DNA of 64,000 nt, taken from Brevundimonas sp. (lineage in GTDB: Bacteria > Pseudomonadota > Alphaproteobacteria > Caulobacterales > Caulobacteraceae). The stretch lies in contig NZ_JACESB010000002.1 in NCBI RefSeq assembly GCF_013912005.1, positions 186,001-250,000 of the forward strand, read 5' to 3'. The position numbers and the translations under genes are program-made. Positions 1 through 64,000 of the stretch are shown here, in pieces; the stretch's first letter is position 1, and each line of letters starts with the position of its first letter. A model generated the notes under the pieces. It was given only the letters and a program-made list of their open reading frames with translations. It was not told where the DNA came from and did not search any database.

Positions 1-685
1 GTTCGGCACCGCCGGTCTGGACTTCAACCAGGACCCGCTGAACGGCGTGGCCGACGCGTTGAGCCAGCCCGACCGCCTCGATCCGGTCCTGCTGGACCGG
101 ATGATGGTCCGCTGCACCGACAAGCTCAGCCTGTTCGCCGCCCCGGCGACGCTGGACACCGACTGGGACGTCTCGCCCGAGGCCTTCGAGGAGGTGACCA
201 CCCGGATTCGCTCGACCGCCCCCTTCGTGGTGCTGGACCTGCCGCACCTGTGGTCGGGCTGGATGCGGCGGACGCTGATCTCGGCGGACGAGGTGGTGGT
301 CGTCGCCACCCCCGACCTCGCCTCGCTGCGCAACGCCAAGAACATGATCGACCTGATCCGGCAGGGGCGTCCCAACGACGCGCCGCCGCGGCTGGTGCTC
401 AACCAGGTGGGCGTGCCGGGCCGGCCGGAGATTCCGGCCAAGGAGTTCGGCGCCGCCCTCGGCGTCCACCCCAGCCTGATCATCCCGTTCGACGCCAAGG
501 TGTTCGGCGCCGCGGCCAACAACGGCCAGATGATCCTCGACGCCGGCGCGAAGTCCAAGGCGGCCGAGGCCTTCCAGACCCTCGCCCAGATCGTCTCCTG
601 CCGCGAGCTGCCGCAGCTGGCCGGGCCGAAGGGCAAGGCGGCCGGCAAGTCGTTGCTCGGCGGCCTGTTCAAGAAGAAGACCTGA
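1..685 (+). CDS. cpaE: Tad/Flp pilus assembly ATPase CpaE (5' partial)
   Basis: The reading frame is open from base 2 to a TGA at 683-685, so the gene enters from outside the window. The visible 227 residues look like the C-terminal half of a CpaE/MinD-superfamily ATPase: a buried strand FVVLDLP, the switch-like VVVATPDLASLRNAKNMIDL, and a basic Lys-rich tail. CpaE is a cytoplasmic factor that helps place the Tad pilus machine at the pole in Caulobacter. It sits 4 nt before cpaF and heads an uninterrupted operon with tadB and tadC. The N-terminal Walker region cannot be checked because it lies off the window. Confidence 0.85.
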   Translation, partial: FGTAGLDFNQDPLNGVADALSQPDRLDPVLLDRMMVRCTDKLSLFAAPATLDTDWDVSPEAFEEVTTRIRSTAPFVVLDLPHLWSGWMRRTLISADEVVVVATPDLASLRNAKNMIDLIRQGRPNDAPPRLVLNQVGVPGRPEIPAKEFGAALGVHPSLIIPFDAKVFGAAANNGQMILDAGAKSKAAEAFQTLAQIVSCRELPQLAGPKGKAAGKSLLGGLFKKKT

Positions 686-689
686 GCCG

Positions 690-2285
<1,596 letters not shown>

Positions 2286-2288
2286 GCG

Positions 2289-3263
2289 ATGCTTCCCATC
2301 CTCGCCGCCGTTCTGGCCTTCATCACAATCGGCGGCCTCGGCTGGGCCTTCGTCGGCGGCGGCGATTCAAGCGAGGCGGCCCTCAAGCGCGCCCAGTCCT
2401 TCGGCGCGCCGCGGCAGAATGCGGCCGCGGCCCGCAAGGCGGCGGTGAACACGCCCGAGGCGCGCCGCAAGCAGATCATGCAGCAGCTGCAGGAGGCGGA
2501 CCGGCTGGAGCGCAAGGCCCGCCTCACCCTGCCCGCCCGGCTGAAGCAGGCCGGCCTGTCCATCAAGGTGCAGACCTTCTGGATCATCAGCGCCGTGCTC
2601 GGCGTGGTGGCGGTCCTGCTGCCGATGCTGTTCGGCCTTCACCCGCTGATGGCGCTGGGCCTCGGCGTGGTGTTCGGCCTCGGGCTGCCGCGCTGGGTGA
2701 TCGGCTTCCTCGGCAAGCGCCGCCGCAAGAAGTTCTCCAGCCTGTTCGCCGACGCGGTCGACGTCATCGTCCGCGGCATCAAGTCCGGTCTGCCGGTGCA
2801 CGACTGTTTCAGGATCATCGCCCGTGAGAGCCCCGCGCCCCTCGGTCCGGAGTTCCAGCGACTGGTGGAGGGCATGGGCGTCGGCCTGACCCTGCCGCAG
2901 GCGCTGGACAAGATGTACGAGCGGATGCCGACGCCGGAACTGAAGTTCTTCTCCATCGTCATCGCCATCCAGCAGAAGACCGGCGGCAACCTCGCCGAGG
3001 CGTTGTCGAACCTGTCGGCGGTGCTGCGCGCCCGCAAGATGATGGGCGAGAAGATCAAGGCCCTCTCCTCGGAGGCCACCGCCTCGGCCGGCATCATCGG
3101 CTCGCTGCCGCCGGCGGTGATGATCCTCGTCAGCCTCACCACCCCGGCCTACATGGCCAAGCTGTTCACCGATCCCCGCGGCCAGTTCATGCTTCTGATC
3201 GCCGTCGTCATGATGAGCTTCGGCGTCTTCGTGATGAAGAAGATGATCTCGTTCAAGTTCTGA
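2289..3263 (+). CDS. tadB: Tad pilus inner-membrane protein TadB (CpaG)
   Basis: The 324-residue protein has a T2SSF (GspF-like) domain and is part of the inner-membrane platform of the Tad pilus. An N-terminal membrane segment (residues ~1-22) is followed by a hydrophobic pair near 95-135, a cytoplasmic helical domain with the motif IVRGIKSGLPVHDCFRIIA, and two C-terminal membrane segments. A GGAG lies 8 nt before the ATG. The gene lies between cpaF and tadC, the usual order. The two platform proteins TadB and TadC are paralogous; position and length favour TadB here. Confidence 0.92.
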   Translation: MLPILAAVLAFITIGGLGWAFVGGGDSSEAALKRAQSFGAPRQNAAAARKAAVNTPEARRKQIMQQLQEADRLERKARLTLPARLKQAGLSIKVQTFWIISAVLGVVAVLLPMLFGLHPLMALGLGVVFGLGLPRWVIGFLGKRRRKKFSSLFADAVDVIVRGIKSGLPVHDCFRIIARESPAPLGPEFQRLVEGMGVGLTLPQALDKMYERMPTPELKFFSIVIAIQQKTGGNLAEALSNLSAVLRARKMMGEKIKALSSEATASAGIIGSLPPAVMILVSLTTPAYMAKLFTDPRGQFMLLIAVVMMSFGVFVMKKMISFKF

Positions 3264-3272
3264 GGCCCAGAC

Positions 3273-4256
3273 ATGCCGGCCCTCATCCCCTTCTTCACCG
3301 ACCCCGTGAACCTCCTCAGCATGCTGGTGGGGTTCCTGGTGTTCGCCACTCTCGTGACCCTGCTCGGCTCGATCGGCGGCGGGGCGAAGCTGGAAGGGCG
3401 GATGAAGGCGGTCTCCGACCGCCGCGAGGAGCTGAAGCGCCGTTCCCGACAGGCCATCGCGGCCCAGGGCGCGGGCGGGCTGCGCCACAGCGACGACGGC
3501 TTCAAGAAGCGGGTCGTCGAACGGCTCAACCTGACCAAGCTGCTGGAGGACCCGAAGGTCGCCGAGAAGATGGCCCAGGCGGGTTATCGCGGCCCCCGGC
3601 CGCTGACGACCTTCTACTTCTTCCGCTTCTCGATGCCGTTCGTCTTCTTCGCGGTGACGGCCTTCTATCTGTTCATCTTCAACGACTTCGGCCTGCCGCT
3701 GATGACCCGGGTGACGGCGGTGATGGCGTCGGCCGTGGCCGGCTTCTATGCGCCCAACATCTTCCTCGCCAACCGCATCGCCAAGCGCCGCACCTCGATC
3801 ATGCAGGCCTTCCCGGACGCGCTGGACCTGCTGCTGATCTGCGTCGAGGCCGGCATGTCGATCGAGGCGGCGATCCAGAAGGTGGGCCAGGAGATCGGCG
3901 GCTCGTCCATCGATCTGGCCGAGGAGCTGACCCTGCTGTCGGCCGAGCTCAGCTATCTGCCCGACCGCCGCATGGCCTACGAGGGCCTGGCGAAGCGGAC
4001 CAACCATCCCGGGGTGAAGTCGGTCGCCACGGCGATGACCCAGGCCGAGACCTACGGCACCCCGCTGGGCGCGGCCCTGCGCACCATGGCCAAGGAGAAC
4101 CGCGACCTGCGCCTCTCGGCGGCCGAGAAGAAGGCCGCCGCCCTGCCGGCCAAGCTGACCGTGCCGATGATCCTGTTCTTCCTGCCGGTGCTGTTCATCG
4201 TCATCCTGACGCCGGCGATCATCAGCATCCAGGACACGATGGCGAGCGGCGGCTGA
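3273..4256 (+). CDS. tadC: Tad pilus inner-membrane protein TadC (CpaH)
   Basis: The 327-residue protein is the second T2SSF-domain platform subunit of the Tad pilus. It has an N-terminal membrane helix, a central hydrophobic region (~115-165), a cytoplasmic part with FPDALDLLLICVEAGMSIEA, which is typical of TadC, and a C-terminal hydrophobic helix ending in IISIQDTMASGG. GAGG sits 7 nt before the ATG. It closes the operon: the next gene is on the opposite strand and ends 11 nt away. Confidence 0.92.
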   Translation: MPALIPFFTDPVNLLSMLVGFLVFATLVTLLGSIGGGAKLEGRMKAVSDRREELKRRSRQAIAAQGAGGLRHSDDGFKKRVVERLNLTKLLEDPKVAEKMAQAGYRGPRPLTTFYFFRFSMPFVFFAVTAFYLFIFNDFGLPLMTRVTAVMASAVAGFYAPNIFLANRIAKRRTSIMQAFPDALDLLLICVEAGMSIEAAIQKVGQEIGGSSIDLAEELTLLSAELSYLPDRRMAYEGLAKRTNHPGVKSVATAMTQAETYGTPLGAALRTMAKENRDLRLSAAEKKAAALPAKLTVPMILFFLPVLFIVILTPAIISIQDTMASGG

Positions 4257-4266
4257 CGGCGCGGGG

Positions 4267-4716
4267 TCAGCGCTCGGCCGCCGCCTTCCAGGCTTCCGCC
4301 ACGGCGTCGACCCCGGCGCGCAGGCGCTTGCGGTGCCGGTCGAAGAACATCTCGCCGCGCAGGCCGGAGAAGATGAAGCCGTTGGACACGATGCAGCTGC
4401 CCGGCTCCAGCTCCTCGATCTCGAAGTAGCGCATCGACCGGAACCACAGGCCGCGGCTCTCGCCCCAGACCAGCTGGGCGTAGGGCTGCCACTCGCCCAC
4501 CTTGCCGACCACCTGCCGTTCCGGCAGCCCGTCGATGGCCTCGGTCAGCACGATCTGGCCGCCGTAGGAGATGGTCCCCTCCGCGCCCTTCTCCACCGGG
4601 TTCCAGCCGTCCCAGCCGGAGAGGTCGGCGACGATCTCCCAGATGCGGTCCGTAGGGGCGCGCACGCCGATGCGCCGTTCGATGCGAGCGATATCCATGA
4701 CCTCACCGTCTGGCAC
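4267..4716 (-). CDS. SRPBCC-fold (START/Bet v1-like) protein
   Basis: The 149-residue product matches the SRPBCC ligand-binding fold. It starts with an IERRIGVRAPTDRIWEIVADLSGWDGWNP segment (helix after strand 1, then the W-containing turn), and continues with alternating strands and a long C-terminal helix. Such proteins bind hydrophobic ligands or act as polyketide cyclase-like enzymes; the ligand cannot be read from sequence. A GTG at 4716 and an ATG six codons later (4698) are both possible starts. It is convergent with tadC and separate from the pilus operon. Confidence 0.8.
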   Translation of the reverse strand: MPDGEVMDIARIERRIGVRAPTDRIWEIVADLSGWDGWNPVEKGAEGTISYGGQIVLTEAIDGLPERQVVGKVGEWQPYAQLVWGESRGLWFRSMRYFEIEELEPGSCIVSNGFIFSGLRGEMFFDRHRKRLRAGVDAVAEAWKAAAER

Positions 4717-4743
4717 GGCTTTCCGGCGCTGAAAAGGCCGGCG

Positions 4744-6039
4744 TCAGCGCCCGCCCTCCGGGCCCGGCTGGGACGCCGGCGGCGTCTCGGGGGACGGCGT
4801 CTCGTCACGCTTGGGCAGGTCCGGCGGCCCCCGCCGCAACCGCGTGCTGGCGAAGCAGAGGACCACCGCCACCCCCAGCAGCACGGCGTTGGCGATGAAG
4901 GGCGCCGGCTCCGCGAGCTCGTAGAGGGCCACGCCGATCACCGGCGGGCCGAGGAAGCTCAGGCCGGCCAGCGACATCATCAGGCCGGCCACCGCCCCCT
5001 GCTCCTCCGGTCCGACCTCCAGCGACGAGCCGGCGGTGAAGCCCGGTCGGGCGAAGCCCACCCCCATGGAGATGACCGCATAGCCGACCACCACGCCATA
5101 GTAGCCGGGGGCGATGATGCTCATCACGTTCCCGACCAGCGCCAGGGCGGCGCCCCAGCGCATCAGGTCGGCGGCCTGCAGCCGCAGCAGCGGGATCAGC
5201 CCCCACTGCGCCATCAGGGTGGCGGCGGCGCCGGCGAGCATGGCGATGCCGATGAAGGGCTGGGCCTCCCGGGCGGTGACGCCGGTGACGGCCATCTCGT
5301 CGATGATGTGGAAGCCGAGCACGGAGATGTTCACCGCCTGGGCGCCGGTGACCAGCAGGCCGTAGAGCAGGTAGTCCCGCACCCGCGGGTCCTTCCACAG
5401 GCCCTTGCCGGCCCGGCGGCCGCTGGGGCTGGGCCGGCGCGTGACCTCGCCGCTGGGCAGGCGCGCCCACACCACCCACAGCACGATCGCGCCGAACAGG
5501 GCGAAGGCGTACATCGGCCCCGCCAGTCCGATCAGCGGCAGGACGAAGAACGGCGCCAGGGCCGGGCCGATCACGGTGCCCAGGCCCTGGGCGGAGGCCA
5601 GCAGGGACATCGCCTGGGTGCGTTGCCCGGCGGTGGTCCGGTCGGCGACATAGGCCTGGGATGCGATCGGCGCGGCCGAGCCGAACACGCCGTAGATCGT
5701 CCGCGCCACCGCCATCAGGGCGAAGGCGATCCCGGCGCCGAGCCAGCCCTCGATGCCCGAGGTGGCGGCGAGGCCGAAGCCGCCCATCGACAGCACGAAG
5801 CCGCCCAGCCCGACGAGGATCACCCGCTTGCGCCCGAGGCTGTCCGACAGCCGCGCCCACCAGGGCGAGGCGAGGGTCCACATCAGGGCCGAGATCGCGA
5901 AGGCCGCGGAGACGAGCGTGTCGCGCAGGCCGAACTCCCGCCCGATCGCCGGCAGCACCGACTGCAGGGCCATGTTGCCGGCCGCGGCGATCAGGCTGAC
6001 CGAGAACAGGATGCCGAAGGCGGGGGAGCGGAGGTTCAC
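4744..6039 (-). CDS. MFS transporter, TCR/Tet-like
   Basis: The 431-residue protein is a 12-helix major facilitator. It carries the loop 2-3 signature in the form WWARLSDSLGRKRVIL after the second helix, and motif GPALAPFF in helix 5, typical of drug:H+ antiporters. The C-terminal ~40 residues are a charged Pro/Glu-rich tail. The substrate is unknown; relatives export tetracycline-type compounds or other small molecules. A GTG start at 6039 has a weak upstream Shine-Dalgarno. It lies between unrelated genes and is divergent from the M20 amidohydrolase. Confidence 0.85.
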   Translation of the reverse strand: MNLRSPAFGILFSVSLIAAAGNMALQSVLPAIGREFGLRDTLVSAAFAISALMWTLASPWWARLSDSLGRKRVILVGLGGFVLSMGGFGLAATSGIEGWLGAGIAFALMAVARTIYGVFGSAAPIASQAYVADRTTAGQRTQAMSLLASAQGLGTVIGPALAPFFVLPLIGLAGPMYAFALFGAIVLWVVWARLPSGEVTRRPSPSGRRAGKGLWKDPRVRDYLLYGLLVTGAQAVNISVLGFHIIDEMAVTGVTAREAQPFIGIAMLAGAAATLMAQWGLIPLLRLQAADLMRWGAALALVGNVMSIIAPGYYGVVVGYAVISMGVGFARPGFTAGSSLEVGPEEQGAVAGLMMSLAGLSFLGPPVIGVALYELAEPAPFIANAVLLGVAVVLCFASTRLRRGPPDLPKRDETPSPETPPASQPGPEGGR

Positions 6040-6122
6040 GGCGGGACCCTAGGCGGCGGCGGGCCCTTGCGGAAGCGCCCGCGGTCCGCAACGGTTGCGC
6101 CTCCTGTCCGGAGGACCCCGCC

Positions 6123-7424
6123 ATGAAGCTCCGCCTGTTCGCCGCCGCCCTCGCACTCGCCCTTCCGGCCGGCGCGGCCCACGCCCAGATCCCGCTGACC
6201 CGGGTGGAGGCGGCCGTGCAGGCGGCCACGCCGCGGGTCGTGGCCTGGCGACGCGACCTGCACGCCAACCCGGAGCTGGGCTTCGCCGAGACGCGGACGG
6301 CCGGCGTCGTGGCCGACCACCTGCGGGCGCTCGGGCTGGAGGTGCGCACCGGCGTCGGCCGCACCGGCGTGGTGGGCGTTCTCCGCGGCGCGCGGCCGGG
6401 CCGCACCGTCGCCCTGCGGGCCGACATGGACGCCCTGCCGGTGCTGGAGGCGACCGGCCTGCCCTTCGCCTCGACCGCCACCGGAACCTACATGGGCCAG
6501 ACCGTGCCGGTCGCCCACGCCTGCGGCCACGACGCCCACGTCGCCATGCTGATGGGCGCGGCCGAGGTGCTGGCCGGCCTGAAGGACCAGCTGGCCGGTA
6601 CGGTGGTGTTCATCTTCCAGCCGGCCGAGGAGGGCGCGCCCCCGGGCGAGCCCAAGGGCGGCGCCGCGCTGATGATCGAGGAGGGCGCCCTCGCCGACCC
6701 GCGGCCGGAGGCGATCTTCGGCCTGCACGTGGTGCCGGGCCGGCCCGGCACGGTCTTCTACCGGCCGCGCGGCTTCATGGCCGCCTCCGACCGCGTCGAC
6801 ATCGTTCTCAACGGCCGCCAGACCCACGGCGCCTGGCCGTGGAAGGGGGTCGACGTCATCGCCGCCTCGGCCCAGGTGGTGCAGACCATCAACACGCTCA
6901 CCGCCCGCACCGTCGACCCGACGACCACGCCGACGGTGTTCACCATCGCCACCCTCGACGCCGGGGTCCGCTACAACATCATTCCCGACCGGGCGACCCT
7001 GTCCGGCACCCTGCGCACCTTCGACATCGCCCAGCGCGATGATCTGGTGCGGCGGGCGGAAGCCGCGGTCGACCACGTGGCCGCGACCTACGGCGCCACG
7101 GCCGAGTTCTCGGTGCGCCAGAACGCGGCCCTGGTGTTCAACGACGAGGACCTGTCGGCCTGGCTGGCGCCGGTGCTGGCCGAGGCCGCCGGGGCGGACA
7201 ACGTCAATCCGGCCACCCCGCCGACCACCGTGGCCGAGGACTTCTCCTATCTGTCGCAGGAGGTCCCCGGCGTCTTCTATCACCTCGGGGGCACGCCGGC
7301 GGGCGTCGACCCCGCCACCGCGCCGCCGAACCATTCGCCGGCCTTCGACGTCGACGAGTCGGTCCTGCCCCTCGGCGTGGAGCTGCACGTGCTCAGCGCC
7401 GTCCGGTTCCTCGAGCGGCCCTGA
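6123..7424 (+). CDS. Exported M20 family amidohydrolase
   Basis: The 433-residue protein has a Sec signal peptide (cleavage probably after AAHA, residue ~20) followed by an M20D-type metallopeptidase fold. Metal and catalytic elements are visible: RADMDALPV (100-106), ACGHDAHV (133-140), and the double Glu 169-170 in FQPAEEGA. The family hydrolyses N-acyl or aminoacyl amides (hippurate, IAA-amino acids, related conjugates), and the signal peptide places this one in the periplasm. GGAGG 7 nt before the ATG supports the start. It stands alone, divergent from the MFS gene. Confidence 0.88.
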   Translation: MKLRLFAAALALALPAGAAHAQIPLTRVEAAVQAATPRVVAWRRDLHANPELGFAETRTAGVVADHLRALGLEVRTGVGRTGVVGVLRGARPGRTVALRADMDALPVLEATGLPFASTATGTYMGQTVPVAHACGHDAHVAMLMGAAEVLAGLKDQLAGTVVFIFQPAEEGAPPGEPKGGAALMIEEGALADPRPEAIFGLHVVPGRPGTVFYRPRGFMAASDRVDIVLNGRQTHGAWPWKGVDVIAASAQVVQTINTLTARTVDPTTTPTVFTIATLDAGVRYNIIPDRATLSGTLRTFDIAQRDDLVRRAEAAVDHVAATYGATAEFSVRQNAALVFNDEDLSAWLAPVLAEAAGADNVNPATPPTTVAEDFSYLSQEVPGVFYHLGGTPAGVDPATAPPNHSPAFDVDESVLPLGVELHVLSAVRFLERP

Positions 7425-7442
7425 AGCTCGCGCCGGCAACCA

Positions 7443-7469
7443 TCTTCCTCAACCGCTGGTCAAGGAAGA
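7443..7469 (+). terminator. Hairpin after the M20 amidohydrolase
   Basis: Arms TCTTCCT (7443-7449) and AGGAAGA (7463-7469) are perfect complements. The stem can extend inward to 12 bp with two mismatches around a 3-nt GCT turn. It begins 19 nt after the amidohydrolase stop. There is no T tract, so it is only a candidate terminator or mRNA-end hairpin. Confidence 0.4.
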
Positions 7470-7503
7470 CGGCGCAACCTCATCGGTTTGACGGAGGAGC
7501 GCC

Positions 7504-7641
7504 ATGAGGGAGTTGCCGGTCAGGCTGCCGCCCCCGCGGCTCGAGCGCCGCGGCGGTCCGCTGCGCGAGCTGCTGTTCTTTCTGATCGCCTTCGCCGCCA
7601 TGTTCGGGGGCGCCCTGCTGGCCCTGGACGTGCTGCTCTAG
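7504..7641 (+). CDS. Small single-pass membrane protein (45 aa), unknown function
   Basis: The product is 45 residues. A basic Pro-rich head (MRELPVRLPPPRLERRGGP) is followed by one membrane helix LLFFLIAFAAMFGGALLALDVLL reaching almost to the stop. A good Shine-Dalgarno (CGGAGGAG) lies just upstream of the ATG. The positive head suggests an N-in orientation. Its stop is 7 nt from the convergent dapE stop. I recognise no family; the ribosome site and the clean basic-then-hydrophobic layout argue it is translated. Confidence 0.6.
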   Translation: MRELPVRLPPPRLERRGGPLRELLFFLIAFAAMFGGALLALDVLL

Positions 7642-7648
7642 TCCGGCT

Positions 7649-8809
7649 TCAGACGCGGTCGAAGTAGCCCGCGATCACCCGCCGGTAGACCTCGGCCAGC
7701 TGCTCGATCTCGGCCACGGGCGCGCGCTCGTCGATCTGGTGCATGGTCTGGCCGACGAGGCCCAGTTCCAGCACCGGGCACATGGCCCGGATGAAGCGGG
7801 CGTCCGAGGTCCCGCCGGTGGTCGACGCCTCCGGCCGACGGCCGGTCACCGCCTCCACCGCCTCCTGCACGCCCGCGACGAAGTCGCCGGCCCGGGTGAG
7901 GAAGGCGTCGCCCGAGCACAGGTGCTCCAGTTCGATGCGCAGTCCGCTGGCCGCCTGGGCCTCGCCGGCCATGGCGTTCAGCCAGGCCATGAGGGAATCG
8001 CCGGTGTGGGCCGGATTGAAGCGGATGTTCAGCCGCGCCCGCGCCTCGGCGGGGATCACATTGCTGGCCGGATTGCCGATGTCGATGGTGGTGATCTCGA
8101 GGTTGGACGGCTGGAAGCCCTCGTACCCCTCGTCCAGCCGATGGTCGGCCAGCCGGGCGAGCAGCCGGGCCAGCACCGGCGCCGGATTGGCGGCGCGGTC
8201 GGGATAGGCGACGTGGCCCTGCTTGCCGTGGACGGTGATCCAGGTGTTCAGCGAACCGCGCCGGCCGATCTTGATCATGTCGCCCAGCGCCTGCTGCGAG
8301 GAGGGTTCGCCGACCACGCAGGCGTCGATCACCTCGCCCTCGGCCATCAGCGCCTCCACCACCTTCTTCGTGCCGTGGAGCGCCGGCCCCTCCTCGTCTC
8401 CGGTGATCAGAAAGCTCAGCGAGCCGCGAACGTCGCCCTCCGCCAGCACCCGGGACACCGCCGCGACCCAGGCGGCGATGCCGCCCTTCATGTCCACCGC
8501 GCCGCGGCCGTAGAGCACGCCGTCCCGCACCTCCGCCTCGAACGGCGCCGCCGACCAGGCCTCGGCCGCCCCGGTCGGCACCACGTCCGTATGGCCGGCG
8601 AAGCACAGGTTCGGCGCCGCGGTCCCGCGCCGGGCGTAGAGGTTCTCGATGTTCTCGAAGCGCATCCGGCGACAGTGGAAGCCCAGCCCCGTCAGGGCCC
8701 GCTCCAGCACGTCCATCGCGCCCTCGTCCGCGGGCGTGACCGAGGGGCGGCGGATCAGGTCGCGGGTCAGGTCGACAGGATCGATAACCGGAGTTGATGC
8801 AGGGCTCAT
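7649..8809 (-). CDS. dapE: Succinyl-diaminopimelate desuccinylase
   Basis: The 386-residue M20 enzyme removes succinate from N-succinyl-LL-2,6-diaminopimelate in the succinylase branch of lysine/meso-DAP synthesis, so it serves both protein and peptidoglycan synthesis. Metal ligands are visible as H73 (FAGHTDVVP) and D106 (GRGAVDMKGG), with the general-base/ligand pair E139-E140 (TGDEEGPA). A C-terminal GGTSDARF segment fits DapE. Length is normal for the family. A short AAGG before the ATG at 8809 supports the start. lysA, the last step of the same pathway, is at 37483-38757. Confidence 0.93.
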   Translation of the reverse strand: MSPASTPVIDPVDLTRDLIRRPSVTPADEGAMDVLERALTGLGFHCRRMRFENIENLYARRGTAAPNLCFAGHTDVVPTGAAEAWSAAPFEAEVRDGVLYGRGAVDMKGGIAAWVAAVSRVLAEGDVRGSLSFLITGDEEGPALHGTKKVVEALMAEGEVIDACVVGEPSSQQALGDMIKIGRRGSLNTWITVHGKQGHVAYPDRAANPAPVLARLLARLADHRLDEGYEGFQPSNLEITTIDIGNPASNVIPAEARARLNIRFNPAHTGDSLMAWLNAMAGEAQAASGLRIELEHLCSGDAFLTRAGDFVAGVQEAVEAVTGRRPEASTTGGTSDARFIRAMCPVLELGLVGQTMHQIDERAPVAEIEQLAEVYRRVIAGYFDRV

Positions 8810-8856
8810 GCATCCTTGCTTTACGGACTTCGGCGGTTCGGGAATAGGCTCGCTGC

Positions 8857-9327
8857 ATGCCGAAGATCGACATCGACGCCGCCCCGGTCGGACACGGCAC
8901 GACCTATCCGGAAGAGTTCGCCGGGCCGTGCAAGCCGCGCCGCCGCTGGCGCCTCGGCGACGCCGCCGGTCTGGACCAGTTCGGGGTCAACCTCCTGCGC
9001 CTGCCGGCGGGGGCCTGGTCGAGCCAGCGCCACTGGCACCAGGGCGAGGACGAGTTCGTCTGGGTGCTGTCCGGCGAGGTGGTGCTGGTCGAGGAGGACG
9101 GCGAGACGGTGCTGAAGGCCGGGGACTGCGCCGGCTTCAAGGCCGGCGTCGCCAACGGCCACAAGCTGGAGAACCGCTCCGGGGCGGAGGCGGTGCTGCT
9201 GGAGGTGGGAACCCGGACGCCCGGCGGGGATTCCGGAGACTACCCCGACATCGACATGGTCTTCCGCCCCGGCGGCTACTTCCATCGTGACGGGACGCCC
9301 TGGCCGAAGGTTCCGCGTCGCACGTGA
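8857..9327 (+). CDS. Cupin-domain protein
   Basis: The 156-residue protein has one cupin barrel. The first cupin motif is SQRHWHQGEDEFVWVLSGE, giving metal-binding H59, H61 and a downstream Glu; the second strand set contains AGDCAGFKAGVANGHKLEN. Such proteins can bind a metal and a small ligand, but no activity can be assigned. Its stop overlaps the GTG start of the next gene (GTGA at 9324-9327), so it is probably co-translated with that MFS transporter. It starts divergently from dapE across 47 nt. Confidence 0.82.
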   Translation: MPKIDIDAAPVGHGTTYPEEFAGPCKPRRRWRLGDAAGLDQFGVNLLRLPAGAWSSQRHWHQGEDEFVWVLSGEVVLVEEDGETVLKAGDCAGFKAGVANGHKLENRSGAEAVLLEVGTRTPGGDSGDYPDIDMVFRPGGYFHRDGTPWPKVPRRT

Positions 9328-10610
9328 CCACCGACACCCTCGACACCGCCCCGGCGACGCCGCCGCCGCCGGAGCCGGAGGGGCCGGCCAGCCCGTGGGG
9401 TCTGCGCGACTTCCGCCTGCTCTGGTTCGGTCGGGTGGTCGCTGTGCTCGGCATCCAGATCCAGTCCTCGGCCCTGCTGTGGCAGGTCTACGAGATCGCC
9501 CGGCGCGACCATCCGGTCGAGCAGGCGAGCCTGTACCTCGGCCTCGTCGGCCTGTGCCAGTTCCTGCCGTTGCTGGCCTTCACCCTGCCGGCCGGGGCGA
9601 TGGCCGACCGGCGCGACCGCAAGCGGACCGTGGCGCTCTCGATCGTGGTCGAGGCGATGTGCGCCGGCGGCTTCCTGCTGATGGCCCTGCACGGCTCGCC
9701 GCCGCTGTGGGGGCTGCTGGCGGTGGCGGCCGTGTTCGGCGCGGCGCGGGCCTTCCTCGCCCCGGCCAGCCAGTCCTTCCTGCCCATGGTGGTCGGCCGC
9801 CGCGCCCTGCCGCCGGCGATCGCCGCCCAGTCGATCGCCTTCCAGACCGGCGCGATCGCCGGGCCGGCGCTGGGCGGGGTGATCGTCGGCGTCAACGTCC
9901 CGCTCGCCTACGCCTGCGCCATGGGCCTGTTCCTCACGGGCGTGGCCGCCTTCCTGGCGATCCGCACCAGCGGCAAGCCGCGCAATCCCGAGGGCAAGCA
10001 GCCGCCGATGGAGGCGGTGAAGGAGGGGCTGGCCTACGTCTGGCGGACGAAGATCGTGCTGGGCGCGATCTCGCTCGACCTGGTGGTGGTGCTGCTGGCG
10101 GGGGTGGCGCTGCTCACCCCCATCTTCGCCCGCGACATCCTGCACGTCGGGCCGGAAGGCTTCGGCCTGCTGCGCGCCGCCTTCGGCGTCGGGGCGCTGT
10201 CGATGGCCATCTATCTGAGCCGCTTTCCGATCGTGCGCCACGGCGGACGGTGGATGTTCGCCGCGGTGGCGGTGTTCGGCCTGTGCACCCTGACCTTCGG
10301 CCTGTCGAAGGTGGTGTGGATCTCCGGCCTCGCCCTGCTCATCGGCGGGGCCGCCGACATGATCAGCGTCAACATCCGCCAGACCCTCGTCCAGCTGGCC
10401 ACCCCGGATCACATGCGCGGGCGCGTCAGCTCGGTGTCGATGCTGTTCATCGGCGCCTCGAACGAACTGGGCGAAGCCTATTCCGGGGTGGCGGTGCGGC
10501 TCCTCGGGGCCGTCGGCGCGGCGGTGTTCGGCGGCGCCGGAGCGCTCGCCGCCACCGGCGCCTGGGCGGCGATGTTCCCGGGGCTGCGCAAGGCGGACCG
10601 GCTCTCGTAG
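9324..10610 (+). CDS. MFS transporter, EntS-like
   Basis: The 428-residue major facilitator resembles the enterobactin-exporter/MFS_3 group: a short Pro-rich N-terminus, then WGLRDFRLLWFGRVVAVLGIQIQS at helix 1, and MADRRDRKRTV as the loop 2-3 signature. Late in the protein, DHMRGRVSSVSMLFIGASNELGE is also typical of that group. It is translationally coupled to the cupin gene (4-nt overlap). The substrate is unknown; no siderophore genes are nearby. Its 3' end faces the 7-bp-repeat hairpin at 10617-10687. Confidence 0.85.
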   Translation: MTTDTLDTAPATPPPPEPEGPASPWGLRDFRLLWFGRVVAVLGIQIQSSALLWQVYEIARRDHPVEQASLYLGLVGLCQFLPLLAFTLPAGAMADRRDRKRTVALSIVVEAMCAGGFLLMALHGSPPLWGLLAVAAVFGAARAFLAPASQSFLPMVVGRRALPPAIAAQSIAFQTGAIAGPALGGVIVGVNVPLAYACAMGLFLTGVAAFLAIRTSGKPRNPEGKQPPMEAVKEGLAYVWRTKIVLGAISLDLVVVLLAGVALLTPIFARDILHVGPEGFGLLRAAFGVGALSMAIYLSRFPIVRHGGRWMFAAVAVFGLCTLTFGLSKVVWISGLALLIGGAADMISVNIRQTLVQLATPDHMRGRVSSVSMLFIGASNELGEAYSGVAVRLLGAVGAAVFGGAGALAATGAWAAMFPGLRKADRLS

Positions 10611-10616
10611 GTCCGA

Positions 10617-10687
10617 GGTTCTAGGGGCTAGGGGCTAGGGTCGACCGGCGGCTACTCCTTGGAACCTGGTCCCTGGAACCTGGCCCC
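10617..10687. repeat. Heptamer-array inverted repeat A
   Basis: The gap between the convergent MFS and dcd genes holds two arms with strict 7-bp periodicity. The left arm is GGTTCTA, GGGGCTA, GGGGCTA, GGGTCGA (10617-10644). The right arm is TGGAACC, TGGTCCC, TGGAACC, TGGCCCC (10660-10687). Right-arm units pair with left-arm units, allowing one G-T wobble each, so RNA from either strand can fold into a long hairpin. Position suggests a two-way terminator. Arrays at 26530 and 37321 are a closely related class. Confidence 0.7.
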
Positions 10688-10691
10688 TCTC

Positions 10692-11723
10692 TCACCCCCA
10701 CGGCCGGAAGTGCTTCGACAGCTTCAGCCCCTGCCGCTGGTAGTGGCTGCCGCCCTCGCCATAGAGACGGGTCGGGCGCTCGGTCAGGGGCTCGTAGACC
10801 AGGCGGGCGACGATCTGCCCGTGCTCGAGCAGGAAGGGCGTGTCGTGGGTGCGCACCTCCAGCACGCCCTTGGATCCGGCCCCGTGGGCCTCGTCGGTGC
10901 CGAAGCCGGGATCGAAGAAGCCGGCGTAGTGGACCCGGAACTCGCCCACCGACGGATCGATCGGCGTCATCTCCGCGGCCTGGTCGACCGGGATCTCCAC
11001 GTCGTCCGACGAGGCGAGGATGTAGAACTCGCCCGGGTCGAGGAGGAGTTCGCCGCGGCGCAGCACCTGCGGCTCCCAGAAGTCGCGCGGGTCGTGGCCG
11101 TCGATGCGGTCGAGGTCGACCACGCCGGCATGACGCCGGCCGCGGAAGCCGACCACGCCGCCGTCCCCGCCGGTCAGGTCGACGCCGACCGAGCGGGTCT
11201 CCAGCTTCGGCGGCTCGCCGGCCTTCAGGCGCAGCTGGTTCAGCCGCGTGCCGGGACGGACCAGGATGGAGAAGGTCTGCGGCGCGATCTCCATATACAG
11301 CGGCCCGTCATACCCCTCGTCGACGTCGTCGAAGCTGCCGCCCCGATCGGTGAGCAGGCGCACGAAGACGTCGACCCGCCCGGTCGAGCTCTTCGGATTG
11401 GCGCGGGCGATCAGCCCCTTCGGCAGGCTCAGCCGCTCCTGCAGCCGGGCGATGTAGACGCAGCCCTTCTCCATCACATAGCCGCCCGACAGGTCGATCG
11501 CGTGCATCGCCACGTCGGCGATCCGCTCCTCCACCTGCCGCATCCCGGGCAGGAAGGAGGCGCGCACGCGCCAGGCCCGGTCGGACAGCCGGAGGTCGAG
11601 GCTGGCGGGCTGGACCTGGTCGGGGTCGAACGGAGTCTCGGAGACGATCGCCCCCGTGGCGATCAGGGTCTCGATCGACTGGCAGGGCAGGATGCCGGGA
11701 CGGAGGGATTCGAACGACGTCAT
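10692..11723 (-). CDS. dcd: dCTP deaminase, long alphaproteobacterial form
   Basis: The 343-residue product belongs to the dUTPase/dCTP deaminase superfamily and should make dUTP (or dUMP) from dCTP for thymidylate synthesis. The key motif PKSSTGR lies at 110-116, and QPASLDLRL at 39-47 is the conserved N-terminal strand. At about twice the length of E. coli Dcd, it appears to have two tandem superfamily units, the second around ARTHDTPFLLEHGQIVARL-like sequence near residue 300. A GGAG precedes the ATG. Bifunctional deaminase/dUTPase activity is possible but not shown by sequence. Confidence 0.82.
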   Translation of the reverse strand: MTSFESLRPGILPCQSIETLIATGAIVSETPFDPDQVQPASLDLRLSDRAWRVRASFLPGMRQVEERIADVAMHAIDLSGGYVMEKGCVYIARLQERLSLPKGLIARANPKSSTGRVDVFVRLLTDRGGSFDDVDEGYDGPLYMEIAPQTFSILVRPGTRLNQLRLKAGEPPKLETRSVGVDLTGGDGGVVGFRGRRHAGVVDLDRIDGHDPRDFWEPQVLRRGELLLDPGEFYILASSDDVEIPVDQAAEMTPIDPSVGEFRVHYAGFFDPGFGTDEAHGAGSKGVLEVRTHDTPFLLEHGQIVARLVYEPLTERPTRLYGEGGSHYQRQGLKLSKHFRPWG

Positions 11724-11815
11724 GGGCTCCGCTTACACGATTTTCCGGCGCGTCTCGCCTGCCGTCCGGCGCCGTTCCGCTTGACCCGGCGGCGCCGCCG
11801 GGGCCCATTCGGCGC

Positions 11816-12223
11816 ATGTACGACAGTCGCGCCTATGAAGCGGAGACAGAGGGGATCCTCGTGCGGGTGCGGCCCAGCTACCTTGCGGGGCAGTCGGATC
11901 CGGACGCCGGCCGCTGGGTCTGGGCCTACCAGGTCGAGATCGTCAACCTCGGCGTCGGGCCGGTGCAGCTGGTGGCGCGCCACTGGACGATCACCGATGC
12001 GCGCGGCCAGGTCGAGGAGGTGAGGGGCCCCGGCGTGGTCGGCGAGCAGCCCACCATCCAGCCGGGCGACAGCTATTCCTACGCCTCGGGCTGTCCCCTG
12101 CGGACTCCCTCCGGCGCCATGGTCGGATCCTACCGCATGGTGGATGATCGCGGCCGCATGTTCGAGGTGGCCATCCCGGCCTTCAGCCTGGACGTGCCAG
12201 GGGAGCGGCGGGTGCTGAACTGA
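11816..12223 (+). CDS. apaG: ApaG family protein
   Basis: The 135-residue protein is an ApaG immunoglobulin-like beta-sandwich. Conserved stretches seen are RVRPSYLAGQSDPDAGRWVW (start of the fold), LVARHWTITDARG, VVGEQPTIQPGDSYSYASG and the C-terminal GSYRMVDDRGRMFEVAIP. The family is cytosolic and widespread in proteobacteria, and its molecular role is unsettled. The gene is divergent from dcd and convergent with gcrA. Only a weak ribosome site is visible before the ATG. Confidence 0.93.
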   Translation: MYDSRAYEAETEGILVRVRPSYLAGQSDPDAGRWVWAYQVEIVNLGVGPVQLVARHWTITDARGQVEEVRGPGVVGEQPTIQPGDSYSYASGCPLRTPSGAMVGSYRMVDDRGRMFEVAIPAFSLDVPGERRVLN

Positions 12224-12348
12224 GGGAGACCGGGGCCGCGTCAACCCGGAGAACCGCGGCCCCGCCCCAGTCCCGCGCCGCGCAAGCGGCCCGGGGCGGA
12301 CGGCGGCCCCTTTAGGGGGCGTCTGTGACGGTCTGGCGACCGAACGGC

Positions 12349-12379
12349 GACGGACCCGCGAAAGCTCCGCGGGCCCGTC
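12349..12379 (-). terminator. Terminator-like hairpin after gcrA
   Basis: Arms GACGGACCCGCG (12349-12360) and CGCGGGCCCGTC (12368-12379) are complementary at 11 of 12 positions around a 7-nt loop AAAGCTC. It lies 10 nt beyond the gcrA stop. There is no clear T run on either strand; it could serve gcrA and the convergent apaG. Confidence 0.5.
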
Positions 12380-12388
12380 ATGAAGGGG

Positions 12389-12907
12389 TCAGATGTAGCG
12401 GCGCAGCGAGCGGGCCAGTTCGGCCGCGCCGTCCTTGCCGCCCTTGCGGACCTGCGGCTGGTAGGCGACGCGGGCGTGCTCGCCGCAGTAGACGCCTTCC
12501 GAGGCCCGGCGGCCGCAGAAGCTGAACTCCGACGACGACGGGTCGCCGATCGGCCACTTGCACATGTGCGCCCCCAGGGTCATCACCGTGGCCGTGCCCG
12601 GCAGCTCCGGCATGGGAGCGGGGACGGCCGGCGCGGCCGGGCGCGGCTGGGCCGCCTCGATGCGGCGCGGGGCCGAGGGCGCCTGGGTCGGCTGCGGCGT
12701 CGGGCGCGGGCGCGACGGCCGGAAGGTGGCGCGGGCCGGCTGCGACGGCGCGGCGCGGCCGGACAGGCCCAGCCGGTGCACCTTGCCGATGACGGCGTTG
12801 CGGGTCACGCCGCCGCCGAGCGCCTTGGCGATCTGGCTCGCCGACTGGCCTTCGAGCCAGAGCTTCTTCAGCGCGCCGACGCGATCTTCCGTCCAGCCTG
12901 GGGTCAT
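12389..12907 (-). CDS. gcrA: Cell-cycle transcriptional regulator GcrA
   Basis: The 172-residue product is GcrA, a sigma70-associated regulator that acts at promoters carrying CcrM-methylated GANTC sites and controls S-phase genes in Caulobacter. The N-terminus WTEDRVGALKKLWLEG, ASQIAKALGG and TRNAVIGKVHRLGLSGR are close to diagnostic. A Pro/Ala-rich linker leads to a C-terminal Cys/His cluster (CKWPIG, FCGRRA, YCGEH), a likely metal or sigma-contact module. The ATG at 12907 is preferred over one ten codons upstream because GGAGG sits 9 nt before it. The promoter region has GANTC sites and a CtrA-like box. Confidence 0.95.
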   Translation of the reverse strand: MTPGWTEDRVGALKKLWLEGQSASQIAKALGGGVTRNAVIGKVHRLGLSGRAAPSQPARATFRPSRPRPTPQPTQAPSAPRRIEAAQPRPAAPAVPAPMPELPGTATVMTLGAHMCKWPIGDPSSSEFSFCGRRASEGVYCGEHARVAYQPQVRKGGKDGAAELARSLRRYI

Positions 12908-12927
12908 GGGGCCGCCCTCCGGGATGA

Positions 12928-13019
12928 GATTCAACATATGGGGTCCAGCCCCTCCTCCCGGGGCCGCGACCTACCACTAATCGTAAACTACCCCTTAAAA
13001 GCCGCAATATGTGCGAATC
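12928..13019. promoter_or_regulatory. gcrA upstream region with GANTC sites and CtrA-like box
   Basis: GANTC methylation sites are present as GATTC at 12928-12932 and GAATC at 13015-13019. Between them, read on the gcrA strand, is TTAA-N7-TTTAC (12983-12998), one mismatch from the CtrA consensus TTAA-N7-TTAAC. Known biology in Caulobacter is that CtrA represses and DnaA activates gcrA; the assignment here is from sequence match only. Confidence 0.5.
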
Positions 13020-13123
13020 GCTCCGTCCACAGGAACTAGATGTGGTATGGTTAAGGCTCGCCTGATCCGGGTGAAGCGGTTCGCCACTTGCGCTGGCGCC
13101 CACAGCGCCGCATCTGCGTCCCC

Positions 13124-13942
13124 ATGACCGATCTCGCCGCCGTCCCCGCCCGTCCCCCGCAGCCGCGCCGCTATCCCGGCGTCAACTGGGAGGGTCTCAA
13201 GACCCTGTACCTCAAGGAGGTGCGGCGGTTCTGGAAGGTGGGGGCGCAGACCGTGGCGGGCCCGGTGGTCACCACCCTGCTCTACATGCTGGTCTTCGTC
13301 GTGGCCCTGCAGGGCGCCCGTCCGCCGCTGCACGGCACGCCCTTCGCCGAGTTCGTCGGCCCGGGCCTGATCATGATGGCGATGCTGAACAACGCCTTCG
13401 CCAACGCCTCCTCCAGCCTGATCCAGGCCAAGGTGATGAACACCGCGACGGACTTCCTCACCCCGCCGCTGAGCCCGCTGGAGCTGACCGCCGGCTTCGC
13501 CCTGGGCGCGGCGACGCGGGGCGTGGTCGTGGGCCTGGTCACCGCGGTCTGCATCCTGCCGTTCGCGCGGCTGGGCGTGTCCAACGTCCTCGCCGTCCTC
13601 GGCTTCGGCGCCGCCGCCTGCCTGATCATGGGCATGCTGGGCGTGCTGGCCGGGCTGTGGGCGCAGAAGTTCGATCAGCTCGCCGCCGTCCAGAACTTCG
13701 TGGTCATGCCGATGACCTTCCTGTCCGGGACCTTCTACCTGGTGGAGAACCTGCCGGAGCCGTTCGCCACCATCAGCCACTTCAACCCGTTCTTCTACCT
13801 GATCGACGGCTTCCGCTACGGCTTCATCGGCCAGGCCGAGAGCAATCTCGTCGCCGGCTCGGTGATGAGCCTGGTGCTCGTCGTCGTCATGGCCCTGGCG
13901 TGCTGGCTGGTGTTCCGCTCGGGCTGGCGGCTGAAGAGCTAG
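13124..13942 (+). CDS. ABC-2 type transporter permease
   Basis: The 272-residue integral membrane protein is an ABC-2 permease with about six hydrophobic segments. LKEVRRFWKVGAQTVAGPV is the amphipathic coupling region before helix 1. FLSGTFYLVENLPEPF followed by FNPFFYLIDGFRYGFIG is the typical conserved C-terminal region of DrrB/NodJ-like permeases. The ATPase partner is not adjacent, so the substrate cannot be inferred. I prefer the ATG at 13124 to a TTG twelve codons upstream, since family members start just before this Pro-rich lead. Its stop overlaps the convergent 69-residue gene by 4 nt. Confidence 0.88.
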   Translation: MTDLAAVPARPPQPRRYPGVNWEGLKTLYLKEVRRFWKVGAQTVAGPVVTTLLYMLVFVVALQGARPPLHGTPFAEFVGPGLIMMAMLNNAFANASSSLIQAKVMNTATDFLTPPLSPLELTAGFALGAATRGVVVGLVTAVCILPFARLGVSNVLAVLGFGAAACLIMGMLGVLAGLWAQKFDQLAAVQNFVVMPMTFLSGTFYLVENLPEPFATISHFNPFFYLIDGFRYGFIGQAESNLVAGSVMSLVLVVVMALACWLVFRSGWRLKS

Positions 13943-14148
13943 GGGTTCTCGCGGCCGCGGTCGTCCGGATCCACCGCGCCGCCGGGACCGGCGTTGTTCC
14001 CGACGTCTCCCTCGACCGTGCTGTCGCCGGCGATCTCGTCGAGACCCCTGGCGCGGTCCAGGCCGCTCGACTGGCCGATGCCCGGGTTGCGCTGCAGGTC
14101 GTCGGGGCCCTTGACCGGTTGCTGCGACGGGGCGGGGTGCTGGGACAT
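13939..14148 (-). CDS. Small disordered hydrophilic protein (69 aa)
   Basis: The 69-residue protein is rich in Gly, Pro, Asp, Gln and Asn with almost no hydrophobic core, so it is probably disordered. A strong ribosome site (AAAGGAGCCTTCC then ATG) supports translation. No domain is recognised. Its 3' end overlaps the convergent ABC permease stop by 4 nt. The composition resembles stress-related hydrophilic proteins, but that is only a compositional remark. Confidence 0.65.
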   Translation of the reverse strand: MSQHPAPSQQPVKGPDDLQRNPGIGQSSGLDRARGLDEIAGDSTVEGDVGNNAGPGGAVDPDDRGRENP

Positions 14149-14281
14149 GGAAGGCTCCTTTCGCCGGACTCAACCGGACCGGCCGGGCCGCGGTTCCGGG
14201 GACGGCGCGTCTGACAGGCTTTTAAGGTGCGTCCGGCCGGCCGCCGCGCTAGCCATGCTCCCGTTCATCCGAGGGGGTCTC

Positions 14282-15214
14282 ATGCTGTTCCGTTCGCTCG
14301 CCGCCGCCGCGGCGCTTCTCGCCGTCGCCGCGCCCGCCGCCCTGGCGCAGGAGGTCGACCTGCGCGCCCAGGTCGCCGCCTACGTCCAGCCGACCAATGA
14401 AGCCCGCACCCGGGTCGTGGTCGACCAGGTGCGCGCCGCCGGCTTCGAACCGGTGGTCGAGACCTTCGCCGGCGGCAACCGCCAGACCGGCGAGATGGAA
14501 GGCCGCAACGTGGTCTTCACCATCGGCGAGGGCGCGCGGGAGATCCTGCTCACCGCCCACTACGACGCGGTCGTGCTGCGCGACGGCTCGATGTCCCAGG
14601 GCGTGGTCGACAACGCCGCCTCGGTGGTCGGGGTGATCGAGGCGGCGAAGCGGCTGCGCGAGGCGGACCTCGATCACCGCGTGCGGGTGATCCTGTTCGA
14701 CCAGGAGGAGCTGGGCCTGATCGGCGCGCGCAGGTGGATCGAGGCGCACGGCCTGGCCAATGTCGCGGCCGTGGTGAACTCCGACGTCGCCGCCTACGGC
14801 GACACCATGATGTACGGCCTCAACAACGGCGCCCAGTCGGCGGGCGTGGTGCGGGCGGTGCGCGAGGTCTGCGCCGGGCGGGCCATGCACTGCGTCGGCT
14901 TCCCGGTCTATCCGCCCTCGGACGACCGCGCCTTCTCCGGGGCCGGGCTGGGCGAGGCGGGGCAGGCCGGCGGGGCCGACCGCGTGCCGACCGTGTCGCT
15001 CGGCTTCCAGGACCACGTCGGGGCCCACCAGATGTGGCTGGCCTTCAACGGCGGCGAGGAGACCGGCCTGGCCGAAGGCTTCGTGCCGCAGGTGTTCCGC
15101 CTGATCCACTCGCCCGAGGACACGATGGAACAGGTCGATCCGGCGACGGTGCGGCTGGCGGCGGAAACCTACGCCGCCGTGGTGGCGAAACTGGACGACG
15201 AGCTCACCGACTGA
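14282..15214 (+). CDS. Exported M28 family zinc aminopeptidase-like protein
   Basis: The 310-residue protein has a Sec signal peptide (cleavage likely after ALA, residue 22) and an M28 peptidase domain. Zinc-site residues are visible: H93 and D95 (TAHYDAV), D110 (VVDNAAS), the E142-E143 pair (DQEELGL), D168 (NSDVA) and a late His in RLIHSPEDTMEQV. It should be a periplasmic aminopeptidase or related amide hydrolase. The ATG at 14282 is chosen because GAGGGGG sits 5 nt upstream and it gives a clean signal peptide. The reading frame is open further upstream but lacks that context. Confidence 0.88.
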   Translation: MLFRSLAAAAALLAVAAPAALAQEVDLRAQVAAYVQPTNEARTRVVVDQVRAAGFEPVVETFAGGNRQTGEMEGRNVVFTIGEGAREILLTAHYDAVVLRDGSMSQGVVDNAASVVGVIEAAKRLREADLDHRVRVILFDQEELGLIGARRWIEAHGLANVAAVVNSDVAAYGDTMMYGLNNGAQSAGVVRAVREVCAGRAMHCVGFPVYPPSDDRAFSGAGLGEAGQAGGADRVPTVSLGFQDHVGAHQMWLAFNGGEETGLAEGFVPQVFRLIHSPEDTMEQVDPATVRLAAETYAAVVAKLDDELTD

Positions 15215-15331
15215 ACGCCGCCCCGGCGCCGGTGTTGACTAAGCCCCGGCCCCGTCCGACAAGGCGTCACCCTTTCACCGGCTCCGTCGCACATCGCGGC
15301 GGGGCCGTTCTCTCTTCAGGAGGTGCCGCCC

Positions 15332-16528
15332 GTGTCCACCGAACATCTGATGGGTGTCTACAACCGCGCGCCGCTGGAGGTGGAGCGCGGGCAGGGCGCC
15401 CGGCTGTGGTCGACCGACGGGACCGAATACCTCGACTGCGTCGCCGGCATCTCCACCAACGGCCTCGGCCACGCCCACCCCAAGCTGGTGCAGGCCGTGA
15501 CCGAGCAGGCGCAGAAGCTCTGGCACGTCTCCAACATCTTCCGCATCCCCGGCCAGGAGAAGCTGGCCGACATGCTGTGCGAGACCAGCTTCGCGGACGT
15601 GGTCTTCTTCACCAACTCCGGGACCGAGGCGGTCGAATGCGCCCTGAAGACGGCGCGCAAGTACCACGTGGCCAATGGCCAGCCGGAGCGGATCGACATC
15701 TACGGCTTCGACGGCTCGTTCCACGGCCGCACCTACGGGGCCATCAACGCCGCCGCCAACCCGAACTACACCAACGGCTTCGGCCCGCCGATGGAAGGCT
15801 TCCACCAGCTGATCTGGGGCGACCGGGAGGCGCTGGAGACGGCGTTCCGCAATCCGACCACGGCGGCGATCATCCTTGAGCCGGTGCAGGGCGAGGGCGG
15901 CTGCCGCGCCACCCCGGACGAGGACCTGCGCTGGATGCGGCAAATGGCCGACGAGACCGGCGTGCTGATCATCTTCGACGAGGTCCAGTGCGGCATGGGC
16001 CGGACCGGCAAGCTGTGGGCCCACGAATGGGCCGGGATGACCCCGGACATCATGGCCGTGGCCAAGGCCCTCGGCGGCGGCTTCCCGATCGGGGCCTGCC
16101 TGGCCACCGCCGAGGCGGCCAAGGGCATGACCGTCGGCGTGCACGGCTCGACCTTCGGCGGCAATCCGCTGGCCATGGCGGTGGGGCAGGCGGCGCTTTC
16201 GGAGATCGCGAAGCCGGAGACCCTGGCCCATGTCAACGAGATCGCCGGCTACCTGAAGCAGCAGCTGCACGGCCTGAAGGAGCGCTTCCCGGACGTGATC
16301 GTCGACGTCCGCGGCAAGGGCCTGCTGATCGGCGTCAAGCTGGTCCCGAACAACCGGGAATTCATGGCCTGGGCCCGCGACGGGCAGCGCCTGCTGGTCG
16401 CCGGCGGCGGCGACAACTGCGTGCGCATGCTGCCGCCGCTGATCCTGACCCTGGAAGAGGCTCGCGAGGCGATCGAGCGGTTCGAGAAGACGTGCGAGTT
16501 CGCGCGGACCCAGATGGCTGCGGCCTGA
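15332..16528 (+). CDS. argD: Acetylornithine aminotransferase
   Basis: The 398-residue class III PLP aminotransferase converts N-acetylglutamate semialdehyde to N-acetylornithine in arginine synthesis, and often also serves the succinyl-DAP step of lysine synthesis. Motifs include [49 protein letters not shown] and the PLP lysine K245 in [11 protein letters not shown]. The GTG at 15332 is preferred over one at 15323, because AGGAGG (15318-15323) overlaps the latter and is correctly spaced (8 nt) for the former. argF follows after 15 nt. Confidence 0.93.
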
Positions 16529-16543
16529 CATCCGGAGGGGCCG

Positions 16544-17461
16544 ATGGTCCGCCATTTCCTCGACATCCACCGCCTCTCCGCGGAGGATCTGCGCGCCATC
16601 CTCGACGACGCCCACGCCCGCAAGCAGGCGCGCCGGGGCTGGCCGCAGGGCCGCGTCGACGCGGACGCGCCCGCCCGGGACCGCGTGCTGGCCATGGTGT
16701 TCGAGAAGAACTCCACCCGCACCCGCTTCAGCTTCGACGCGGCCATCCGGCAGCTGGGCGGATCGTCGATCATCGCCAACGCCGGCGACATGCAGCTGGG
16801 GCGCGGCGAGCCGGTCGAGGACACCGCGCGGGTGCTGTCGCGCATGGTCGACGCGGTGATGATCCGCGCCAACAGCCATGAGGAGGTCGAGCGCTTCGCC
16901 CGGGTCGCCACCGTGCCGGTGATCAACGGCCTGACCGACCGCTCGCACCCGTGCCAGATCCTCGCCGACCTGCTGACGATCGAGGAGCATCGCGGGCCGG
17001 TGGCGGGCAAGACGATCGCCTGGGTCGGCGACGGCAACAACGTCTGCCACAGCTTCATGCACGCCGCGCCGAAGTTCGGCTTCCGGCTGCAGGTCGCCTG
17101 TCCCGCCGAGTACCACCCGGACCTGCGCGACCTGGCGATCGGCGGCGGCCACGTCCACCTGACCGGCGATCCGCGCGAGGCCGTCGAGGGCGCGGACGTG
17201 GTCGTCACCGACACCTGGGTGTCGATGGGCGACAAGGACTACGAGGCGCGGCTCGAGGCGTTCGAGGGCTACACCGTCGACGATGACCTTCTGGCCGCCG
17301 CCGCCGACGACGCGGTCTTCCTGCACTGCCTGCCGGCGCATCGCGGCGAGGAGGTGACCGACGCCGTCATCGACGGGCCCCGCTCGCTGGTCTGGGACGA
17401 GGCGGAGAACCGCATCCACGCCCAGAAGGCGGTGCTCGCCTGGTGCTTCGCGGAAGGCTGA
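16544..17461 (+). CDS. argF: Ornithine carbamoyltransferase
   Basis: The 305-residue enzyme joins ornithine and carbamoyl phosphate to make citrulline. The carbamoyl-phosphate motif STRTR is at 57-61, HPCQILADL near 136, the ornithine-binding DTWVSMGD near 224, and [10 protein letters not shown] near 261. Length is normal. It forms an operon with argD upstream; argH is found separately at 39007-40452. A GC-rich hairpin lies just after the stop. Confidence 0.95.
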
Positions 17462-17469
17462 AGCCCCGC

Positions 17470-17503
17470 GGCGGCGGAGGGCCGGCGCCGGCCGCCCGCC
17501 GCC
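17470..17503. terminator. GC-rich hairpin between argF and PPOX gene
   Basis: Two adjacent 17-nt arms (17470-17486 and 17487-17503) are complementary at 15 of 17 positions and meet at a GGCGCC centre. It lies 9 nt after the argF stop and 22 nt from the stop of the convergent gene, so it can act for both strands. No T tract is present. Confidence 0.5.
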
Positions 17504-17524
17504 CGGCCGCTCGCCGCAGACCGC

Positions 17525-18034
17525 CTACTGCAGATTGACGTCCCGCGCTCCGCCCGTCTCCGGCAGGGTGTTGGTCGCATTGGCCTTGGCGATCTCCCAG
17601 GCGAACTTGAACAGTCCGCCCTGGTTGACCCAGATGCGGCCGTGGTCCCCGTCGAACTTGAGGATGGTCAGGTGCGGATCGTCCTTGCCGTCCGGGTACC
17701 AGGCGGCCAGCACCGGGTTCCAGTGACGGTCGATGATCTCCCGGTCGTGGCCGTGCACCGACAGCTGGCCGTGGATGCAGGCCCAGACGTTCTGGTCCTT
17801 CGAGCCATAGTGGAACATGGCGCTCTGCCCGCCGGGGAGGGCCGTGTCCCTGGCCAGATCGGTGTCGTCGCGGGTGAAGAACCAGATCGTGCCGGTCTCC
17901 GCCTCGCGGAAGGCGGTCATCGGCTGCGCGTGGTAGCCCGGCTGGTCGAGGCCGAGCATGCCGGTGTTGGACTTCTTCAGGTGGTCCCAGAAGGCGTCCT
18001 CGGCTTCGGCGGCGGTGAGGGTCTTGTCGCCCAT
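17525..18034 (-). CDS. PPOX-fold (general-stress-protein-26-like) flavin-binding protein
   Basis: The 169-residue protein resembles the pyridoxamine 5'-phosphate oxidase-like split-barrel family. Visible stretches are TGMLGLDQPGYHAQPMTAF (strand pair near the start), GTIWFFTRDDTDLARD, and VWACIHGQLSVHGHDREIID. The family commonly binds flavin or F420/heme in the cytoplasm; general stress protein 26 is the nearest named relative. The ATG at 18034 is chosen because AGGAG lies 8 nt upstream; the open frame extends further but without such a site. Confidence 0.8.
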   Translation of the reverse strand: MGDKTLTAAEAEDAFWDHLKKSNTGMLGLDQPGYHAQPMTAFREAETGTIWFFTRDDTDLARDTALPGGQSAMFHYGSKDQNVWACIHGQLSVHGHDREIIDRHWNPVLAAWYPDGKDDPHLTILKFDGDHGRIWVNQGGLFKFAWEIAKANATNTLPETGGARDVNLQ

Positions 18035-18098
18035 GCGGCTGTCTCCTGATGGATCGGGGGTGTCCATCGGGAATGGACGCCAGCCGGGGCGGTTCCGC

Positions 18099-18305
18099 TC
18101 ACCAGGGTCGCTGCGGCACGCCGAGCAGGCTTCCGACATGCACCAGCAGGACCAGCAGGCCCGCGGCGGACAGCACCATCACCAGCCGCCAGGGGATCAT
18201 CCGCACGCCCCGGCGCGGATCCCACGGCCGCGCGCCGCGCCAGCCTGCGAAGGCGGTGAGACCCAGGGCCGCGAGCGCCAGGGCGAGGGTGGTGGTCATG
18301 TCCAT
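18099..18305 (-). CDS. Small two-helix membrane protein (68 aa)
   Basis: The 68-residue product has two hydrophobic segments: TTTLALALAALGLTAFAG near the start and LVMVLSAAGLLVLLVHVG near the end. They are joined by a basic loop RGARPWDPRRGVRM that probably faces the cytoplasm. No family is recognised. Two close ATG codons (18305 and 18299) are possible starts and neither has a clear ribosome site. It lies 64 nt beyond the PPOX gene start and may be co-transcribed with it. Confidence 0.5.
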   Translation of the reverse strand: MDMTTTLALALAALGLTAFAGWRGARPWDPRRGVRMIPWRLVMVLSAAGLLVLLVHVGSLLGVPQRPW

Positions 18306-18454
18306 CGCGGCGAGGTGGCGCGGCGGTTCGCGGGACGCAAGAGCGGACCCCTGCGGCCGGAGTTCTTTACGCGCCGTTAACCACGATCGGGCGAGGACTG
18401 GAGGGCAGTACGCGGGCTTTCCACAGGATGATGCCGCAACGCTACATCTTGGGG

Positions 18455-18519
18455 TTAACCGCGAGTTTACACCCCTGATCTGGGCGATTAGCGTCCAGCC
18501 AAAGGTCGGGAGGCGAATC
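18455..18519 (+). promoter_or_regulatory. podJ promoter region: CtrA-like box and GANTC site
   Basis: TTAACCGCGAGTTTAC at 18455-18470 is TTAA-N7-TTTAC, one mismatch from the CtrA consensus. A GANTC site, GAATC, is at 18515-18519, one base before the GTG start. A further TTAACC half-site lies at ~18379. The match to the known CtrA/GcrA control of podJ in Caulobacter is established for that organism and inferred here. Confidence 0.5.
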
Positions 18520-18520
18520 A

Positions 18521-21283
18521 GTGAGCGCAGCCGCGCCGTGGAGCGTAAAGGGGATTGACCCCAAGGCTCGCGAGATCGCCAAGGACCTTGCGCGCCGCTC
18601 CGGCATGACGCTGGGCGAGTGGCTGAACTCGATGATCATGGAGGACGGCGACGAGGACGAGGGCTACACGCCCCTGCCGCGCCGTCCGCACGCCGCCGAG
18701 TCCTTCGAGCGCCGCGGCCGGCATCGCCGCCTCGACGACGCCTATGGCGCGGGCGACGAGTCGTGGCAGCGGCTGAGCGCCTCGGTCGACGCCATCGCGG
18801 CCCGGCTGGAGGCGGCCGAGCGCCGCTCGACCGTCGCCATCCAGGGGGTGGACCAGGCGGTCAACGGCCTGCTGCGGCGGCTGGAGGCCCAAGACCAGAA
18901 CGGCCGCCAGTACGGCCGTCGCCTCGACGACATCGCGGAGGAGCTTCGCGAGGGCCACCGGCGGCTGCGCAAGTTCGAGCAGGAGACCGGGCCGAAGACG
19001 CTCGAGACCTTCGGCAAGGTCGAAGCCTCCCTCGGCGCCCTGGCCGGCCGGCTCTACGACATCGAGGAGCGGCAGCGGACCGGGGTCAACGAGCTGCGCC
19101 AGCGCATGGACGCCGTCGAGAAGACGGCCGGTCCGGGCGTCGGCAGCGACCTGCTGGCCCAGGTCGGCGCCCGGCTGGATCAGGCCCAGGCCCGCACCAC
19201 CGAGGCGCTGCGGGGTCTGGAGCGGTCGTTCGCCGGGCTCGACCAGCGCCTGCGCGCGGCCGAGGGGCGGATCGAACCCGAAGGCGTGCGCGAGGCCGCC
19301 CGCTTCGAAAAACTCGCCGAAACCCTCAGCCGGCAGGTCGAGGCGAACCGCGCCGAGATGATGCGCCGGCTCGACACCGCTGAGACCGAGAACCGCATCG
19401 ACCGCATCGAGCGCGCCGTGCTGGCCATCGGCGAGCAGGTGAAGGCCTCGGAGAGCCGTTCGGCCAAGGCGGTCGAGAGCATGGGTCGCGAGGTCCTGCG
19501 CATCGCCGAGAACCTCAACGGCCGGGTAGGCCGGATCGAGAGCGAGGGCTCCCGGGGGCTGGAGCAGCTCGGGCGGACCCTGACCCGCAAGGTCGAGGAG
19601 GACATCGGCCGGGTGGCGCAGGGTCTCGAGCAGCGGCTGGTGGCCGCCGACGACCGGCACGCCCTCGCCCTGGAGAAGCTGGGCGGGGAGATCACCCGCA
19701 TTTCGGACCGGCTCAGCGAACGGATCGCCCAGTCCGAACGGCGCTCGCAGCAGGCGCTCGAGGACATCGGGCGGCGGCTGGTCGACAGCTCGACCCGCAT
19801 CGAGCAGCGCTACGATCGCGCCTCCGGAGAGCTGGCGGAGCGCATGCGCCTGTCGGAGGAGCGCACCGCCGCCCTCATCGCCGAGGCCCGCGAAAACATC
19901 GAACGTCGCGCTGAGCCGCCGAAGCCGACGCCGGCGCCGGTGGCCGAGCCTGACTGGCGCGCCGCCGCCTTCCCGGACGCGGCGTTCCCGGACGCCGGCT
20001 TCCCGGACGCGGGCTTCGAGGACCCGACCTTCGTCGAGCAGCAGGCCTGGTCGGCCGACCTGGCCCCGCCCGCGTCGCCGGAGCCGGCGGAGGCCGCGCC
20101 GGCCACGCTGACGGCCGACACGGTGTTCGATGCGGTGATGCGCGGGCCGCGCGCCGCCGCCGAGACCCCGCCGTCCAAACCTTTCGGCAGCCGCGAGGCG
20201 GCAGGCGAACCGACGGCGCCCGCGCCGGAGATCCCGGCCTTCGCCGCGCCGGCGACGCCCGCCGCCGCGCCCTTCGGCCATGCCGGCTTCGGCGGGGCCG
20301 ACGTCTCGGACGCCCTCGCCGCCACCGCGCCCGACGCTTTCGACGCCGGTCCTGACGAGTTCTCCGCCGAGACCGACTTCGTCGACCCACGCGCCCTGCG
20401 CGCGGCTGCGGCCCAGGGGCGGGCGAACGCCACCCGCCAGACGATCGACGCCGCCCGCGCGGCCATGACCCAGGCCGAGCCCGAGCTCCCCGCCCGCACC
20501 GGCTTCGGCCTCAAGCGGGGCGGCAAGTCGCGCCTGCAGGAACGCCTCGACAAGCAGGCCGGCAAGGACGGCGGCACGGTCCGCAAGGCGCTGGGCGCCT
20601 CGGCGGTCGCTGTCTTCCTGACCGCCGGCGGCGCGGTGGCCTTCACCGAACTGACCGGGTCGGCCATCGCCATCCCCGGCGTTCCGGCCGCGCCGGCGGA
20701 CGAGGTCCAGCCGGTCGCCGCCCTCGCCGCGACCCCCGCCGACGCCGCCCGGGGCGCCGAGCTGTACGAACAGGCCACGGCCCTGCTGGACGCCGACGAC
20801 CTGTCCGGCGTGGACACCCTGCGGCGCGCCGCCGAGCTCGGCTACGCCCCGGCCCAGCTGCATCTCGCCGGTCTGTACCAGGAAGGCGAGCGCGGCCTGG
20901 CCGCCGATCCGGCGGAGGCCCGCGATCTGACGCGGCGCGCCGCTGACAGCGGCGACGCGCGGGGCATGCACGCCTACGGCATGTATCTTTTCGACGGCGT
21001 GGGCGGGCCGCGCGACCGGGCGGAGGCGCTCATCTGGCTGCTCCGCGCCGCCGAGCGCGGGCTGGTCGACAGCCAGTACAATGTCGCCCGCCTGTACGAG
21101 ACCGGCGACGAAGCCATCGCCGCCGACCCGGCGCAGGCGCTCAAATGGTATCTGATTGCGGGTCGCGCGGGCGACGGCGACGCCCAGGCCGCGGCCGGGC
21201 GTCTGCAGGCGGCGCTGCCGGCGGCGGATCGTGAGCGCGCCCGGGCGGCCGCCGAACGGTTCGCGGTCGAGCCGCTGGCCTGA
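18521..21283 (+). CDS. podJ: PodJ-like polar organelle development protein with SEL1 repeats
   Basis: The 920-residue protein has the layout of the Caulobacter polarity factor PodJ. A conserved head (WSVKGIDPKAREIAKDLA, GMTLGEWLN) is followed by long coiled coil from ~80 to ~460, a Pro/Ala-rich region with FPDA repeats near 480-505, one membrane helix near 690-712 (GASAVAVFLTAGGAVAF), and periplasmic SEL1 repeats (~744-893). PodJ marks the new pole and recruits factors for pilus and holdfast formation. GGAGG 7 nt before the GTG supports the start. No peptidoglycan-binding domain is visible after the SEL1 repeats. Confidence 0.8.
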   Translation: MSAAAPWSVKGIDPKAREIAKDLARRSGMTLGEWLNSMIMEDGDEDEGYTPLPRRPHAAESFERRGRHRRLDDAYGAGDESWQRLSASVDAIAARLEAAERRSTVAIQGVDQAVNGLLRRLEAQDQNGRQYGRRLDDIAEELREGHRRLRKFEQETGPKTLETFGKVEASLGALAGRLYDIEERQRTGVNELRQRMDAVEKTAGPGVGSDLLAQVGARLDQAQARTTEALRGLERSFAGLDQRLRAAEGRIEPEGVREAARFEKLAETLSRQVEANRAEMMRRLDTAETENRIDRIERAVLAIGEQVKASESRSAKAVESMGREVLRIAENLNGRVGRIESEGSRGLEQLGRTLTRKVEEDIGRVAQGLEQRLVAADDRHALALEKLGGEITRISDRLSERIAQSERRSQQALEDIGRRLVDSSTRIEQRYDRASGELAERMRLSEERTAALIAEARENIERRAEPPKPTPAPVAEPDWRAAAFPDAAFPDAGFPDAGFEDPTFVEQQAWSADLAPPASPEPAEAAPATLTADTVFDAVMRGPRAAAETPPSKPFGSREAAGEPTAPAPEIPAFAAPATPAAAPFGHAGFGGADVSDALAATAPDAFDAGPDEFSAETDFVDPRALRAAAAQGRANATRQTIDAARAAMTQAEPELPARTGFGLKRGGKSRLQERLDKQAGKDGGTVRKALGASAVAVFLTAGGAVAFTELTGSAIAIPGVPAAPADEVQPVAALAATPADAARGAELYEQATALLDADDLSGVDTLRRAAELGYAPAQLHLAGLYQEGERGLAADPAEARDLTRRAADSGDARGMHAYGMYLFDGVGGPRDRAEALIWLLRAAERGLVDSQYNVARLYETGDEAIAADPAQALKWYLIAGRAGDGDAQAAAGRLQAALPAADRERARAAAERFAVEPLA

Positions 21284-21402
21284 TCCCGCTTCCGGCGCCC
21301 GTCGCAGGCGCATCGGGTTGCGCAGGCGGCCCGGGGCGTTCAGGACGTTTCCACCGTCGCCTTCCCGGCGCCTGATCTCCGTTCCAGCCGAAGGCGCGTC
21401 CT

Positions 21403-22326
21403 TTGGATATCTATCTGCCGATCGCCGAGGTTTCGGTGAACTGGCCGCTCCTGGTGCTGCTGGGCGCGACGGTCGGTTTCGTCTCGGGCCTGTTCGGCAT
21501 CGGGGGCGGCTTCCTCATGGCGCCGATCCTGATCTTCCTCGGCATCCCCCCCGCCGTGGCCGTGGCCAGCCAGGCCAGCCACGTGGTGGCCTCTTCCACC
21601 TCGGGCGTCATCAGCTACGCCGGCAAGAAGGCCATCGACTTCCGCATCGGCGGCGTGATGGCCGGGGGCGGGGTGCTGGGCGCCCTGCTCGGGGTCGAGC
21701 TGTTCCGTTACCTGCGGCTGCTGGGCCAGGCCGATCTCGCCGTCGCCCTGTCCTATCTGATGTTCCTCGGCGCCATCGGCGCCCTGATGCTGTACGAAAG
21801 CCTCGGCCAGATCCTGCGCCGCGTCCGCGGCGAGGTGGCGCCGCACCGCGAGCGGCGCCGGCCGCTGTGGCTGTACGGCCTGCCGCTGCGCATGCGCTTC
21901 CCCCGCTCGGGCCTCTACATCAGCGCCATTCCCCCGTTCGCCCTCGGCGTCTTCGCCGGGGTGCTGTCGGCGATCATGGGGGTCGGCGGCGGCTTCATCC
22001 TCGTCCCCGCCATGCTCTACGTGCTGCGCATGAAGGCCGGGGTGGTGGTGGGCACCAGCCTGTTCCAGATCATCGTCACCACGGCGATGACCACCATCCT
22101 GCAGGCCGGACGCAACCAGACCGTCGACATCGTGCTGTCGACCATCCTCCTGCTCGGGGGGGTGGTCGGCGCCCAGTACGGGGCGCGCCTGTCGGGACGC
22201 TTCCGCGCCGAGGAGCTGCGCGCCGTCCTCGGCCTGATCGTCCTGCTGGTCGGCATCCAGATGGGTCTGGAGCTGTTCGTCCGCCCCTCGGAGCTGTTCT
22301 CCTTCGCGCCGGGAGCGGTCGACTGA
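21403..22326 (+). CDS. TauE/SafE family sulfite or organosulfonate exporter-like membrane protein
   Basis: The 307-residue membrane protein has the TauE/SafE repeat: FVSGLFGIGGGFLMAPIL in the first half and VLSAIMGVGGGFILVPAMLY in the second, each with the GIGGG-type turn. About eight membrane segments are visible. Family members move sulfite, sulfoacetate or related anions; the substrate here is unknown. The TTG at 21403 has GAAGG 8 nt upstream. Its stop overlaps the start of the next gene by one base, so the two are coupled. Confidence 0.85.
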   Translation: MDIYLPIAEVSVNWPLLVLLGATVGFVSGLFGIGGGFLMAPILIFLGIPPAVAVASQASHVVASSTSGVISYAGKKAIDFRIGGVMAGGGVLGALLGVELFRYLRLLGQADLAVALSYLMFLGAIGALMLYESLGQILRRVRGEVAPHRERRRPLWLYGLPLRMRFPRSGLYISAIPPFALGVFAGVLSAIMGVGGGFILVPAMLYVLRMKAGVVVGTSLFQIIVTTAMTTILQAGRNQTVDIVLSTILLLGGVVGAQYGARLSGRFRAEELRAVLGLIVLLVGIQMGLELFVRPSELFSFAPGAVD

Positions 22327-23135
22327 TGCTGCCGGTCTTCCCGCCCCCGCCGCCCGCCGTGGAGGCGCCGCCGCCGGAGCGGTCGGCCGCCACCCTCGAC
22401 GAGGTGCGCGTCGCCGCCGCCCTCACCGACGCCCGGGTGCTGGTCGATTCCAGCTTCCGCGGCGCCTCGATCGTGCTCTACGGCGCCGTCTTCAACCCGT
22501 CCGACGATCCCGCCGACGTGGTGGTGGTGGTGCGCGGGCCGGATGCGCCCGTCCGTCTGGTCAAGAAGACGCGCAACATGGGCGTCTGGCTGAACAGCCG
22601 ACCGGTGCTGTTCGAGGGCGCGCCCGGCTTCTACATGACCGCCTCGACCCGGCCGCTGCCGGACATCGCCGAGTTCGGCCAGCTGCGCCGCCTCGGCGTG
22701 GGCCTCGACCACCTGCGCATCAACGCGCCCGAGGAGAGTCGCACCGTCACCCGCTACGGCGTGCGCGACGTGGTGGTCAGCCGGCTCGGCGCGGACTACC
22801 TCGACTGGCGGCGCGCCGTGATCCGCCTGCGCGAGGCCGCCGCCCTCTACAACAGCGACCCCGAAGGCGTGGAGTTCGTCGACGAGGGGCTGTTCCGCGC
22901 CGAGGTCGAGCTCCCGGCGGTGGCCCCCACCGGCCGCTACTCGGCCGAGGTCTGGCTGTTCCAGGACGGCGCGCCTGTGTCCGTCAGCAATCTGACCCTG
23001 ACCGTCGAGAAGGTCGGCATCGAGCGCGACATCTTCGAGTTCGCGCACCGCCGGCCGTGGAGCTACGGCCTCGTCTGCGTGCTGCTCGCCGCCTTCACCG
23101 GCTGGGGCGCCAGCCGGGTGTTCCGTCGGACCTGA
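22326..23135 (+). CDS. TIGR02186-type C-terminally anchored protein
   Basis: The 269-residue protein matches the TIGR02186 family that usually follows a TauE/SafE gene in alphaproteobacteria. An Ig-like extracytoplasmic part (IVLYGAVFNPSDDPADVVVVVRGP, YSAEVWLFQDGAPVS) ends in one membrane helix (GLVCVLLAAFTGWGA). The TGATG overlap at 22324-22328 fixes the start. Unlike what its topology needs, the start MLPVFPPPPPAVEAPP is not a Sec signal peptide; either export uses another route or the annotated start is not the only one. Function is unknown, probably with the TauE partner. Confidence 0.75.
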   Translation: MLPVFPPPPPAVEAPPPERSAATLDEVRVAAALTDARVLVDSSFRGASIVLYGAVFNPSDDPADVVVVVRGPDAPVRLVKKTRNMGVWLNSRPVLFEGAPGFYMTASTRPLPDIAEFGQLRRLGVGLDHLRINAPEESRTVTRYGVRDVVVSRLGADYLDWRRAVIRLREAAALYNSDPEGVEFVDEGLFRAEVELPAVAPTGRYSAEVWLFQDGAPVSVSNLTLTVEKVGIERDIFEFAHRRPWSYGLVCVLLAAFTGWGASRVFRRT

Positions 23136-23150
23136 CGCCGGCCGCCGGCC

Positions 23151-24239
23151 TCAGCTCGCCGCGAACTCGCTCAGCGCGTCGATGACGGCGCGGTTCTGGT
23201 CCTCGGTCCCCACCGTGATGCGCAGGCACTCCGGCAGGCCGTAGCCGCCCACGGGACGGACGATGATCCCCTTCGAGTTCAGATAGTCGTTGGCGCGGTT
23301 CGCGTGATCGGCGTCCCGGAACCGGACCAGCACGAAGTTGCCGGCGCTGGGCAGCACCTCGAAGCCGAAGCCGCGGATGGCCTGGGTCAGGCGCGGCCGC
23401 CAGGTGTGGATGAGGTCGCGCGAGGCCTTCTGGTGCGCCTCGTCGCCGAGCGCCGCGACCGCGGCCTCGATGCCCGGCACGGAGACGTTGAAGGGCAGGC
23501 GGATGCGGTCGACCGCCTCGGCCACCTTCAGCGGCGCATAGCCGAAGCCGATGCGCAGCCCGCCGAGGCCGTGGATCTTGGAGAAGGTGCGGGTGACGAT
23601 GACGTTCTCGCTGTCGCGGGCCAGCGGGAAGCTGGTCTCCCAGTCCGGCTCGGTCACGTACTCCGCGTAGGCCTCGTCCACCACCAGCAGGATGTCGGGA
23701 CGCAGCCCCGCATGCAGGCGGCGGATCTCCTCGCCGGTGTTGTAGCTGCCGGTCGGATTGGACGGGCTCGAGACGTAGACGATGCGCGTCCGCTCATCGA
23801 CCTGTTCCAGCAGCGCCTCGGGCGTCGCCTTGAACTGCGGCTCCGGGGCCAGCTTCACCGAGGCCTGGTTGGCGAGGGCGCTGATCCGGTAGGCGAGGAA
23901 GCCGTACTGGCCCGTGACGATGTTGTCGCCCGGCGTCAGATAGGCCTGGTTGAGCAGGGCGAAGACCTCGTCCGACCCGTTGCCGAAGATCAGCCGCTCG
24001 GGCTCCAGCCCGTGATGGTCGGCGACGGCCTGGCGCAGCTTCATGGCGCGCCCGTCGGGATAGATGTGGATGTTGCGGACCGCCGCCTCGTAGGCCTGCC
24101 GCGCCTTCTCGCCGGCCCCCAGCATGTTCTCGTTCGAGGACAGCTTCATCGGCTCGGCCACGCCTTCGATCCGGGCCTTGCCGCCGACGTAGGGCGCGAT
24201 GTCGAGGATGCCGGGCTTCGGCGTCGGAAGATCGGTCAT
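23151..24239 (-). CDS. hisC: Histidinol-phosphate aminotransferase
   Basis: The 362-residue class I/II PLP enzyme transaminates imidazole-acetol phosphate in histidine synthesis, and often also acts on aromatic keto acids. Visible features are LSSNEN (34-39), GNGSDE (86-91), N161 in SPSNPTG, D188 in VVDEAY and the PLP lysine K221 in TFSKIHGLGGLRIGFG. It is the last gene of a minus-strand run with the chorismate-mutase-like gene 21 nt upstream, a neighbourhood that suggests an aromatic amino acid role as well. Confidence 0.92.
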   Translation of the reverse strand: MTDLPTPKPGILDIAPYVGGKARIEGVAEPMKLSSNENMLGAGEKARQAYEAAVRNIHIYPDGRAMKLRQAVADHHGLEPERLIFGNGSDEVFALLNQAYLTPGDNIVTGQYGFLAYRISALANQASVKLAPEPQFKATPEALLEQVDERTRIVYVSSPSNPTGSYNTGEEIRRLHAGLRPDILLVVDEAYAEYVTEPDWETSFPLARDSENVIVTRTFSKIHGLGGLRIGFGYAPLKVAEAVDRIRLPFNVSVPGIEAAVAALGDEAHQKASRDLIHTWRPRLTQAIRGFGFEVLPSAGNFVLVRFRDADHANRANDYLNSKGIIVRPVGGYGLPECLRITVGTEDQNRAVIDALSEFAAS

Positions 24240-24260
24240 GCGGGTTCCCGGTGTGCGTGA

Positions 24261-24944
24261 TCAGAAGACCGGCGCGGCGCCGATGACGCCGTTCAGGTCG
24301 CCGGGCGCGGAGGCGAGCCGCCCGTCCTCGGCCTGCACATAGCCCGCCAGGGCGAACAGCTTCAACCCGCCCGAGGCCAGCAACGGCGTCGCGGCCAGGC
24401 CGAGGTCCCCCAGAACGGCGACGATCCGGCCGTCGGCCAGTCCGCTGTCGGTGGCCCAGAAGGTGCGGTCGTCGCCGGTCGGCCCCGGCTCCGTCCGCTG
24501 CACCAGAAGGGCCCGCGGCAGGCCGCCGCCGCCGTCCGGCAACGCCCCGGTCACCCGCAGCTCCGGCTCGGCCAGCAGCCGGCCCCACCAGGCGGAGCTC
24601 GGGGCGAGGTCCATCAGCGCCCGTCCCCCGTCGCGCACGGCCTGCAGCGCCGCCTCCGGCCGCGCCGCCAGCCGGGCGGTCAGCCCGTAACGGTCGGCGG
24701 CGAGCACCTGGCTGGCCGGCCCCCAGACCGCCAGCGGCGGCCCGGCGGCGGCGTCCAGCCGCCCCAGCACCGCGCGCACCGCCGCCGCCTCCGCCGGCGT
24801 CAGGCGGGCCAGCAGGGCGCGCAGGGCGATGGCCTCGGCGTCCGGCGACGCGCGGACGCCGCCGGCGAGCCGCGCCCGCACCGCCTCCGCCACCGCCGCA
24901 TCGAGCGCGTCCAGGCGCGCATCCGCCGTCGGCTCGCGCAGCAT
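24261..24944 (-). CDS. Chorismate mutase-like protein, diverged
   Basis: The 227-residue product resembles the two-part chorismate mutase proteins found upstream of hisC in many alphaproteobacteria. An N-terminal helical part (LDALDAAVAEAVRARLAG) is followed by a periplasmic-binding-like C-terminal part with PTGDDRTFWATD. The catalytic Arg/Lys pattern of AroQ is not evident, so activity is doubtful. The ATG at 24944 overlaps the upstream stop (ATGA). In many relatives a prephenate dehydrogenase gene follows hisC; none is present here. Confidence 0.55.
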   Translation of the reverse strand: MLREPTADARLDALDAAVAEAVRARLAGGVRASPDAEAIALRALLARLTPAEAAAVRAVLGRLDAAAGPPLAVWGPASQVLAADRYGLTARLAARPEAALQAVRDGGRALMDLAPSSAWWGRLLAEPELRVTGALPDGGGGLPRALLVQRTEPGPTGDDRTFWATDSGLADGRIVAVLGDLGLAATPLLASGGLKLFALAGYVQAEDGRLASAPGDLNGVIGAAPVF

Positions 24945-25993
24945 CAGAACAGCTTCGGCGCCGGCGCCAGGGCGAACGGGCCCAGCCAGGTGCGGCCGTC
25001 CTCGAAGCGGACGACCAGATCCACCGGCCGGTCGCCCGCCGCCGCGGCCGCGGCGGCGGCGCCGGCGGCGCCGGCCCGGTTCACCGCCCCCGAGCGGGCG
25101 CCGGCGAGGCCGGCCACCGCCGCCATCGGGCGCTCCGCGCGCAGCGCCACCTGCCCCTGCAGGCGGCCGTCCGGGCCGGCCGACAGGGCGGCGCTCTCCA
25201 CCCGCGCGCGGCTGTCGCCGGCGGAGAGCTCGCCGCGCACGTTCGTCAGGCGGCCGCCGGCCGCGGTCCAGCCGGCGAAGACCCCCGCCGCGTCGACCCC
25301 GGCCAGACGGCTCGCCCGCGCCACGGTCGCCTCGACCTCGGCGGTCAGCCGGCCCTGCTGCGTCGCCGCCTCCACCGGTCCGTCGCGCCGGCCGCGGGCG
25401 TCGACGAGCCGGAACAGCACGTCCATCTCGTCGCCGCCGGCGACGGCTCCCCCGGCCGCGTGGGGCCGGGTGTACAGTTCGATCAGCTGAGCGGAGGCGA
25501 TCGGGAAGGGCTCGGCGTCGAGGTGGGCGGTGAACACCGGCTCGACCGCCTGCACCCGCAGGTCGGGGAAGGGCGCCCGCAGATGGCTGACGCTGAGGCG
25601 CAGGGCCTCGGCGCGCACGCCGACCTTGCCCTTGTCCGCCCGGCTGAGGGTCAGGCCGTCGGGGGCGATCACCACCCAGCGGTCCGGGTTCCAGGCGTTG
25701 GCCTCGGCGACCAGCTCCGGCGCGGCCACGCCGTGGCCGGAGGGCGCGACGATCCGGACGTGCGGGATCGACACCCGCGCCCGGAACGGCCAGCCGGTGG
25801 TCGTCACCGGCGCGTGCTCGATGGTCCAGCCGTCCTCCGCCAGCGCCGCCGCCTGGGCGGCGAGCCGCGTCTCGACCTGCGTCGCCAGCCAGAACCACCA
25901 GCCGGTCCAGGCTGCGAGCAGCAGGCCGACCAGCAGGAACGGCCACAGCAGTCCGCGGCGGGGGTGGCGATAGGGGGTCTCGGCGTGCGTCAT
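24944..25993 (-). CDS. DUF2125 family membrane-anchored protein
   Basis: The 349-residue protein begins with a basic head, then one membrane helix GLLWPFLLVGLLLAAWTGWW, and an extracytoplasmic beta-rich part. WTIEHAPVTTTGWPFRARV is typical of DUF2125. A run of Ala (GAAGAAAAAAAGDRPVD) splits the C-terminal third. The function of the family is unknown. It is the first gene of a coupled operon with the chorismate-mutase-like gene and hisC. Confidence 0.8.
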   Translation of the reverse strand: MTHAETPYRHPRRGLLWPFLLVGLLLAAWTGWWFWLATQVETRLAAQAAALAEDGWTIEHAPVTTTGWPFRARVSIPHVRIVAPSGHGVAAPELVAEANAWNPDRWVVIAPDGLTLSRADKGKVGVRAEALRLSVSHLRAPFPDLRVQAVEPVFTAHLDAEPFPIASAQLIELYTRPHAAGGAVAGGDEMDVLFRLVDARGRRDGPVEAATQQGRLTAEVEATVARASRLAGVDAAGVFAGWTAAGGRLTNVRGELSAGDSRARVESAALSAGPDGRLQGQVALRAERPMAAVAGLAGARSGAVNRAGAAGAAAAAAAAGDRPVDLVVRFEDGRTWLGPFALAPAPKLF

Positions 25994-26101
25994 GGGGGCT
26001 CCGGCGCAGTCGCTTTCGGGATAGGGTCAGTTCCGGACCCGAGGCAAGCGGGAACGCCGGCTGGCGCGGTCCGTTCGGAACGACCCCGGGAGAGAGCCTC
26101 C

Positions 26102-26536
26102 ATGGAAACCCCCTCGCTGCATCGCGGCCGGCTGATCGACCACCTGCATCTCGTGGTGCGCGACCTCGCCGCCAGCCGCCGCTTCTACGACGCCGTGCTG
26201 GAGGCGCTGGACGTGCCGCTCGGCGGCGCGGGCGAGAGCTGGTTCTGGGCCGACGAGCTGTTCGTCTCCACCGCCGACAGCGCGGCCGCCCTGGGCCAGC
26301 TCACCGGCCGCTGCCACCTCGCCTTCCAGGCGAAGGACAGGGCCATGGTCGAGGCCTTCCACCGCGCCGGACTGGCCGCCGGCGGCCGCGACAACGGCGC
26401 CCCGGGCGAGCGGCCCTACCACCCCGGCTACTACGCCGCCTTCCTGCTCGATCCCGACGGCAACAACATCGAGGCGGTGTTCCACGGCCCGGCCGAGCGC
26501 TCGGCGGACAGCGTGGAGATCACCTTCGAGGGATGA
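26102..26536 (+). CDS. VOC (glyoxalase/dioxygenase fold) protein
   Basis: The 144-residue protein is a single vicinal-oxygen-chelate unit. H15 in LIDHLHLVVRDLAASRRFYD is the first metal ligand, and FLLDPDGNNIEAVFHG holds the last Glu. Family members include glyoxalases, dioxygenases and antibiotic-binding proteins; no specific activity is readable. The ATG at 26102 follows GGAGAGAG. The stop codon lies inside the first two units of the 7-bp repeat array, so the C-terminus FEG* is set by the repeat. Confidence 0.85.
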   Translation: METPSLHRGRLIDHLHLVVRDLAASRRFYDAVLEALDVPLGGAGESWFWADELFVSTADSAAALGQLTGRCHLAFQAKDRAMVEAFHRAGLAAGGRDNGAPGERPYHPGYYAAFLLDPDGNNIEAVFHGPAERSADSVEITFEG

Positions 26537-26636
26537 GGGATGAGGGAAGAGGGAAGAGGGACGAGGGATGAGCTGGTCAGTGTCGCGGGCGAACTCCGTC
26601 CGCCGTTTCCCATCCTCATCCCTCTTCCCTCATCCC
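26530..26636. repeat. Heptamer-array inverted repeat B
   Basis: Six direct 7-bp units fill 26530-26571: GGGATGA, GGGATGA, GGGAAGA, GGGAAGA, GGGACGA, GGGATGA. After a 44-nt spacer, three complementary units TCATCCC, TCTTCCC, TCATCCC occupy 26616-26636. Both convergent genes end inside the arms: the VOC stop is TGA 26534-26536, and the helicase stop is the TCA of 26616-26618. Unit length 7 is not a multiple of 3, so tandem TGA units stop all three frames within 21 nt. Confidence 0.85.
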
Positions 26637-29489
26637 TCCCAGAAACGCCGCCGTCAGCTCCACCGCCTCGGCCAGCCCCATGCGCTGCACCTCGGTTCCC
26701 GGGGGCAGGCTGGCGAACAGCCGGGTGGGGCAGGCGGCGTCCAGCATGACGAACACGCCCCTGTCGTCGGCCCGGCGGATCAGCCGGCCGAAGGCCTGGG
26801 CCATGCGGGCGCGGGCCAGGGCGTCGTCATAGGCCCGCGCCTGCGGGCCGCCGCCAAAGCGCTCGCGCCGCGCCTTGTGCAGCAGGTCCGGCCGCGGCCA
26901 CGGCACCCGGTCGAAGGCGAGAATGCGCAACGACCGGCCGGGCACGTCGACCCCGTCCCGCACCGCGTCGGTGCCCAGCAGGCAGCTGTCCTGCTCGGCG
27001 CGGAACACGTCGACCAGCGCCCCGACCTCCAGCGGATCGAGGTGCTGGGCGTAGAGGGGGATGCCCGCCTTCGCCAGATCCGGTCCCAGCCGTTCGTAGA
27101 CCGCCTTCAGCCGGCGGATGGCGGTGAACAGGCCCAGCCCTCCGCCGCCGGCGGCGAGGAACAGCTCGCGCATCGCCGCCGCGGTCTGGCGCGGATCGTC
27201 CTTGATCAGGTCGTTGACCACGATGACCCGGCTGTGGGCGGCGTAGTCGAACGGGCTCTCGACCTTCAGGGTCCGGGCCGGCTCGACCAGACGCGCGGCT
27301 CCGGTGCGCAGCCGGGCGAGGTCGAACGGATCGTCCGACAGCGGATCGGACAGGGTGGCCGAGGTGACCAGCACCCCGTGCGCCGGCATCACCACCGCCG
27401 CCTCCAGCGGCACGGTCGGGTCGATCCAGTGCCGGCGCAGGGCGACGTCGTGGATGCGGCCGAAGGCGGCCTCGGCGGACAGCCAGTCGACGAAGTCCGG
27501 GTCCGGCTCGTCGCCGCCGGCGTCGAGCGCCGCCAGCATGGAGCGCCAGCCCGGCAGGGTCATGCGCGCCCGCCGGTCGAGGCCGCGCAGGGCCCCCTCG
27601 ATCCGCGCCCGGGCCGACCCGTCCAGCTCGGCGGCCTCGTCGTCGAGGATGTCCTCCAGATGCCGCGACAGGGCCAGCAGCGGCGCCTCGATCGCCGCCA
27701 GCGCCCGGGCCGCCTCGCGCGCCGCCTCCCGCACCGGCTCGGTCGCCGGACGCAGGGCGCACTCCATGCCGAACTCCACTCCGCTCCCGGAGGCGTTCTC
27801 GCTCGTCCGGGCACGGAGCTGTTCCAGCGCGGCCAGCAGGAAGCGTTCGACCGGACCCACCGGATTGACCTCGCCCGAGGCCGGGGCGATGCGGCCGGAC
27901 ACGCCCTCGCCCGGCAGCTGGGCGGCGGCGCGGACGGCGTCCTGCAGGGCCTTCGAGGCGGCCTCGTTGTCGGCGCACAGGTCGCCGAGGCGCTGCTCCA
28001 GCCCGCGCCCGCGGCGGGCGCGGCCCTCGGGCCCGCGGATCCAGCGGCGCAGCTCGGCCGCCTCCTGTCCGGACAGGCAGGCGGAGAAGGCGCTGTCCGC
28101 GGCGTCGAACAGGTGGTGGCCCTCGTCGAAGACGATGCGCTTCAGCGCCGCCGTCTCGCCGTCCTGCTTCAGGCCGCGCGCCGAGCGGGCGCCGTCGAAG
28201 GCGGCCTGGGTCATCACCAGCGCATGGTTGGCCACCACCAGGTCGGCGCGGCGGCTGGCGCGGACGGTCTTCTCGACGAAACAGGTGCGATAGTGGGGGC
28301 AGGCGGCGTGAACGCACTCGCCGCGCCGGTCGACGAGATTGGCCGGACTGGCCTGATGCGACGGCGGGGTCGCGAACAGGCCGGGCAGCCAGCCGGGATA
28401 GTCGCCGCCGGTCATGTCGCCGTCGCGGCTGTGCAGGGCCCAGCGGCTGGCCAGCGCCATGCCGACGAGGTCGCCGTTCCCCAGCTGGGCCGCCTGCACC
28501 ATCTCCTGCAGGTTCAGCAGGCACAGGTAGTTTTCGCGGCCCTTGCGGACCACGGCCTTGCGCCTGCGCTCCTTCGGATCGGGCCACAGGCTGGCGATCT
28601 CGCGGTCGATCTGGCGCTGCAGGGCGCGGGTATAGGTCGAGACCCAGGCCGCGCCCTGGTTGCGTTCGGCCCACAGGCTGGCGGGCGCCAGATAGCCCAG
28701 GGTCTTGCCGGTGCCGGTCCCCGCCTCGGCCAGCAGCATGCGCGGCCGGCCCTCGTCGTTGCGGGGGGCGAAGGCGTAGGCGGCCTCGGCGGCGTAGTCG
28801 CTCTGGGTCGGCCGGGTCTCGTCGAGGCCGGAGGCCTGCAGCAGCTTCTCCAGCCGGATGCGAGCGCTTTCGGAGTCGACCGGCGCCGAGCCGGCCTCGC
28901 CGCGCGGTGCCTCGTCCTCCCACTCCGGCAGCCGGGCCCAGGCGTCGAGCCCGCTGCCCCGATGGCGCCGCTCGCGCACCGGCTGATGCTGCAGGGCGCC
29001 CAGCACCCGCCAGCCCCAGCTCCATCCGGCCCGGCCCAGGGTTTCCGCGAGGGTCACCGCATCCTCGCGGTGCGGATAGTCCGGCGCCGCCAGCTCCCGC
29101 AGCAGTCCCGCCGCCGCCTCGCGCAGCGCCCCCGCCTGGGCTTCGGCCCCCTTCGGCTCGGCCATGCCCAGCGCCAGCGCCAGACCCGCCGCCGACGGCG
29201 CGCAGAACCGCGCCGGCCGCACGAAGGCGAACAGCTCCAGCACGTCCAGCAGCTGCGGCGATCGCGGCGGCGGTGCGATCCCCAGCCGCCGGGCGGTCAG
29301 GCTGGCGTGGGCGACCATCACCTCGCCGCCGGTGAAAAGTCCTTCCGCCGCGCCCCGCCCGATCCTGCGCGCGCCCTCGGCGTCCGCGACCGCCCCCGCC
29401 CCCGGCGGCACGGCCAGCGCCGGCGGCAGGGCCAGCCAGGGCTCTGCCCCGGTCAGGCCGGCGGGGGAGGGAAGGGTCGAGACGGACAC
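26616..29489 (-). CDS. DinG/XPD-type ATP-dependent DNA helicase
   Basis: The 957-residue superfamily 2 helicase resembles DinG/YoaA. Walker A AEAGTGTGKTLGYLAPA is near residue 255; four cysteines around CVHAACPHYRTCF (~390-402) and further upstream suggest the iron-sulphur cluster; the DEAH-type box is FDEGHHLFD near 453. A late motif DAVRDGVDVPG and QAFGRLIRR complete helicase motifs V-VI. Such enzymes unwind forked DNA and R-loops. A ~230-residue N-terminal region is not assigned to a known fold. The start is a GTG at 29489 with GAGG directly upstream. Its last residues GGMREEG are encoded by the repeat array. Confidence 0.88.
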   Translation of the reverse strand: MSVSTLPSPAGLTGAEPWLALPPALAVPPGAGAVADAEGARRIGRGAAEGLFTGGEVMVAHASLTARRLGIAPPPRSPQLLDVLELFAFVRPARFCAPSAAGLALALGMAEPKGAEAQAGALREAAAGLLRELAAPDYPHREDAVTLAETLGRAGWSWGWRVLGALQHQPVRERRHRGSGLDAWARLPEWEDEAPRGEAGSAPVDSESARIRLEKLLQASGLDETRPTQSDYAAEAAYAFAPRNDEGRPRMLLAEAGTGTGKTLGYLAPASLWAERNQGAAWVSTYTRALQRQIDREIASLWPDPKERRRKAVVRKGRENYLCLLNLQEMVQAAQLGNGDLVGMALASRWALHSRDGDMTGGDYPGWLPGLFATPPSHQASPANLVDRRGECVHAACPHYRTCFVEKTVRASRRADLVVANHALVMTQAAFDGARSARGLKQDGETAALKRIVFDEGHHLFDAADSAFSACLSGQEAAELRRWIRGPEGRARRGRGLEQRLGDLCADNEAASKALQDAVRAAAQLPGEGVSGRIAPASGEVNPVGPVERFLLAALEQLRARTSENASGSGVEFGMECALRPATEPVREAAREAARALAAIEAPLLALSRHLEDILDDEAAELDGSARARIEGALRGLDRRARMTLPGWRSMLAALDAGGDEPDPDFVDWLSAEAAFGRIHDVALRRHWIDPTVPLEAAVVMPAHGVLVTSATLSDPLSDDPFDLARLRTGAARLVEPARTLKVESPFDYAAHSRVIVVNDLIKDDPRQTAAAMRELFLAAGGGGLGLFTAIRRLKAVYERLGPDLAKAGIPLYAQHLDPLEVGALVDVFRAEQDSCLLGTDAVRDGVDVPGRSLRILAFDRVPWPRPDLLHKARRERFGGGPQARAYDDALARARMAQAFGRLIRRADDRGVFVMLDAACPTRLFASLPPGTEVQRMGLAEAVELTAAFLGGMREEG

Positions 29490-29547
29490 CCTCGACAGAT
29501 AGCCGCTTCGCGGGTGAAACGGAACGGGAACATGCTATAGGCGATGC

Positions 29548-32094
29548 GTGACGCCCGCCGCCGCTCCCGCAACGCTTCCGCCCCCGGAACTGCCGCCCCT
29601 GTTCGCCGACTGGTTCGCGCGGCGCGGCTGGGCGCCGCGGCGGCACCAGCTGGAGATGATCGCGGCCGCCGAGGCGGGATCGCACGCCCTGCTGGTCGCG
29701 CCGACCGGGGGCGGCAAGACCCTGGCGGGCTTCCTGCCGTCGCTGATCGAGCTGGCGGAGCGCGGACCGAAGCCGGAGAGCGGGCCGGGATCGGGGGTGC
29801 ACACCCTCTACCTGTCGCCGCTCAAGGCTCTGACCACCGACGTCGAGCGCAACCTGATGACCCCGATCCGCGAGATCGGACTGAACATCCATGTCGAGAG
29901 CCGCACCGGCGACACCAAACAGTCGAAGCGCCAGCGCCAGCGCGACTTCCCGCCCGACATCCTGCTGACCACGCCGGAGCAGCTGGCCCTGTTCTGCGCC
30001 TGGGAGGGGGCGGCGGCCTATTTCGCCGACCTCCGGTGCGTGGTGCTGGACGAGGTCCACGCCATCTGGAGCGGCAAGCGCGGCGACCTGCTGAGCCTCG
30101 GCCTGGGCCGGCTGCAGGCGTTTTCGCCCGGGATGCGACGGGTGGCGCTGAGCGCGACCGTGGACGATCCGCAGATGATCGCCGACTGGCTGCGACCGGG
30201 GCTTGCTTCTCCGCCGGGGGGAGAAGGGGTCCGTATCGTCCGCGGCGACCCCGGCGCCCCGCCGGTGGTCGACGTCCTCGTCTCCGAAGGCAGGGTGCCG
30301 TGGGCGGGCCACACCGGGCTGCACGCCCTGCCCGAGGTCTACGACATCATCCGCCGCGCCGGCATGGCGCTGATCTTCGTCAACACCCGCTGGCAGGCCG
30401 AATTCGTCTTCCAGTCGCTGTGGGCGATGAACGAGGACGACCTGCCGATCGGCCTGCACCACGGCTCGCTGGCGGCCGAGCAGAGGCGCAAGGTCGAGGC
30501 GGCCATGGCGCGCGGCGACCTGCGGGCCGTGGTCTGCACCTCGACCCTCGACCTCGGCATCGACTGGGGCGACGTCGACCTGGTCATCCAGCTCGCCGCC
30601 CCGCGCGGCGCCAGCCGGTTGGTGCAGCGCATCGGCCGGGCCAACCACCGGCTGGACGAACCCAGCCGCGCCCTGATGGTGCCCGCCAGCCGCTTCGAGA
30701 TGCTGGAATGCCAGGCGGCGCGCGAGGCGGTGGCCGAGAACGCCTTCGACTGGGAGCCGGTCCACACCGGCACCCTGGACACCCTCGCCCAGCACGTCAT
30801 GGGCGTGGCCTGCGCCGGGCCGTTCCGCCTTGAAGATCTGTACACGGAGGTTTGCGGCTGCGGCCCCTATCGCGGCCTGTCGTGGGAGAGCTTCGAGGAG
30901 GTCGTCGACCTCGTCGCCACCGGCGGCTACGCGCTCCGCACCTACGACCGTTTCGCCCGCATCGTCCGCGACCGCGAGGGCCGCTGGAAGGTGCGCAACG
31001 CCCAGATCGCCCAGCGCCACCGCATGAACGTCGGGGCCATCGTCTCGGCGGCGACCCTCAACGTCCGCGTCGCCTCGCGCCGCGGCCAGCGCCTGACGGG
31101 CGGGCGCAAGATCGGCGAGGTCGAGGAGAGCTATTTCGAACCGCTGACGCCCGGCGACACCTTCGTCTACGCCGGCCAGGTCTGGGCCTTCCAGGCGATC
31201 GCCGGCATGGACGCCCTGGTCACGCCCGCCCACGACAGCGACCCGAAGATCCCCTCGTGGGGCGGCTCGAAATTCCCGATCTCGGTGTCGCTGGCCGGCC
31301 GGGTGCGGCGGATGATCGAGGACCGCGACCACTGGCGTGTGCTTCCGCCCGACGTGCGGGAGTGGCTGGAGCTGCAGGAGGCCCGCTCGGCCATCCCCGA
31401 GGCCGGGGACTTGCTGGTCGAGACCTTCCCGCGCGGCGACCGCCATTTCCTCGTCGCCTGTCCGTTCGAGGGCTCGATCGCCCACACCACCCTGGCCATG
31501 CTGCTCACCCGGCGGCTGGACCGCCTGGGCGTCGGCCCGCTGGGCTTCGTCTGCACCGACTATTCGCTGGCCATCTGGTCGATCCGGCCGATGGACGGGC
31601 TGGATTTCGACGCCCTGTTCGAGCCCGACCTGCTCGGCGACGATCTGGAGGCGTGGCTGGAGGAGAGCTTCATGATGAAGCGCTCGTTCCGCAATTGCGC
31701 CCTCATCTCCGGGCTGATCGAGCGTCGCCAGCCCGGGGCCGAGAAGACCGGCCGGCAGGTGACCTTCTCGACCGACCTGATCTACGACGTGCTCCGCCGC
31801 CACCAGCCCGACCACCTGCTGCTGCGCACCGCCCGCGCCGACGCCGCCGCCGGCCTGCTCGACGTGGCCCGGCTGGGCCAGTTGCTGACCCGCATCCAGG
31901 GCCATGTGCGGCACGTCCGGCTGGACAAGCCGTCGCCGTTCAGCGTCCCGGTGCTGGTCCAGATCGGCCGCGAACGGGTCGGCGGCGAGGCGGCCGAGAT
32001 GATCCTCGCCGCCCACGCCGAGGACTTCGCGCTGGAGACCCTGGTCGCCGACGTCATGGCCGACGCCCCGCCCGAGCTGGAGGGCGCGCGATGA
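29548..32094 (+). CDS. Lhr-like DEXH helicase of the ligase-associated repair group
   Basis: The 848-residue protein is a superfamily 2 helicase of the Lhr group. It has Walker A APTGGGKTL (~50-58), DEVH box VLDEVHAIWSGKRGD (~164-178), a helicase C domain with TSTLDLGIDWGDVDLVIQL, and motif VI RLVQRIGRANHR. The C-terminal half carries the Lhr-specific region. In many bacteria this gene sits with an ATP-dependent DNA ligase, a beta-lactamase-fold exonuclease and a phosphoesterase. Here only the phosphoesterase is linked, overlapping by ATGA. A GTG start at 29548 is used. Confidence 0.88.
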   Translation: MTPAAAPATLPPPELPPLFADWFARRGWAPRRHQLEMIAAAEAGSHALLVAPTGGGKTLAGFLPSLIELAERGPKPESGPGSGVHTLYLSPLKALTTDVERNLMTPIREIGLNIHVESRTGDTKQSKRQRQRDFPPDILLTTPEQLALFCAWEGAAAYFADLRCVVLDEVHAIWSGKRGDLLSLGLGRLQAFSPGMRRVALSATVDDPQMIADWLRPGLASPPGGEGVRIVRGDPGAPPVVDVLVSEGRVPWAGHTGLHALPEVYDIIRRAGMALIFVNTRWQAEFVFQSLWAMNEDDLPIGLHHGSLAAEQRRKVEAAMARGDLRAVVCTSTLDLGIDWGDVDLVIQLAAPRGASRLVQRIGRANHRLDEPSRALMVPASRFEMLECQAAREAVAENAFDWEPVHTGTLDTLAQHVMGVACAGPFRLEDLYTEVCGCGPYRGLSWESFEEVVDLVATGGYALRTYDRFARIVRDREGRWKVRNAQIAQRHRMNVGAIVSAATLNVRVASRRGQRLTGGRKIGEVEESYFEPLTPGDTFVYAGQVWAFQAIAGMDALVTPAHDSDPKIPSWGGSKFPISVSLAGRVRRMIEDRDHWRVLPPDVREWLELQEARSAIPEAGDLLVETFPRGDRHFLVACPFEGSIAHTTLAMLLTRRLDRLGVGPLGFVCTDYSLAIWSIRPMDGLDFDALFEPDLLGDDLEAWLEESFMMKRSFRNCALISGLIERRQPGAEKTGRQVTFSTDLIYDVLRRHQPDHLLLRTARADAAAGLLDVARLGQLLTRIQGHVRHVRLDKPSPFSVPVLVQIGRERVGGEAAEMILAAHAEDFALETLVADVMADAPPELEGAR

Positions 32095-32822
32095 GCCCGG
32101 CCCTGCGCGAGGCCCTGGCCCCGGCCCGGCACGGCTGCGGCGGCCTCAAGGTGCGGATCAACGGCGAGGTCTGCGTGCTGCGCTGCTCGGGCGCCCTGTG
32201 GGTGGCCGGCGAGCGCACCCTCGTCGCCTCGGACCTCCACCTCGAGAAGGGCTCGGCCTTCGCCGTGCGCGGCCAGATGCTGCCGCCCTACGACAGCCCG
32301 GCGACGCTCGCGAAGCTGGAGGCGGAGATCGAGGTCCTCGATCCGGCCCGGGTGGTCCTGCTCGGCGACAGCTTCCACGACTCGAAAGCCGTAGATCGTC
32401 TGTACACGGACGACCGCGTTCGGCTGGAGCGCCTCGCCGCCGGCCGGGACTGGGTCTGGCTCGAGGGCAACCACGATCTGGAGGCCCTGGCCGGGGCGCT
32501 GGACGTGCTGACCGGGCGGGTCGTGACGACGCTGCAGGTCGGCCGCCTGGGCCTGATCCACGAACCGCAGCCGGGCGACCGGCCCGGCGAGGTCGCCGGC
32601 CACCTCCACCCGGCGGCGCGGGTGTGGGCCCACGGCCGGGGGGTGCGCCGCCCCTGTTTCGTCACCGACGGCCGCCGCCTGCTGATGCCCGCCTTCGGCG
32701 CCTTCACCGGCGGCCTCGACGTGCGCGACCCCGCCGTCGCCGGCCTGTTCGAAACTCCGCCGATGGCCGCCGCCCTCGGCCGCGACCGGGTGCACGCGCT
32801 GGCGTGGGAGGCGCTGCGGTAG
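32091..32822 (+). CDS. pdeM: Ligase-associated DNA repair endonuclease PdeM-like phosphoesterase
   Basis: The 243-residue calcineurin-like phosphoesterase has the complete metal motif set: SDLHLEKG (near 46), GDSFHD (near 92), GNHD (near 125) and GHLHP (near 169). It is the usual partner of the Lhr-like helicase upstream, and the two overlap by 4 nt (ATGA at 32091-32094), showing translational coupling. Its likely role is processing of damaged DNA ends in the cytoplasm. The stop is directly next to the convergent plsC stop. Confidence 0.85.
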   Translation: MSPALREALAPARHGCGGLKVRINGEVCVLRCSGALWVAGERTLVASDLHLEKGSAFAVRGQMLPPYDSPATLAKLEAEIEVLDPARVVLLGDSFHDSKAVDRLYTDDRVRLERLAAGRDWVWLEGNHDLEALAGALDVLTGRVVTTLQVGRLGLIHEPQPGDRPGEVAGHLHPAARVWAHGRGVRRPCFVTDGRRLLMPAFGAFTGGLDVRDPAVAGLFETPPMAAALGRDRVHALAWEALR

Positions 32823-33551
32823 TCAGGTCAGACGGGTGAGGTCGGGGGCGGGGAGCAGCGCCCCGCTCGCCCCTTCGATCTTCCCCTCCAGCTGCGCCAT
32901 GAACGCCGGACGCTTCAGCCCCGCCGGGATCGGCTCGAGGAATTCGAACACGACCGTTCCCGGATAGCGCCGGAACCCGTGCGCCGGCCAGTGAACGCCG
33001 GAGTTGGTGGCCACCGGCGCGCAGGCGGCCTCGATCTCGCGGTAGATGGCGGCGACGCCGGGCTTGTAGTCGGGGGCGGCGCCCGGCTCGGTGCGGGTGC
33101 CTTCCGGGAAGATCACCACCTGCCGGCCCTGCTGCACCCGCTCGCGCGCCGTGCGCACCATGTCCTTCAGCGCCTTCGCGCCGGCCGAGCGGTCGACCGG
33201 GATCATCCTCGTCTTCCACGCGAACCAGCCGAAGAAGGGCAGGACCATCAGTTCCTTCTTCATCACCATGCAGGGATCGTCGAGCACGACGAAGGGCGCG
33301 ATCACGTCCAGCATGCCCTGGTGCTTGGCGGCCACCAGCGCCGGCCCGGACGGACGATGCTCGAGCCCCCGGAACTCGACCTTCACGTCGCAGATCCAGC
33401 GCAGGCCGAAGAGGACGAACTTGGCCCACCAGCGGATCACCGCCATCGCCGCCCGGTGCGGCATCAGCAGGGCCGGCGACAGGCCGACGGCGAAGATGGC
33501 CATCGACAGGTAGAGCCAGGCCGTGAAGACCAGCGAACGCAGGGTGATCAA
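32823..33551 (-). CDS. plsC: 1-acyl-sn-glycerol-3-phosphate acyltransferase
   Basis: The 242-residue membrane enzyme adds the second acyl chain to lysophosphatidic acid, giving phosphatidic acid. Motif I is H77-QGML-D82 and motif III is FPEGTR (148-153). Hydrophobic segments near residues 5-30 anchor it to the inner membrane. It is last in a minus-strand run ftsE-ftsX-ydcF-plsC with 1-nt spacing to the ydcF-like gene; this order recurs in alphaproteobacteria. Confidence 0.93.
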   Translation of the reverse strand: MITLRSLVFTAWLYLSMAIFAVGLSPALLMPHRAAMAVIRWWAKFVLFGLRWICDVKVEFRGLEHRPSGPALVAAKHQGMLDVIAPFVVLDDPCMVMKKELMVLPFFGWFAWKTRMIPVDRSAGAKALKDMVRTARERVQQGRQVVIFPEGTRTEPGAAPDYKPGVAAIYREIEAACAPVATNSGVHWPAHGFRRYPGTVVFEFLEPIPAGLKRPAFMAQLEGKIEGASGALLPAPDLTRLT

Positions 33552-33552
33552 C

Positions 33553-34194
33553 TCAGGCCGCCTTCTCTTCCGGAGAACTGGCGGCCGGAGCGTCGGCCGC
33601 CGCCGGATCGTCTCCGGTCAGCCGGCCCAGGCCGGCGCGGCCGAGGGCGGCGAGGTACTTCATGTACTCCAGCGTCATCCGGCGGGCCGTGACCGCCGCC
33701 CGCCACCAGCGCGGCGTGTCCAGCGACGGCGTCTCCACGGCGTAGGCCGTCAGCGTCACGCCGGGCGCGGCCGCCCGGATCTCGGTCAGCGCCCGCGGCA
33801 TGTGGTAGTCGGAGGTCACGACGATCAGGCTGTCGTAGTCCTTGGACTCGGCCCAGGCGGCGATCTCCTGAGCGTTGCCGATGGTGTCCTCGGCCTCGAA
33901 GCCGAGGTCGACGCAGCAGTTGAACAGCTTGCTGGAGCCGGGGGTCAGGGCGCGCAGCTCCTGGCGACGGACCTCGCGGTTGACGCCGGAGATCAGCACC
34001 CGGTCCCCCTTGTCCTGCTCCAGCAGGCGGATGGCGGCGTTGACCCGCTCGGCCGACGGGCCGGTCAGGGCCACGATGGCGTCCGCCCGGTCCGGCTCGG
34101 CGGCGGGCGTGTAGCCGCGCACCCGGTCCGCGAAGGCGAACAGGCCGATCAGCCAGATCAGCGCCAGAATGGCGATGAAGGTCAGGAACTTCAT
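33553..34194 (-). CDS. YdcF/SanA family (DUF218) envelope protein
   Basis: The 213-residue protein has an N-terminal membrane anchor (FLTFIAILALIWLIGLFAFA) and a DUF218 domain. Visible elements are ADAIVALTGPSAERVNAAIRLL, RVLISGVNREV, and SLIVVTSDYHMPRALTEI, where the TSDYHMPRA motif is typical of YdcF/SanA proteins. The family is tied to envelope integrity, with an unclear reaction. A Pro/Ala-rich charged tail ends in EEKAA. It lies between ftsX (9 nt) and plsC (1 nt) and is probably in the same transcript. Confidence 0.85.
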   Translation of the reverse strand: MKFLTFIAILALIWLIGLFAFADRVRGYTPAAEPDRADAIVALTGPSAERVNAAIRLLEQDKGDRVLISGVNREVRRQELRALTPGSSKLFNCCVDLGFEAEDTIGNAQEIAAWAESKDYDSLIVVTSDYHMPRALTEIRAAAPGVTLTAYAVETPSLDTPRWWRAAVTARRMTLEYMKYLAALGRAGLGRLTGDDPAAADAPAASSPEEKAA

Positions 34195-34203
34195 GCCTTT
34201 AAC

Positions 34204-35085
34204 CTAGTCGTGCCCCCGCAGCCGCGCCAGCGCCGTCAAGCGCGCGGCGACCACCGCCACCGTAGCGGCCAGCACCGGACATGACGAGAGGACCACGATG
34301 TCGCTCCAGACGACCGGCAGGGCGGGCGTGATCCCGTCGCTGCCGCCGAGGAAGCGGAGCAGGGACAGGGCGGCCATGGCGACCAGCGCGCCGGCGGCTC
34401 CGGCGCCGGCGGCCAGCAGGCCGTAGCGGCGCTGGTAGAGGCCGGCGATGCGCGCGTCGGACGCGCCGTTCAGGCTGAGGATGGCGATCACCTGCGCCTG
34501 CGCCGCCATGCCGGCGCGGGTGGCGTAGACCACCGCCGCGGCCGCCGCCCCGGCGGTCAGCAGGAAGGCTGCGCCCGCCAGCACGGTGATCAGTCCCGCC
34601 GAGCGCTCGACCTCCGCCCGCCACAGGCTGTGGTCGTCGACCGTGGCGTCCAGTCCCGCCTCGGCCAAGGCCCGGCTCAGGCTGACGGCGCTGGCGGGCT
34701 GTTCGGGATCCAGGCGGACGGTGACCAGGTGGGGCAGGGGCAGGTCGGGCAGCACGGCGTCGCCCAGCCAGGGGCGCAGCAGAGCCTCGGCCGCCTCGCG
34801 ATCCAGGGCCTCGGCCTCCTCGACGCCGGCCACGCCGGCCAGGGTCTCCGCCGCCCGGGCCGCCGCCGTCGCCCCGCTCTCGCCCACCCTCGGGCGCACC
34901 TGCACGGTGGCCTCGGCCCGGAGGCTGCGGGCCCAGCCGTGGGCGGCGCGGTCGGCCGCCAGCGCCCCGGCGGCCGCCAGACAGGCGAGGCAGCACAACA
35001 CGGCGATCACCGCCGCCAGCCACGGTTCGCCCCCCGCCTCGCGCGGCAGGATGCCCGCCCGCCGTCCGGCCAGCCGCCCGATCAT
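34204..35085 (-). CDS. ftsX: Cell division protein FtsX
   Basis: The 293-residue permease-like subunit pairs with FtsE and transmits its ATP cycle across the membrane to peptidoglycan hydrolases. An N-terminal membrane helix (AVIAVLCCLACLAAAGALA) is followed by a periplasmic domain with LPDLPLPHLVTVRLDPEQ, then three C-terminal helices. It overlaps ftsE by 4 nt. Length is normal for alphaproteobacterial FtsX, which often diverges strongly in sequence, so assignment leans on topology plus the ftsE partner. Confidence 0.9.
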   Translation of the reverse strand: MIGRLAGRRAGILPREAGGEPWLAAVIAVLCCLACLAAAGALAADRAAHGWARSLRAEATVQVRPRVGESGATAAARAAETLAGVAGVEEAEALDREAAEALLRPWLGDAVLPDLPLPHLVTVRLDPEQPASAVSLSRALAEAGLDATVDDHSLWRAEVERSAGLITVLAGAAFLLTAGAAAAAVVYATRAGMAAQAQVIAILSLNGASDARIAGLYQRRYGLLAAGAGAAGALVAMAALSLLRFLGGSDGITPALPVVWSDIVVLSSCPVLAATVAVVAARLTALARLRGHD

Positions 35086-35792
35086 GCGGCCGCCCCGCTC
35101 ACCCGGCCCCGCTCCAGCCGCAGCACGGCCGCGCCGGAGGCGTCCGCCAGGGCCTCGTCGTGGGTGGCGATCAGCACCGTCGCGCCCAGCCGGTTCAGCG
35201 CCTGGAACAGCTTCAGCAGCCGCGCCGCCATGGCCGCGTCGACGTTGCCCGTCGGCTCGTCCGCGACGATCAGCTCCGGACCCGCGATGACCGCCCGGGC
35301 GATCGCCAGCCGCTGCTTCTCCCCGCCCGACAGGGCCGGCGGGCGGCTTTCGGCGCGGTCGCCGAGGCCCACCCAGTCCAGCATCTCGGTCACGTCGGCC
35401 GCATAGTCGTCGCGCCGCCGGCCGGCGAGGCGCAGGGGCAGGGCCACATTGTCGAAGGCGCTGAGGTGGTCGAGCAGCCGGAAATCCTGGAACACCACCC
35501 CCATGCGCCGCCGCAGGCCCGGCAGCCCCGATCTCGGCAGCCCGGCCACGCTCTCCCCGAACAAGCGCAGTTCGCCCCGCGTCGGCCGCGCCGACAGGGT
35601 CAGCAGCTTCAGCAGGGTCGACTTGCCGGCCCCCGACGGCCCGGTAAGGAAGTGGAAAGAGCCGCGCGGCAAAGTGAGGTTAACGTCCCGCAGCACCTCG
35701 GGCGCGTCGCCATAGCCGAAGCCGACCCCGTCCATGCGGACGGTTTCGGGCGAGGCGGCGGCGTCGGCGGCGCGGCGGGGGTGGACGGGCAT
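35082..35792 (-). CDS. ftsE: Cell division ATP-binding protein FtsE
   Basis: The 236-residue ABC ATPase has Walker A GPSGAGKST (51-59), Q-loop VVFQDFRLLDHLS, signature LSGGEKQRLAIARA and Walker B LIVADEPTGNVD. FtsEX acts at the divisome. I use the ATG at 35792, not one 32 codons upstream, because the longer form would run into the divergent zinc-ribbon gene that starts at 35860. No Shine-Dalgarno is seen before it; a TACAAC box ends 12 nt upstream, so the mRNA might be leaderless. Confidence 0.9.
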   Translation of the reverse strand: MPVHPRRAADAAASPETVRMDGVGFGYGDAPEVLRDVNLTLPRGSFHFLTGPSGAGKSTLLKLLTLSARPTRGELRLFGESVAGLPRSGLPGLRRRMGVVFQDFRLLDHLSAFDNVALPLRLAGRRRDDYAADVTEMLDWVGLGDRAESRPPALSGGEKQRLAIARAVIAGPELIVADEPTGNVDAAMAARLLKLFQALNRLGATVLIATHDEALADASGAAVLRLERGRVSGAAA

Positions 35793-35859
35793 CGATTTAC
35801 GGGTTGTACGCGGCGGGCGCCGCGACGGGAGGGGGCGAAGAGCCTCGCAGTCAGCGCAC

Positions 35860-36801
35860 ATGATACTGACCTGCCCGTCCTGCGCCACCAGCTATTTCGC
35901 GCCCGATGACGCCATCGGCCCGCACGGCCGCACCGTGCGCTGCAAGTCCTGCAAGCACACCTGGCGCGCCAGCCTCGACGAGCCGCTGGAGCTGTCGGCC
36001 ACCGCCGCCGGGGGGCCGGGCGAGCCGCCGGCCCGGGAGGAGCCCGCGCCCGAGAGCCTGGCCGAGACGCCGGCCCCGGAACTGCCCCGCGCCTTCCGCG
36101 CCCGCGCCGAACAGCAGCGCCGCCTGCGCCGCGCCGCCGCGCACGGGGCGGTCTGGGCCGGCATCGCCTCCGGCTTCGCCCTGCTGCTCGCCGCCGCCTG
36201 GCTGTTCCGGGTGGAGGTCGTGGAGCTCGCGCCGCGCACCGCCGCCGCCTACGCCGCCGTCGGCCTGGAGGTGAACCCGACCGGTCTCGACTTCGAGGCG
36301 CTCAGCGCCCGGCCCTTGCCCAGCGATCCCGGGCGCATCCTGGTCTCGGGAGCCCTGCGCAACGTTCGCGACGACGAGCGGGTGGCTCCGCCGGTCCGCG
36401 TGGCCCTGCTCGACAGCCATGGGGCCGAGATCGGCCACGCCCTCGTCCGGATCGACGCCGCCCCGGTGCTGCCCGGCAAGGTCCAGGGCTTCGCGACCAT
36501 CATCCCCGATCCGGGCGCCCGCGCGGCGGGCATCGGCGTCGACTTCGTCCTCTCCGCCGCCGGAGCTGCGCCGGTCGCCCATGCGCCGGCCGCCCGTCCG
36601 CCGGCCTCCCATGCGCCGGCGCATCACGCGCCGCCGGCGGTCCGCCCCCTCCCTGTCGCTTCCGGCGGCGAGGCGGGACTGCGTCCGGCCCTGGCCACGG
36701 ACGCGCCCGGAGCCGCCGGCTTGCGCCCGGTCGACGCCGTTCCGGTGGCGGCGACCCTCGACTCGCACGCGCCGGAGGCGGTATCGCCGGGGCATGGCTG
36801 A
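35860..36801 (+). CDS. MJ0042-type zinc-ribbon membrane protein
   Basis: The 313-residue protein opens with a zinc ribbon of the MJ0042 type: C5-P-S-C8 and C28-K-S-C31. A Pro/Glu-rich spacer, one membrane helix (residues ~95-115) and a DUF3426-like extracytoplasmic part with GALRNVRDDERVAPPVRVALLD follow. The C-terminal ~80 residues are Pro/His/Ala-rich repeats (RPPASHAPAHHAPPA). It is divergent from ftsE, a conserved alphaproteobacterial arrangement, and overlaps the next gene by 8 nt. Function is unknown. Confidence 0.8.
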   Translation: MILTCPSCATSYFAPDDAIGPHGRTVRCKSCKHTWRASLDEPLELSATAAGGPGEPPAREEPAPESLAETPAPELPRAFRARAEQQRRLRRAAAHGAVWAGIASGFALLLAAAWLFRVEVVELAPRTAAAYAAVGLEVNPTGLDFEALSARPLPSDPGRILVSGALRNVRDDERVAPPVRVALLDSHGAEIGHALVRIDAAPVLPGKVQGFATIIPDPGARAAGIGVDFVLSAAGAAPVAHAPAARPPASHAPAHHAPPAVRPLPVASGGEAGLRPALATDAPGAAGLRPVDAVPVAATLDSHAPEAVSPGHG

Positions 36802-37333
36802 CGCGACTCCCGCCCCGACCGTCCTGCTCCCTGAAGCCGAGGTCCGGCGCATCGTCGACGATCTCGCCGCCCGCATCGCCCCGGTCATCGACGACGAGAC
36901 CGTCGCCGCGGTCCTGCTCACCGGCGGCCTGTGGTTCGCCGCCGACCTGACCCGCGCCCTGTCGCGCCACGGTCGCCACGTCCGCTTCGACGCCCTGTGG
37001 CTGGCGTCCTACGGCGACGAGCGGACCAGCCGCGGCCGCATCGACGTCTACGCCGACTTCCAGCGCCCCATCGAGGGCCGCCGTGTGCTGCTCATCGACG
37101 ACGTCTTCGACACCGGCCTGTCGCTGGCGGAGGCGGTGCGCATCGCGAAGGACAAGGGCGCGCGCGAGGTCCTCACCGTCGTCTTCGCCCGCAAGCCGTG
37201 GCCGAAGCCCCGCGCGCCCGAACCCGACTTCGTCGGCTGGGAGGCCCCGGACCGCTTCCTCGTCGGCTACGGCCTGGATCACGCGGGGGCGCTGCGGGGG
37301 CTGCCGGACGTGTGTGCGCTGGATGAGGGATGA
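36794..37333 (+). CDS. Phosphoribosyltransferase, hypoxanthine PRT-like
   Basis: The 179-residue protein has a type I phosphoribosyltransferase fold with the PRPP-binding loop VLLIDDVFDTGLS (98-110) and LLTGGLWFAADL (41-52) as the pyrophosphate loop. It should salvage hypoxanthine or guanine. It overlaps the zinc-ribbon gene by 8 nt, a pairing seen in related genomes. The stop codon lies in the first full unit of the heptamer array, so the C-terminal DEG comes from the repeat. Confidence 0.85.
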   Translation: MADATPAPTVLLPEAEVRRIVDDLAARIAPVIDDETVAAVLLTGGLWFAADLTRALSRHGRHVRFDALWLASYGDERTSRGRIDVYADFQRPIEGRRVLLIDDVFDTGLSLAEAVRIAKDKGAREVLTVVFARKPWPKPRAPEPDFVGWEAPDRFLVGYGLDHAGALRGLPDVCALDEG

Positions 37334-37485
37334 GGGACTAGGGATGAGGGACTAGGGATGAGGGATTGGGGAGAAGAGGGTGCCTGATCGAGCTTCCTGA
37401 TGGTCAGACGGCGAGCACGCCTTCATCCCTCATCCCTCATCCCTCATCCCCAATCCCTCGTCCCTGATCCCCGGCCCCTCCCTCA
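37321..37485. repeat. Heptamer-array inverted repeat C (largest)
   Basis: The left arm, 37321-37375, is a run of 7-bp units: (G)GGATGA, GGGATGA, GGGACTA, GGGATGA, GGGACTA, GGGATGA, GGGATTG, GGGAGAA. After a ~47-nt spacer, the right arm 37423-37478 is TCATCCC four times, CAATCCC, TCGTCCC, TGATCCC and CGGCCCC. The arms are largely complementary and could form a stem of ~50 bp. It separates the convergent phosphoribosyltransferase and lysA genes; the lysA stop is at 37483-37485, just outside the right arm. Confidence 0.88.
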
Positions 37486-38757
37486 CAACCACTCCGCCCG
37501 CGGCTCCCGCGCCCACATCTCCTCGTACGAGGGCCGTCTCCGCACCACCGCCCAACGGTCGCCGTTGACCAGCACCTCGGGGACGAGCGGCCGGGAATTG
37601 TACTCGCTCGACAGCACCGCCCCGTAGGCGCCCGCGCTCATGAAGGCGACCAGGTCGCCGGCCTCCAGCGGCGGCAGCAGGCGGTCGCGGGCGAAAACGT
37701 CGGTGGACTCGCAGATCGGCCCCACCGGATCGTACGGAACCGCCTCGCCCGGCCGCTCGCGCACTGGCACGAGGTCGTGGAAGGCGTCGTACAGGGCCGG
37801 ACGCATCAGGTCGTTCATGCCGGCGTCCAGCACCAGGAAGCGGCGGCCGTCGGCCCGCCGGTTGACCTGGATCACCCGGCTGACCAGCACCCCGGCGTTG
37901 GCGGCGAGCAGCCGGCCCGGCTCGAACGCCGCCTCGACGCCGAGGCCGTCCAGCACCCGGGCGCACATGGCGGCGTAGGCGTCGATCGACGGCGTCTCCG
38001 CCTGGCCGTGGTAGGGCACGCCCAGCCCGCCGCCGAGGTCGAGCCGGGCGACCTCGAAGCCGCGGGCCCGCAGCTCGAGCGTCATCTCCCGCAGGGTGCC
38101 GAACGCCGTCTCCATCGGCGCGAGGTCGAGGATCTGGCTGCCGATGTGGCAGGCGAGCCCCGCCGGCCGCACGTGCGGCGAGGCGGCGGCGCGGGCGTAG
38201 AGGTCGAACGCCTCCTCGATCGGCACCCCGAACTTGTCGGCGGCCCCGCCGGTGGTGATGCGGGCGTGGCCGCCGGCGCCGATCCGCGGATTGACCCGGA
38301 CGGCGATCGTGGCGACCGCTCCCCGCGCCGCGGCGACCGCGATCAGCCGGTCCAGCTCGGCCCCGCTCTCGACGTTGATCTGGCGCACGCCGACCTCGAT
38401 GGCGAAGGCCAGCTCGGCGTCGGTCTTGCCCACGCCTGAGAAGATGATCCGGTCCGCCGGCGCGCCCGCCGCCAGCGCCCGCCGGATCTCGCCCTCCGAC
38501 ACCGTGTCGGCGCCGCAGCCCGCGCGCGCCAGGGTGGCCAGCACCGACAGGTTGCTGTTGGCCTTGACGGCGAAGGCGATCAGGGCGTCGCCCAGCGCGC
38601 TCCGCCGGGCGTCCAGCGCCTGCCGCAACAGGCCGTGGTGCCGTTCCAGGGTGGCGGTGGAATAAACGTAGGCCGGCGTGCCGACCTCGGCCGCGACCGT
38701 TTCCAGCGACACGCCCTCCGCATGCAGGACGCCGTCGATCCGGTGGAAGTGATGCAA
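37483..38757 (-). CDS. lysA: Diaminopimelate decarboxylase
   Basis: The 424-residue fold III PLP enzyme makes L-lysine from meso-diaminopimelate. The PLP lysine is K65 in FAVKANSNL. Other motifs are GCGADTVSEGEIRRALAAG, VRPAGLACHIGSQI, LDLGGGLGVPY and the C-terminal CESTDVFARD, which supplies the active-site Cys. It is third in the run argH-lptM-lysA, a usual alphaproteobacterial order. Confidence 0.95.
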   Translation of the reverse strand: MHHFHRIDGVLHAEGVSLETVAAEVGTPAYVYSTATLERHHGLLRQALDARRSALGDALIAFAVKANSNLSVLATLARAGCGADTVSEGEIRRALAAGAPADRIIFSGVGKTDAELAFAIEVGVRQINVESGAELDRLIAVAAARGAVATIAVRVNPRIGAGGHARITTGGAADKFGVPIEEAFDLYARAAASPHVRPAGLACHIGSQILDLAPMETAFGTLREMTLELRARGFEVARLDLGGGLGVPYHGQAETPSIDAYAAMCARVLDGLGVEAAFEPGRLLAANAGVLVSRVIQVNRRADGRRFLVLDAGMNDLMRPALYDAFHDLVPVRERPGEAVPYDPVGPICESTDVFARDRLLPPLEAGDLVAFMSAGAYGAVLSSEYNSRPLVPEVLVNGDRWAVVRRRPSYEEMWAREPRAEWL

Positions 38758-38773
38758 CTGGAATCCGTCAGGT

Positions 38774-39010
38774 TCAGCCCGGGCGGTTGCCGGGGCCGTC
38801 GAAGGGGGTGGAGCCGGGACCGCCGTCGATGGGCATCTGCCGGTTCGGGCGATTCTCGGTGGCGGGCTCGGGCAGGCTTTCGGCGTTGGCGTCGCGCATG
38901 CCGCGTTCCGCGCGTTTGGCCGGCGGCGCGTCCAGATCGGCCATGCGGCCGCAGCCGGCGGCGGAGAGGGCGATCAGGGCCGACAGGCCCGCGACGGTCA
39001 GCTTGTTCAT
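38774..39010 (-). CDS. lptM: Small LptM/YifL-like lipoprotein
   Basis: The 78-residue product has a lipoprotein signal peptide ([20 protein letters not shown]; lipobox Cys at residue 20) and a short hydrophilic, Pro-rich tail. In related genomes a small lipoprotein of the LptM class, which assists LptD maturation, lies between argH and lysA exactly as here. It overlaps the argH stop by 4 nt (ATGA at 39007-39010). The match is by position and layout; the tail is too short to confirm. Confidence 0.7.
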
Positions 39011-40452
39011 CGGATCTCCCCCGCGCCGAGGCGCGCCTTCCAGTCTGCGATGCGCGCGCGGACCTGCTCCGGCGCCGTGCCGCCGAAGCTCCGGCGGCTG
39101 GCGCAGGAAGCCTCGGGCGACAGCACCTTGTAAACCGCTTCGGTCACCCCGGGATGCAGGGCCTGCAATTCTTCCAGCGGCAGTTGCGACAGGCCCACGC
39201 CCAGCGCCTCGGCCCGCTTCACCGCGGCGCCGGTGACGTGGTGGGCCTGGCGGAACGGCAGGTCCAGCTCGCGCACCAGCCAGTCGGCCAGATCGGTCGC
39301 GGTCGAGAAGCCCGCGCCCGCCGCCGCCGCCATGCGCGCCGTGTCGGGCCGCAGCGCCGCGACCATGGCGGTCATCGCGCCGACCGCAAGATCCAAGGCG
39401 TCGAAGGCCTCGAACACCGGCGGCTTGTCCTCCTGCATGTCCTTCGAATAGGCCAGCGGCAGGCCTTTCATGACCGTTGACAGGGCCACCAGCGAGCCGA
39501 TGATCCGGCCGGTCTTGGCCCGCACCAGCTCGGCCGCGTCGGGATTGCGCTTCTGCGGCATGATCGACGAGCCGGTGGTCAGGTCGTCGGGCAGGCTGGC
39601 GAAGCCGAACATGGGCGTCATCCAGACCACGATCTCCTCGGCCAGCCGCGACAGGTGGCCGGCGCAGATCGAGGCCGCGGCGAGGCTTTCGAGGGCGAAG
39701 TCCCGGTCGGACACCGCGTCCAGCGAATTGGCCATGGGCCGGTCGAAGCCCAGCGCGGCGGCGGTCATCCCGCGGTCGATGGGGAAGGGCGAGCCGGCCA
39801 GGGCCGCCGCCCCCAGCGGGCATTCGTTCATCCGCCGACGCGCGTCGACGAACCGGCCGGCGTCGCGCCCGAACATCTCCACATAGGCCATCAGGTGATG
39901 GCCCAGCGTCACCGGCTGGGCGGTCTGCAGGTGGGTGAAGCCCGGCATCAGGTCCGCCGCGTGCTGCTCCGCCCGTCCCAGCAGCGCCCGCTGCAGACCC
40001 TCCAGCTGGACGATCGTCCGGTCGCAGGCGTCGCGCACCCACAGGCGGAAATCGGTGGCCACCTGGTCGTTGCGGCTGCGCGCGGTGTGCAGCCGGCCCG
40101 AGGGCTCGCCGATCAGTTCGGCCAGCCGCGCCTCCACGTTCATGTGGATGTCCTCGAAGCGGTCGCGGAACGGGAAACTCCCGTCGCGCATCTCGGCCTC
40201 GATGGCGTCCAGCCCGCCGAGAATGGCCTCGGCGTCGGCGGCCGAGACGACGCCCTGCGCCGCCAGCATGCGGCAGTGGGCCCGCGACCCGGCCAGATCC
40301 TGCGCCCACAGCCGCCGGTCGACGCCGATCGAGACGTTGATCGCCTGCATGATTTCGGCCGGCTGCGCCGAGAAGCGGCCGCCCCACATGTCTTGACCTT
40401 TGGCCGCCCCGGGGGCTTTGGTCGCGGTTTCGGGAGGCGTCGGGTCGGGCAT
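39007..40452 (-). CDS. argH: Argininosuccinate lyase
   Basis: The 481-residue enzyme cleaves argininosuccinate to arginine and fumarate. The fumarase/aspartase signature [12 protein letters not shown] is near residues 290-301, and [18 protein letters not shown] near the start and [16 protein letters not shown] are characteristic. I take the ATG at 40452, where the product reads [15 protein letters not shown]. Its start codon shares a CATG with the oppositely oriented tlpA start at 40451. The frame is open further, into tlpA. Confidence 0.95.
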
Positions 40453-41071
40453 GAAGGTCTCGGGGACGGTGATCGGCGCGGTTGCGGGGGTGCTGCTGAT
40501 CGGAGCGATCGGCGCTGCCGCGCTGCTATACGCCAATCCCGGCCTGATCGACAAAGCCGCCGCGCCGGCCCCCGCCGCGAAGAGCGAGCTGGCCCGCTTC
40601 GCCGTCGGCCCGATCGCGCGGCTGGAGACGCCGGCCGCGCTCGAGACCGCGCCGGACTATGTGTTCCAGGACCGGGAGGGCGGCCCCGTTCGCCTCGCCG
40701 ACTTCCGCGGCAAGGTCGTGGTGGTCAACCTGTGGGCCATGTGGTGCGCGCCGTGCCGCACCGAGATGCCGACCCTCGCCCGCCTCGCCGAGGCCTACGC
40801 CGGAACGGACCTCGTGGTCCTGCCGGTCAACGTTGACGCCACGCCGGACGCCATCGCCGACGCCCGCAGCTTCATCGACGTGCACGAGCCCCTGCCGCTC
40901 TACAGCGATCCGAAGTTCCAGCTGCCGTTCGAGCTGCCGGGCAAGGGCAAGATGCCCCAGACGGTGCTGCTGGACCGGCAGGGCCGCATCCGCGCCCACT
41001 TCTCGGGCGAGGCCGACTGGGCCAGCCCGGAGGCCCGGGCCCTCGTCGACGGCCTGCTGGCCGAGCCCTAG
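40451..41071 (+). CDS. tlpA: TlpA-like membrane-anchored thiol-disulfide oxidoreductase
   Basis: The 206-residue protein has an N-terminal membrane anchor ([21 protein letters not shown]) and a periplasmic thioredoxin domain with the active site W-C99-A-P-C102. It should reduce disulfides, commonly for cytochrome maturation. It is divergent from argH with overlapping start codons, and convergent with a small lipoprotein gene, overlapping it by 4 nt. No strong ribosome site is visible; a GGGAGG lies 14 nt upstream. Confidence 0.88.
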
Positions 41072-41367
41072 CGGGCTTCGTTGCCGCGCTCGTCGGTCGC
41101 GGTCTCGGCCTTCTGCTCGTCGGCCTCCCGGGCGAGGCGGTCGGTGCCCTCGTCGATCTCCTGGGCGACCTCGCTGGCGCCGGCGGCGATCGCCGACCCG
41201 ACCTGGGCGGCCTCTTCCTGCAGCGAGGCGGCGGCTTCCTCCGTGGCGTCGCCGGCGTCGGCGGCGGCCGCGTTGGCGTCGGCCTGGGTCTCGTCCTGTT
41301 CAGCCTCGGTGCAGGCGGCGGCGCCGAGCGCCAGGGCGGCGACGGCGGCGAGAGCGATGGAGCGCAT
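41068..41367 (-). CDS. Small Ala/Glu-rich lipoprotein (99 aa)
   Basis: The 99-residue product has a lipoprotein signal (MRSIALAAVAALALGAAAC, lipobox Cys at residue 19). The rest is an Ala-, Glu- and Asp-rich helix with few other residues (ASLQEEAAQVGSAIAAGASE). It could be a small coiled-coil lipoprotein of the inner or outer membrane. No family is recognised. Its 3' end overlaps the tlpA stop by 4 nt. Confidence 0.6.
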   Translation of the reverse strand: MRSIALAAVAALALGAAACTEAEQDETQADANAAAADAGDATEEAAASLQEEAAQVGSAIAAGASEVAQEIDEGTDRLAREADEQKAETATDERGNEAR

Positions 41368-41449
41368 GGGATGTCCCCCGGAGTGACGTTGAACCTTGGC
41401 GGTTAACGCCTGTCCGTCCGGGCGGTTGCGCCGGCGGACGTCCGGCCTC

Positions 41450-41944
41450 TCAGCCCTCGCCGGCGCCGTCCGTCCGCGCCGCCAGCCGGTCGATCTTCGC
41501 GTGCAGGGCGGCGATCTCCAGCTCCGCCTTCAGGTTGACCTCGTAGTCCAGCCGCGCCGCCACCCGGTCCTTCGCCGCCTGCCGATTCTGGCTCATCATG
41601 ATGATCGGCGCCTGGACCGCCGCCAGCATCGACAGCAGCAGGTTGAGGAAGATGAAGGGGTAGGGGTCGAACCGCTGCCCCGCCGGCAGCCAGCGGTTCA
41701 GGCCCGCCCAGACCAGCAGGAACAGGCCGAAGGCGACGACGAAGCTCCACGACCCGCCGACCGAGGCGACGCGGTCCGCCAGCCGGTCCCCGAAGGTCGT
41801 GGTCTCGGCATAGGCCTGCTCGGCGTCGCGCGGGACCGACAGCCGCCGGCTGGCGCGCTCGATCACCTGCCGCTCCCGTTCGGTGAGACGGTCCCAGCTC
41901 TCCTTGAGCACCTCGAAACTGACCGGATCGACCGGACCCTGCAT
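41450..41944 (-). CDS. DUF1003 family membrane protein
   Basis: The 164-residue protein belongs to DUF1003. GDRLADRVASVGGSWSFVV leads into two adjacent membrane segments, WSFVVAFGLFLLVWAGL and PFIFLNLLLSMLAAVQAPII, with IIMMSQNRQAAKDRVAARLDYEVNLKAE after them, the typical signature, and a final coiled coil. Function is not established. The ATG at 41944 is preferred because GGGAGG lies 8 nt upstream. Confidence 0.9.
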   Translation of the reverse strand: MQGPVDPVSFEVLKESWDRLTERERQVIERASRRLSVPRDAEQAYAETTTFGDRLADRVASVGGSWSFVVAFGLFLLVWAGLNRWLPAGQRFDPYPFIFLNLLLSMLAAVQAPIIMMSQNRQAAKDRVAARLDYEVNLKAELEIAALHAKIDRLAARTDGAGEG

Positions 41945-42152
41945 GCCGCCCCCTCCCGCGGCGCCCGCCGCCGCACCGGCGCGAGCGTGATCCGCCCGCC
42001 CCGCGCAGGTCAAGCGGGCGGCCCCGCCGCCCCTTGCCGCCGGGGACCGGCGCCCGCTGGCCGGTCCGGTCTGCGCAGGGCCCGCTCGCTGCCGTTGCCA
42101 CGCACCCTCGCAGATGCGAGACCGGGAGATCTTGACCGCAGCGGGTTCGGGG

Positions 42153-43217
42153 ATGGCGGGCGCTACAATCTACGACGTGGCCGCCCGGGCGGGTGTTTCG
42201 ATCAAGTCCGTCTCCCGGGTCCTGAACGGCGAGGCAAACGTCAGCGAGGCGCTGCGCAAGAAGGTGGAGGGCGCGGTCGCGGAGCTGGGCTATCGCCGCA
42301 GCCTCTCCGCGCGCTCCCTGGCCGGGTCCGCCTCGTCGATCATCGCGGCCCTGGTGGACGCCAAGCTGACGATCGAGCACTGGCGGAGCGGGCGAGGCAA
42401 CGACTACCTCAGCCGGCTGGAACTGGGCCTGCTGATGGAATGCCGCCAGGCCGACCATCATCTGATGGTGGAGCTGGTCGACTACGACGCTCCGACCCTC
42501 CGGCAGGATCTGTCCAACCTCCTGGCCGCCGTCCGGCCCCAGGGGGTGGTGCTGACGCCGCCGAACTCGGACAATGCGCTGGTGCTCGACGTGCTCGACG
42601 AGACGGGAACCCCCTACGCGCGCATCGGCCCCGAGACGGCCCTGCACCGGGGCGTCCGCATTCGCATGGACGACGCCGGGGCGGCCGAGGAGATCACCCG
42701 TCACCTCCTCGATCTCGGGCACGTCGACCTCGCCTATATCTCGGGCCCGCCGGCCTACGCCGCCAGCCGGCTGCGGGGCGCCGGCTTCAGGACGGCGCTC
42801 CGCAAGCGGGGGCTCACGCCGCGGCCGGAGTGGATGGTCGAGGGCCAGTTCACCTTCCGCTCGGGGCTCGAGGCCGCCGAGCGCCTGCTGGCCGGACCGC
42901 ACCGCCCCACCGCCATCTTCGCGGCCAACGACGACATGGCCCTCGGCGTGCTGCAGGCCGCCGCCGCCGCCGGACTGGGCGTGCCGCGCGACCTCTCGGT
43001 GGCGGGATTCGACGATACGCCGAGCGCGCTGTTCAGCACCCCGGCCCTGACCACCATCCGCCACCCCGTGGCCGAGATGGCCGCCGCCGCCGCGCAGCGC
43101 CTCATCCCGCTGCTGCGAGCCCGGCTGGAGTCGGAAGGCGACCTCGAGGATACGACCGTCCCCCATTCTCTCGTGGTCCGCGGCTCGACGGCGCGCTACG
43201 TCCCGCCGGTGGCTTGA
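42153..43217 (+). CDS. LacI family transcriptional repressor, probable glycan-locus regulator
   Basis: The ~354-residue regulator starts with the LacI helix-turn-helix (IYDVAARAGVSIKSVSRVL) and continues with a periplasmic-binding-like effector domain (FAANDDMALGVLQAAAAAGLGVP; DLSVAGFDDTPSA near the C-terminus). It should bind a palindromic operator and release it when a sugar binds. It lies directly before the GH3 gene, and its TGA stop is part of the 14-bp palindrome at 43215. A longer form from ATG 42114 is possible; the shorter one is nearer to the usual distance before the HTH. Confidence 0.9.
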   Translation: MAGATIYDVAARAGVSIKSVSRVLNGEANVSEALRKKVEGAVAELGYRRSLSARSLAGSASSIIAALVDAKLTIEHWRSGRGNDYLSRLELGLLMECRQADHHLMVELVDYDAPTLRQDLSNLLAAVRPQGVVLTPPNSDNALVLDVLDETGTPYARIGPETALHRGVRIRMDDAGAAEEITRHLLDLGHVDLAYISGPPAYAASRLRGAGFRTALRKRGLTPRPEWMVEGQFTFRSGLEAAERLLAGPHRPTAIFAANDDMALGVLQAAAAAGLGVPRDLSVAGFDDTPSALFSTPALTTIRHPVAEMAAAAAQRLIPLLRARLESEGDLEDTTVPHSLVVRGSTARYVPPVA

Positions 43218-43242
43218 CAGCGCTGTCATACGCCGAGCTAAT
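43214..43242 (+). promoter_or_regulatory. GH3 promoter with LacI-type operator
   Basis: The perfect palindrome TGACAGCGCTGTCA occupies 43215-43228 and has the CG centre typical of LacI-family operators. TTGACA (43214-43219) is a consensus -35 lying inside it, and GCTAAT (43237-43242) is a 4/6 -10 at 17-bp spacing. A bound repressor would cover the -35. The same 14-mer stands before the TonB-receptor gene. Confidence 0.75.
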
Positions 43243-43311
43243 AGCCGGCCCCGTCGCATGCGCCGCCTTCGCCGGCCGCTGCGACCGCGCCGTCCTCAGC
43301 TGGAGTCCCCC

Positions 43312-45825
43312 ATGCGCAGCGCCGTTTCCGTCCTGGTTCTCGCACTGGCCGCCGGGGGAGCTTACGCGCAGACGCCCCAGCCCGCGCCCGTCGCCGCGGC
43401 GACGGAGGCGGCCCGCGCCGAGCCGGCGAACTGGCCGCGGGCCGCGTCGCCCGAAGGCTTCAGCGATGCGGCCACGGAAGCCTTCATCTCGGACCTGATG
43501 GCCCGGATGACGGTGGAGGAGAAGGTTGGACAGCTGATCCAGGCCGATATCGCGGCGATCCGTCCTGAAGACCTGCTGACCTGGCCGATCGGCTCGATCC
43601 TGGCCGGCGGCAACTCCTCGCCCGGCGGCGACGAGCGCGCCCCGGCGCAGGCCTGGGTCGAGCTCGCCCGCGCCTTCCGCGAAGCCAACGCCGCGCGTCC
43701 GGGAACCCCGATCCCGCTGATCTACGGCATCGACGCGGTGCACGGGCACAACAACGTCGTCGGCGCCACCATCTTCCCGCACAACATCGGCCTGGGGGCC
43801 GCGCGCGATCCCGACCTGATGCGGCGCATCGGCGAGGCGACGGCGCTGGAGGTGGCGGTCACCGGCGCGGACTGGACCTTCGGACCGACCCTCGCGGTGC
43901 CGCGCGACGACCGGTGGGGCCGAACCTACGAGGGGTTCGGCGAGGATCCCGAGATCGCCCGCAGCTACGCCGGCCCCCTGACGCTGGGCCTGCAGGGACC
44001 GATCGAGAGCGGCCGTCCGCTTCAGTCCGGCCGCATCGCCGGTTCGGCCAAGCACTTCCTCGCCGACGGCGGCACCGCCGAAGGACGCGACCAGGGCGAC
44101 TTCGTCGGCTCCGAGCGCGAGCTGATCGACATCCACCTGAGCGGCTATCCCCAGGCGATCGACGCCGGGGTGCTGTCGGTGATGGCCAGCTTCTCCAGCT
44201 GGAACGGGGTCAAGCACTCGGGCAACCGCAGCATCCTGACCGACGTGCTGCGCGGCCCGCTCGGCTTCGAAGGTTTCGTGGTCTCGGACTGGAACGCCCA
44301 CGGCCAGCTGCCGGGCTGCTCCAACGAGAGCTGCCCGGCCGCCGTCAATGCGGGCATCGACATGCTGATGGCTCCCGACAGCTGGAAGCCGCTCTACGAG
44401 AACACCCTCGCCCAGGTCCGTTCGGGCGAGATCCCCATGGCCCGGGTGGAGGAGGCCGTCCGCCGGATCCTGCGGGCCAAGGTCAAGGCCGGGCTGTTCG
44501 AGGACAATCGCCCGCTCGAGGGCCGGCTCGAACACCTCGGCGCTCCGGAGCACCGGGCGCTGGCCCGGGAAGCGGTGCGCAAGTCGCTGGTCCTCCTGAA
44601 GAACGAGAACGGCGTCCTGCCGATCCGCGGGAACGCCCGCGTCCTGGTGGCCGGCGCCGCGGCCGACGACATCGGACAGGCCGCCGGGGGCTGGACCCTG
44701 ACCTGGCAGGGCGTCGGCAACACGAACGCCCACTTTCCGAACGCGGACTCCATCTGGGCCGGCATCGCCGAGGCGGTGACCGAGGCGGGAGGCGAAGCCG
44801 CCCTGAGCCCGGACGGCGCCTATGACGTCCGGCCCGACGTCGCCGTGGTCGTCTTCGGGGAGACGCCCTACGCCGAGTTCCAGGGCGACATCGACACCCT
44901 CGACTTCCTTCCGGAGGAGCCGCTCGCGATCCTGAGGCGCCTGCAGGCGGAGGGCGTTCCGACGGTCTCCGTCTTCCTCTCCGGCCGGCCGATGTGGGTC
45001 AATCCCGAGATCAACGCCTCCGACGCCTTCGTCGCGGCCTGGTTGCCGGGCGCCGAGGGCGCGGGGATCGCGGACGTTCTCATCGGCGACGCCGCGGGTC
45101 GTCCGCGCCATGACTTCTCCGGCGTGCTGGGCTTTTCCTGGCCGCGCGACGCCACCGGCCGGCCCCTGAACCGCGGCGAGCCCGGATACGATCCCCAGTT
45201 CGCCTACGGCTACGGCCTCAGCTATGCGCGGCCGGCGCCGGTGGGACGGCTTTCCGAGGAAGCCGGCGTCGCGGCGCCGACGTCGAGCGTCGACATGTAC
45301 CTGGTCGACGGACGGGTGACGCCGCCGTGGTCCCTGGCGCTGGAGGATTCGGGCGGGCAGACCCGGGTGGGGAGCGAAAAGTCGGTCGCCAGTCCGCGCG
45401 GCGGCGTACAGATGACCGTCGTCGACGATCTGGCCCAGGAGAGCGGGCGTCGCCTCGTCTTCGGCGAAGGGGGCGGACAGGCCCTGATCTGGGGCGGCGC
45501 GGTCGATCTCTCGCGCCAGGCCAACGGCGAGATGGCGCTGTCCTTCCGGTACCGCGTCGACGAGGCGCCGCAAGGCCGCATCGTCCTCGGGCTGGGGCAG
45601 GGAGCCGTCGATCTGACGGAGGCGGTCGGCGCCGCCCCGCGGGGCGAGTGGCGAACGATCAAGGTCCGGCTCTCCTGCTTTCGCGACGCCGGGGCCGACC
45701 TGACGGCCGTGGAGCGGTCCTTCCAGCTGGCCTCCGAAGCGGCGGCGGCGGTGTCCGTCTCGGAGATCCGGCTGGCCTCGAACGAAGGCGACGCGGTGTG
45801 CCCCGCGGGCGCGACTCTGCCGTAG
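43312..45825 (+). CDS. Exported GH3 beta-glucosidase, exo-1,3/1,4-glucanase type
   Basis: The 837-residue protein has a signal peptide (cleavage near GAYAQ, residue 19) and a GH3 fold. The KH motif is AKHFLADGGTAEGRDQGDF, and the nucleophile is D326 in GFVVSDWNAHG. The second domain follows (VRKSLVLLKNENGVLPI), then a C-terminal ~170-residue beta module like that of exo-beta-glucan glucohydrolase ExoP. It should release glucose from beta-glucans or cello-oligosaccharides in the periplasm. Transcription likely starts from the promoter at 43214. A GGAG precedes the ATG at 43312. Confidence 0.9.
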   Translation: MRSAVSVLVLALAAGGAYAQTPQPAPVAAATEAARAEPANWPRAASPEGFSDAATEAFISDLMARMTVEEKVGQLIQADIAAIRPEDLLTWPIGSILAGGNSSPGGDERAPAQAWVELARAFREANAARPGTPIPLIYGIDAVHGHNNVVGATIFPHNIGLGAARDPDLMRRIGEATALEVAVTGADWTFGPTLAVPRDDRWGRTYEGFGEDPEIARSYAGPLTLGLQGPIESGRPLQSGRIAGSAKHFLADGGTAEGRDQGDFVGSERELIDIHLSGYPQAIDAGVLSVMASFSSWNGVKHSGNRSILTDVLRGPLGFEGFVVSDWNAHGQLPGCSNESCPAAVNAGIDMLMAPDSWKPLYENTLAQVRSGEIPMARVEEAVRRILRAKVKAGLFEDNRPLEGRLEHLGAPEHRALAREAVRKSLVLLKNENGVLPIRGNARVLVAGAAADDIGQAAGGWTLTWQGVGNTNAHFPNADSIWAGIAEAVTEAGGEAALSPDGAYDVRPDVAVVVFGETPYAEFQGDIDTLDFLPEEPLAILRRLQAEGVPTVSVFLSGRPMWVNPEINASDAFVAAWLPGAEGAGIADVLIGDAAGRPRHDFSGVLGFSWPRDATGRPLNRGEPGYDPQFAYGYGLSYARPAPVGRLSEEAGVAAPTSSVDMYLVDGRVTPPWSLALEDSGGQTRVGSEKSVASPRGGVQMTVVDDLAQESGRRLVFGEGGGQALIWGGAVDLSRQANGEMALSFRYRVDEAPQGRIVLGLGQGAVDLTEAVGAAPRGEWRTIKVRLSCFRDAGADLTAVERSFQLASEAAAAVSVSEIRLASNEGDAVCPAGATLP

Positions 45826-45871
45826 GCGCTTGCGGCTTGCGCCGGCGCCGGCGGGCGAGAAAGCTCCGGCG

Positions 45872-47116
45872 ATGCACAAGGCGGGCGAGAATCAGCCAGG
45901 CGGAGAAGCCGTGACGCCGGTGAGCGGGCGCTTTCTCGGCCTGTTCGCCCTGGCGCAGCTCGGCGCCTTCATCGCCTTCGTGCCGATGCTCAACCTGCTC
46001 CTGCCCCTGAAGGCGGAGGCGATCGACCCGGCGGACAAGGCCGTCCTGCTCAGCCAGGTCATGCTCTGGGGGGCGGTGGCGGCGGCGGCGACCAACCTGG
46101 CGGCCGGCGCGCTCAGCGACGCCACCCGCGGCGCCTTCGGGCGCCGCCGTCCGTGGATCGTCGTCGGCGCCGTGGCCGTGGCCGGGGCCCACGGCCTGGT
46201 CTTCGCCGCCGGCACGCCGCAGCAGCTGCTCCTCGCCGTCCTCGCCTTCCAGGTGGCGGTGAATGTCATGTTCGCGCCGCTCAACGCCGTGCTGCCGGAC
46301 CTGATCCCCGGTCGCCAGAAAGGTCTGGCGGCGGCCCTGGCCGGACTGGCCCTGCCAGGCGCCGGCCTGTTCACCGCCGGCGTCATCGCCCTGGCGCTGC
46401 CCCGGCTGGACCTGCGCTTCCTCGTCGTGGCCGCGGTCATTCCCGCCCTGGTGCTTCCCTTCGCGATCCGGCTGCGGGAGCCGCCGCGGCCGCGGCCGGT
46501 CGCCCGTTCCGCCCCGCGCCCGCTCGCCGCCCTCGCGGACCGGGACTTCCTGATGGCCTTCGTCTCCCGCCTGCTCGTCCAGGCGACCATCACCTTCAAC
46601 GTCCTCTACCTGCTGTTCTATCTGCAGGAGACCGCGCGGCTGGGGCCGCTCGCGGGCGTGCGGCCGGAGGCGGTGCTCGGCGGCCTCCTGGGGGCGAGCA
46701 CGATCGTCTCGCTCGTCGCCGGCTTCCTCGGCGGCGTGCTGTCCGACCGGCTCGGGCGACGGCGGCTCTTCGTCACGGCCGGCGGGCTGGCGATGGCGGT
46801 CGGCGCAGGCCTTCTTGCGGCCGCCCCCGGCTGGCCGGGTCCGCTTCTGGCGCAACTGCTCTTCGGGCTCGGGCTGGGCCTCTACTCCACCGTCGACACC
46901 GCCCTCGTCGCCGAGGTGCTGCCGGACCCGCGATCGGCCGGCCGCGATCTGGGCCTCATGAACCTTGCGATCACCGCGCCCCAGGTTCTCGCCCCCTTGC
47001 TGGGGCTGGGGCTCCTGTCGCTCTCCGGCGGAGACTTCAGATGGATCTACGCCGCGTCGGCCCTGTTCGCCCTCTTCGGCGCCCTGGCGGTGGCCGGCAT
47101 CCGCCGCGTGCGCTGA
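45872..47116 (+). CDS. MFS sugar transporter of the glycan locus
   Basis: The 414-residue major facilitator has GALSDATRGAFGRRRPWIVVG after helix 2, the RxxxGRRRP signature seen in the GPH/sucrose-porter-like sugar transporters, and LSDRLGRRRLFV in the second half. It probably takes up a mono- or disaccharide made by the GH3 enzyme 46 nt upstream; the two form an operon. Its 3' end is 9 nt from the convergent GH5 stop. An ATG at 45872 is used; the frame is open a few codons further. Confidence 0.82.
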   Translation: MHKAGENQPGGEAVTPVSGRFLGLFALAQLGAFIAFVPMLNLLLPLKAEAIDPADKAVLLSQVMLWGAVAAAATNLAAGALSDATRGAFGRRRPWIVVGAVAVAGAHGLVFAAGTPQQLLLAVLAFQVAVNVMFAPLNAVLPDLIPGRQKGLAAALAGLALPGAGLFTAGVIALALPRLDLRFLVVAAVIPALVLPFAIRLREPPRPRPVARSAPRPLAALADRDFLMAFVSRLLVQATITFNVLYLLFYLQETARLGPLAGVRPEAVLGGLLGASTIVSLVAGFLGGVLSDRLGRRRLFVTAGGLAMAVGAGLLAAAPGWPGPLLAQLLFGLGLGLYSTVDTALVAEVLPDPRSAGRDLGLMNLAITAPQVLAPLLGLGLLSLSGGDFRWIYAASALFALFGALAVAGIRRVR

Positions 47117-47125
47117 ACCGGCCCG

Positions 47126-48091
47126 TCAGTCCGCCGGCGGCGGGTTCATCCGGCGCAGCCACGCCCGTACGAACAGTCCCGAAGGGCTGATCATCGAGTC
47201 GTCCCAGCCCCCCTCGCCGGCCGCCCCCGGACGCAGGGCGGCGGAGGTCTCGTCCTTGTCGGTGATCGACCAGTTGAGGCTGCTGAGGCCGTTCGCCTCC
47301 ATGAAGTCCCACCACAGGGCCGTCTCGGCGCGATCCAGCACGCCGTTCCCGCTGGCCTCGCTGGTTCCCCATTCGGTGACGAACAGCGCCGCGCCCGACG
47401 CCAGGGCCCTGGCCGCCTTGTCGCGCAGCTCCTGCCGGTGGGTCCCGGCGTAGAAGTGCAGGGTGTAGGCCACGTTGGCGAAGGGCAGGGGGTCGGCGGC
47501 GGCGATGTCCACATCCTGCGACCAGCTCGGCGTTCCGGCGACGATCAGGTTGTCCGGATCGTGGGCGCGGATCGAGGGGATGACCGCCATGTGATAGGGG
47601 CGGACCACCTCGCCCCAGGAATGGGTGTTCAGCGGCTCGTTGTACGGCTCGTAGATGACGTTGGGCCGGTCGCCGTACTTCGCGGCGATATGGGCGAAGA
47701 AGGCGGCGGCGGCCTCCGGCTCGGGCTCGTGGGCGTGCCAGTCGACGATCACGTACAGGCCCTCAGCGATGGCCGCCTCGATCACGGCCTCCGCCCGGGC
47801 CGTCTCCCGTTCGGGATTGTCGAGGTAGCCGTCGTGGTGGACGGCGATCGCGGCCCGGACCACCGTGGCCGACCAGTCGTCGGCCAGCCAGCGCACCGCG
47901 TCGGCGTTGTAGTACTGCGGGGCCCACTGGCTCCAGAACAGCGACATTCCGCGCAGGATCACCGGCTGGCCGTGCTGGTCGACGAGCCGCGTCCCCTCCA
48001 GCCGCAGCTGGCCGTGGCGCTCCACCGGCGTTTCCGCCAGCGCCGCGCCCGGCAGCAACAGGAAGGCTGCGAGAGCGAGCAGTCGTTTCAA
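47126..48091 (-). CDS. Exported GH5 endoglucanase-like enzyme
   Basis: The 321-residue protein has a signal peptide (cleavage near ALA, residue 19) and a GH5 barrel. Acid/base E152 lies in YEPYNEP and nucleophile E240 in LFVTEWGTSE; H120 (DWHAHE) and H212 (LHFYAG) are in conserved positions. It should cut beta-1,4-glucan (cellulose-type) chains. It lies 41 nt after the TonB receptor stop, so both are probably transcribed together from the operator-promoter at 51107. Confidence 0.92.
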   Translation of the reverse strand: MKRLLALAAFLLLPGAALAETPVERHGQLRLEGTRLVDQHGQPVILRGMSLFWSQWAPQYYNADAVRWLADDWSATVVRAAIAVHHDGYLDNPERETARAEAVIEAAIAEGLYVIVDWHAHEPEPEAAAAFFAHIAAKYGDRPNVIYEPYNEPLNTHSWGEVVRPYHMAVIPSIRAHDPDNLIVAGTPSWSQDVDIAAADPLPFANVAYTLHFYAGTHRQELRDKAARALASGAALFVTEWGTSEASGNGVLDRAETALWWDFMEANGLSSLNWSITDKDETSAALRPGAAGEGGWDDSMISPSGLFVRAWLRRMNPPPAD

Positions 48092-48132
48092 GGCCGTCTC
48101 CGTATTCCCCGGGCGGGTCGGTCCGCGCCCCC

Positions 48133-51081
48133 TCAGAAGGAGGCGCGGACGGTCACCGCGAAGCGCCGGTCATAGATCCACCAGGAGCGCGTCTTCAGGA
48201 CATCCGCGCCCATCAGCTGCCGGTTCTCGCTGTTGGCCAGGTTGTTGCCCTCGAGGGCCACGCTGACGCCCTCGCGCAGCTGCACGATGACCGAGCCGTC
48301 CAGCTGGCCATAGTCGTCCTGCCACATGGGCAGCCGCACGTCCGACACGTCGCGGTTAGTGAGCAGATACTTGCCGCGCCAGTTGTAGGCGAGACGGGCC
48401 TGCACCGGGCCGCGCTGATAGAGGCCGATGATGTTCCAGGACTTCTCCGACAGGCCTTCGAGCGGCAGGCCGTCGATCACCTCGGCCGCGTCCCACTCGC
48501 TGATGGAGTTCTGGGACGTCGACCCTTCGCTGTCGATGTAGGTGAAGTTCGCCTGCAGCCCCAGACCGCCCAGCCAGCCCGGCAGGAAGTCATAGAACTG
48601 CTGGTAGCCGATTTCGAAGCCCTGGATCGTGCCCTCGTCGCCATTGGTCGGCCCGCTGACGAGGAAGTCCCGGCCCTCGAAGGTCCGCGTGTGCACCCCG
48701 GTGGTGAAGAAGTCCTCGACGTTCTTGCGGAAGGCCGTGACGTAGAGGGAGTGCGTCGACGACGGATACCATTCGAGCGCCACGTCGAACTGGTCGGCGC
48801 GCATCGGCTTCAGCTGCGGATTGCCCCGCGCCGCGCCGCCCCAGCCCTCGACCACCGTGCCCTGCGGGTTCACCGAGGCGGTGAGATCCACGAACGGGAA
48901 CATCTGGTTGAAGCTCGGCCGGGCGATCGCCCGGGAGGCCGCGAAGCGGGCGATCAGGGAGTCGGTCAGCTGGAACTTGAGGTTCAGGCTGGGCAGCACG
49001 TCGGTGTAGGACTGCTCGCCCGAGACGTCGAACGCGGCCCCGGTGCCGAACGCGCGGTCGTCCGCGGGAAGGTTCGGATAGCTGGTCAGATCCGGGAGGA
49101 AGCCGGAACCGCGGGCCGTGTTCTCCGTCCGCACCACCCGCACGCCGATGTTGCCCTCGACCGGGAACCGGGCGTTCTCCCAGCCGAACCGCGCCACGGC
49201 GTAGCCGGCGAAGGTCTTCTCGGTTTGCGAGGAGAGGCTTTCCGCGTCGAAGCCCCGGGGACTCCACCGCGCGTTGCCGCCGATGTTCTCGATGAGGTCC
49301 GAGTTCCGCAGATAGCCGCGCGCCAGCTCGATGTCCGGCATCACCACCGTGGGCGCCTGGACGTCGCCGCGGAAGAAGCCGTCGAAGCTGTAGAGCATCG
49401 CGTACTCCGGCAGCACCGTGTCCATCCACAGGAACGGCTCGTTCCACGGGGCGCTGAGCGCCTGCCAGTTGTACTGGGTGTAGTTGTTGGTGACCTCACG
49501 GTCGGTGAACCGGCCCCCGAAGCGGATCGAGTTCAGCACGGGGTGGTCGAATTCCCAGGCCACGTCGATGCGCCCGGCGAGTTGCTCCGCCTCGTTGTCG
49601 TCGACGTGATCCATCGCCGCGTGCCAGAAGTAGTTGGCCGGATCGCTGGTGAAGGACCCGGGGCCGAGGCTGGCCACCGGCCGCCCGCCGGCGAGGTCGA
49701 TCGTCACGTCGGGGATGTAGGCCGAGCTGAAGACGGTGAAGTCCCACCCGGCGCTGGTCGACTTGATGTACTGCAGGTCCGCGCTCACCGCGAGGCGTTC
49801 GGAGGGATAGTAGCGGACGCCCACCGACAGGTCGTTGCTGGACTCCTCGCGCTCCTGGTGTCGCGTCGCCATCCGGTACTGGGTGCCGAGCTCGCCCGCC
49901 ACCGGCTGGCTGCCGCGCCAGTAGCTGATCTGGCGCAGCGACCCCGACTGGAAGTAGCCGTCGTCGTCGAAAGTGAACTGGCCGCCCGCAGCCGGAATGA
50001 CGAAGTTGTTGTTGGCGTCGACCTGCGGGATGGCTTCGTAGTTGTCCCAGCGGGTGTCGAAGTCCGAACGCAGGTACTGGAGGAACACCTCGGTCTGGTC
50101 GTTCGGCCGCCATTGAAGCGCGAGCGCCCCGCCCAGCCGTTCCCGCTCAGAATCCAGCCTCCGCCACGAGACGCCCTCGGGGACGTACAGGGTCTGGTCG
50201 GCGGTGAGGCCGAGATAGGACTGGTCGATCCAGTCCTGGCCGCAGGAGTAGGGGTCGCCGTTCGGATTCTGCAGTCCCGCGCACAGGGTGTCGTCCCCCA
50301 GCCGGCGGGCGCGATAGGGCGAGACCTGGATGCCGTCCGAGCGGCTGGCCAGTTCCGAATAGGCGAGGTTCGCGAGCACGCCGACCTCGCCTGCGCCGGT
50401 GTCGAACCGGTCGCTGAACAGGATCGATCCCTGCGGCTTCCACTCCTCCGCATGGTCCGAGTAGTTGGCGCTGAGCGAACCGGCGACCAGACGGCCGGTC
50501 GCCTCGAACGGCATCCGGGTGCGCAGGTTGACCGTGCCGCCGAGGCCGCCCTCGATCAGCTCCGCCGAGGGGTTCTTGTACACGTCGACGCCGGCCATCA
50601 GCTCGGCGGGCACGTCCTCGAAGCCCAGGGCGCGCCCGTCGAGCGCGCCGAGGGTGTCGCGGCCGTTCAGCTCCTGACGCACCTGGGTCAGGCCGCGGAC
50701 CTGGACCCCGCTGCCTTCCGCCGAGAACCGGTCGGGGTCTTCGCGGGCCTGAAGCCGGTCGATGGTCACGCCCGGGATCCGCTGCACCGCCTCCGTCACG
50801 CTGCGGTCGGGCAGCGCTCCGATGTCCGAGGCGGTGATGGAGTCGACGATCTGGTCGGCGTTCTCCTTGATCGATTGCGCGGAGCGCAGGCTGCCGCGGA
50901 TGCCGGTGACGACGACCTCGTCGATCTCGGTGACCTCCGGATCCTGCGGGGCGGCCGGAACGGACTGGGCCAGGGCGGCGGACGGGAGCAGGGCCACGCC
51001 CAGAACGAGCAAGGACGAGCCCGTCAGGCACAGGCTGGCGCGCCGCGGCGCCACGCCGCGATTCATCTTGGTGGCATTCAT
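48133..51081 (-). CDS. TonB-dependent receptor, glycan-uptake type
   Basis: The 982-residue outer-membrane receptor has a long signal peptide (to ALAQ, ~39), a TonB-box-like VTEIDEVVVTGIRGSLRSA, a plug domain (~60-170: SITASDIGALPDRSVTEAVQRIPGV) and a 22-strand barrel ending in the Phe of FAVTVRASF. The size and plug resemble TIGR01782-type receptors of Caulobacter/Xanthomonas that import oligosaccharides. With the GH5 gene downstream and the LacI-type operator upstream, a cello-oligosaccharide or beta-glucan role is likely. GGGGAGG 6 nt before the ATG supports the start. Confidence 0.92.
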   Translation of the reverse strand: MNATKMNRGVAPRRASLCLTGSSLLVLGVALLPSAALAQSVPAAPQDPEVTEIDEVVVTGIRGSLRSAQSIKENADQIVDSITASDIGALPDRSVTEAVQRIPGVTIDRLQAREDPDRFSAEGSGVQVRGLTQVRQELNGRDTLGALDGRALGFEDVPAELMAGVDVYKNPSAELIEGGLGGTVNLRTRMPFEATGRLVAGSLSANYSDHAEEWKPQGSILFSDRFDTGAGEVGVLANLAYSELASRSDGIQVSPYRARRLGDDTLCAGLQNPNGDPYSCGQDWIDQSYLGLTADQTLYVPEGVSWRRLDSERERLGGALALQWRPNDQTEVFLQYLRSDFDTRWDNYEAIPQVDANNNFVIPAAGGQFTFDDDGYFQSGSLRQISYWRGSQPVAGELGTQYRMATRHQEREESSNDLSVGVRYYPSERLAVSADLQYIKSTSAGWDFTVFSSAYIPDVTIDLAGGRPVASLGPGSFTSDPANYFWHAAMDHVDDNEAEQLAGRIDVAWEFDHPVLNSIRFGGRFTDREVTNNYTQYNWQALSAPWNEPFLWMDTVLPEYAMLYSFDGFFRGDVQAPTVVMPDIELARGYLRNSDLIENIGGNARWSPRGFDAESLSSQTEKTFAGYAVARFGWENARFPVEGNIGVRVVRTENTARGSGFLPDLTSYPNLPADDRAFGTGAAFDVSGEQSYTDVLPSLNLKFQLTDSLIARFAASRAIARPSFNQMFPFVDLTASVNPQGTVVEGWGGAARGNPQLKPMRADQFDVALEWYPSSTHSLYVTAFRKNVEDFFTTGVHTRTFEGRDFLVSGPTNGDEGTIQGFEIGYQQFYDFLPGWLGGLGLQANFTYIDSEGSTSQNSISEWDAAEVIDGLPLEGLSEKSWNIIGLYQRGPVQARLAYNWRGKYLLTNRDVSDVRLPMWQDDYGQLDGSVIVQLREGVSVALEGNNLANSENRQLMGADVLKTRSWWIYDRRFAVTVRASF

Positions 51082-51106
51082 GCCGTCCTCCCCAGGCGAC
51101 TATGTG

Positions 51107-51135
51107 ATTATTGGACAGCCTGACAGCGCTGTCAT
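51107..51135 (-). promoter_or_regulatory. TonB-receptor promoter with LacI-type operator
   Basis: The palindrome TGACAGCGCTGTCA is at 51121-51134, identical to that at 43215. On the minus strand ATGACA (51130-51135) is a 5/6 -35 that overlaps it, and AATAAT (51107-51112) is a 5/6 -10 with exactly 17 bp between. The start codon at 51081 would then have a ~20-nt leader containing the Shine-Dalgarno. Confidence 0.75.
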
Positions 51136-51301
51136 TGCGTGACGCTAACATGACGTCCCAGGAGCGTCAATGAACGCGGCTCCGTCGCCCCGCCCCCGCC
51201 GGCGGGCCACGTGGCGGCTGCCAGAATCCTCCCGGCAGGTCTGGCTGGCGCCGGCCAGCGCGCGCCGAAGACTGCGACGCCCCCGGCGTTCGCGCCGGAG
51301 G

Positions 51302-54133
51302 TCAGCCGCCGCGCGAGGGAGAGGCCACGACTTCGAAGGGCGGCCCGGCCAGCCAGGTCGCGGCGGCCGATCGCACCTCGTCGAGCGTCATCCCGCGATA
51401 GTCGGCCTCCCAGCCGAGAGCGTCGTCCAGCTTCCGGGGCTTGCGCGCCGAACCGTTGATCACGCCGTACCACCAGCTGTTCGTCGCCCGGTCGTCCGCG
51501 ATCCGCGCGAGGACCGGTCCGCGGGCGTTGTCGAGATCCGCCTGGCTGAGACCGCCCGCCGCGCCCTGGGCCACGACGCGGCGCACCGCCTCCCGCACCC
51601 GCTCCACATCCCCGGGAGAGGTGACGACCTGGACGGTCAGGGCGCCCTGGTCTCCGGAGTCCTCGAAGCTCAGGCGGACGCCGGGACTGTAGGCCGCGCC
51701 GAGAGCCTCGCGCACCTCGTCGCGGATCCTGTCCTGCAGAATGGCGCGCAGGAGCTCGAGCGCCCGCTGTTCACGTCGACGCGCAGGCTCGGCGACGAAA
51801 AGCGGCCAGGTGGCCATGAAGACCGCCTGGTCCGGCGCGCCTTCATGAACCGCTTCGACGACGGGGCGGGCCTCGCCGAAGCGCAACAGGAAGGGCTCGC
51901 CGTCCGCGTCACCTCCCGGCGCGCGCGGCGGGAGGGCCCCGACGGTCGCCGCGGCGAGGCGGATGATGTCGTCCTCAGCCATGTCGCCGACGACGGTGAC
52001 CTCGAGGGGCGCCCCGGTCAGGACCGGTCGGTAGATGCGTTCGAAGTCGGCGGTCGTCAGCGCCTCCATGACCTCCCGGGGCGGCAAGCCCCGGGGGCTG
52101 CCGGGGGCGACGGTCTCAAGCAGGGCCAGGGACGCGACGGTGGCGGGCTGGGTGCGATAGGCGCGGTAGAGCTGGTCGATGGCCTGGCGGCGGAGCCCGG
52201 CGAAATCGTCGCGGAAGCCGGGATCGGTGAGCATCGCCGCCGTCAGCTGCAGCTGGGTCTCCAGGTCGGCCGGCCGCGTGGAGGCCTGCAGCTGGAAGAC
52301 GTCGGGCTCCACCTGCACGCCGAGGGTGAGCCTCCGCTCGGGAAAGAGCTCCTGGATCTCACGGAAGCTGTGTCGGCCCAGTCCGCCACGGTAGATGAAA
52401 TGCGCGCCGAGCGACGCGACCTGGTACTCCGCGTCGGGCACGCCGGCGCGGCCATGGCCCAGTTGCACGGCCACCTGCACCAGATCCCGGGTGTGGCTGA
52501 CCGTCTTCACGTTCAGCACGACGCCGTTCGCGAACCGCACCCGCGTAAACCCGGGGGCGGGGACGATCTCGCGCGACACGATCTCGCCCGGGGGGCCGAA
52601 GTCCGTATAGGCCCACCCCTCGGCGGCGGCCGCGGACGGACGGGCGGCCGGCGGCGGACCTTCCATCACCTCCCGCCACGCGTCGCGGAGGCTCCCGGCC
52701 GGGGGCGGTTCGGGCATCCGCACCGATATCAGGGGAGCGGAGGCGTTCCACGCCGCGGTGAAGTCGGCGCGAACGTCCTCGGCGTCGATTCCGGCCACCA
52801 CGGCGTCATAGATCGAGACCGTCTCCTGCGGGCTGACGAAGCCGGCCGGGTCGAGGTCGTGAAGCGCGATGCTGGACGTCAGGGCGTCGACGAGCGCCTG
52901 CGAGTACCGGTCGCCCGCCTGCTCGACGCCGCTGGCGTTGGCGCTTTTCTGGGCGGCCACGATGCGGGCGATCTCGTGATCCTCGACCCCGTAGGTTTCC
53001 AGTCGGCGGATTTCCTCCAGCGCCGTGACGAGACCTTCCCGCCAGTCTCCTCCGACGGCGGGCGCCACGTTCAGGCACAGGGCGTTCGCTTCCCTGGACC
53101 AGGGCGACCACGCCAGCGAGGCTCCTGCAAAGGGGGCGTCCGCCCCCTGGGCGAGCCGTTCGAGCCGGCGGTTGAGAACGGCGATCCAGAGGCCGCGGGT
53201 GATCAGCGTCCGGCGGCGTTCGTGACTGTCGGGTCCCAGACGGGTCCACGGCGAGAGGCGGCATAGGCCGATGTTGGCGGCGAGAACCGGGTCCGGATAG
53301 ACCAGAACGTCCAGCGGTCGCTCCAGATCGAAGGGCGTCGCCGGGGCCCGCGTCATCGCTTCATCCGGCGCCGACCAGTCGCCGAACGTCCGGCGCACCC
53401 GGTCTTCAAGGACATCGAGCGGCAGGTCGCCGACCGCGACCAGCACCGCATTGTCGGGCCGGTACCAGGCCCGGTGGAAGGCCGCGAGCGCCGCCCGGTC
53501 GATGGTCCGGATGGTCTCGGGCGCGCCGATCGGCGGCCGCGCGCGGCTGCGGGCGCCCGGCGCGGCGAACGCCTGGTAGGCCTCCCACCAGGTCATGCCC
53601 GGCCCCAGCCGCGCATTGTGCTCCGCCAGCACCACGCCCCGCTCTCGCCCGACGGCTTCTTCGGTCAGCGCCAGCCCGTCGCCGATGTCCCTCAGCCAGG
53701 CGAAGCCGAGGTCGAGGGCCGCAGGGTCCGCCCGGGGCAGGTCGAGCTTGTAGGTCGTCGCGAACAGGCTGGTGGAGGCGTTCTGATCCCGCCCGAAGGC
53801 CACGCCGGCCTCCGCAAACCGGCGCGACAGTTCGCCTTCGGGCAGATTGCGCGTGCCGTTGAAGGCCATGTGTTCGAGGAAGTGCGCCACCCCCCGGTGG
53901 GCCTCGGGCTCCTCGTAGCTGCCGACGTCGAACCGCAGCCGGATAGACAGCCCTCCGGCGGGCCGGTCGTTGCTCATCAGGGCGTATCGCAGGCCGTTCG
54001 GCAGTTCGCCGTGACGCACCGCCGGGTCGCCGGGGATGGCGAGGGGATCGGGCGTTCGGGCCGCGACCGGAGCTGCGCCACAGGCCCACGCAAGCGCGAC
54101 GGCGACGGCGATCGCGCTCCATCTGACGATCAT
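51302..54133 (-). CDS. Exported M16 family metallopeptidase
   Basis: The 943-residue protein has a signal peptide (cleavage near PVAA, residue 24) and two M16 (pitrilysin/insulinase) halves. The inverted zinc motif is H84-F-L-E-H88 (HFLEHMAFNGT), with a distal Glu in RGVVLAEHNARL. The C-terminal half lacks such a motif, as in other full-length M16 enzymes. It should degrade peptides in the periplasm. It lies upstream of the TonB receptor on the same strand, 220 nt apart with its own stop before the operator region, so it is not clearly part of the glycan operon. Confidence 0.92.
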   Translation of the reverse strand: MIVRWSAIAVAVALAWACGAAPVAARTPDPLAIPGDPAVRHGELPNGLRYALMSNDRPAGGLSIRLRFDVGSYEEPEAHRGVAHFLEHMAFNGTRNLPEGELSRRFAEAGVAFGRDQNASTSLFATTYKLDLPRADPAALDLGFAWLRDIGDGLALTEEAVGRERGVVLAEHNARLGPGMTWWEAYQAFAAPGARSRARPPIGAPETIRTIDRAALAAFHRAWYRPDNAVLVAVGDLPLDVLEDRVRRTFGDWSAPDEAMTRAPATPFDLERPLDVLVYPDPVLAANIGLCRLSPWTRLGPDSHERRRTLITRGLWIAVLNRRLERLAQGADAPFAGASLAWSPWSREANALCLNVAPAVGGDWREGLVTALEEIRRLETYGVEDHEIARIVAAQKSANASGVEQAGDRYSQALVDALTSSIALHDLDPAGFVSPQETVSIYDAVVAGIDAEDVRADFTAAWNASAPLISVRMPEPPPAGSLRDAWREVMEGPPPAARPSAAAAEGWAYTDFGPPGEIVSREIVPAPGFTRVRFANGVVLNVKTVSHTRDLVQVAVQLGHGRAGVPDAEYQVASLGAHFIYRGGLGRHSFREIQELFPERRLTLGVQVEPDVFQLQASTRPADLETQLQLTAAMLTDPGFRDDFAGLRRQAIDQLYRAYRTQPATVASLALLETVAPGSPRGLPPREVMEALTTADFERIYRPVLTGAPLEVTVVGDMAEDDIIRLAAATVGALPPRAPGGDADGEPFLLRFGEARPVVEAVHEGAPDQAVFMATWPLFVAEPARRREQRALELLRAILQDRIRDEVREALGAAYSPGVRLSFEDSGDQGALTVQVVTSPGDVERVREAVRRVVAQGAAGGLSQADLDNARGPVLARIADDRATNSWWYGVINGSARKPRKLDDALGWEADYRGMTLDEVRSAAATWLAGPPFEVVASPSRGG

Positions 54134-54374
54134 GCCGCCTTCTCCCCGGTCGAAACGACAACTCTCACGCGAGGCTACCGGGCCTCCGCCCGACCGGAAA
54201 GCCCCCCCCTGGCCGGCGGCGTCGGGGCGCAGACCCTCCGGCCCGGGGCGAGGTCGTCCCGGCAGGGCGAAGGCCGCGGTCGCGGCAAGGCGATCCGCCG
54301 CGCCGCGCCTCGTCCCTCTGGCGTAGCCGGCGTTCCGCCGTTACGCTTCTCGCACAGGTGGTGCGGGAGGGGCC

Positions 54375-55340
54375 ATGCGGGGCGAGGTGCTGACATTCGA
54401 CGAGGCGACCGGGCTGGGCGCGATCGTCGGCGACGATGGCGCGCGCTATCTGTTCGCTGCGCCCGATGTGCGGGGCGGAACGCGGCTGCGTCCCCGCCAG
54501 CGCGTGGAGTTCGCGGCGAGCGAAGACCGGCAGGCCCGGAACATCGTGCCCGCCGTCCCGGACGAGAGGCCCGCGCGGCAGCACCAAGGCGGCTATTTCG
54601 ACCTCGGACGCGTCATCCAGCGGACCTTCACGGCCATCGCCGGCAACGCCGCCGTCTTCTTCGGCGCGGCCGTCGTTCTCGTCGGCGTGCCCGCCGGGAT
54701 GCTCGCGATCGGGCAGAGCCAGCTGATCTCCGGAACGGCAGATTCGGGGGCGGGGGTCCTGCTGATGGGGGCCGGCCAGATGCTCAACCTCGTCGGCATG
54801 TACCTGCTGCAGGGCATGGTGGTGAAGGCGGCGGTCAACGGCTTCAACGGGGTCCCGACCAGCTTCGGGGACGCCTTCGAGGCGGGGGTGAGGATGTTCC
54901 TGCCGCTGCTCGGCCTGGGGATCATCGCCGGCGTGGGCATCGTGCTGGGATATGTCCTCCTGATCGTGCCGGGCGTGATCCTGACGGTCCTGTGGTCGGT
55001 GGCGGCCCCCGCGGTGGTGGTCGAGAAGCGCGGCGTGTTCGGGAGCCTCCAGCGCAGCCGCGACCTGACCCGCGGCCATCGCTGGTCGGTGTTCGGCCTC
55101 ATGGTCATCTACGTCGTGCTGTCGTGGCTGATCGGAATCCTGATCGGCGGCCTGAGCGTCGCCACCGGCGGGACGCTGACCGGGGGATCGCCGAACCTCT
55201 GGGTCAGCCTGCTCACGGGGCCGGTGGTGAACGTCCTCAGCGCCGTCGTCGCTTCGGCCGGCGTGGCGGCGCTCTATTACGAGCTGCGCTCGGCGAAGGA
55301 AGGCGTGGGACCGGAACTGCTGGCGTCCGTCTTCGACTGA
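54375..55340 (+). CDS. Cold-shock-like domain fused to a multi-helix membrane protein
   Basis: The 321-residue protein starts with a ~60-residue cold-shock/OB-fold-like unit: MRGEVLTFDEATGLGAIVGD has the typical spacing to the next strand, and RLRPRQRVEF is the late strand. After a spacer, the rest is hydrophobic with about six membrane segments and resembles glycerophosphodiester-phosphodiesterase membrane domains (VLGYVLLIVPGVILTVLWSVAAPAVVVE). A strong GGGAGGGG precedes the ATG. It is convergent with the SpoIIM/RDD operon and ends 3 nt from the RDD stop. Function is unknown. Confidence 0.7.
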   Translation: MRGEVLTFDEATGLGAIVGDDGARYLFAAPDVRGGTRLRPRQRVEFAASEDRQARNIVPAVPDERPARQHQGGYFDLGRVIQRTFTAIAGNAAVFFGAAVVLVGVPAGMLAIGQSQLISGTADSGAGVLLMGAGQMLNLVGMYLLQGMVVKAAVNGFNGVPTSFGDAFEAGVRMFLPLLGLGIIAGVGIVLGYVLLIVPGVILTVLWSVAAPAVVVEKRGVFGSLQRSRDLTRGHRWSVFGLMVIYVVLSWLIGILIGGLSVATGGTLTGGSPNLWVSLLTGPVVNVLSAVVASAGVAALYYELRSAKEGVGPELLASVFD

Positions 55341-55343
55341 GTC

Positions 55344-56225
55344 TCAGACGTCGTGCTTGTCGCGACGACGCACGCCCATCAGCAGCTTCTGCTCCAGCCG
55401 GCCTCGCAGGGCGGCGTAGTAGGCGCTGAGGAAGTCGCGGTCGGTCTGGTGAGGATCGGGCGTCCAGCCGATCTTCGTCCGGATGCGATCGGCCACGGCG
55501 CGCAGGGTCTTGCGGTCGCCCTGTCGGAGCACGGTCTCCAGCACGTGGAGCTCCTTCGCGCCGTACGCGTCGACCTGCGCCGTCGTGAAGGCGAACGCGG
55601 CCAGCCGCGCGGCGCCGTCGTCGGCCATGTCGCGGGACAGGGCGCGCCGCGGCGTGCGCACCACCCAGGTGCCCCCCGCCAGATCGCCGAGACGCAGGCG
55701 GTCGCGGTTGAACAGCGGGAAGAAGACGAACACGCACGCCCACAGGAGACCCAGCAGATACAGCCAGCTGTCGACCCCGCCCTCCGTGGCGCGCGCGCCG
55801 ACCAGGGACAATGGCAGGAACACCTCCAGTTCGCGCAGGGCGTTGCGGGTGAACACCGACTCCGCCCTGAGGCGGCCGCCATCCCGCGACGCGACGCGCA
55901 GGCCCATGAGCCGCTTGCCCGGCGTGGCGGCGGCGGCCGAGAGCTCGAAGGCGGTGAAGTAGAAGTTCCGCAGCAGGAAGAAGACGAGCAGCCAGATCAC
56001 CCCGATCATCTCCGCGCCGGCCGCTCCCGCCACGCCGACCGCGCCGATGCCGGTGAGGGCCAGCAGAAGGGTGAAGGCGAACAGCACGCCGACGATGATG
56101 GCCGCGTCCAGCAGGAAGGCGGCCGCGCGCTGCCCGGCGTCGCCGATGTGCAGGCGGAGGTCGACGCCCTCGGGCGTGACGAACGGGCGCTCGGTGCGGA
56201 CCGACGGCGGAGGGTCAGCGGCCAT
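55344..56225 (-). CDS. RDD family membrane protein
   Basis: The 293-residue protein carries an RDD domain: GQRAAAFLLDAAIIVGVLF begins the first helix, and AAATPGKRLMGLRVASRDGG is the RDD signature. Three to four membrane helices end near 190, then ~100 cytoplasmic residues (LAAFAFTTAQVDAYGAKELH, DRDFLSAYYAALRGRLEQK) make a helical tail. It overlaps the SpoIIM gene by 11 nt and is the last of the six-gene operon. Function of the family is unknown. Confidence 0.88.
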   Translation of the reverse strand: MAADPPPSVRTERPFVTPEGVDLRLHIGDAGQRAAAFLLDAAIIVGVLFAFTLLLALTGIGAVGVAGAAGAEMIGVIWLLVFFLLRNFYFTAFELSAAAATPGKRLMGLRVASRDGGRLRAESVFTRNALRELEVFLPLSLVGARATEGGVDSWLYLLGLLWACVFVFFPLFNRDRLRLGDLAGGTWVVRTPRRALSRDMADDGAARLAAFAFTTAQVDAYGAKELHVLETVLRQGDRKTLRAVADRIRTKIGWTPDPHQTDRDFLSAYYAALRGRLEQKLLMGVRRRDKHDV

Positions 56226-57228
56226 GGCGCGCCTGCGGTCGGGGACCGTAGAAGTAGAGAGCCCAGATCAGGGCCGTGGTCGCGGCGACGCCGTAGCGCA
56301 GTCCGGTGTCCACGATCAGCTGTCGTCCGAAGCCCTCGAGCAGCCCCGCCAGCATCAGCATGACCACCACGCCGGCCATGGCGACGCCGGCGATCCGACC
56401 CGCGTCGACGGCCGCGTCCAGTCGCCGGCTTCGCCCCGGAAAGGCGACGGACCAGCCGATGCGCAGGCCGGCCGCGCCGGCCAGCACGACGGCGAACAGC
56501 TCCGTCACCCCGTGGATCAGCAGCCAGCCGCCCAGCTCGCCGCCCAGTCCGCGACCGGCGAACAGGGCGAAGAAGGCGCCGAGGGTGGCCCCGTTGTAGA
56601 GGACGAGCAGGGCGGTGGGGACGCACAGGGCGAACCCCAGGGCGAAGGCGAGCAGCGCCACCTGGGCGTTGTGGGTGAAGAGGAAGGCCGCGAAGACCGA
56701 GAGGCCCCCGGCGTCCTCCGTCCCGTCCAGCGTTGCGCGCAGCGTCTCCGTGGAGGCCGCGGGATCGCGCCCGCCGCTGAGCTCGGCGGGAACGAAGGCG
56801 TAGAACCACTCCGGATCGTGCATCACCAGCCAGCCGCCGAGGAGGGCCCCCAGCAGCATCAGTCCGGCCGACACCAGGGTCTCGCGCCACAGGCCGCGCA
56901 CCGAGGCGGGCCAGTCCCGGCGGAAGAAGGAGGCCAGCCGGTCCGGCAGCGTCGCCCGCGAGCCGTAGACGAAGAAGTAGGCGCGGGCCGACAGGGTCTC
57001 GAGGTAGTCGATCAGCCCCTGGTCCAGCGAGGTCTCGCGCGCCACCGACAGGGCGGACAGGGTCGACCGGTAGAGCACCGGCACGGCCAGAATCTCGGTG
57101 TCGGACAGCTTCGCGGCCGACCCCTTCTCGGCCTTGTCCATCAGACGCTCCAGCCGGCGCCAGTCGTCCTCGCGCGCCTGTCGGAAGCGCTGGCTCTTGA
57201 GCGGGCCCGCGGCGCGCGAGTCGGTCAC
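56215..57228 (-). CDS. SpoIIM/DUF95 family membrane protein
   Basis: The 337-residue protein has a cytoplasmic N-terminal helical part (DDWRRLERLMDKAEKG, YFFVYGSRATLPDRLASFF), then the SpoIIM/DUF95 membrane unit with GALLGGWLVMHDPEWFY and LVLYNGATLGAFFALFAGRGLGG. A GTG start at 57228 overlaps the upstream stop (GTGA at 57225-57228). SpoIIM in sporulating bacteria acts with peptidoglycan hydrolases; in this non-sporulating genome its role is open and is probably tied to its operon partners. Confidence 0.85.
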   Translation of the reverse strand: MTDSRAAGPLKSQRFRQAREDDWRRLERLMDKAEKGSAAKLSDTEILAVPVLYRSTLSALSVARETSLDQGLIDYLETLSARAYFFVYGSRATLPDRLASFFRRDWPASVRGLWRETLVSAGLMLLGALLGGWLVMHDPEWFYAFVPAELSGGRDPAASTETLRATLDGTEDAGGLSVFAAFLFTHNAQVALLAFALGFALCVPTALLVLYNGATLGAFFALFAGRGLGGELGGWLLIHGVTELFAVVLAGAAGLRIGWSVAFPGRSRRLDAAVDAGRIAGVAMAGVVVMLMLAGLLEGFGRQLIVDTGLRYGVAATTALIWALYFYGPRPQARHGR

Positions 57229-58541
57229 AGCAGATCCCTCCGCTTGAGGTCGAGATAGGCGTTGACGATTTCCGGGCCGAGGCGAGCGGCCGGAGCCTCG
57301 ACGATGTGGGCGCCCATGCGGCGCAGGCGGGCGATCACGGTGTCGCGCTCGCGCAGCAGGGTTCCGGCGACCACGGCGCGCGACACGTCCTCGGGACTCC
57401 CGGGCTCCGAGGCGGCCAGACCTTCCAGCTCCTCGTCGCGCAGGAGGACGAAGAGGACCACGTGCCATTTCAGCAATCGCCCGAGGGACTCGAGCATCAA
57501 TTCGGCCGCGGTCGGATCCGTGAAGTCGGTGAACACCACGATCATCGACCGCCGCTGCAGTTCGCCCGACAGGGTCGCCAGCGCCAGGGTGTAGTTGGTC
57601 TCGTGGGTCGAATAGTCGATGCGGCCGGCGATCCGCTGGAGGACGCGGAAGGCGTTCAACCCGCCCACGGCGCCGGTGGACAGGCGCGGATGCGAATCGA
57701 AGGCGAACAGGCCGGCGCGGTCGCCGGAGCGGAGGCAGGCCCACGACAGCAGGAGGGCCGCGTGGATGAAGCGGTCCACCCGGGGCATGCCGCCGACCGG
57801 CTCACAGGCCGCCCGCCCGCAGTCGAGGGCCATGACGACGCTGTGGTTGCGCTCGGTGCGGAACTCCTTGGCCAGCAGGCCGGAATGCCGCGCCGACTGC
57901 TTCCAGTCGATGGTCCGCCGGTCCATTCCCGCCTGGTAGTCGCGCAGCGCCTGGAACTCCGACCCCTCTCCGATCTCCAGCTGGGTCTTGGCCCCGAACT
58001 GGGCGTCGCGGGCGAACAGGCGCACCGCCTGGTCGCGCACCCACTGCAGGTCCGTGGCGACCGGCGCCGGAAGTCCGAGGTGGAACCTCTTCTGCTTCCA
58101 GGCGAGGCCGAGGGGGCCGGTCCAGCGGATCCACAGATCGTCCAGCCTCGCGTCGCCCCGCCGGTCGGGCGTGAACGGAAAGGCGAGGTCGGCGCCTCGG
58201 TCCACGACCCGGGCCCGACGGGCGCCGTCCGCCAGGCCCAGCCGGGCGCTGCCGGACAGGGCCGCCTCCACGGCGGCCGGGGTCCGCCCCCTCGTCCCGA
58301 AGCGGGCCCGGACCGCGGCGATCCCGGGCCGACCCACGGCCGCCCCCGGCGGCTCGGGGGCCTCCAGGGTCAGTCCCGACCGGGAGCCGCCGGCGGTCGC
58401 GTCCAGCGCCAGCAGCAGCGCCAGGCCCGCGGCCCAGACCGGTCCCGCCAGCCAGCCGCCGGGTGTCAGCACGCCGGCCGCCAGGGCGACGGGGGCCCCC
58501 GCCGCCATCAGGATCACCGCGCGTCGGGTGGGGTAGATCAC
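57225..58541 (-). CDS. DUF58 domain protein
   Basis: The 438-residue protein has two N-terminal membrane helices (residues ~10-45) and a DUF58 domain with the signature [20 protein letters not shown] followed by a VWA-like fold ([30 protein letters not shown]). DUF58 proteins regularly pair with MoxR ATPases. It overlaps the MoxR gene and the SpoIIM gene by 4 nt each, so all three are translated in series. Confidence 0.9.
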
Positions 58542-59494
58542 CGGGGCGCCGCCACCTGTTCCACCAGTCCTGCAAGCACCTGCTCGACGCGCCGGCCCTC
58601 GATCTCCGCGGCCGGAGACAGCACCAGGCGGTGGCGGAGGGCCGGGAGGGCGAGGATCTTGACGTCGTCGGGAATGACGTAGTCGCGGCCGTCCAGGGCC
58701 GCGCGCGCGCGGGCGGCGACCGCCAGCATGGCGCCGGCGCGGGGCGAGGCCCCGGTCTCCACGTCGGCGGACTCGCGCGTCGCCCGCACCAGGTCGGCGA
58801 CATAGGCGATGACCTCGTCCGTCAGCCGGACGTCCGCCACCGTGTCCACCGCCGCGCCGATGATCGCCGCCTCGGCGACGGTTTCGACGCCGAGGGCCGC
58901 CGGGTCCATCTGTCCGGTGCGCGCCCCATGGGCGGCGATGATGGCGCGCTCCTGGTCGAGCCCTGGATACGCCAGCACATGCTTGAACAGGAAGCGGTCC
59001 AGCTGCGCTTCCGGCAGGGGATAGGTGCCCTGCTGCTCGATCGGGTTCTGGGTGGCCACCACGGTGAACCGCGGGCTGAGCGCGTGGGCCTCGCCGTCGA
59101 TGGTGATGCGGCGCTCCTGCATGGCCTCCAGAAGCGCCGCCTGGGTCTTGGGCGGCGTGCGATTGATCTCGTCGGCCAGCAGCAGTTCGCAGAAGACCGG
59201 GCCGCGCGTCAGGGTGAAGCTGGAGGTCTGGAAGTTGAACAGGTTGGAGCCGATGATGTCGCCCGGCATCAGGTCCGGGGTGAACTGGATGCGGCCGTAG
59301 TCCAGCCCGACGGCGCGGGCGAAGCTCTGGGCCAGCAGGGTCTTGGCCGTCCCGGGCGGACCCTCCAGCAGGACGTGGCCGCCGGCGAACAGGGCGGTCA
59401 GCAACAGGTCGACCGCGTCGTCCTGGCCCACGACGGCGCGGGCGACCTCGGCGCGGATGCGCCCGGCGAGCGTTCTCACCTCATTGACGTGCAC
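58538..59494 (-). CDS. MoxR family AAA+ ATPase
   Basis: The 318-residue ATPase has Walker [15 protein letters not shown] (44-57), Walker [14 protein letters not shown] near 106, sensor 1 [20 protein letters not shown] and a C-terminal lid domain ([18 protein letters not shown]). MoxR proteins act as metal-insertion or assembly chaperones for VWA partners; the DUF58 gene directly downstream is the probable partner. It overlaps DUF4350 by 14 nt. Confidence 0.93.
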
Positions 59495-60704
59495 GGGTCA
59501 GCTCCTGCTTCCAGCGGTGGAGATCGGCGGCGATCCGCATCAGATCGTCGCGGTTTCTGGCCGCCGAGGCCCGCACGGCCAGGGCGGAGTAGGCGTCCGT
59601 CGCGCCCGCGGTGCGGCCGACGCGGTCGAGGAAGGCGTTGAGACCGGCGTCGTCCAGGTTCCGCGGGGCCCCGATGGCGCGCGCCACGGCGGCGCGCATC
59701 AGCAGGGCGTAGGGCGCGGCCATATGGTGTTCGCGCCGCGCCAGCCGGACCAGCCCGGCGGTGTTGTCGGCGAGGCCCCGCTTGCCGAGCGCGATCACCC
59801 GGCCCGTCGTCCGGGCCGGACCGAAGCGGACCGCCGCCTGCAGGCCCGCGAGGGCGGCCAGGCCGAGCAGCGCCAGCGTCAGGCCCAGCAAGGGCGGCTC
59901 GACCAGCAGGCGCAGCAGATTGCGGGTCCGCTGCAGCCCGTGCAGCGTAAGGTCGAACATCACCGGCGAACCGGGGCCGATGAGCTCGAGGAGGCTGACC
60001 GCGGTGCGGGCGCCGTTCAGGGTCCTGAGGCCCTGGGTGTTGATGAGGTCGGGCTCGGCGAGCACATAGACGCTCATCCGCCCGTGCCGGAGCAGCACCG
60101 GCTGGCCCCGCTCGTCGACCAGCACGGGGATCCATCCCGGACCGGTCAGCGTCCGGAGGTTGTCGATCCGGACCGGCGCGCCGAAGGCCGTCCCGTCGGG
60201 CCGGCGGAGCGCGACGCCGGCCGCCTCCGCCCGGGTGGCGAGGCTCAGGTCCTCGCGCAGGGCCTCGGGCAGCGGGGCAAGCGCCGCTTCGGGAGCCAGC
60301 ACGCCCAGGGTCCGCACCCACCCGGGATGATCCGCGTCGGGCGCCGAAGCCCACTTGGGGAGGACGATCAGCGTCGGCCCGTCGTGCAGCAGGTCCTCGA
60401 CCGTGTCCGGGCGGCTGGCGGGCGTGGGGGTGAGCACCAGCAGGCTGTCGTAGGCGGCCTCCGTCAGGGCGCCGCGGTTCATCACCACCGGCTTGCCGAC
60501 GCCCCGAAGCAGGGCGGGCAGGGCGCCGTAGCCGATGGAGGCGCGCGACAGGGCGTGCCCGCCGCCGTCGTCGCCCGAGCGCAGTTCGGGCCCGTAGGCC
60601 GAAAGCAGGCCGATGCCGGCGAGGGCGACCACCCCGACCAGGACCGCCCCGAGCATGGCGACCGGCGAAAAGCCGCCGTCGGTGAACCGGCCGCGGAGGC
60701 TCAT
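59481..60704 (-). CDS. DUF4350 domain membrane protein
   Basis: The 407-residue protein has an N-terminal membrane helix ([21 protein letters not shown]), an extracytoplasmic DUF4350-type sandwich with [20 protein letters not shown], and a second helix near 265 ([19 protein letters not shown]). A ~130-residue cytoplasmic tail follows. The layout matches the DUF4350 proteins of MoxR clusters. It overlaps DUF4129 by 4 nt and MoxR by 14 nt. Role unknown. Confidence 0.8.
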
Positions 60705-61327
60705 GCCGCCCAGGCCTCGGGCAGGGCGAAGGCCTCATAGGCGCGGCGGCAGTCGGCGAAGCTTCCGGCGCTCACCGGCGCGCCGCCGAAAAGGCTGCCC
60801 TCCACCACCCGGCCGATCAGGGCGAAGGCCGACCGGCCGGCCTCCGGCAGGACGTCCAGCGCGGCGATCTCCCGCGTCGTCAGCGACACGCGCAATCCGC
60901 GCGGCTGCCGCTTCTCGATCTCGGCCACGCTGCGCAGCAGCAGCAGGTGGGCGGCCTCGGCGTACCGCCCCGCCGCCGCCAGCCTGTCCGCGTCGGCGAG
61001 CAGGTCGCGGGCGGCGGCCGGGTCCGGCCGCCACTCGGCCGCCGCGGCCGGGCGGGGCTTCCGCGGCCCCGGGACCGGCGCGCGCAGACGCAGGATCTCG
61101 CGGACGATGGCGTAAAGGATCAGCGCGACGATGAGCGCCAGGCCGACCCAGAAGACCCCCTTCAGAAGCGGCTCCAGCGCCTGGATCAGGTCGCCGATCC
61201 AGTGCAGCCAGCCGGGCGGAGCCGGCGGATCGAACCGGGCGCGGTCGAACTGGAGCGAGCCGTCCTCGAGCAACCGCGCATGGGCCCGAACCAGGACCTC
61301 ATCTGTAGGGGAAGCCCTGTCCTGCAT
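60701..61327 (-). CDS. DUF4129 domain membrane protein, first gene of the MoxR operon
   Basis: The 208-residue protein has one clear membrane helix (VFWVGLALIVALILYAIVREIL, ~55-76) and a cytoplasmic DUF4129 domain after it: YAEAAHLLLLRSVAEIEKRQ, then LTTREIAALDVLPEAGRSAF. This is the conserved C-terminal unit of the family. It is the first gene in the run DUF4129-DUF4350-MoxR-DUF58-SpoIIM-RDD; no gene on the same strand lies within 500 nt upstream. The ATG at 61327 has only a close-set GAAGG. Confidence 0.8.
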   Translation of the reverse strand: MQDRASPTDEVLVRAHARLLEDGSLQFDRARFDPPAPPGWLHWIGDLIQALEPLLKGVFWVGLALIVALILYAIVREILRLRAPVPGPRKPRPAAAAEWRPDPAAARDLLADADRLAAAGRYAEAAHLLLLRSVAEIEKRQPRGLRVSLTTREIAALDVLPEAGRSAFALIGRVVEGSLFGGAPVSAGSFADCRRAYEAFALPEAWAA

Positions 61328-61450
61328 CCTTCATCCGCCCGCCTCCGACCCGCAAGGCATAGAGCCCGGGGGCCCCGAGTCAACTTCCGGTCGTCATCCG
61401 CGGGGCCTCGCGGATTCCGGCGCGCATCCCGGCGCGCCCGCGGCCCGGCC

Positions 61451-61711
61451 GTGCGGTCAGGCGACGTCGCCGAATCGAGGCGGCTCCTCGGCGTGCTGGA
61501 CGATCGGCTCGAACGCCGCGACTGGATCATGGGCGACCGGTTCACCATCGCCGACGTCGCCATGCTCGGCTGGGTGCGCAACCTGATCGGCTTCTACGAG
61601 GCCAGAGACCTGGTTGAGTTCGACAGCCTCGCCAACGTGCCGCCGTGGCTGGAGCGTGGCCTCGCCCGCCCCGCCGTTCGGCGCGGGCTGGAAAGCCCGC
61701 GCAGGCCCTGA
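61451..61711 (+). pseudogene. Glutathione S-transferase C-terminal fragment
   Basis: About 86 residues resemble only the C-terminal helical domain of a GST: RRLLGVLDDRLERRDWIMGD, then FTIADVAMLGWVRNLIGF, the N-capping/hydrophobic-staple region, then PPWLERGLARPAV. The thioredoxin-like N-terminal domain that holds the glutathione site is absent, and the 120 nt upstream do not encode it in any frame. A GTG at 61451 could start it, but the piece is far too short for a working GST. It lies next to the tRNA-linked insert. Confidence 0.7.
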
Positions 61712-61771
61712 CGGGTCCCGGCGGAGCCCGGCACGATTCTGCGACCCGCCGATGGATTCCAGGTGAGGGGG

Positions 61772-61787
61772 CGGTGGTGGCTGGGGG
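61772..61787 (+). repeat. Outer direct repeat (att-like) of the tRNA-Met insert
   Basis: CGGTGGTGGCTGGGGG at 61772-61787 is an exact copy of 63417-63432, which covers the 3' end of the tRNA-Met gene including its CCA. This is where an element integrated into the tRNA 3' end would leave its second junction. Confidence 0.6.
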
Positions 61788-63416
61788 GGAGCTACACGCG
61801 TAGCCCCACATTGGCTTGGGCGCGCTTGAAGTTCGCTGTTTAGTTCCAGAAAGAATGACCCCTTCCGAACCATTGCCGACGTCTGCGCGCAACGGGTTGG
61901 TGCTCGCTACTGCAGCCGGACGCCTACGTCTGTCGGATGCCAAGATGGGTAAGGCCACCCGCTGTCGAAGCCCTCAGCAGTCGCGAAGGTGTCGTTCAGC
62001 GGGCCGCTACCAGCCGCTAGACAAGCCCTCTCAAAGGCAGCGCGATAGCCTTCTTTGATGGCGATGACGGCCTCACCTCGCTCAGAGGAGCCATTGACGG
62101 GCAAGTCAGCCATGACGGTCACAACGTTGCTGTAGCAGCGCGGATTGCGCGTGTCAGTTGGCCGAGGCGTCATGCCTGCCACGAAGTAGAACCGAACTGC
62201 GCGACGTTCGGTGGTCACTACCGGGGGGGAAGCCGGTAGACCTGCGAGGCCCGAAGTCGGGCCGCTGCTCGTAGCGGTCGAACTGAAAGTAGAACCGGTC
62301 GCAGTGGTGTCGGAGCCCTGCTGACTGGCTGTCGCGATTGTAGCATCGAGGCTTGCCCGACCAAGGGCATTCTGGCGACTGATCTCGCTGTTGGCGGCAT
62401 TGAGCGTTTCCAGCGGATTGCCCGTGAGCGGCACCGTGCTAACGTCACCGCCAGCCGCCGCGACGCCAGTCATGGCCAAGCCCGTGACGGCAATCTGACC
62501 CAGACCATCCCATTGTTCGCGTCTCTCCTGGTCTCGTCGCCGCTGTGCCTCAAGGGCGACGGTGTTCACGCGATCTACGAAAGGTCTCACTTCCTCCGGA
62601 GCCAGCCGCCGATACCGACCGCTGGCTGCGGTAGCAAAGCGTGGATCGGCACGAAACTGGTCCTGTTCGACTACACCGGGCACCCACTCGAACGTATTTT
62701 CGTCGATGAGGACAAGAGCGTGGTTCTGATTGGCAAAGTATATCGTGCCGTCTTGAAGCGCGCGAACTGGAGAGTATCTTCGAGGCCAAGTCGTGCTTAT
62801 CCGAAACCCTGCGCTTCTATCTTTCCGCAGATCGCTTCTGACTGCAAGGTTTCCGTGGGGATCGTACTGGTCCCAAGTCATCCATTCCCGGACGCCGCGG
62901 TTCAACAGACCATTCTCTCGCACTGACTGCCCGCCAAATGACCACACCTCCGACGGACCACCCCACCAAGCTCCGTTTTTTAAAGTCTCAAATGGCCCCC
63001 ATGATCCAGACCATGGGACGACCTGAGAGATTAGCGATAGATTTTCTGCTGCATTTGCCGCACGGGCTGCGTCCGCGTGTGCCGAGTTCGCCTCTGGGCT
63101 GTCCGCCAACGAGGTCCAAAGAAGGATGGTAAGAGCTAATCCGACAGCCATGTGAAGTGCTCCCCCGCCGCCGCGCCGGAATTCTCACCGTCATTGATGA
63201 GGTTCTAGTTCCGCTGTGTAAAGTGGCAGGGCAAGCTCTGCACCAGAACACCCCCGCGCCAGTGGAGTCGCGTCCAAGAACCAGCCTTAGAGCATCGGCT
63301 GTCCACCCCTAGCGGACACCTTGGATGACCGGTCTCAAGCCAGCACGTCGAACGGATGTGGGGCTGCGCTTGATGCCGGGCCGGTTCCATCAAGCCATTG
63401 GAGTACGGGAGTTTCC
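61788..63416. mobile_element. Probable remnant island at tRNA-Met (no integrase left)
   Basis: The insert is bounded by 16-bp direct repeats and the tRNA 3' end. Its base composition differs from its surroundings: two 60-nt lines inside (62641-62700, 62761-62820) are 55% and 53% G+C by hand count, against 73% for 60001-60060. It contains one gene and no integrase, so it is a remnant or a passively mobilised element. The 268 nt between the gene and the tRNA (63152-63419) show no recognisable gene. Confidence 0.55.
61907..63151 (-). CDS. Island-borne exported protein of unknown function (414 aa)
   Basis: The 414-residue product starts with a short hydrophobic signal (VGLALTILLWTSLADS). A Trp-rich region follows (WSGSWGPFETL, GAWWGGPSEVWSFGG, REWMTWDQYDPHGN), then a charged helix (ALEAQRRRDQERREQWD) and a Ser/Thr/Gly-rich linker (~275-310). 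The C-terminal part holds one Cys pair (RCYSNV, ERACLA). GGGGAG lies 8 nt before the ATG. I recognise no domain. Codon and base use are clearly AT-richer than neighbours, suggesting acquisition. Confidence 0.65.
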   Translation of the reverse strand: MAVGLALTILLWTSLADSPEANSAHADAARAANAAENLSLISQVVPWSGSWGPFETLKNGAWWGGPSEVWSFGGQSVRENGLLNRGVREWMTWDQYDPHGNLAVRSDLRKDRSAGFRISTTWPRRYSPVRALQDGTIYFANQNHALVLIDENTFEWVPGVVEQDQFRADPRFATAASGRYRRLAPEEVRPFVDRVNTVALEAQRRRDQERREQWDGLGQIAVTGLAMTGVAAAGGDVSTVPLTGNPLETLNAANSEISRQNALGRASLDATIATASQQGSDTTATGSTFSSTATSSGPTSGLAGLPASPPVVTTERRAVRFYFVAGMTPRPTDTRNPRCYSNVVTVMADLPVNGSSERGEAVIAIKEGYRAAFERACLAAGSGPLNDTFATAEGFDSGWPYPSWHPTDVGVRLQ

Positions 63417-63432
63417 CGGTGGTGGCTGGGGG
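63417..63432 (-). repeat. tRNA-side direct repeat (att-like)
   Basis: The same 16 bp as 61772-61787, here overlapping the last 13 nt of the tRNA-Met gene (63420-63432). A tRNA 3' end is the usual target of tyrosine integrases. Confidence 0.6.
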
Positions 63433-63496
63433 CGGGCTCGAACCGCCGACCTGTGGGTTATGAATCCACCGCTCTAACCAGCTGAGCTACCCAGCC
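63420..63496 (-). tRNA. tRNA-Met (CAT), CCA encoded
   Basis: The 77-nt gene folds as a complete cloverleaf. The acceptor arm GGCTGGG/CCCAGCC gives 7 pairs, the D arm GCTC/GAGC 4, and the T arm GGCGG/CCGCC 5 with loop TTCGAGC. The anticodon CAT is at 63460-63462 in loop TTCATAA. The anticodon stem has one A-C mismatch next to the loop. A discriminator A and CCA are encoded. A paired G1-C72 and no triple G-C in the anticodon stem argue for the elongator, not the initiator; a tRNA-Ile with modified CAT cannot be fully excluded. Confidence 0.93.
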
Positions 63497-63678
63497 CCTG
63501 ACACGGGGTCCGGCGGGAACTGGTCTGACCGCCGGAAGAGGCGTGCCTATAGAGGGGCCGGAGGGCGGTTTCAAGTCGCTGCGCGCGCCTGCGACGGCGG
63601 CGGCGGGTGACGCCGTCCGGAAGGAACGGTAACACCGGCGGGGCCGTTTCGCCGCCGACCTTCCAGGGGACCCGACCC

Positions 63679-64000
63679 ATGCGCCTGATCGCCCTCGCCG
63701 CCGCCGCTTCCGCCCTGTCGCTGGCCTCCGCCTGCGGCGCCCAGGACGGGCAGCCGACCGCCGCCGCGTCGCAGGCGGGCGCCCCGCTGGAGACCCGGCC
63801 CGCCAACGCCCCCGACCAGCAGCCGGCCTTCCCGGGCCAGACCCGGGCCCCGGCCGTCCGCACGGAGCGGGCGCTCGCCCACACCGTGGTCGCCTCGGGC
63901 CTCGTCGAGCCGTGGGGGCTGGCCCTGTTGCCGGACGGCCGCTGGCTGGTGACCGAGCGGCCGGGCCGGCTGCGCATCGTCACCCCCGAGGGCGCGGTGA
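63679..64000 (+). CDS. PQQ-dependent sugar dehydrogenase, lipoprotein (3' partial)
   Basis: The frame runs off the window; 107 codons are visible. A lipoprotein-like signal ([19 protein letters not shown], lipobox Cys at residue 19) is followed by an Ala/Pro-rich spacer. Then comes the first blade of a YliI/aldose-sugar-dehydrogenase beta-propeller: [19 protein letters not shown] and [13 protein letters not shown]. These enzymes oxidise sugars in the periplasm with PQQ. The gene starts 182 nt beyond the tRNA; a GGGGA lies ~9 nt before the ATG. Confidence 0.85.

Follow-up and report, generated by a model that had tools for sequence, protein, structure and literature searches.

The genes hpt and lysA of Brevundimonas converge on a long inverted hairpin built of seven-base units, which raises the question of what such an element is, how its two arms come to match and what it does at the end of a gene. 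Within the 64-kb stretch of DNA analysed here (the window), repeat and inverted-repeat analysis delimits a G-rich arm of GGGATGA, GGGACTA and GGGATTG units on the plus strand (37321..37372), a spacer forming the loop (37373..37422) and an opposed arm on the minus strand (37423..37478), which reads as TCATCCC units on the plus strand and as GGGATGA, GGGATTG, GGGACGA and GGGATCA on the minus strand. To the left lies a hypoxanthine phosphoribosyltransferase-like gene (hpt, 36794..37333, plus strand; NCBIfam TIGR01203, E 2.4e-32 at 112 bits, where the curated cut-off is 150), to the right the diaminopimelate decarboxylase gene lysA (37483..38757, minus strand; TIGR01048, E 7.4e-131, above its cut-off). 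ComF as an identity of the left gene was dropped after the profile search in favour of the hpt-like assignment. The array fills the gap between both genes: the TGA stop of hpt (37331-37333) falls within it, and the end of lysA is 4-12 nt away, depending on where the arm is cut.

According to TRF, the left arm (approximately 37321-37372) holds 6.6 copies of GGATGAG, and 2.9 copies of the 14-mer AGGGATGAGGGACT are present, while the right arm (37423-37471) holds 7.0 copies of TCATCCC. The initial annotation was right about the seven-base repeat, but its count of about eight units per arm has to be lowered to approximately six to seven. Ungapped pairing between the arms spans 46 nt at 87%, or 57 nt at 77% when extended. 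The two-unit match GGGANNAGGGANNA occurs 15 times in the window compared to 0.15 times (sd 0.41) in 100 dinucleotide shuffles, and the region 37315-37485 folds as RNA with -98.5 kcal/mol on the plus and -101.9 kcal/mol on the minus strand (z = -5.86 and -6.35; 0 of 200 shuffles as good). Based on these matches and the z-scores, a chance origin of the element is excluded. The hairpin described at 37321-37485 is thus real and consists of two opposed (GGGANNA)n arrays with a long stem on either strand. As in canonical intrinsic terminators, a GC-rich stem-loop is found 3' of the stop; a U-tract after the stem is missing, and none is present next to the hairpin within 37200-37600.

Two further arrays are found in the window. 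The second one comprises a G-rich arm on the plus strand (26528..26572), which includes the stop (26534-26536) of a glyoxalase/VOC-family gene (26102..26536, plus strand; Pfam PF00903, E 1.8e-10, above its cut-off), and an opposed arm on the minus strand (26614..26638), which includes the stop (26616-26618) of a DinG/YoaA-like helicase gene (26616..29489, minus strand; best E 2.8e-67, curated cut-offs not reached). With a fold z-score of -4.90 for 26528-26638, the copy previously placed at 26530 is equally real. The third array lies between a gene for an MFS transporter (9324..10610, plus strand) and the dCTP deaminase gene dcd (10692..11723, minus strand), which both end at it. Its arms are composed of GGTTCTA/GGGGCTA units (10617..10640, plus strand) and of TGGAACC/TGGTCCC units (10656..10688, minus strand), with CTAGGGG set against GGTTCCA/GGGACCA. 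This candidate variant at 10617 holds as an inverted heptamer array, but it is diverged, uses other heptamers and folds more weakly (z = -1.74; 7 of 200 shuffles as good). All three arrays have a convergent setting according to our own gene calls; since the gene caller was home-made (trained on GC3), single gene orientations may be wrong. Apart from a tRNA on the minus strand (63423-63496), the window has no Rfam match at gathering scores.

The genome has a size of 2.89 Mb in 42 contigs, with a GC content of 72% in the sampled parts. By their LysA hits, three members of its genus correspond to named genomes, namely B. alba DSM 4736 (G068), Brevundimonas sp. AAP58 (G061) and uncultured Brevundimonas SRR6670122_bin.61 (G018), which assigns it to Brevundimonas. 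It contains 27 + 33 exact four-unit GGGANNA matches at about two dozen places, and 50 + 60 matches if up to three mismatches are allowed, compared to 7 + 11 for a control pattern read backwards; the elements therefore do form a genome-wide family, as had been proposed. Among 61 genomes (this one, 36 of the same genus and 24 of the same order), the exact four-unit pattern is present in 11, ten of which belong to the genus. The separation from CRISPR arrays is borne out by units that run head-to-tail and by the absence of unique spacers. Likewise, the element differs from a usual REP: RAYT (PF01797) was detected in none of 13 Brevundimonas genomes including this one, compared to 5 of the 14 named genomes that served as control, Caulobacter and E. 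coli included, and units and loops vary by locus save for one group with a shared loop.

In a survey of 2,055,204 bases from 11 Brevundimonas genomes, any inverted repeat was collected first and its period measured afterwards. The sample is non-random in that it takes in the window (two of the 24 arrays described below) as well as contigs of three genomes (G000, the genome of the window, G012 and G014) with known GGGANNA arrays. At an arm score of at least 15, 22 of 63 inverted repeats were periodic, 19 with a period of 7 and one each with a period of 14, 9 and 6; at a score of at least 12, 31 of 317 were periodic and 23 of these had period 7. Five of the 11 genomes (G068, G084, G036, G073 and G077) gave no period-7 array at a score of at least 15. 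After adjacent stretches had been joined, 24 arrays of period 7 or 14 could be placed, 14 of them between tandem genes, 9 between convergent genes, one (weak, in G063) between divergent genes and none inside a gene. Relating array positions to gene orientation, a check already named in the initial annotation, gives a non-random placement when intergenic lengths of 111,682 bp (tandem), 38,934 bp (convergent) and 66,328 bp (divergent) are taken into account (chi2 p = 0.0045; p = 0.02 once the two window arrays are left out). Divergent regions are depleted (p = 0.0018), and the convergent excess has p = 0.019 against intergenic base pairs and p = 0.20 against the number of 3' ends. Hence, the notion that all copies reside at convergent junctions applies to the three arrays of the window and fails genome-wide. 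The location at gene 3' ends, by contrast, stands for 23 of the 24 arrays: the nearest stop lies within 33 nt in all 23 non-divergent cases, and 13 of the 14 tandem arrays lie nearer to the stop than to the following called start, with one tie. A wider, pattern-biased set that includes the loci of the genome itself (44 arrays) comprises 22 tandem, 15 convergent, 4 divergent and one intragenic array plus two at contig edges.

The heptamer itself is far from fixed. Across 62 arrays, including own-genome and orthologue loci, the dominant units are GGTGATT, GGTGGTT, GTGATTA, GTGGTTA, GTGGCTA, GTGGCGA, GGGCTTA, GGTTCTA, GGCAGTA, GTGAGTA and the GGGANNA series, with GGGGATT dominating in one array. 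First arms are poor in C (G 795, T 386, A 323, C 92), and G exceeds C in the left arm of 60 of the 62 arrays, the exceptions being the weak G063 array and a run of N. In the genome of the window, 33 + 34 forward matches compare to 0 for the pattern read backwards, which requires about half a unit more and is thus slightly stricter. Of 18 unit types, 13 contain a stop codon, compared to a mean of 8.6 in shuffles, 109 of 5000 of which reached that number; this is a weak signal obtained with a hand-picked list. Two fpg/mutM-like gene ends of the same genome (L042:9958-10031 and L043:691-807, on contigs C23 and C27) are followed by a single G-rich arm in one case and by both arms in the other; these arrays may be half- and full-grown forms.

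How the element changes over time can be followed at orthologous junctions. Orthologues of lysA, dinG and dcd were sought, each in 61 genomes of the genus, and for every gene 30 loci were inspected. With the convergent partner no more than 200 bp away, an inverted heptamer array was detected at 6 of 16 lysA|hpt, 3 of 8 dinG|VOC and 9 of 16 dcd|MFS junctions (6 of 23, 3 of 14 and 9 of 21, respectively, with the partner at any distance in the locus), and these counts are too low because the dcd|MFS array of the window, visible by eye, went undetected itself. At lysA|hpt, the units are GGGATGA in the window and GGTTCTA, GGTTCCA/GGTTTTA, GGTGATT, GTGGCGA or GTGATTA/GTGGCTA in relatives. At dcd|MFS, three genomes (L295, L306 and L311) have a GC-rich, T-tailed hairpin in place of the array. 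Junctions of some relatives carry unrelated palindromes, and at others the stops abut or overlap; the latter is the case with nothing in between for 6 of the 16 lysA|hpt pairs that are no more than 200 bp apart, two of the six scanned negative gaps being mis-scans. Long non-heptamer palindromes (CCCTCTCCC...GGGAGAGGG type and others) were also seen 3' of the same genes in L180, L183, L185, L268, L289 and L301. Between the genome of the window and its sister G010, the length of the gap at dinG|VOC differs by two units, or 14 nt. Identity between these two genomes amounts to 89% for LysA, 97% for DinG and 98% for Dcd, and the lower value for LysA makes an allele exchange at lysA possible. As the hairpin of some relatives at the same place has another word in both arms, comparison of these sequences suggests that the inherited thing is an architecture rather than a sequence.

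Joint change of the arms is also apparent within the genome of the window. With arms defined by GGGRNNR runs alone, at loci fetched for their GGGANNA arrays, both arms of a locus share unit variants with a mean cosine of 0.724 compared to 0.574 (sd 0.035) in permutations (0 of 10,000; 20 rows), and with ATGA left out the values are 0.441 and 0.188 (sd 0.067; 8 of 10,000; 15 rows). Four of originally 24 rows had been removed, namely the second pieces of split arrays at L040 18835, L041 515 and L209 14831 and a spurious one at L045 859; before removal, the 19 rows without ATGA gave 0.403 against 0.148 (0 of 10,000). Unit-order concordance and a within- versus between-locus comparison on arms cut by complementarity were discarded as circular, since complementarity had served to excise those arms. 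An excess of G·U wobble pairs over A·C mismatches is absent from tandem arrays (10 versus 16; 15 versus 7 in convergent ones), which counts against tight selection at the RNA level. Growth by unit slippage, as envisaged in the initial annotation, agrees with whole-unit changes such as the 14 nt at dinG|VOC, but simple slippage leaves the joint change of both arms unexplained.

Such a change is also found inside a gene. One array of the genome lies in frame in thiC (contig C31:4742-4861, L045:4742-4861), within the match to the ThiC radical-SAM domain. At this site, five of ten genomes have an array-free 33-nt stretch (G009, G012, G025, G032 and G068), another stretch, of 90 nt, is present in G010, and four carry an in-frame inverted heptamer array (G000, G021, G014 and G006, where thiC is truncated by the contig end). 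The arms represent three unit types, GGGATGA/GGGAAGA in G000, GGGTCGA in G021 and GGGTGTG-like units in G014 and G006, with a period-7 identity of 0.79-1.0. A 29-nt loop core, chosen by eye, shows 23-25 identities out of 29 over the four genomes. Because this core is alike in all four, the inserts look homologous; judging from these alignments, the arms look to have been rewritten since, or imported by allele exchange from lineages in which they already were. In G000, two GGGAAGA units stand where GGGATGA would give an in-frame TGA. Between filled and empty sites, which have diverged, no target duplication is apparent by eye. A single C-rich heptamer array, PSSLIPDPSSLP, is located in frame in the linker of mutL (L032:393-427, corresponding to G000 contig C2:393-427); its slippage could alter MutL, a mismatch-repair protein. 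A second group with a conserved loop was recognized from 13 matches, five of them the seeds of the model, to a core of approximately 65 nt around GGCGGCGGAAGGGCGGCGCGG. By eye, 12 of these have recognizable arms of AGTGGCT, AGTGATT or GGTGATT type and one is degenerate. Members were found at several loci and in several genomes (L296, L297, L293, L313, L173, L186, L304, L309 and stretches of G012), and by its appearance the core is itself a dispersed element. Among the arrays of the genome of the window, loops gave no match to each other at E 0.001.

Taken together, we favour, with a probability of about 0.6, a self-matching palindrome whose arms change by rewriting in steps of seven bases and by copying from one arm to the other, which is tolerated at gene ends and whose RNA hairpin probably serves as a terminator or 3'-end stabilizer. 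The element consists of two oppositely oriented arrays of seven-base units, separated by a loop of roughly 10-100 nt, with the G-rich arm first. Its arms would be rewritten at the DNA level by replication slippage in steps of 7 nt together with fold-back or template-switch copying from arm to arm. A DNA-level process is indicated because both arms have new words around a kept loop even within a coding gene, and under such a process location would reflect tolerance: purifying selection would limit the element to tolerant sites such as gene ends, protein linkers and loops. After transcription, the hairpin, whose arms measure approximately 16-50 nt, might end the mRNA or protect its 3' end and thereby replace an intrinsic terminator or REP-type stabilizer, a step we hold with less certainty. 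The G-first polarity might stem from one-way fold-back copying or from selection against C-rich RNA exposed to Rho, both of which are guesses. Alternatively, whole-allele horizontal exchange could move arms between species.

If instead the RNA function itself were selected, the elements would be a dedicated bidirectional family of terminators or mRNA ends with arm complementarity kept by compensatory selection. The arrays follow directly after stops, the folds at 37321 (both strands) and 26528 are very stable, and a T-tailed hairpin takes the place of the array at dcd|MFS in other genomes. At convergent junctions of at least 25 bp, T-tailed terminators were found at 0 of 9 with an array and at 60 of 129 without one (p = 0.005; leaving out the two arrays of the window gives 0 of 7 and p = 0.018), the lengths of array-bearing and array-free junctions being unmatched. 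In Xanthomonas citri, moreover, transcript starts and stops are reported in the excerpted text of Rehm et al. to be more common at G4-capable heptamer repeats than at control repeats (PMC4692102). No corresponding exclusion exists at tandem junctions (1 of 14 with an array, 97 of 688 without; p = 0.7; pooled p = 0.10), the 37321 hairpin has no U-tract, a wobble excess is missing, and the six lysA|hpt junctions with abutting or overlapping stops manage with nothing in between. Furthermore, the thiC and mutL copies are unable to terminate their own genes, and an in-frame copy as in thiC implies that the element need not be a terminator. The originally suggested role as terminator or mRNA end is therefore backed by convergent junctions and opposed by tandem ones and by thiC, and a family dedicated to it appears unlikely, though it deserves serious consideration.

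Two other readings carry less weight. REP- or MITE-like mobile elements copied by a transposase would account for the 65-nt loop core with its 13 matches at several loci and in several genomes, and for filled and empty thiC sites; the lack of RAYT in all 13 Brevundimonas genomes, the lack of mutual loop matches in the genome of the window, a thiC site with no apparent target duplication and a unit that varies by locus render this improbable. A role of the G-rich arm as a DNA or RNA G-quadruplex, which is how Rehm et al. interpret the repeats of Xanthomonas and Nostoc, would fit four GGGANNA units, which match G3N4, and the leading position of that arm. Oligonucleotides of the Xanthomonas repeats form G-quadruplexes in vitro, with the function left open in the part of that paper available as excerpts (PMC4692102). 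However, GG- or single-G units such as GGTGATT, GGTTCTA and GTGATTA make inverted period-7 hairpins at the same junctions, so that we regard a G-quadruplex element as very improbable.

Beyond the genus, the inverted GGGANNA pattern was found at no fewer than 116 loci of a species-level genome collection. Among the matches listed, arms were resolved in 89 of 116, and 71 had a score of at least 15 and a period-7 identity of at least 0.7; these 71 include loci titled Acidobacteria, Chloroflexi, Planctomycetota, Armatimonadetes, Gemmatimonadaceae, Cyanobacteria, Clostridiales, Selenomonadaceae, Saprospiraceae and Rhodanobacter. Among the matches listed, 63 of the 71 (77 of the 89) have an arm adjoined by the stop of an ORF of at least 120 aa, compared to 348 of 1643 random positions. 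Within 398 genomes of Pseudomonadota, the pattern is rare and occurs in four (the one studied here, two others from the genus and, from the same class, G211); counted by period, 7 is found in four genomes, 6 in two and 8 in none, and the pattern read backwards in none of the 398. In viral contigs, the number of stretches was 38 for period 7, 15 for period 6 and 18 for period 8, with 0 of reversed polarity versus the 38 forward ones. The viral period-6 stretches are mostly two-unit palindromes, and some of period 8 are real arrays (L418-L435); since inverted period-8 arrays occur there, 7 is a favoured but not the sole step. An ORF stop (at least 100 aa) adjoins 30 of the 32 resolved period-7 loci among the 38 found (control 190 of 588), 5 of 13 period-6 loci (control 53 of 252) and 11 of 18 period-8 loci (control 89 of 324). 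Two single observations concern other lineages: a long one-strand (GGGAATA)n array in another family of the same order (G040:C5:137253-137347) and a mixed inverted heptamer array (GGGAATAGGGAGTAGTCAGTAGTGAGTGGTGAATAG) in the same class outside Brevundimonas (G211:C26:30933-31022). We put somewhat short of even odds the tentative proposal that bacteria harbour a widespread class of self-rewriting hairpins. Such hairpins would pass on an architecture of seven-base step, inversion and leading G-rich arm, would change their word through repeated one-way overwriting of arms by fold-back copying, and would be tolerated at gene ends and within protein linkers, with frequent use as mRNA terminus.

Several known systems resemble these arrays in part. 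The Rickettsia palindromic elements are palindromes that sit in frame inside genes and have a fixed sequence, whereas arm sequence is not conserved in Brevundimonas. Cyanobacterial STRR are short tandem heptanucleotides, e.g. CCCCAGT. The closest parallel is provided by the heptameric repeats of Xanthomonas (GGGAATC) and Nostoc (GGGGAYT), which, according to excerpts of the original report, mostly lie 0-50 bp past the stop on the coding strand, are scarce between divergent genes, form 70 (Xcc) and 75 (Xac) inverted pairs, differ in length and sequence among relatives and were also counted within genes (Rehm et al. 2015, PMC4692102). The Brevundimonas arrays share the G-rich head-to-tail units of 7 nt, the proximity to stops, the inverted pairs and the scarcity at divergent junctions (1 of 24). 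In contrast to one unit type per organism, however, many heptamers occur in one genus; the dominant units differ from GGGNATC and GGGGAYT, with GGGGATT dominating in a single array, and the four GGG runs that make the Xanthomonas and Nostoc repeats G4-capable are possible for GGGANNA arrays but not for GGTGATT, GTGATTA or GGTTCTA. They are further distinguished by orthologous sites at which the units of both arms differ, by arms that have changed around a homologous loop, and by copies in frame. In the P6b region of the cyanobacterial tRNA-Leu intron, degenerate heptanucleotide repeats of variable copy number pair into a hairpin (excerpted text of PMC3488679); this is one intronic locus, as opposed to arrays dispersed at gene ends, and the window has no Rfam intron match. 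For REP/BIME with RAYT, excerpts describe extragenic palindromes with hypothesized roles in termination and mRNA stability (PMC3733652, PMC2817692), unlike which the present arms are 7-nt arrays rather than a fixed palindrome of 20-40 bp and come with no RAYT in 13 genomes. Template switching makes and mends reverse-complement hairpin arms, described in the excerpted text for RNA genes (Monttinen and Loytynoja 2022, PMC8794818) and extended to repeat arrays and a step of 7 nt by our proposal. The available excerpts also describe TAACTGA heptamer repeats in Beggiatoaceae, most of which precede genes and which include one inverted repeat genome-wide (PMC4679880), and GGGACCG elements between and within genes of Geobacter metallireducens (PMC2700814); both are heptanucleotide families like the present one, but form direct arrays. 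Excerpts of the CC-licensed PMC literature yielded no description of unit turnover around a kept loop or of the Brevundimonas heptamers. Relative to the literature found, the rewriting of arms, the copy in frame and so wide a distribution would be new.

Covariation of stem arms is normally taken as proof of selection on RNA structure. Since both arms differ together here even in a protein-coding gene, a mutational process may write covariation as well. If true, the arrays would offer a natural system for studying the origin of long perfect stems, and they may help to explain why heptanucleotide repeats are so common in bacteria. They would also be a source of new mRNA ends and of in-frame linkers.
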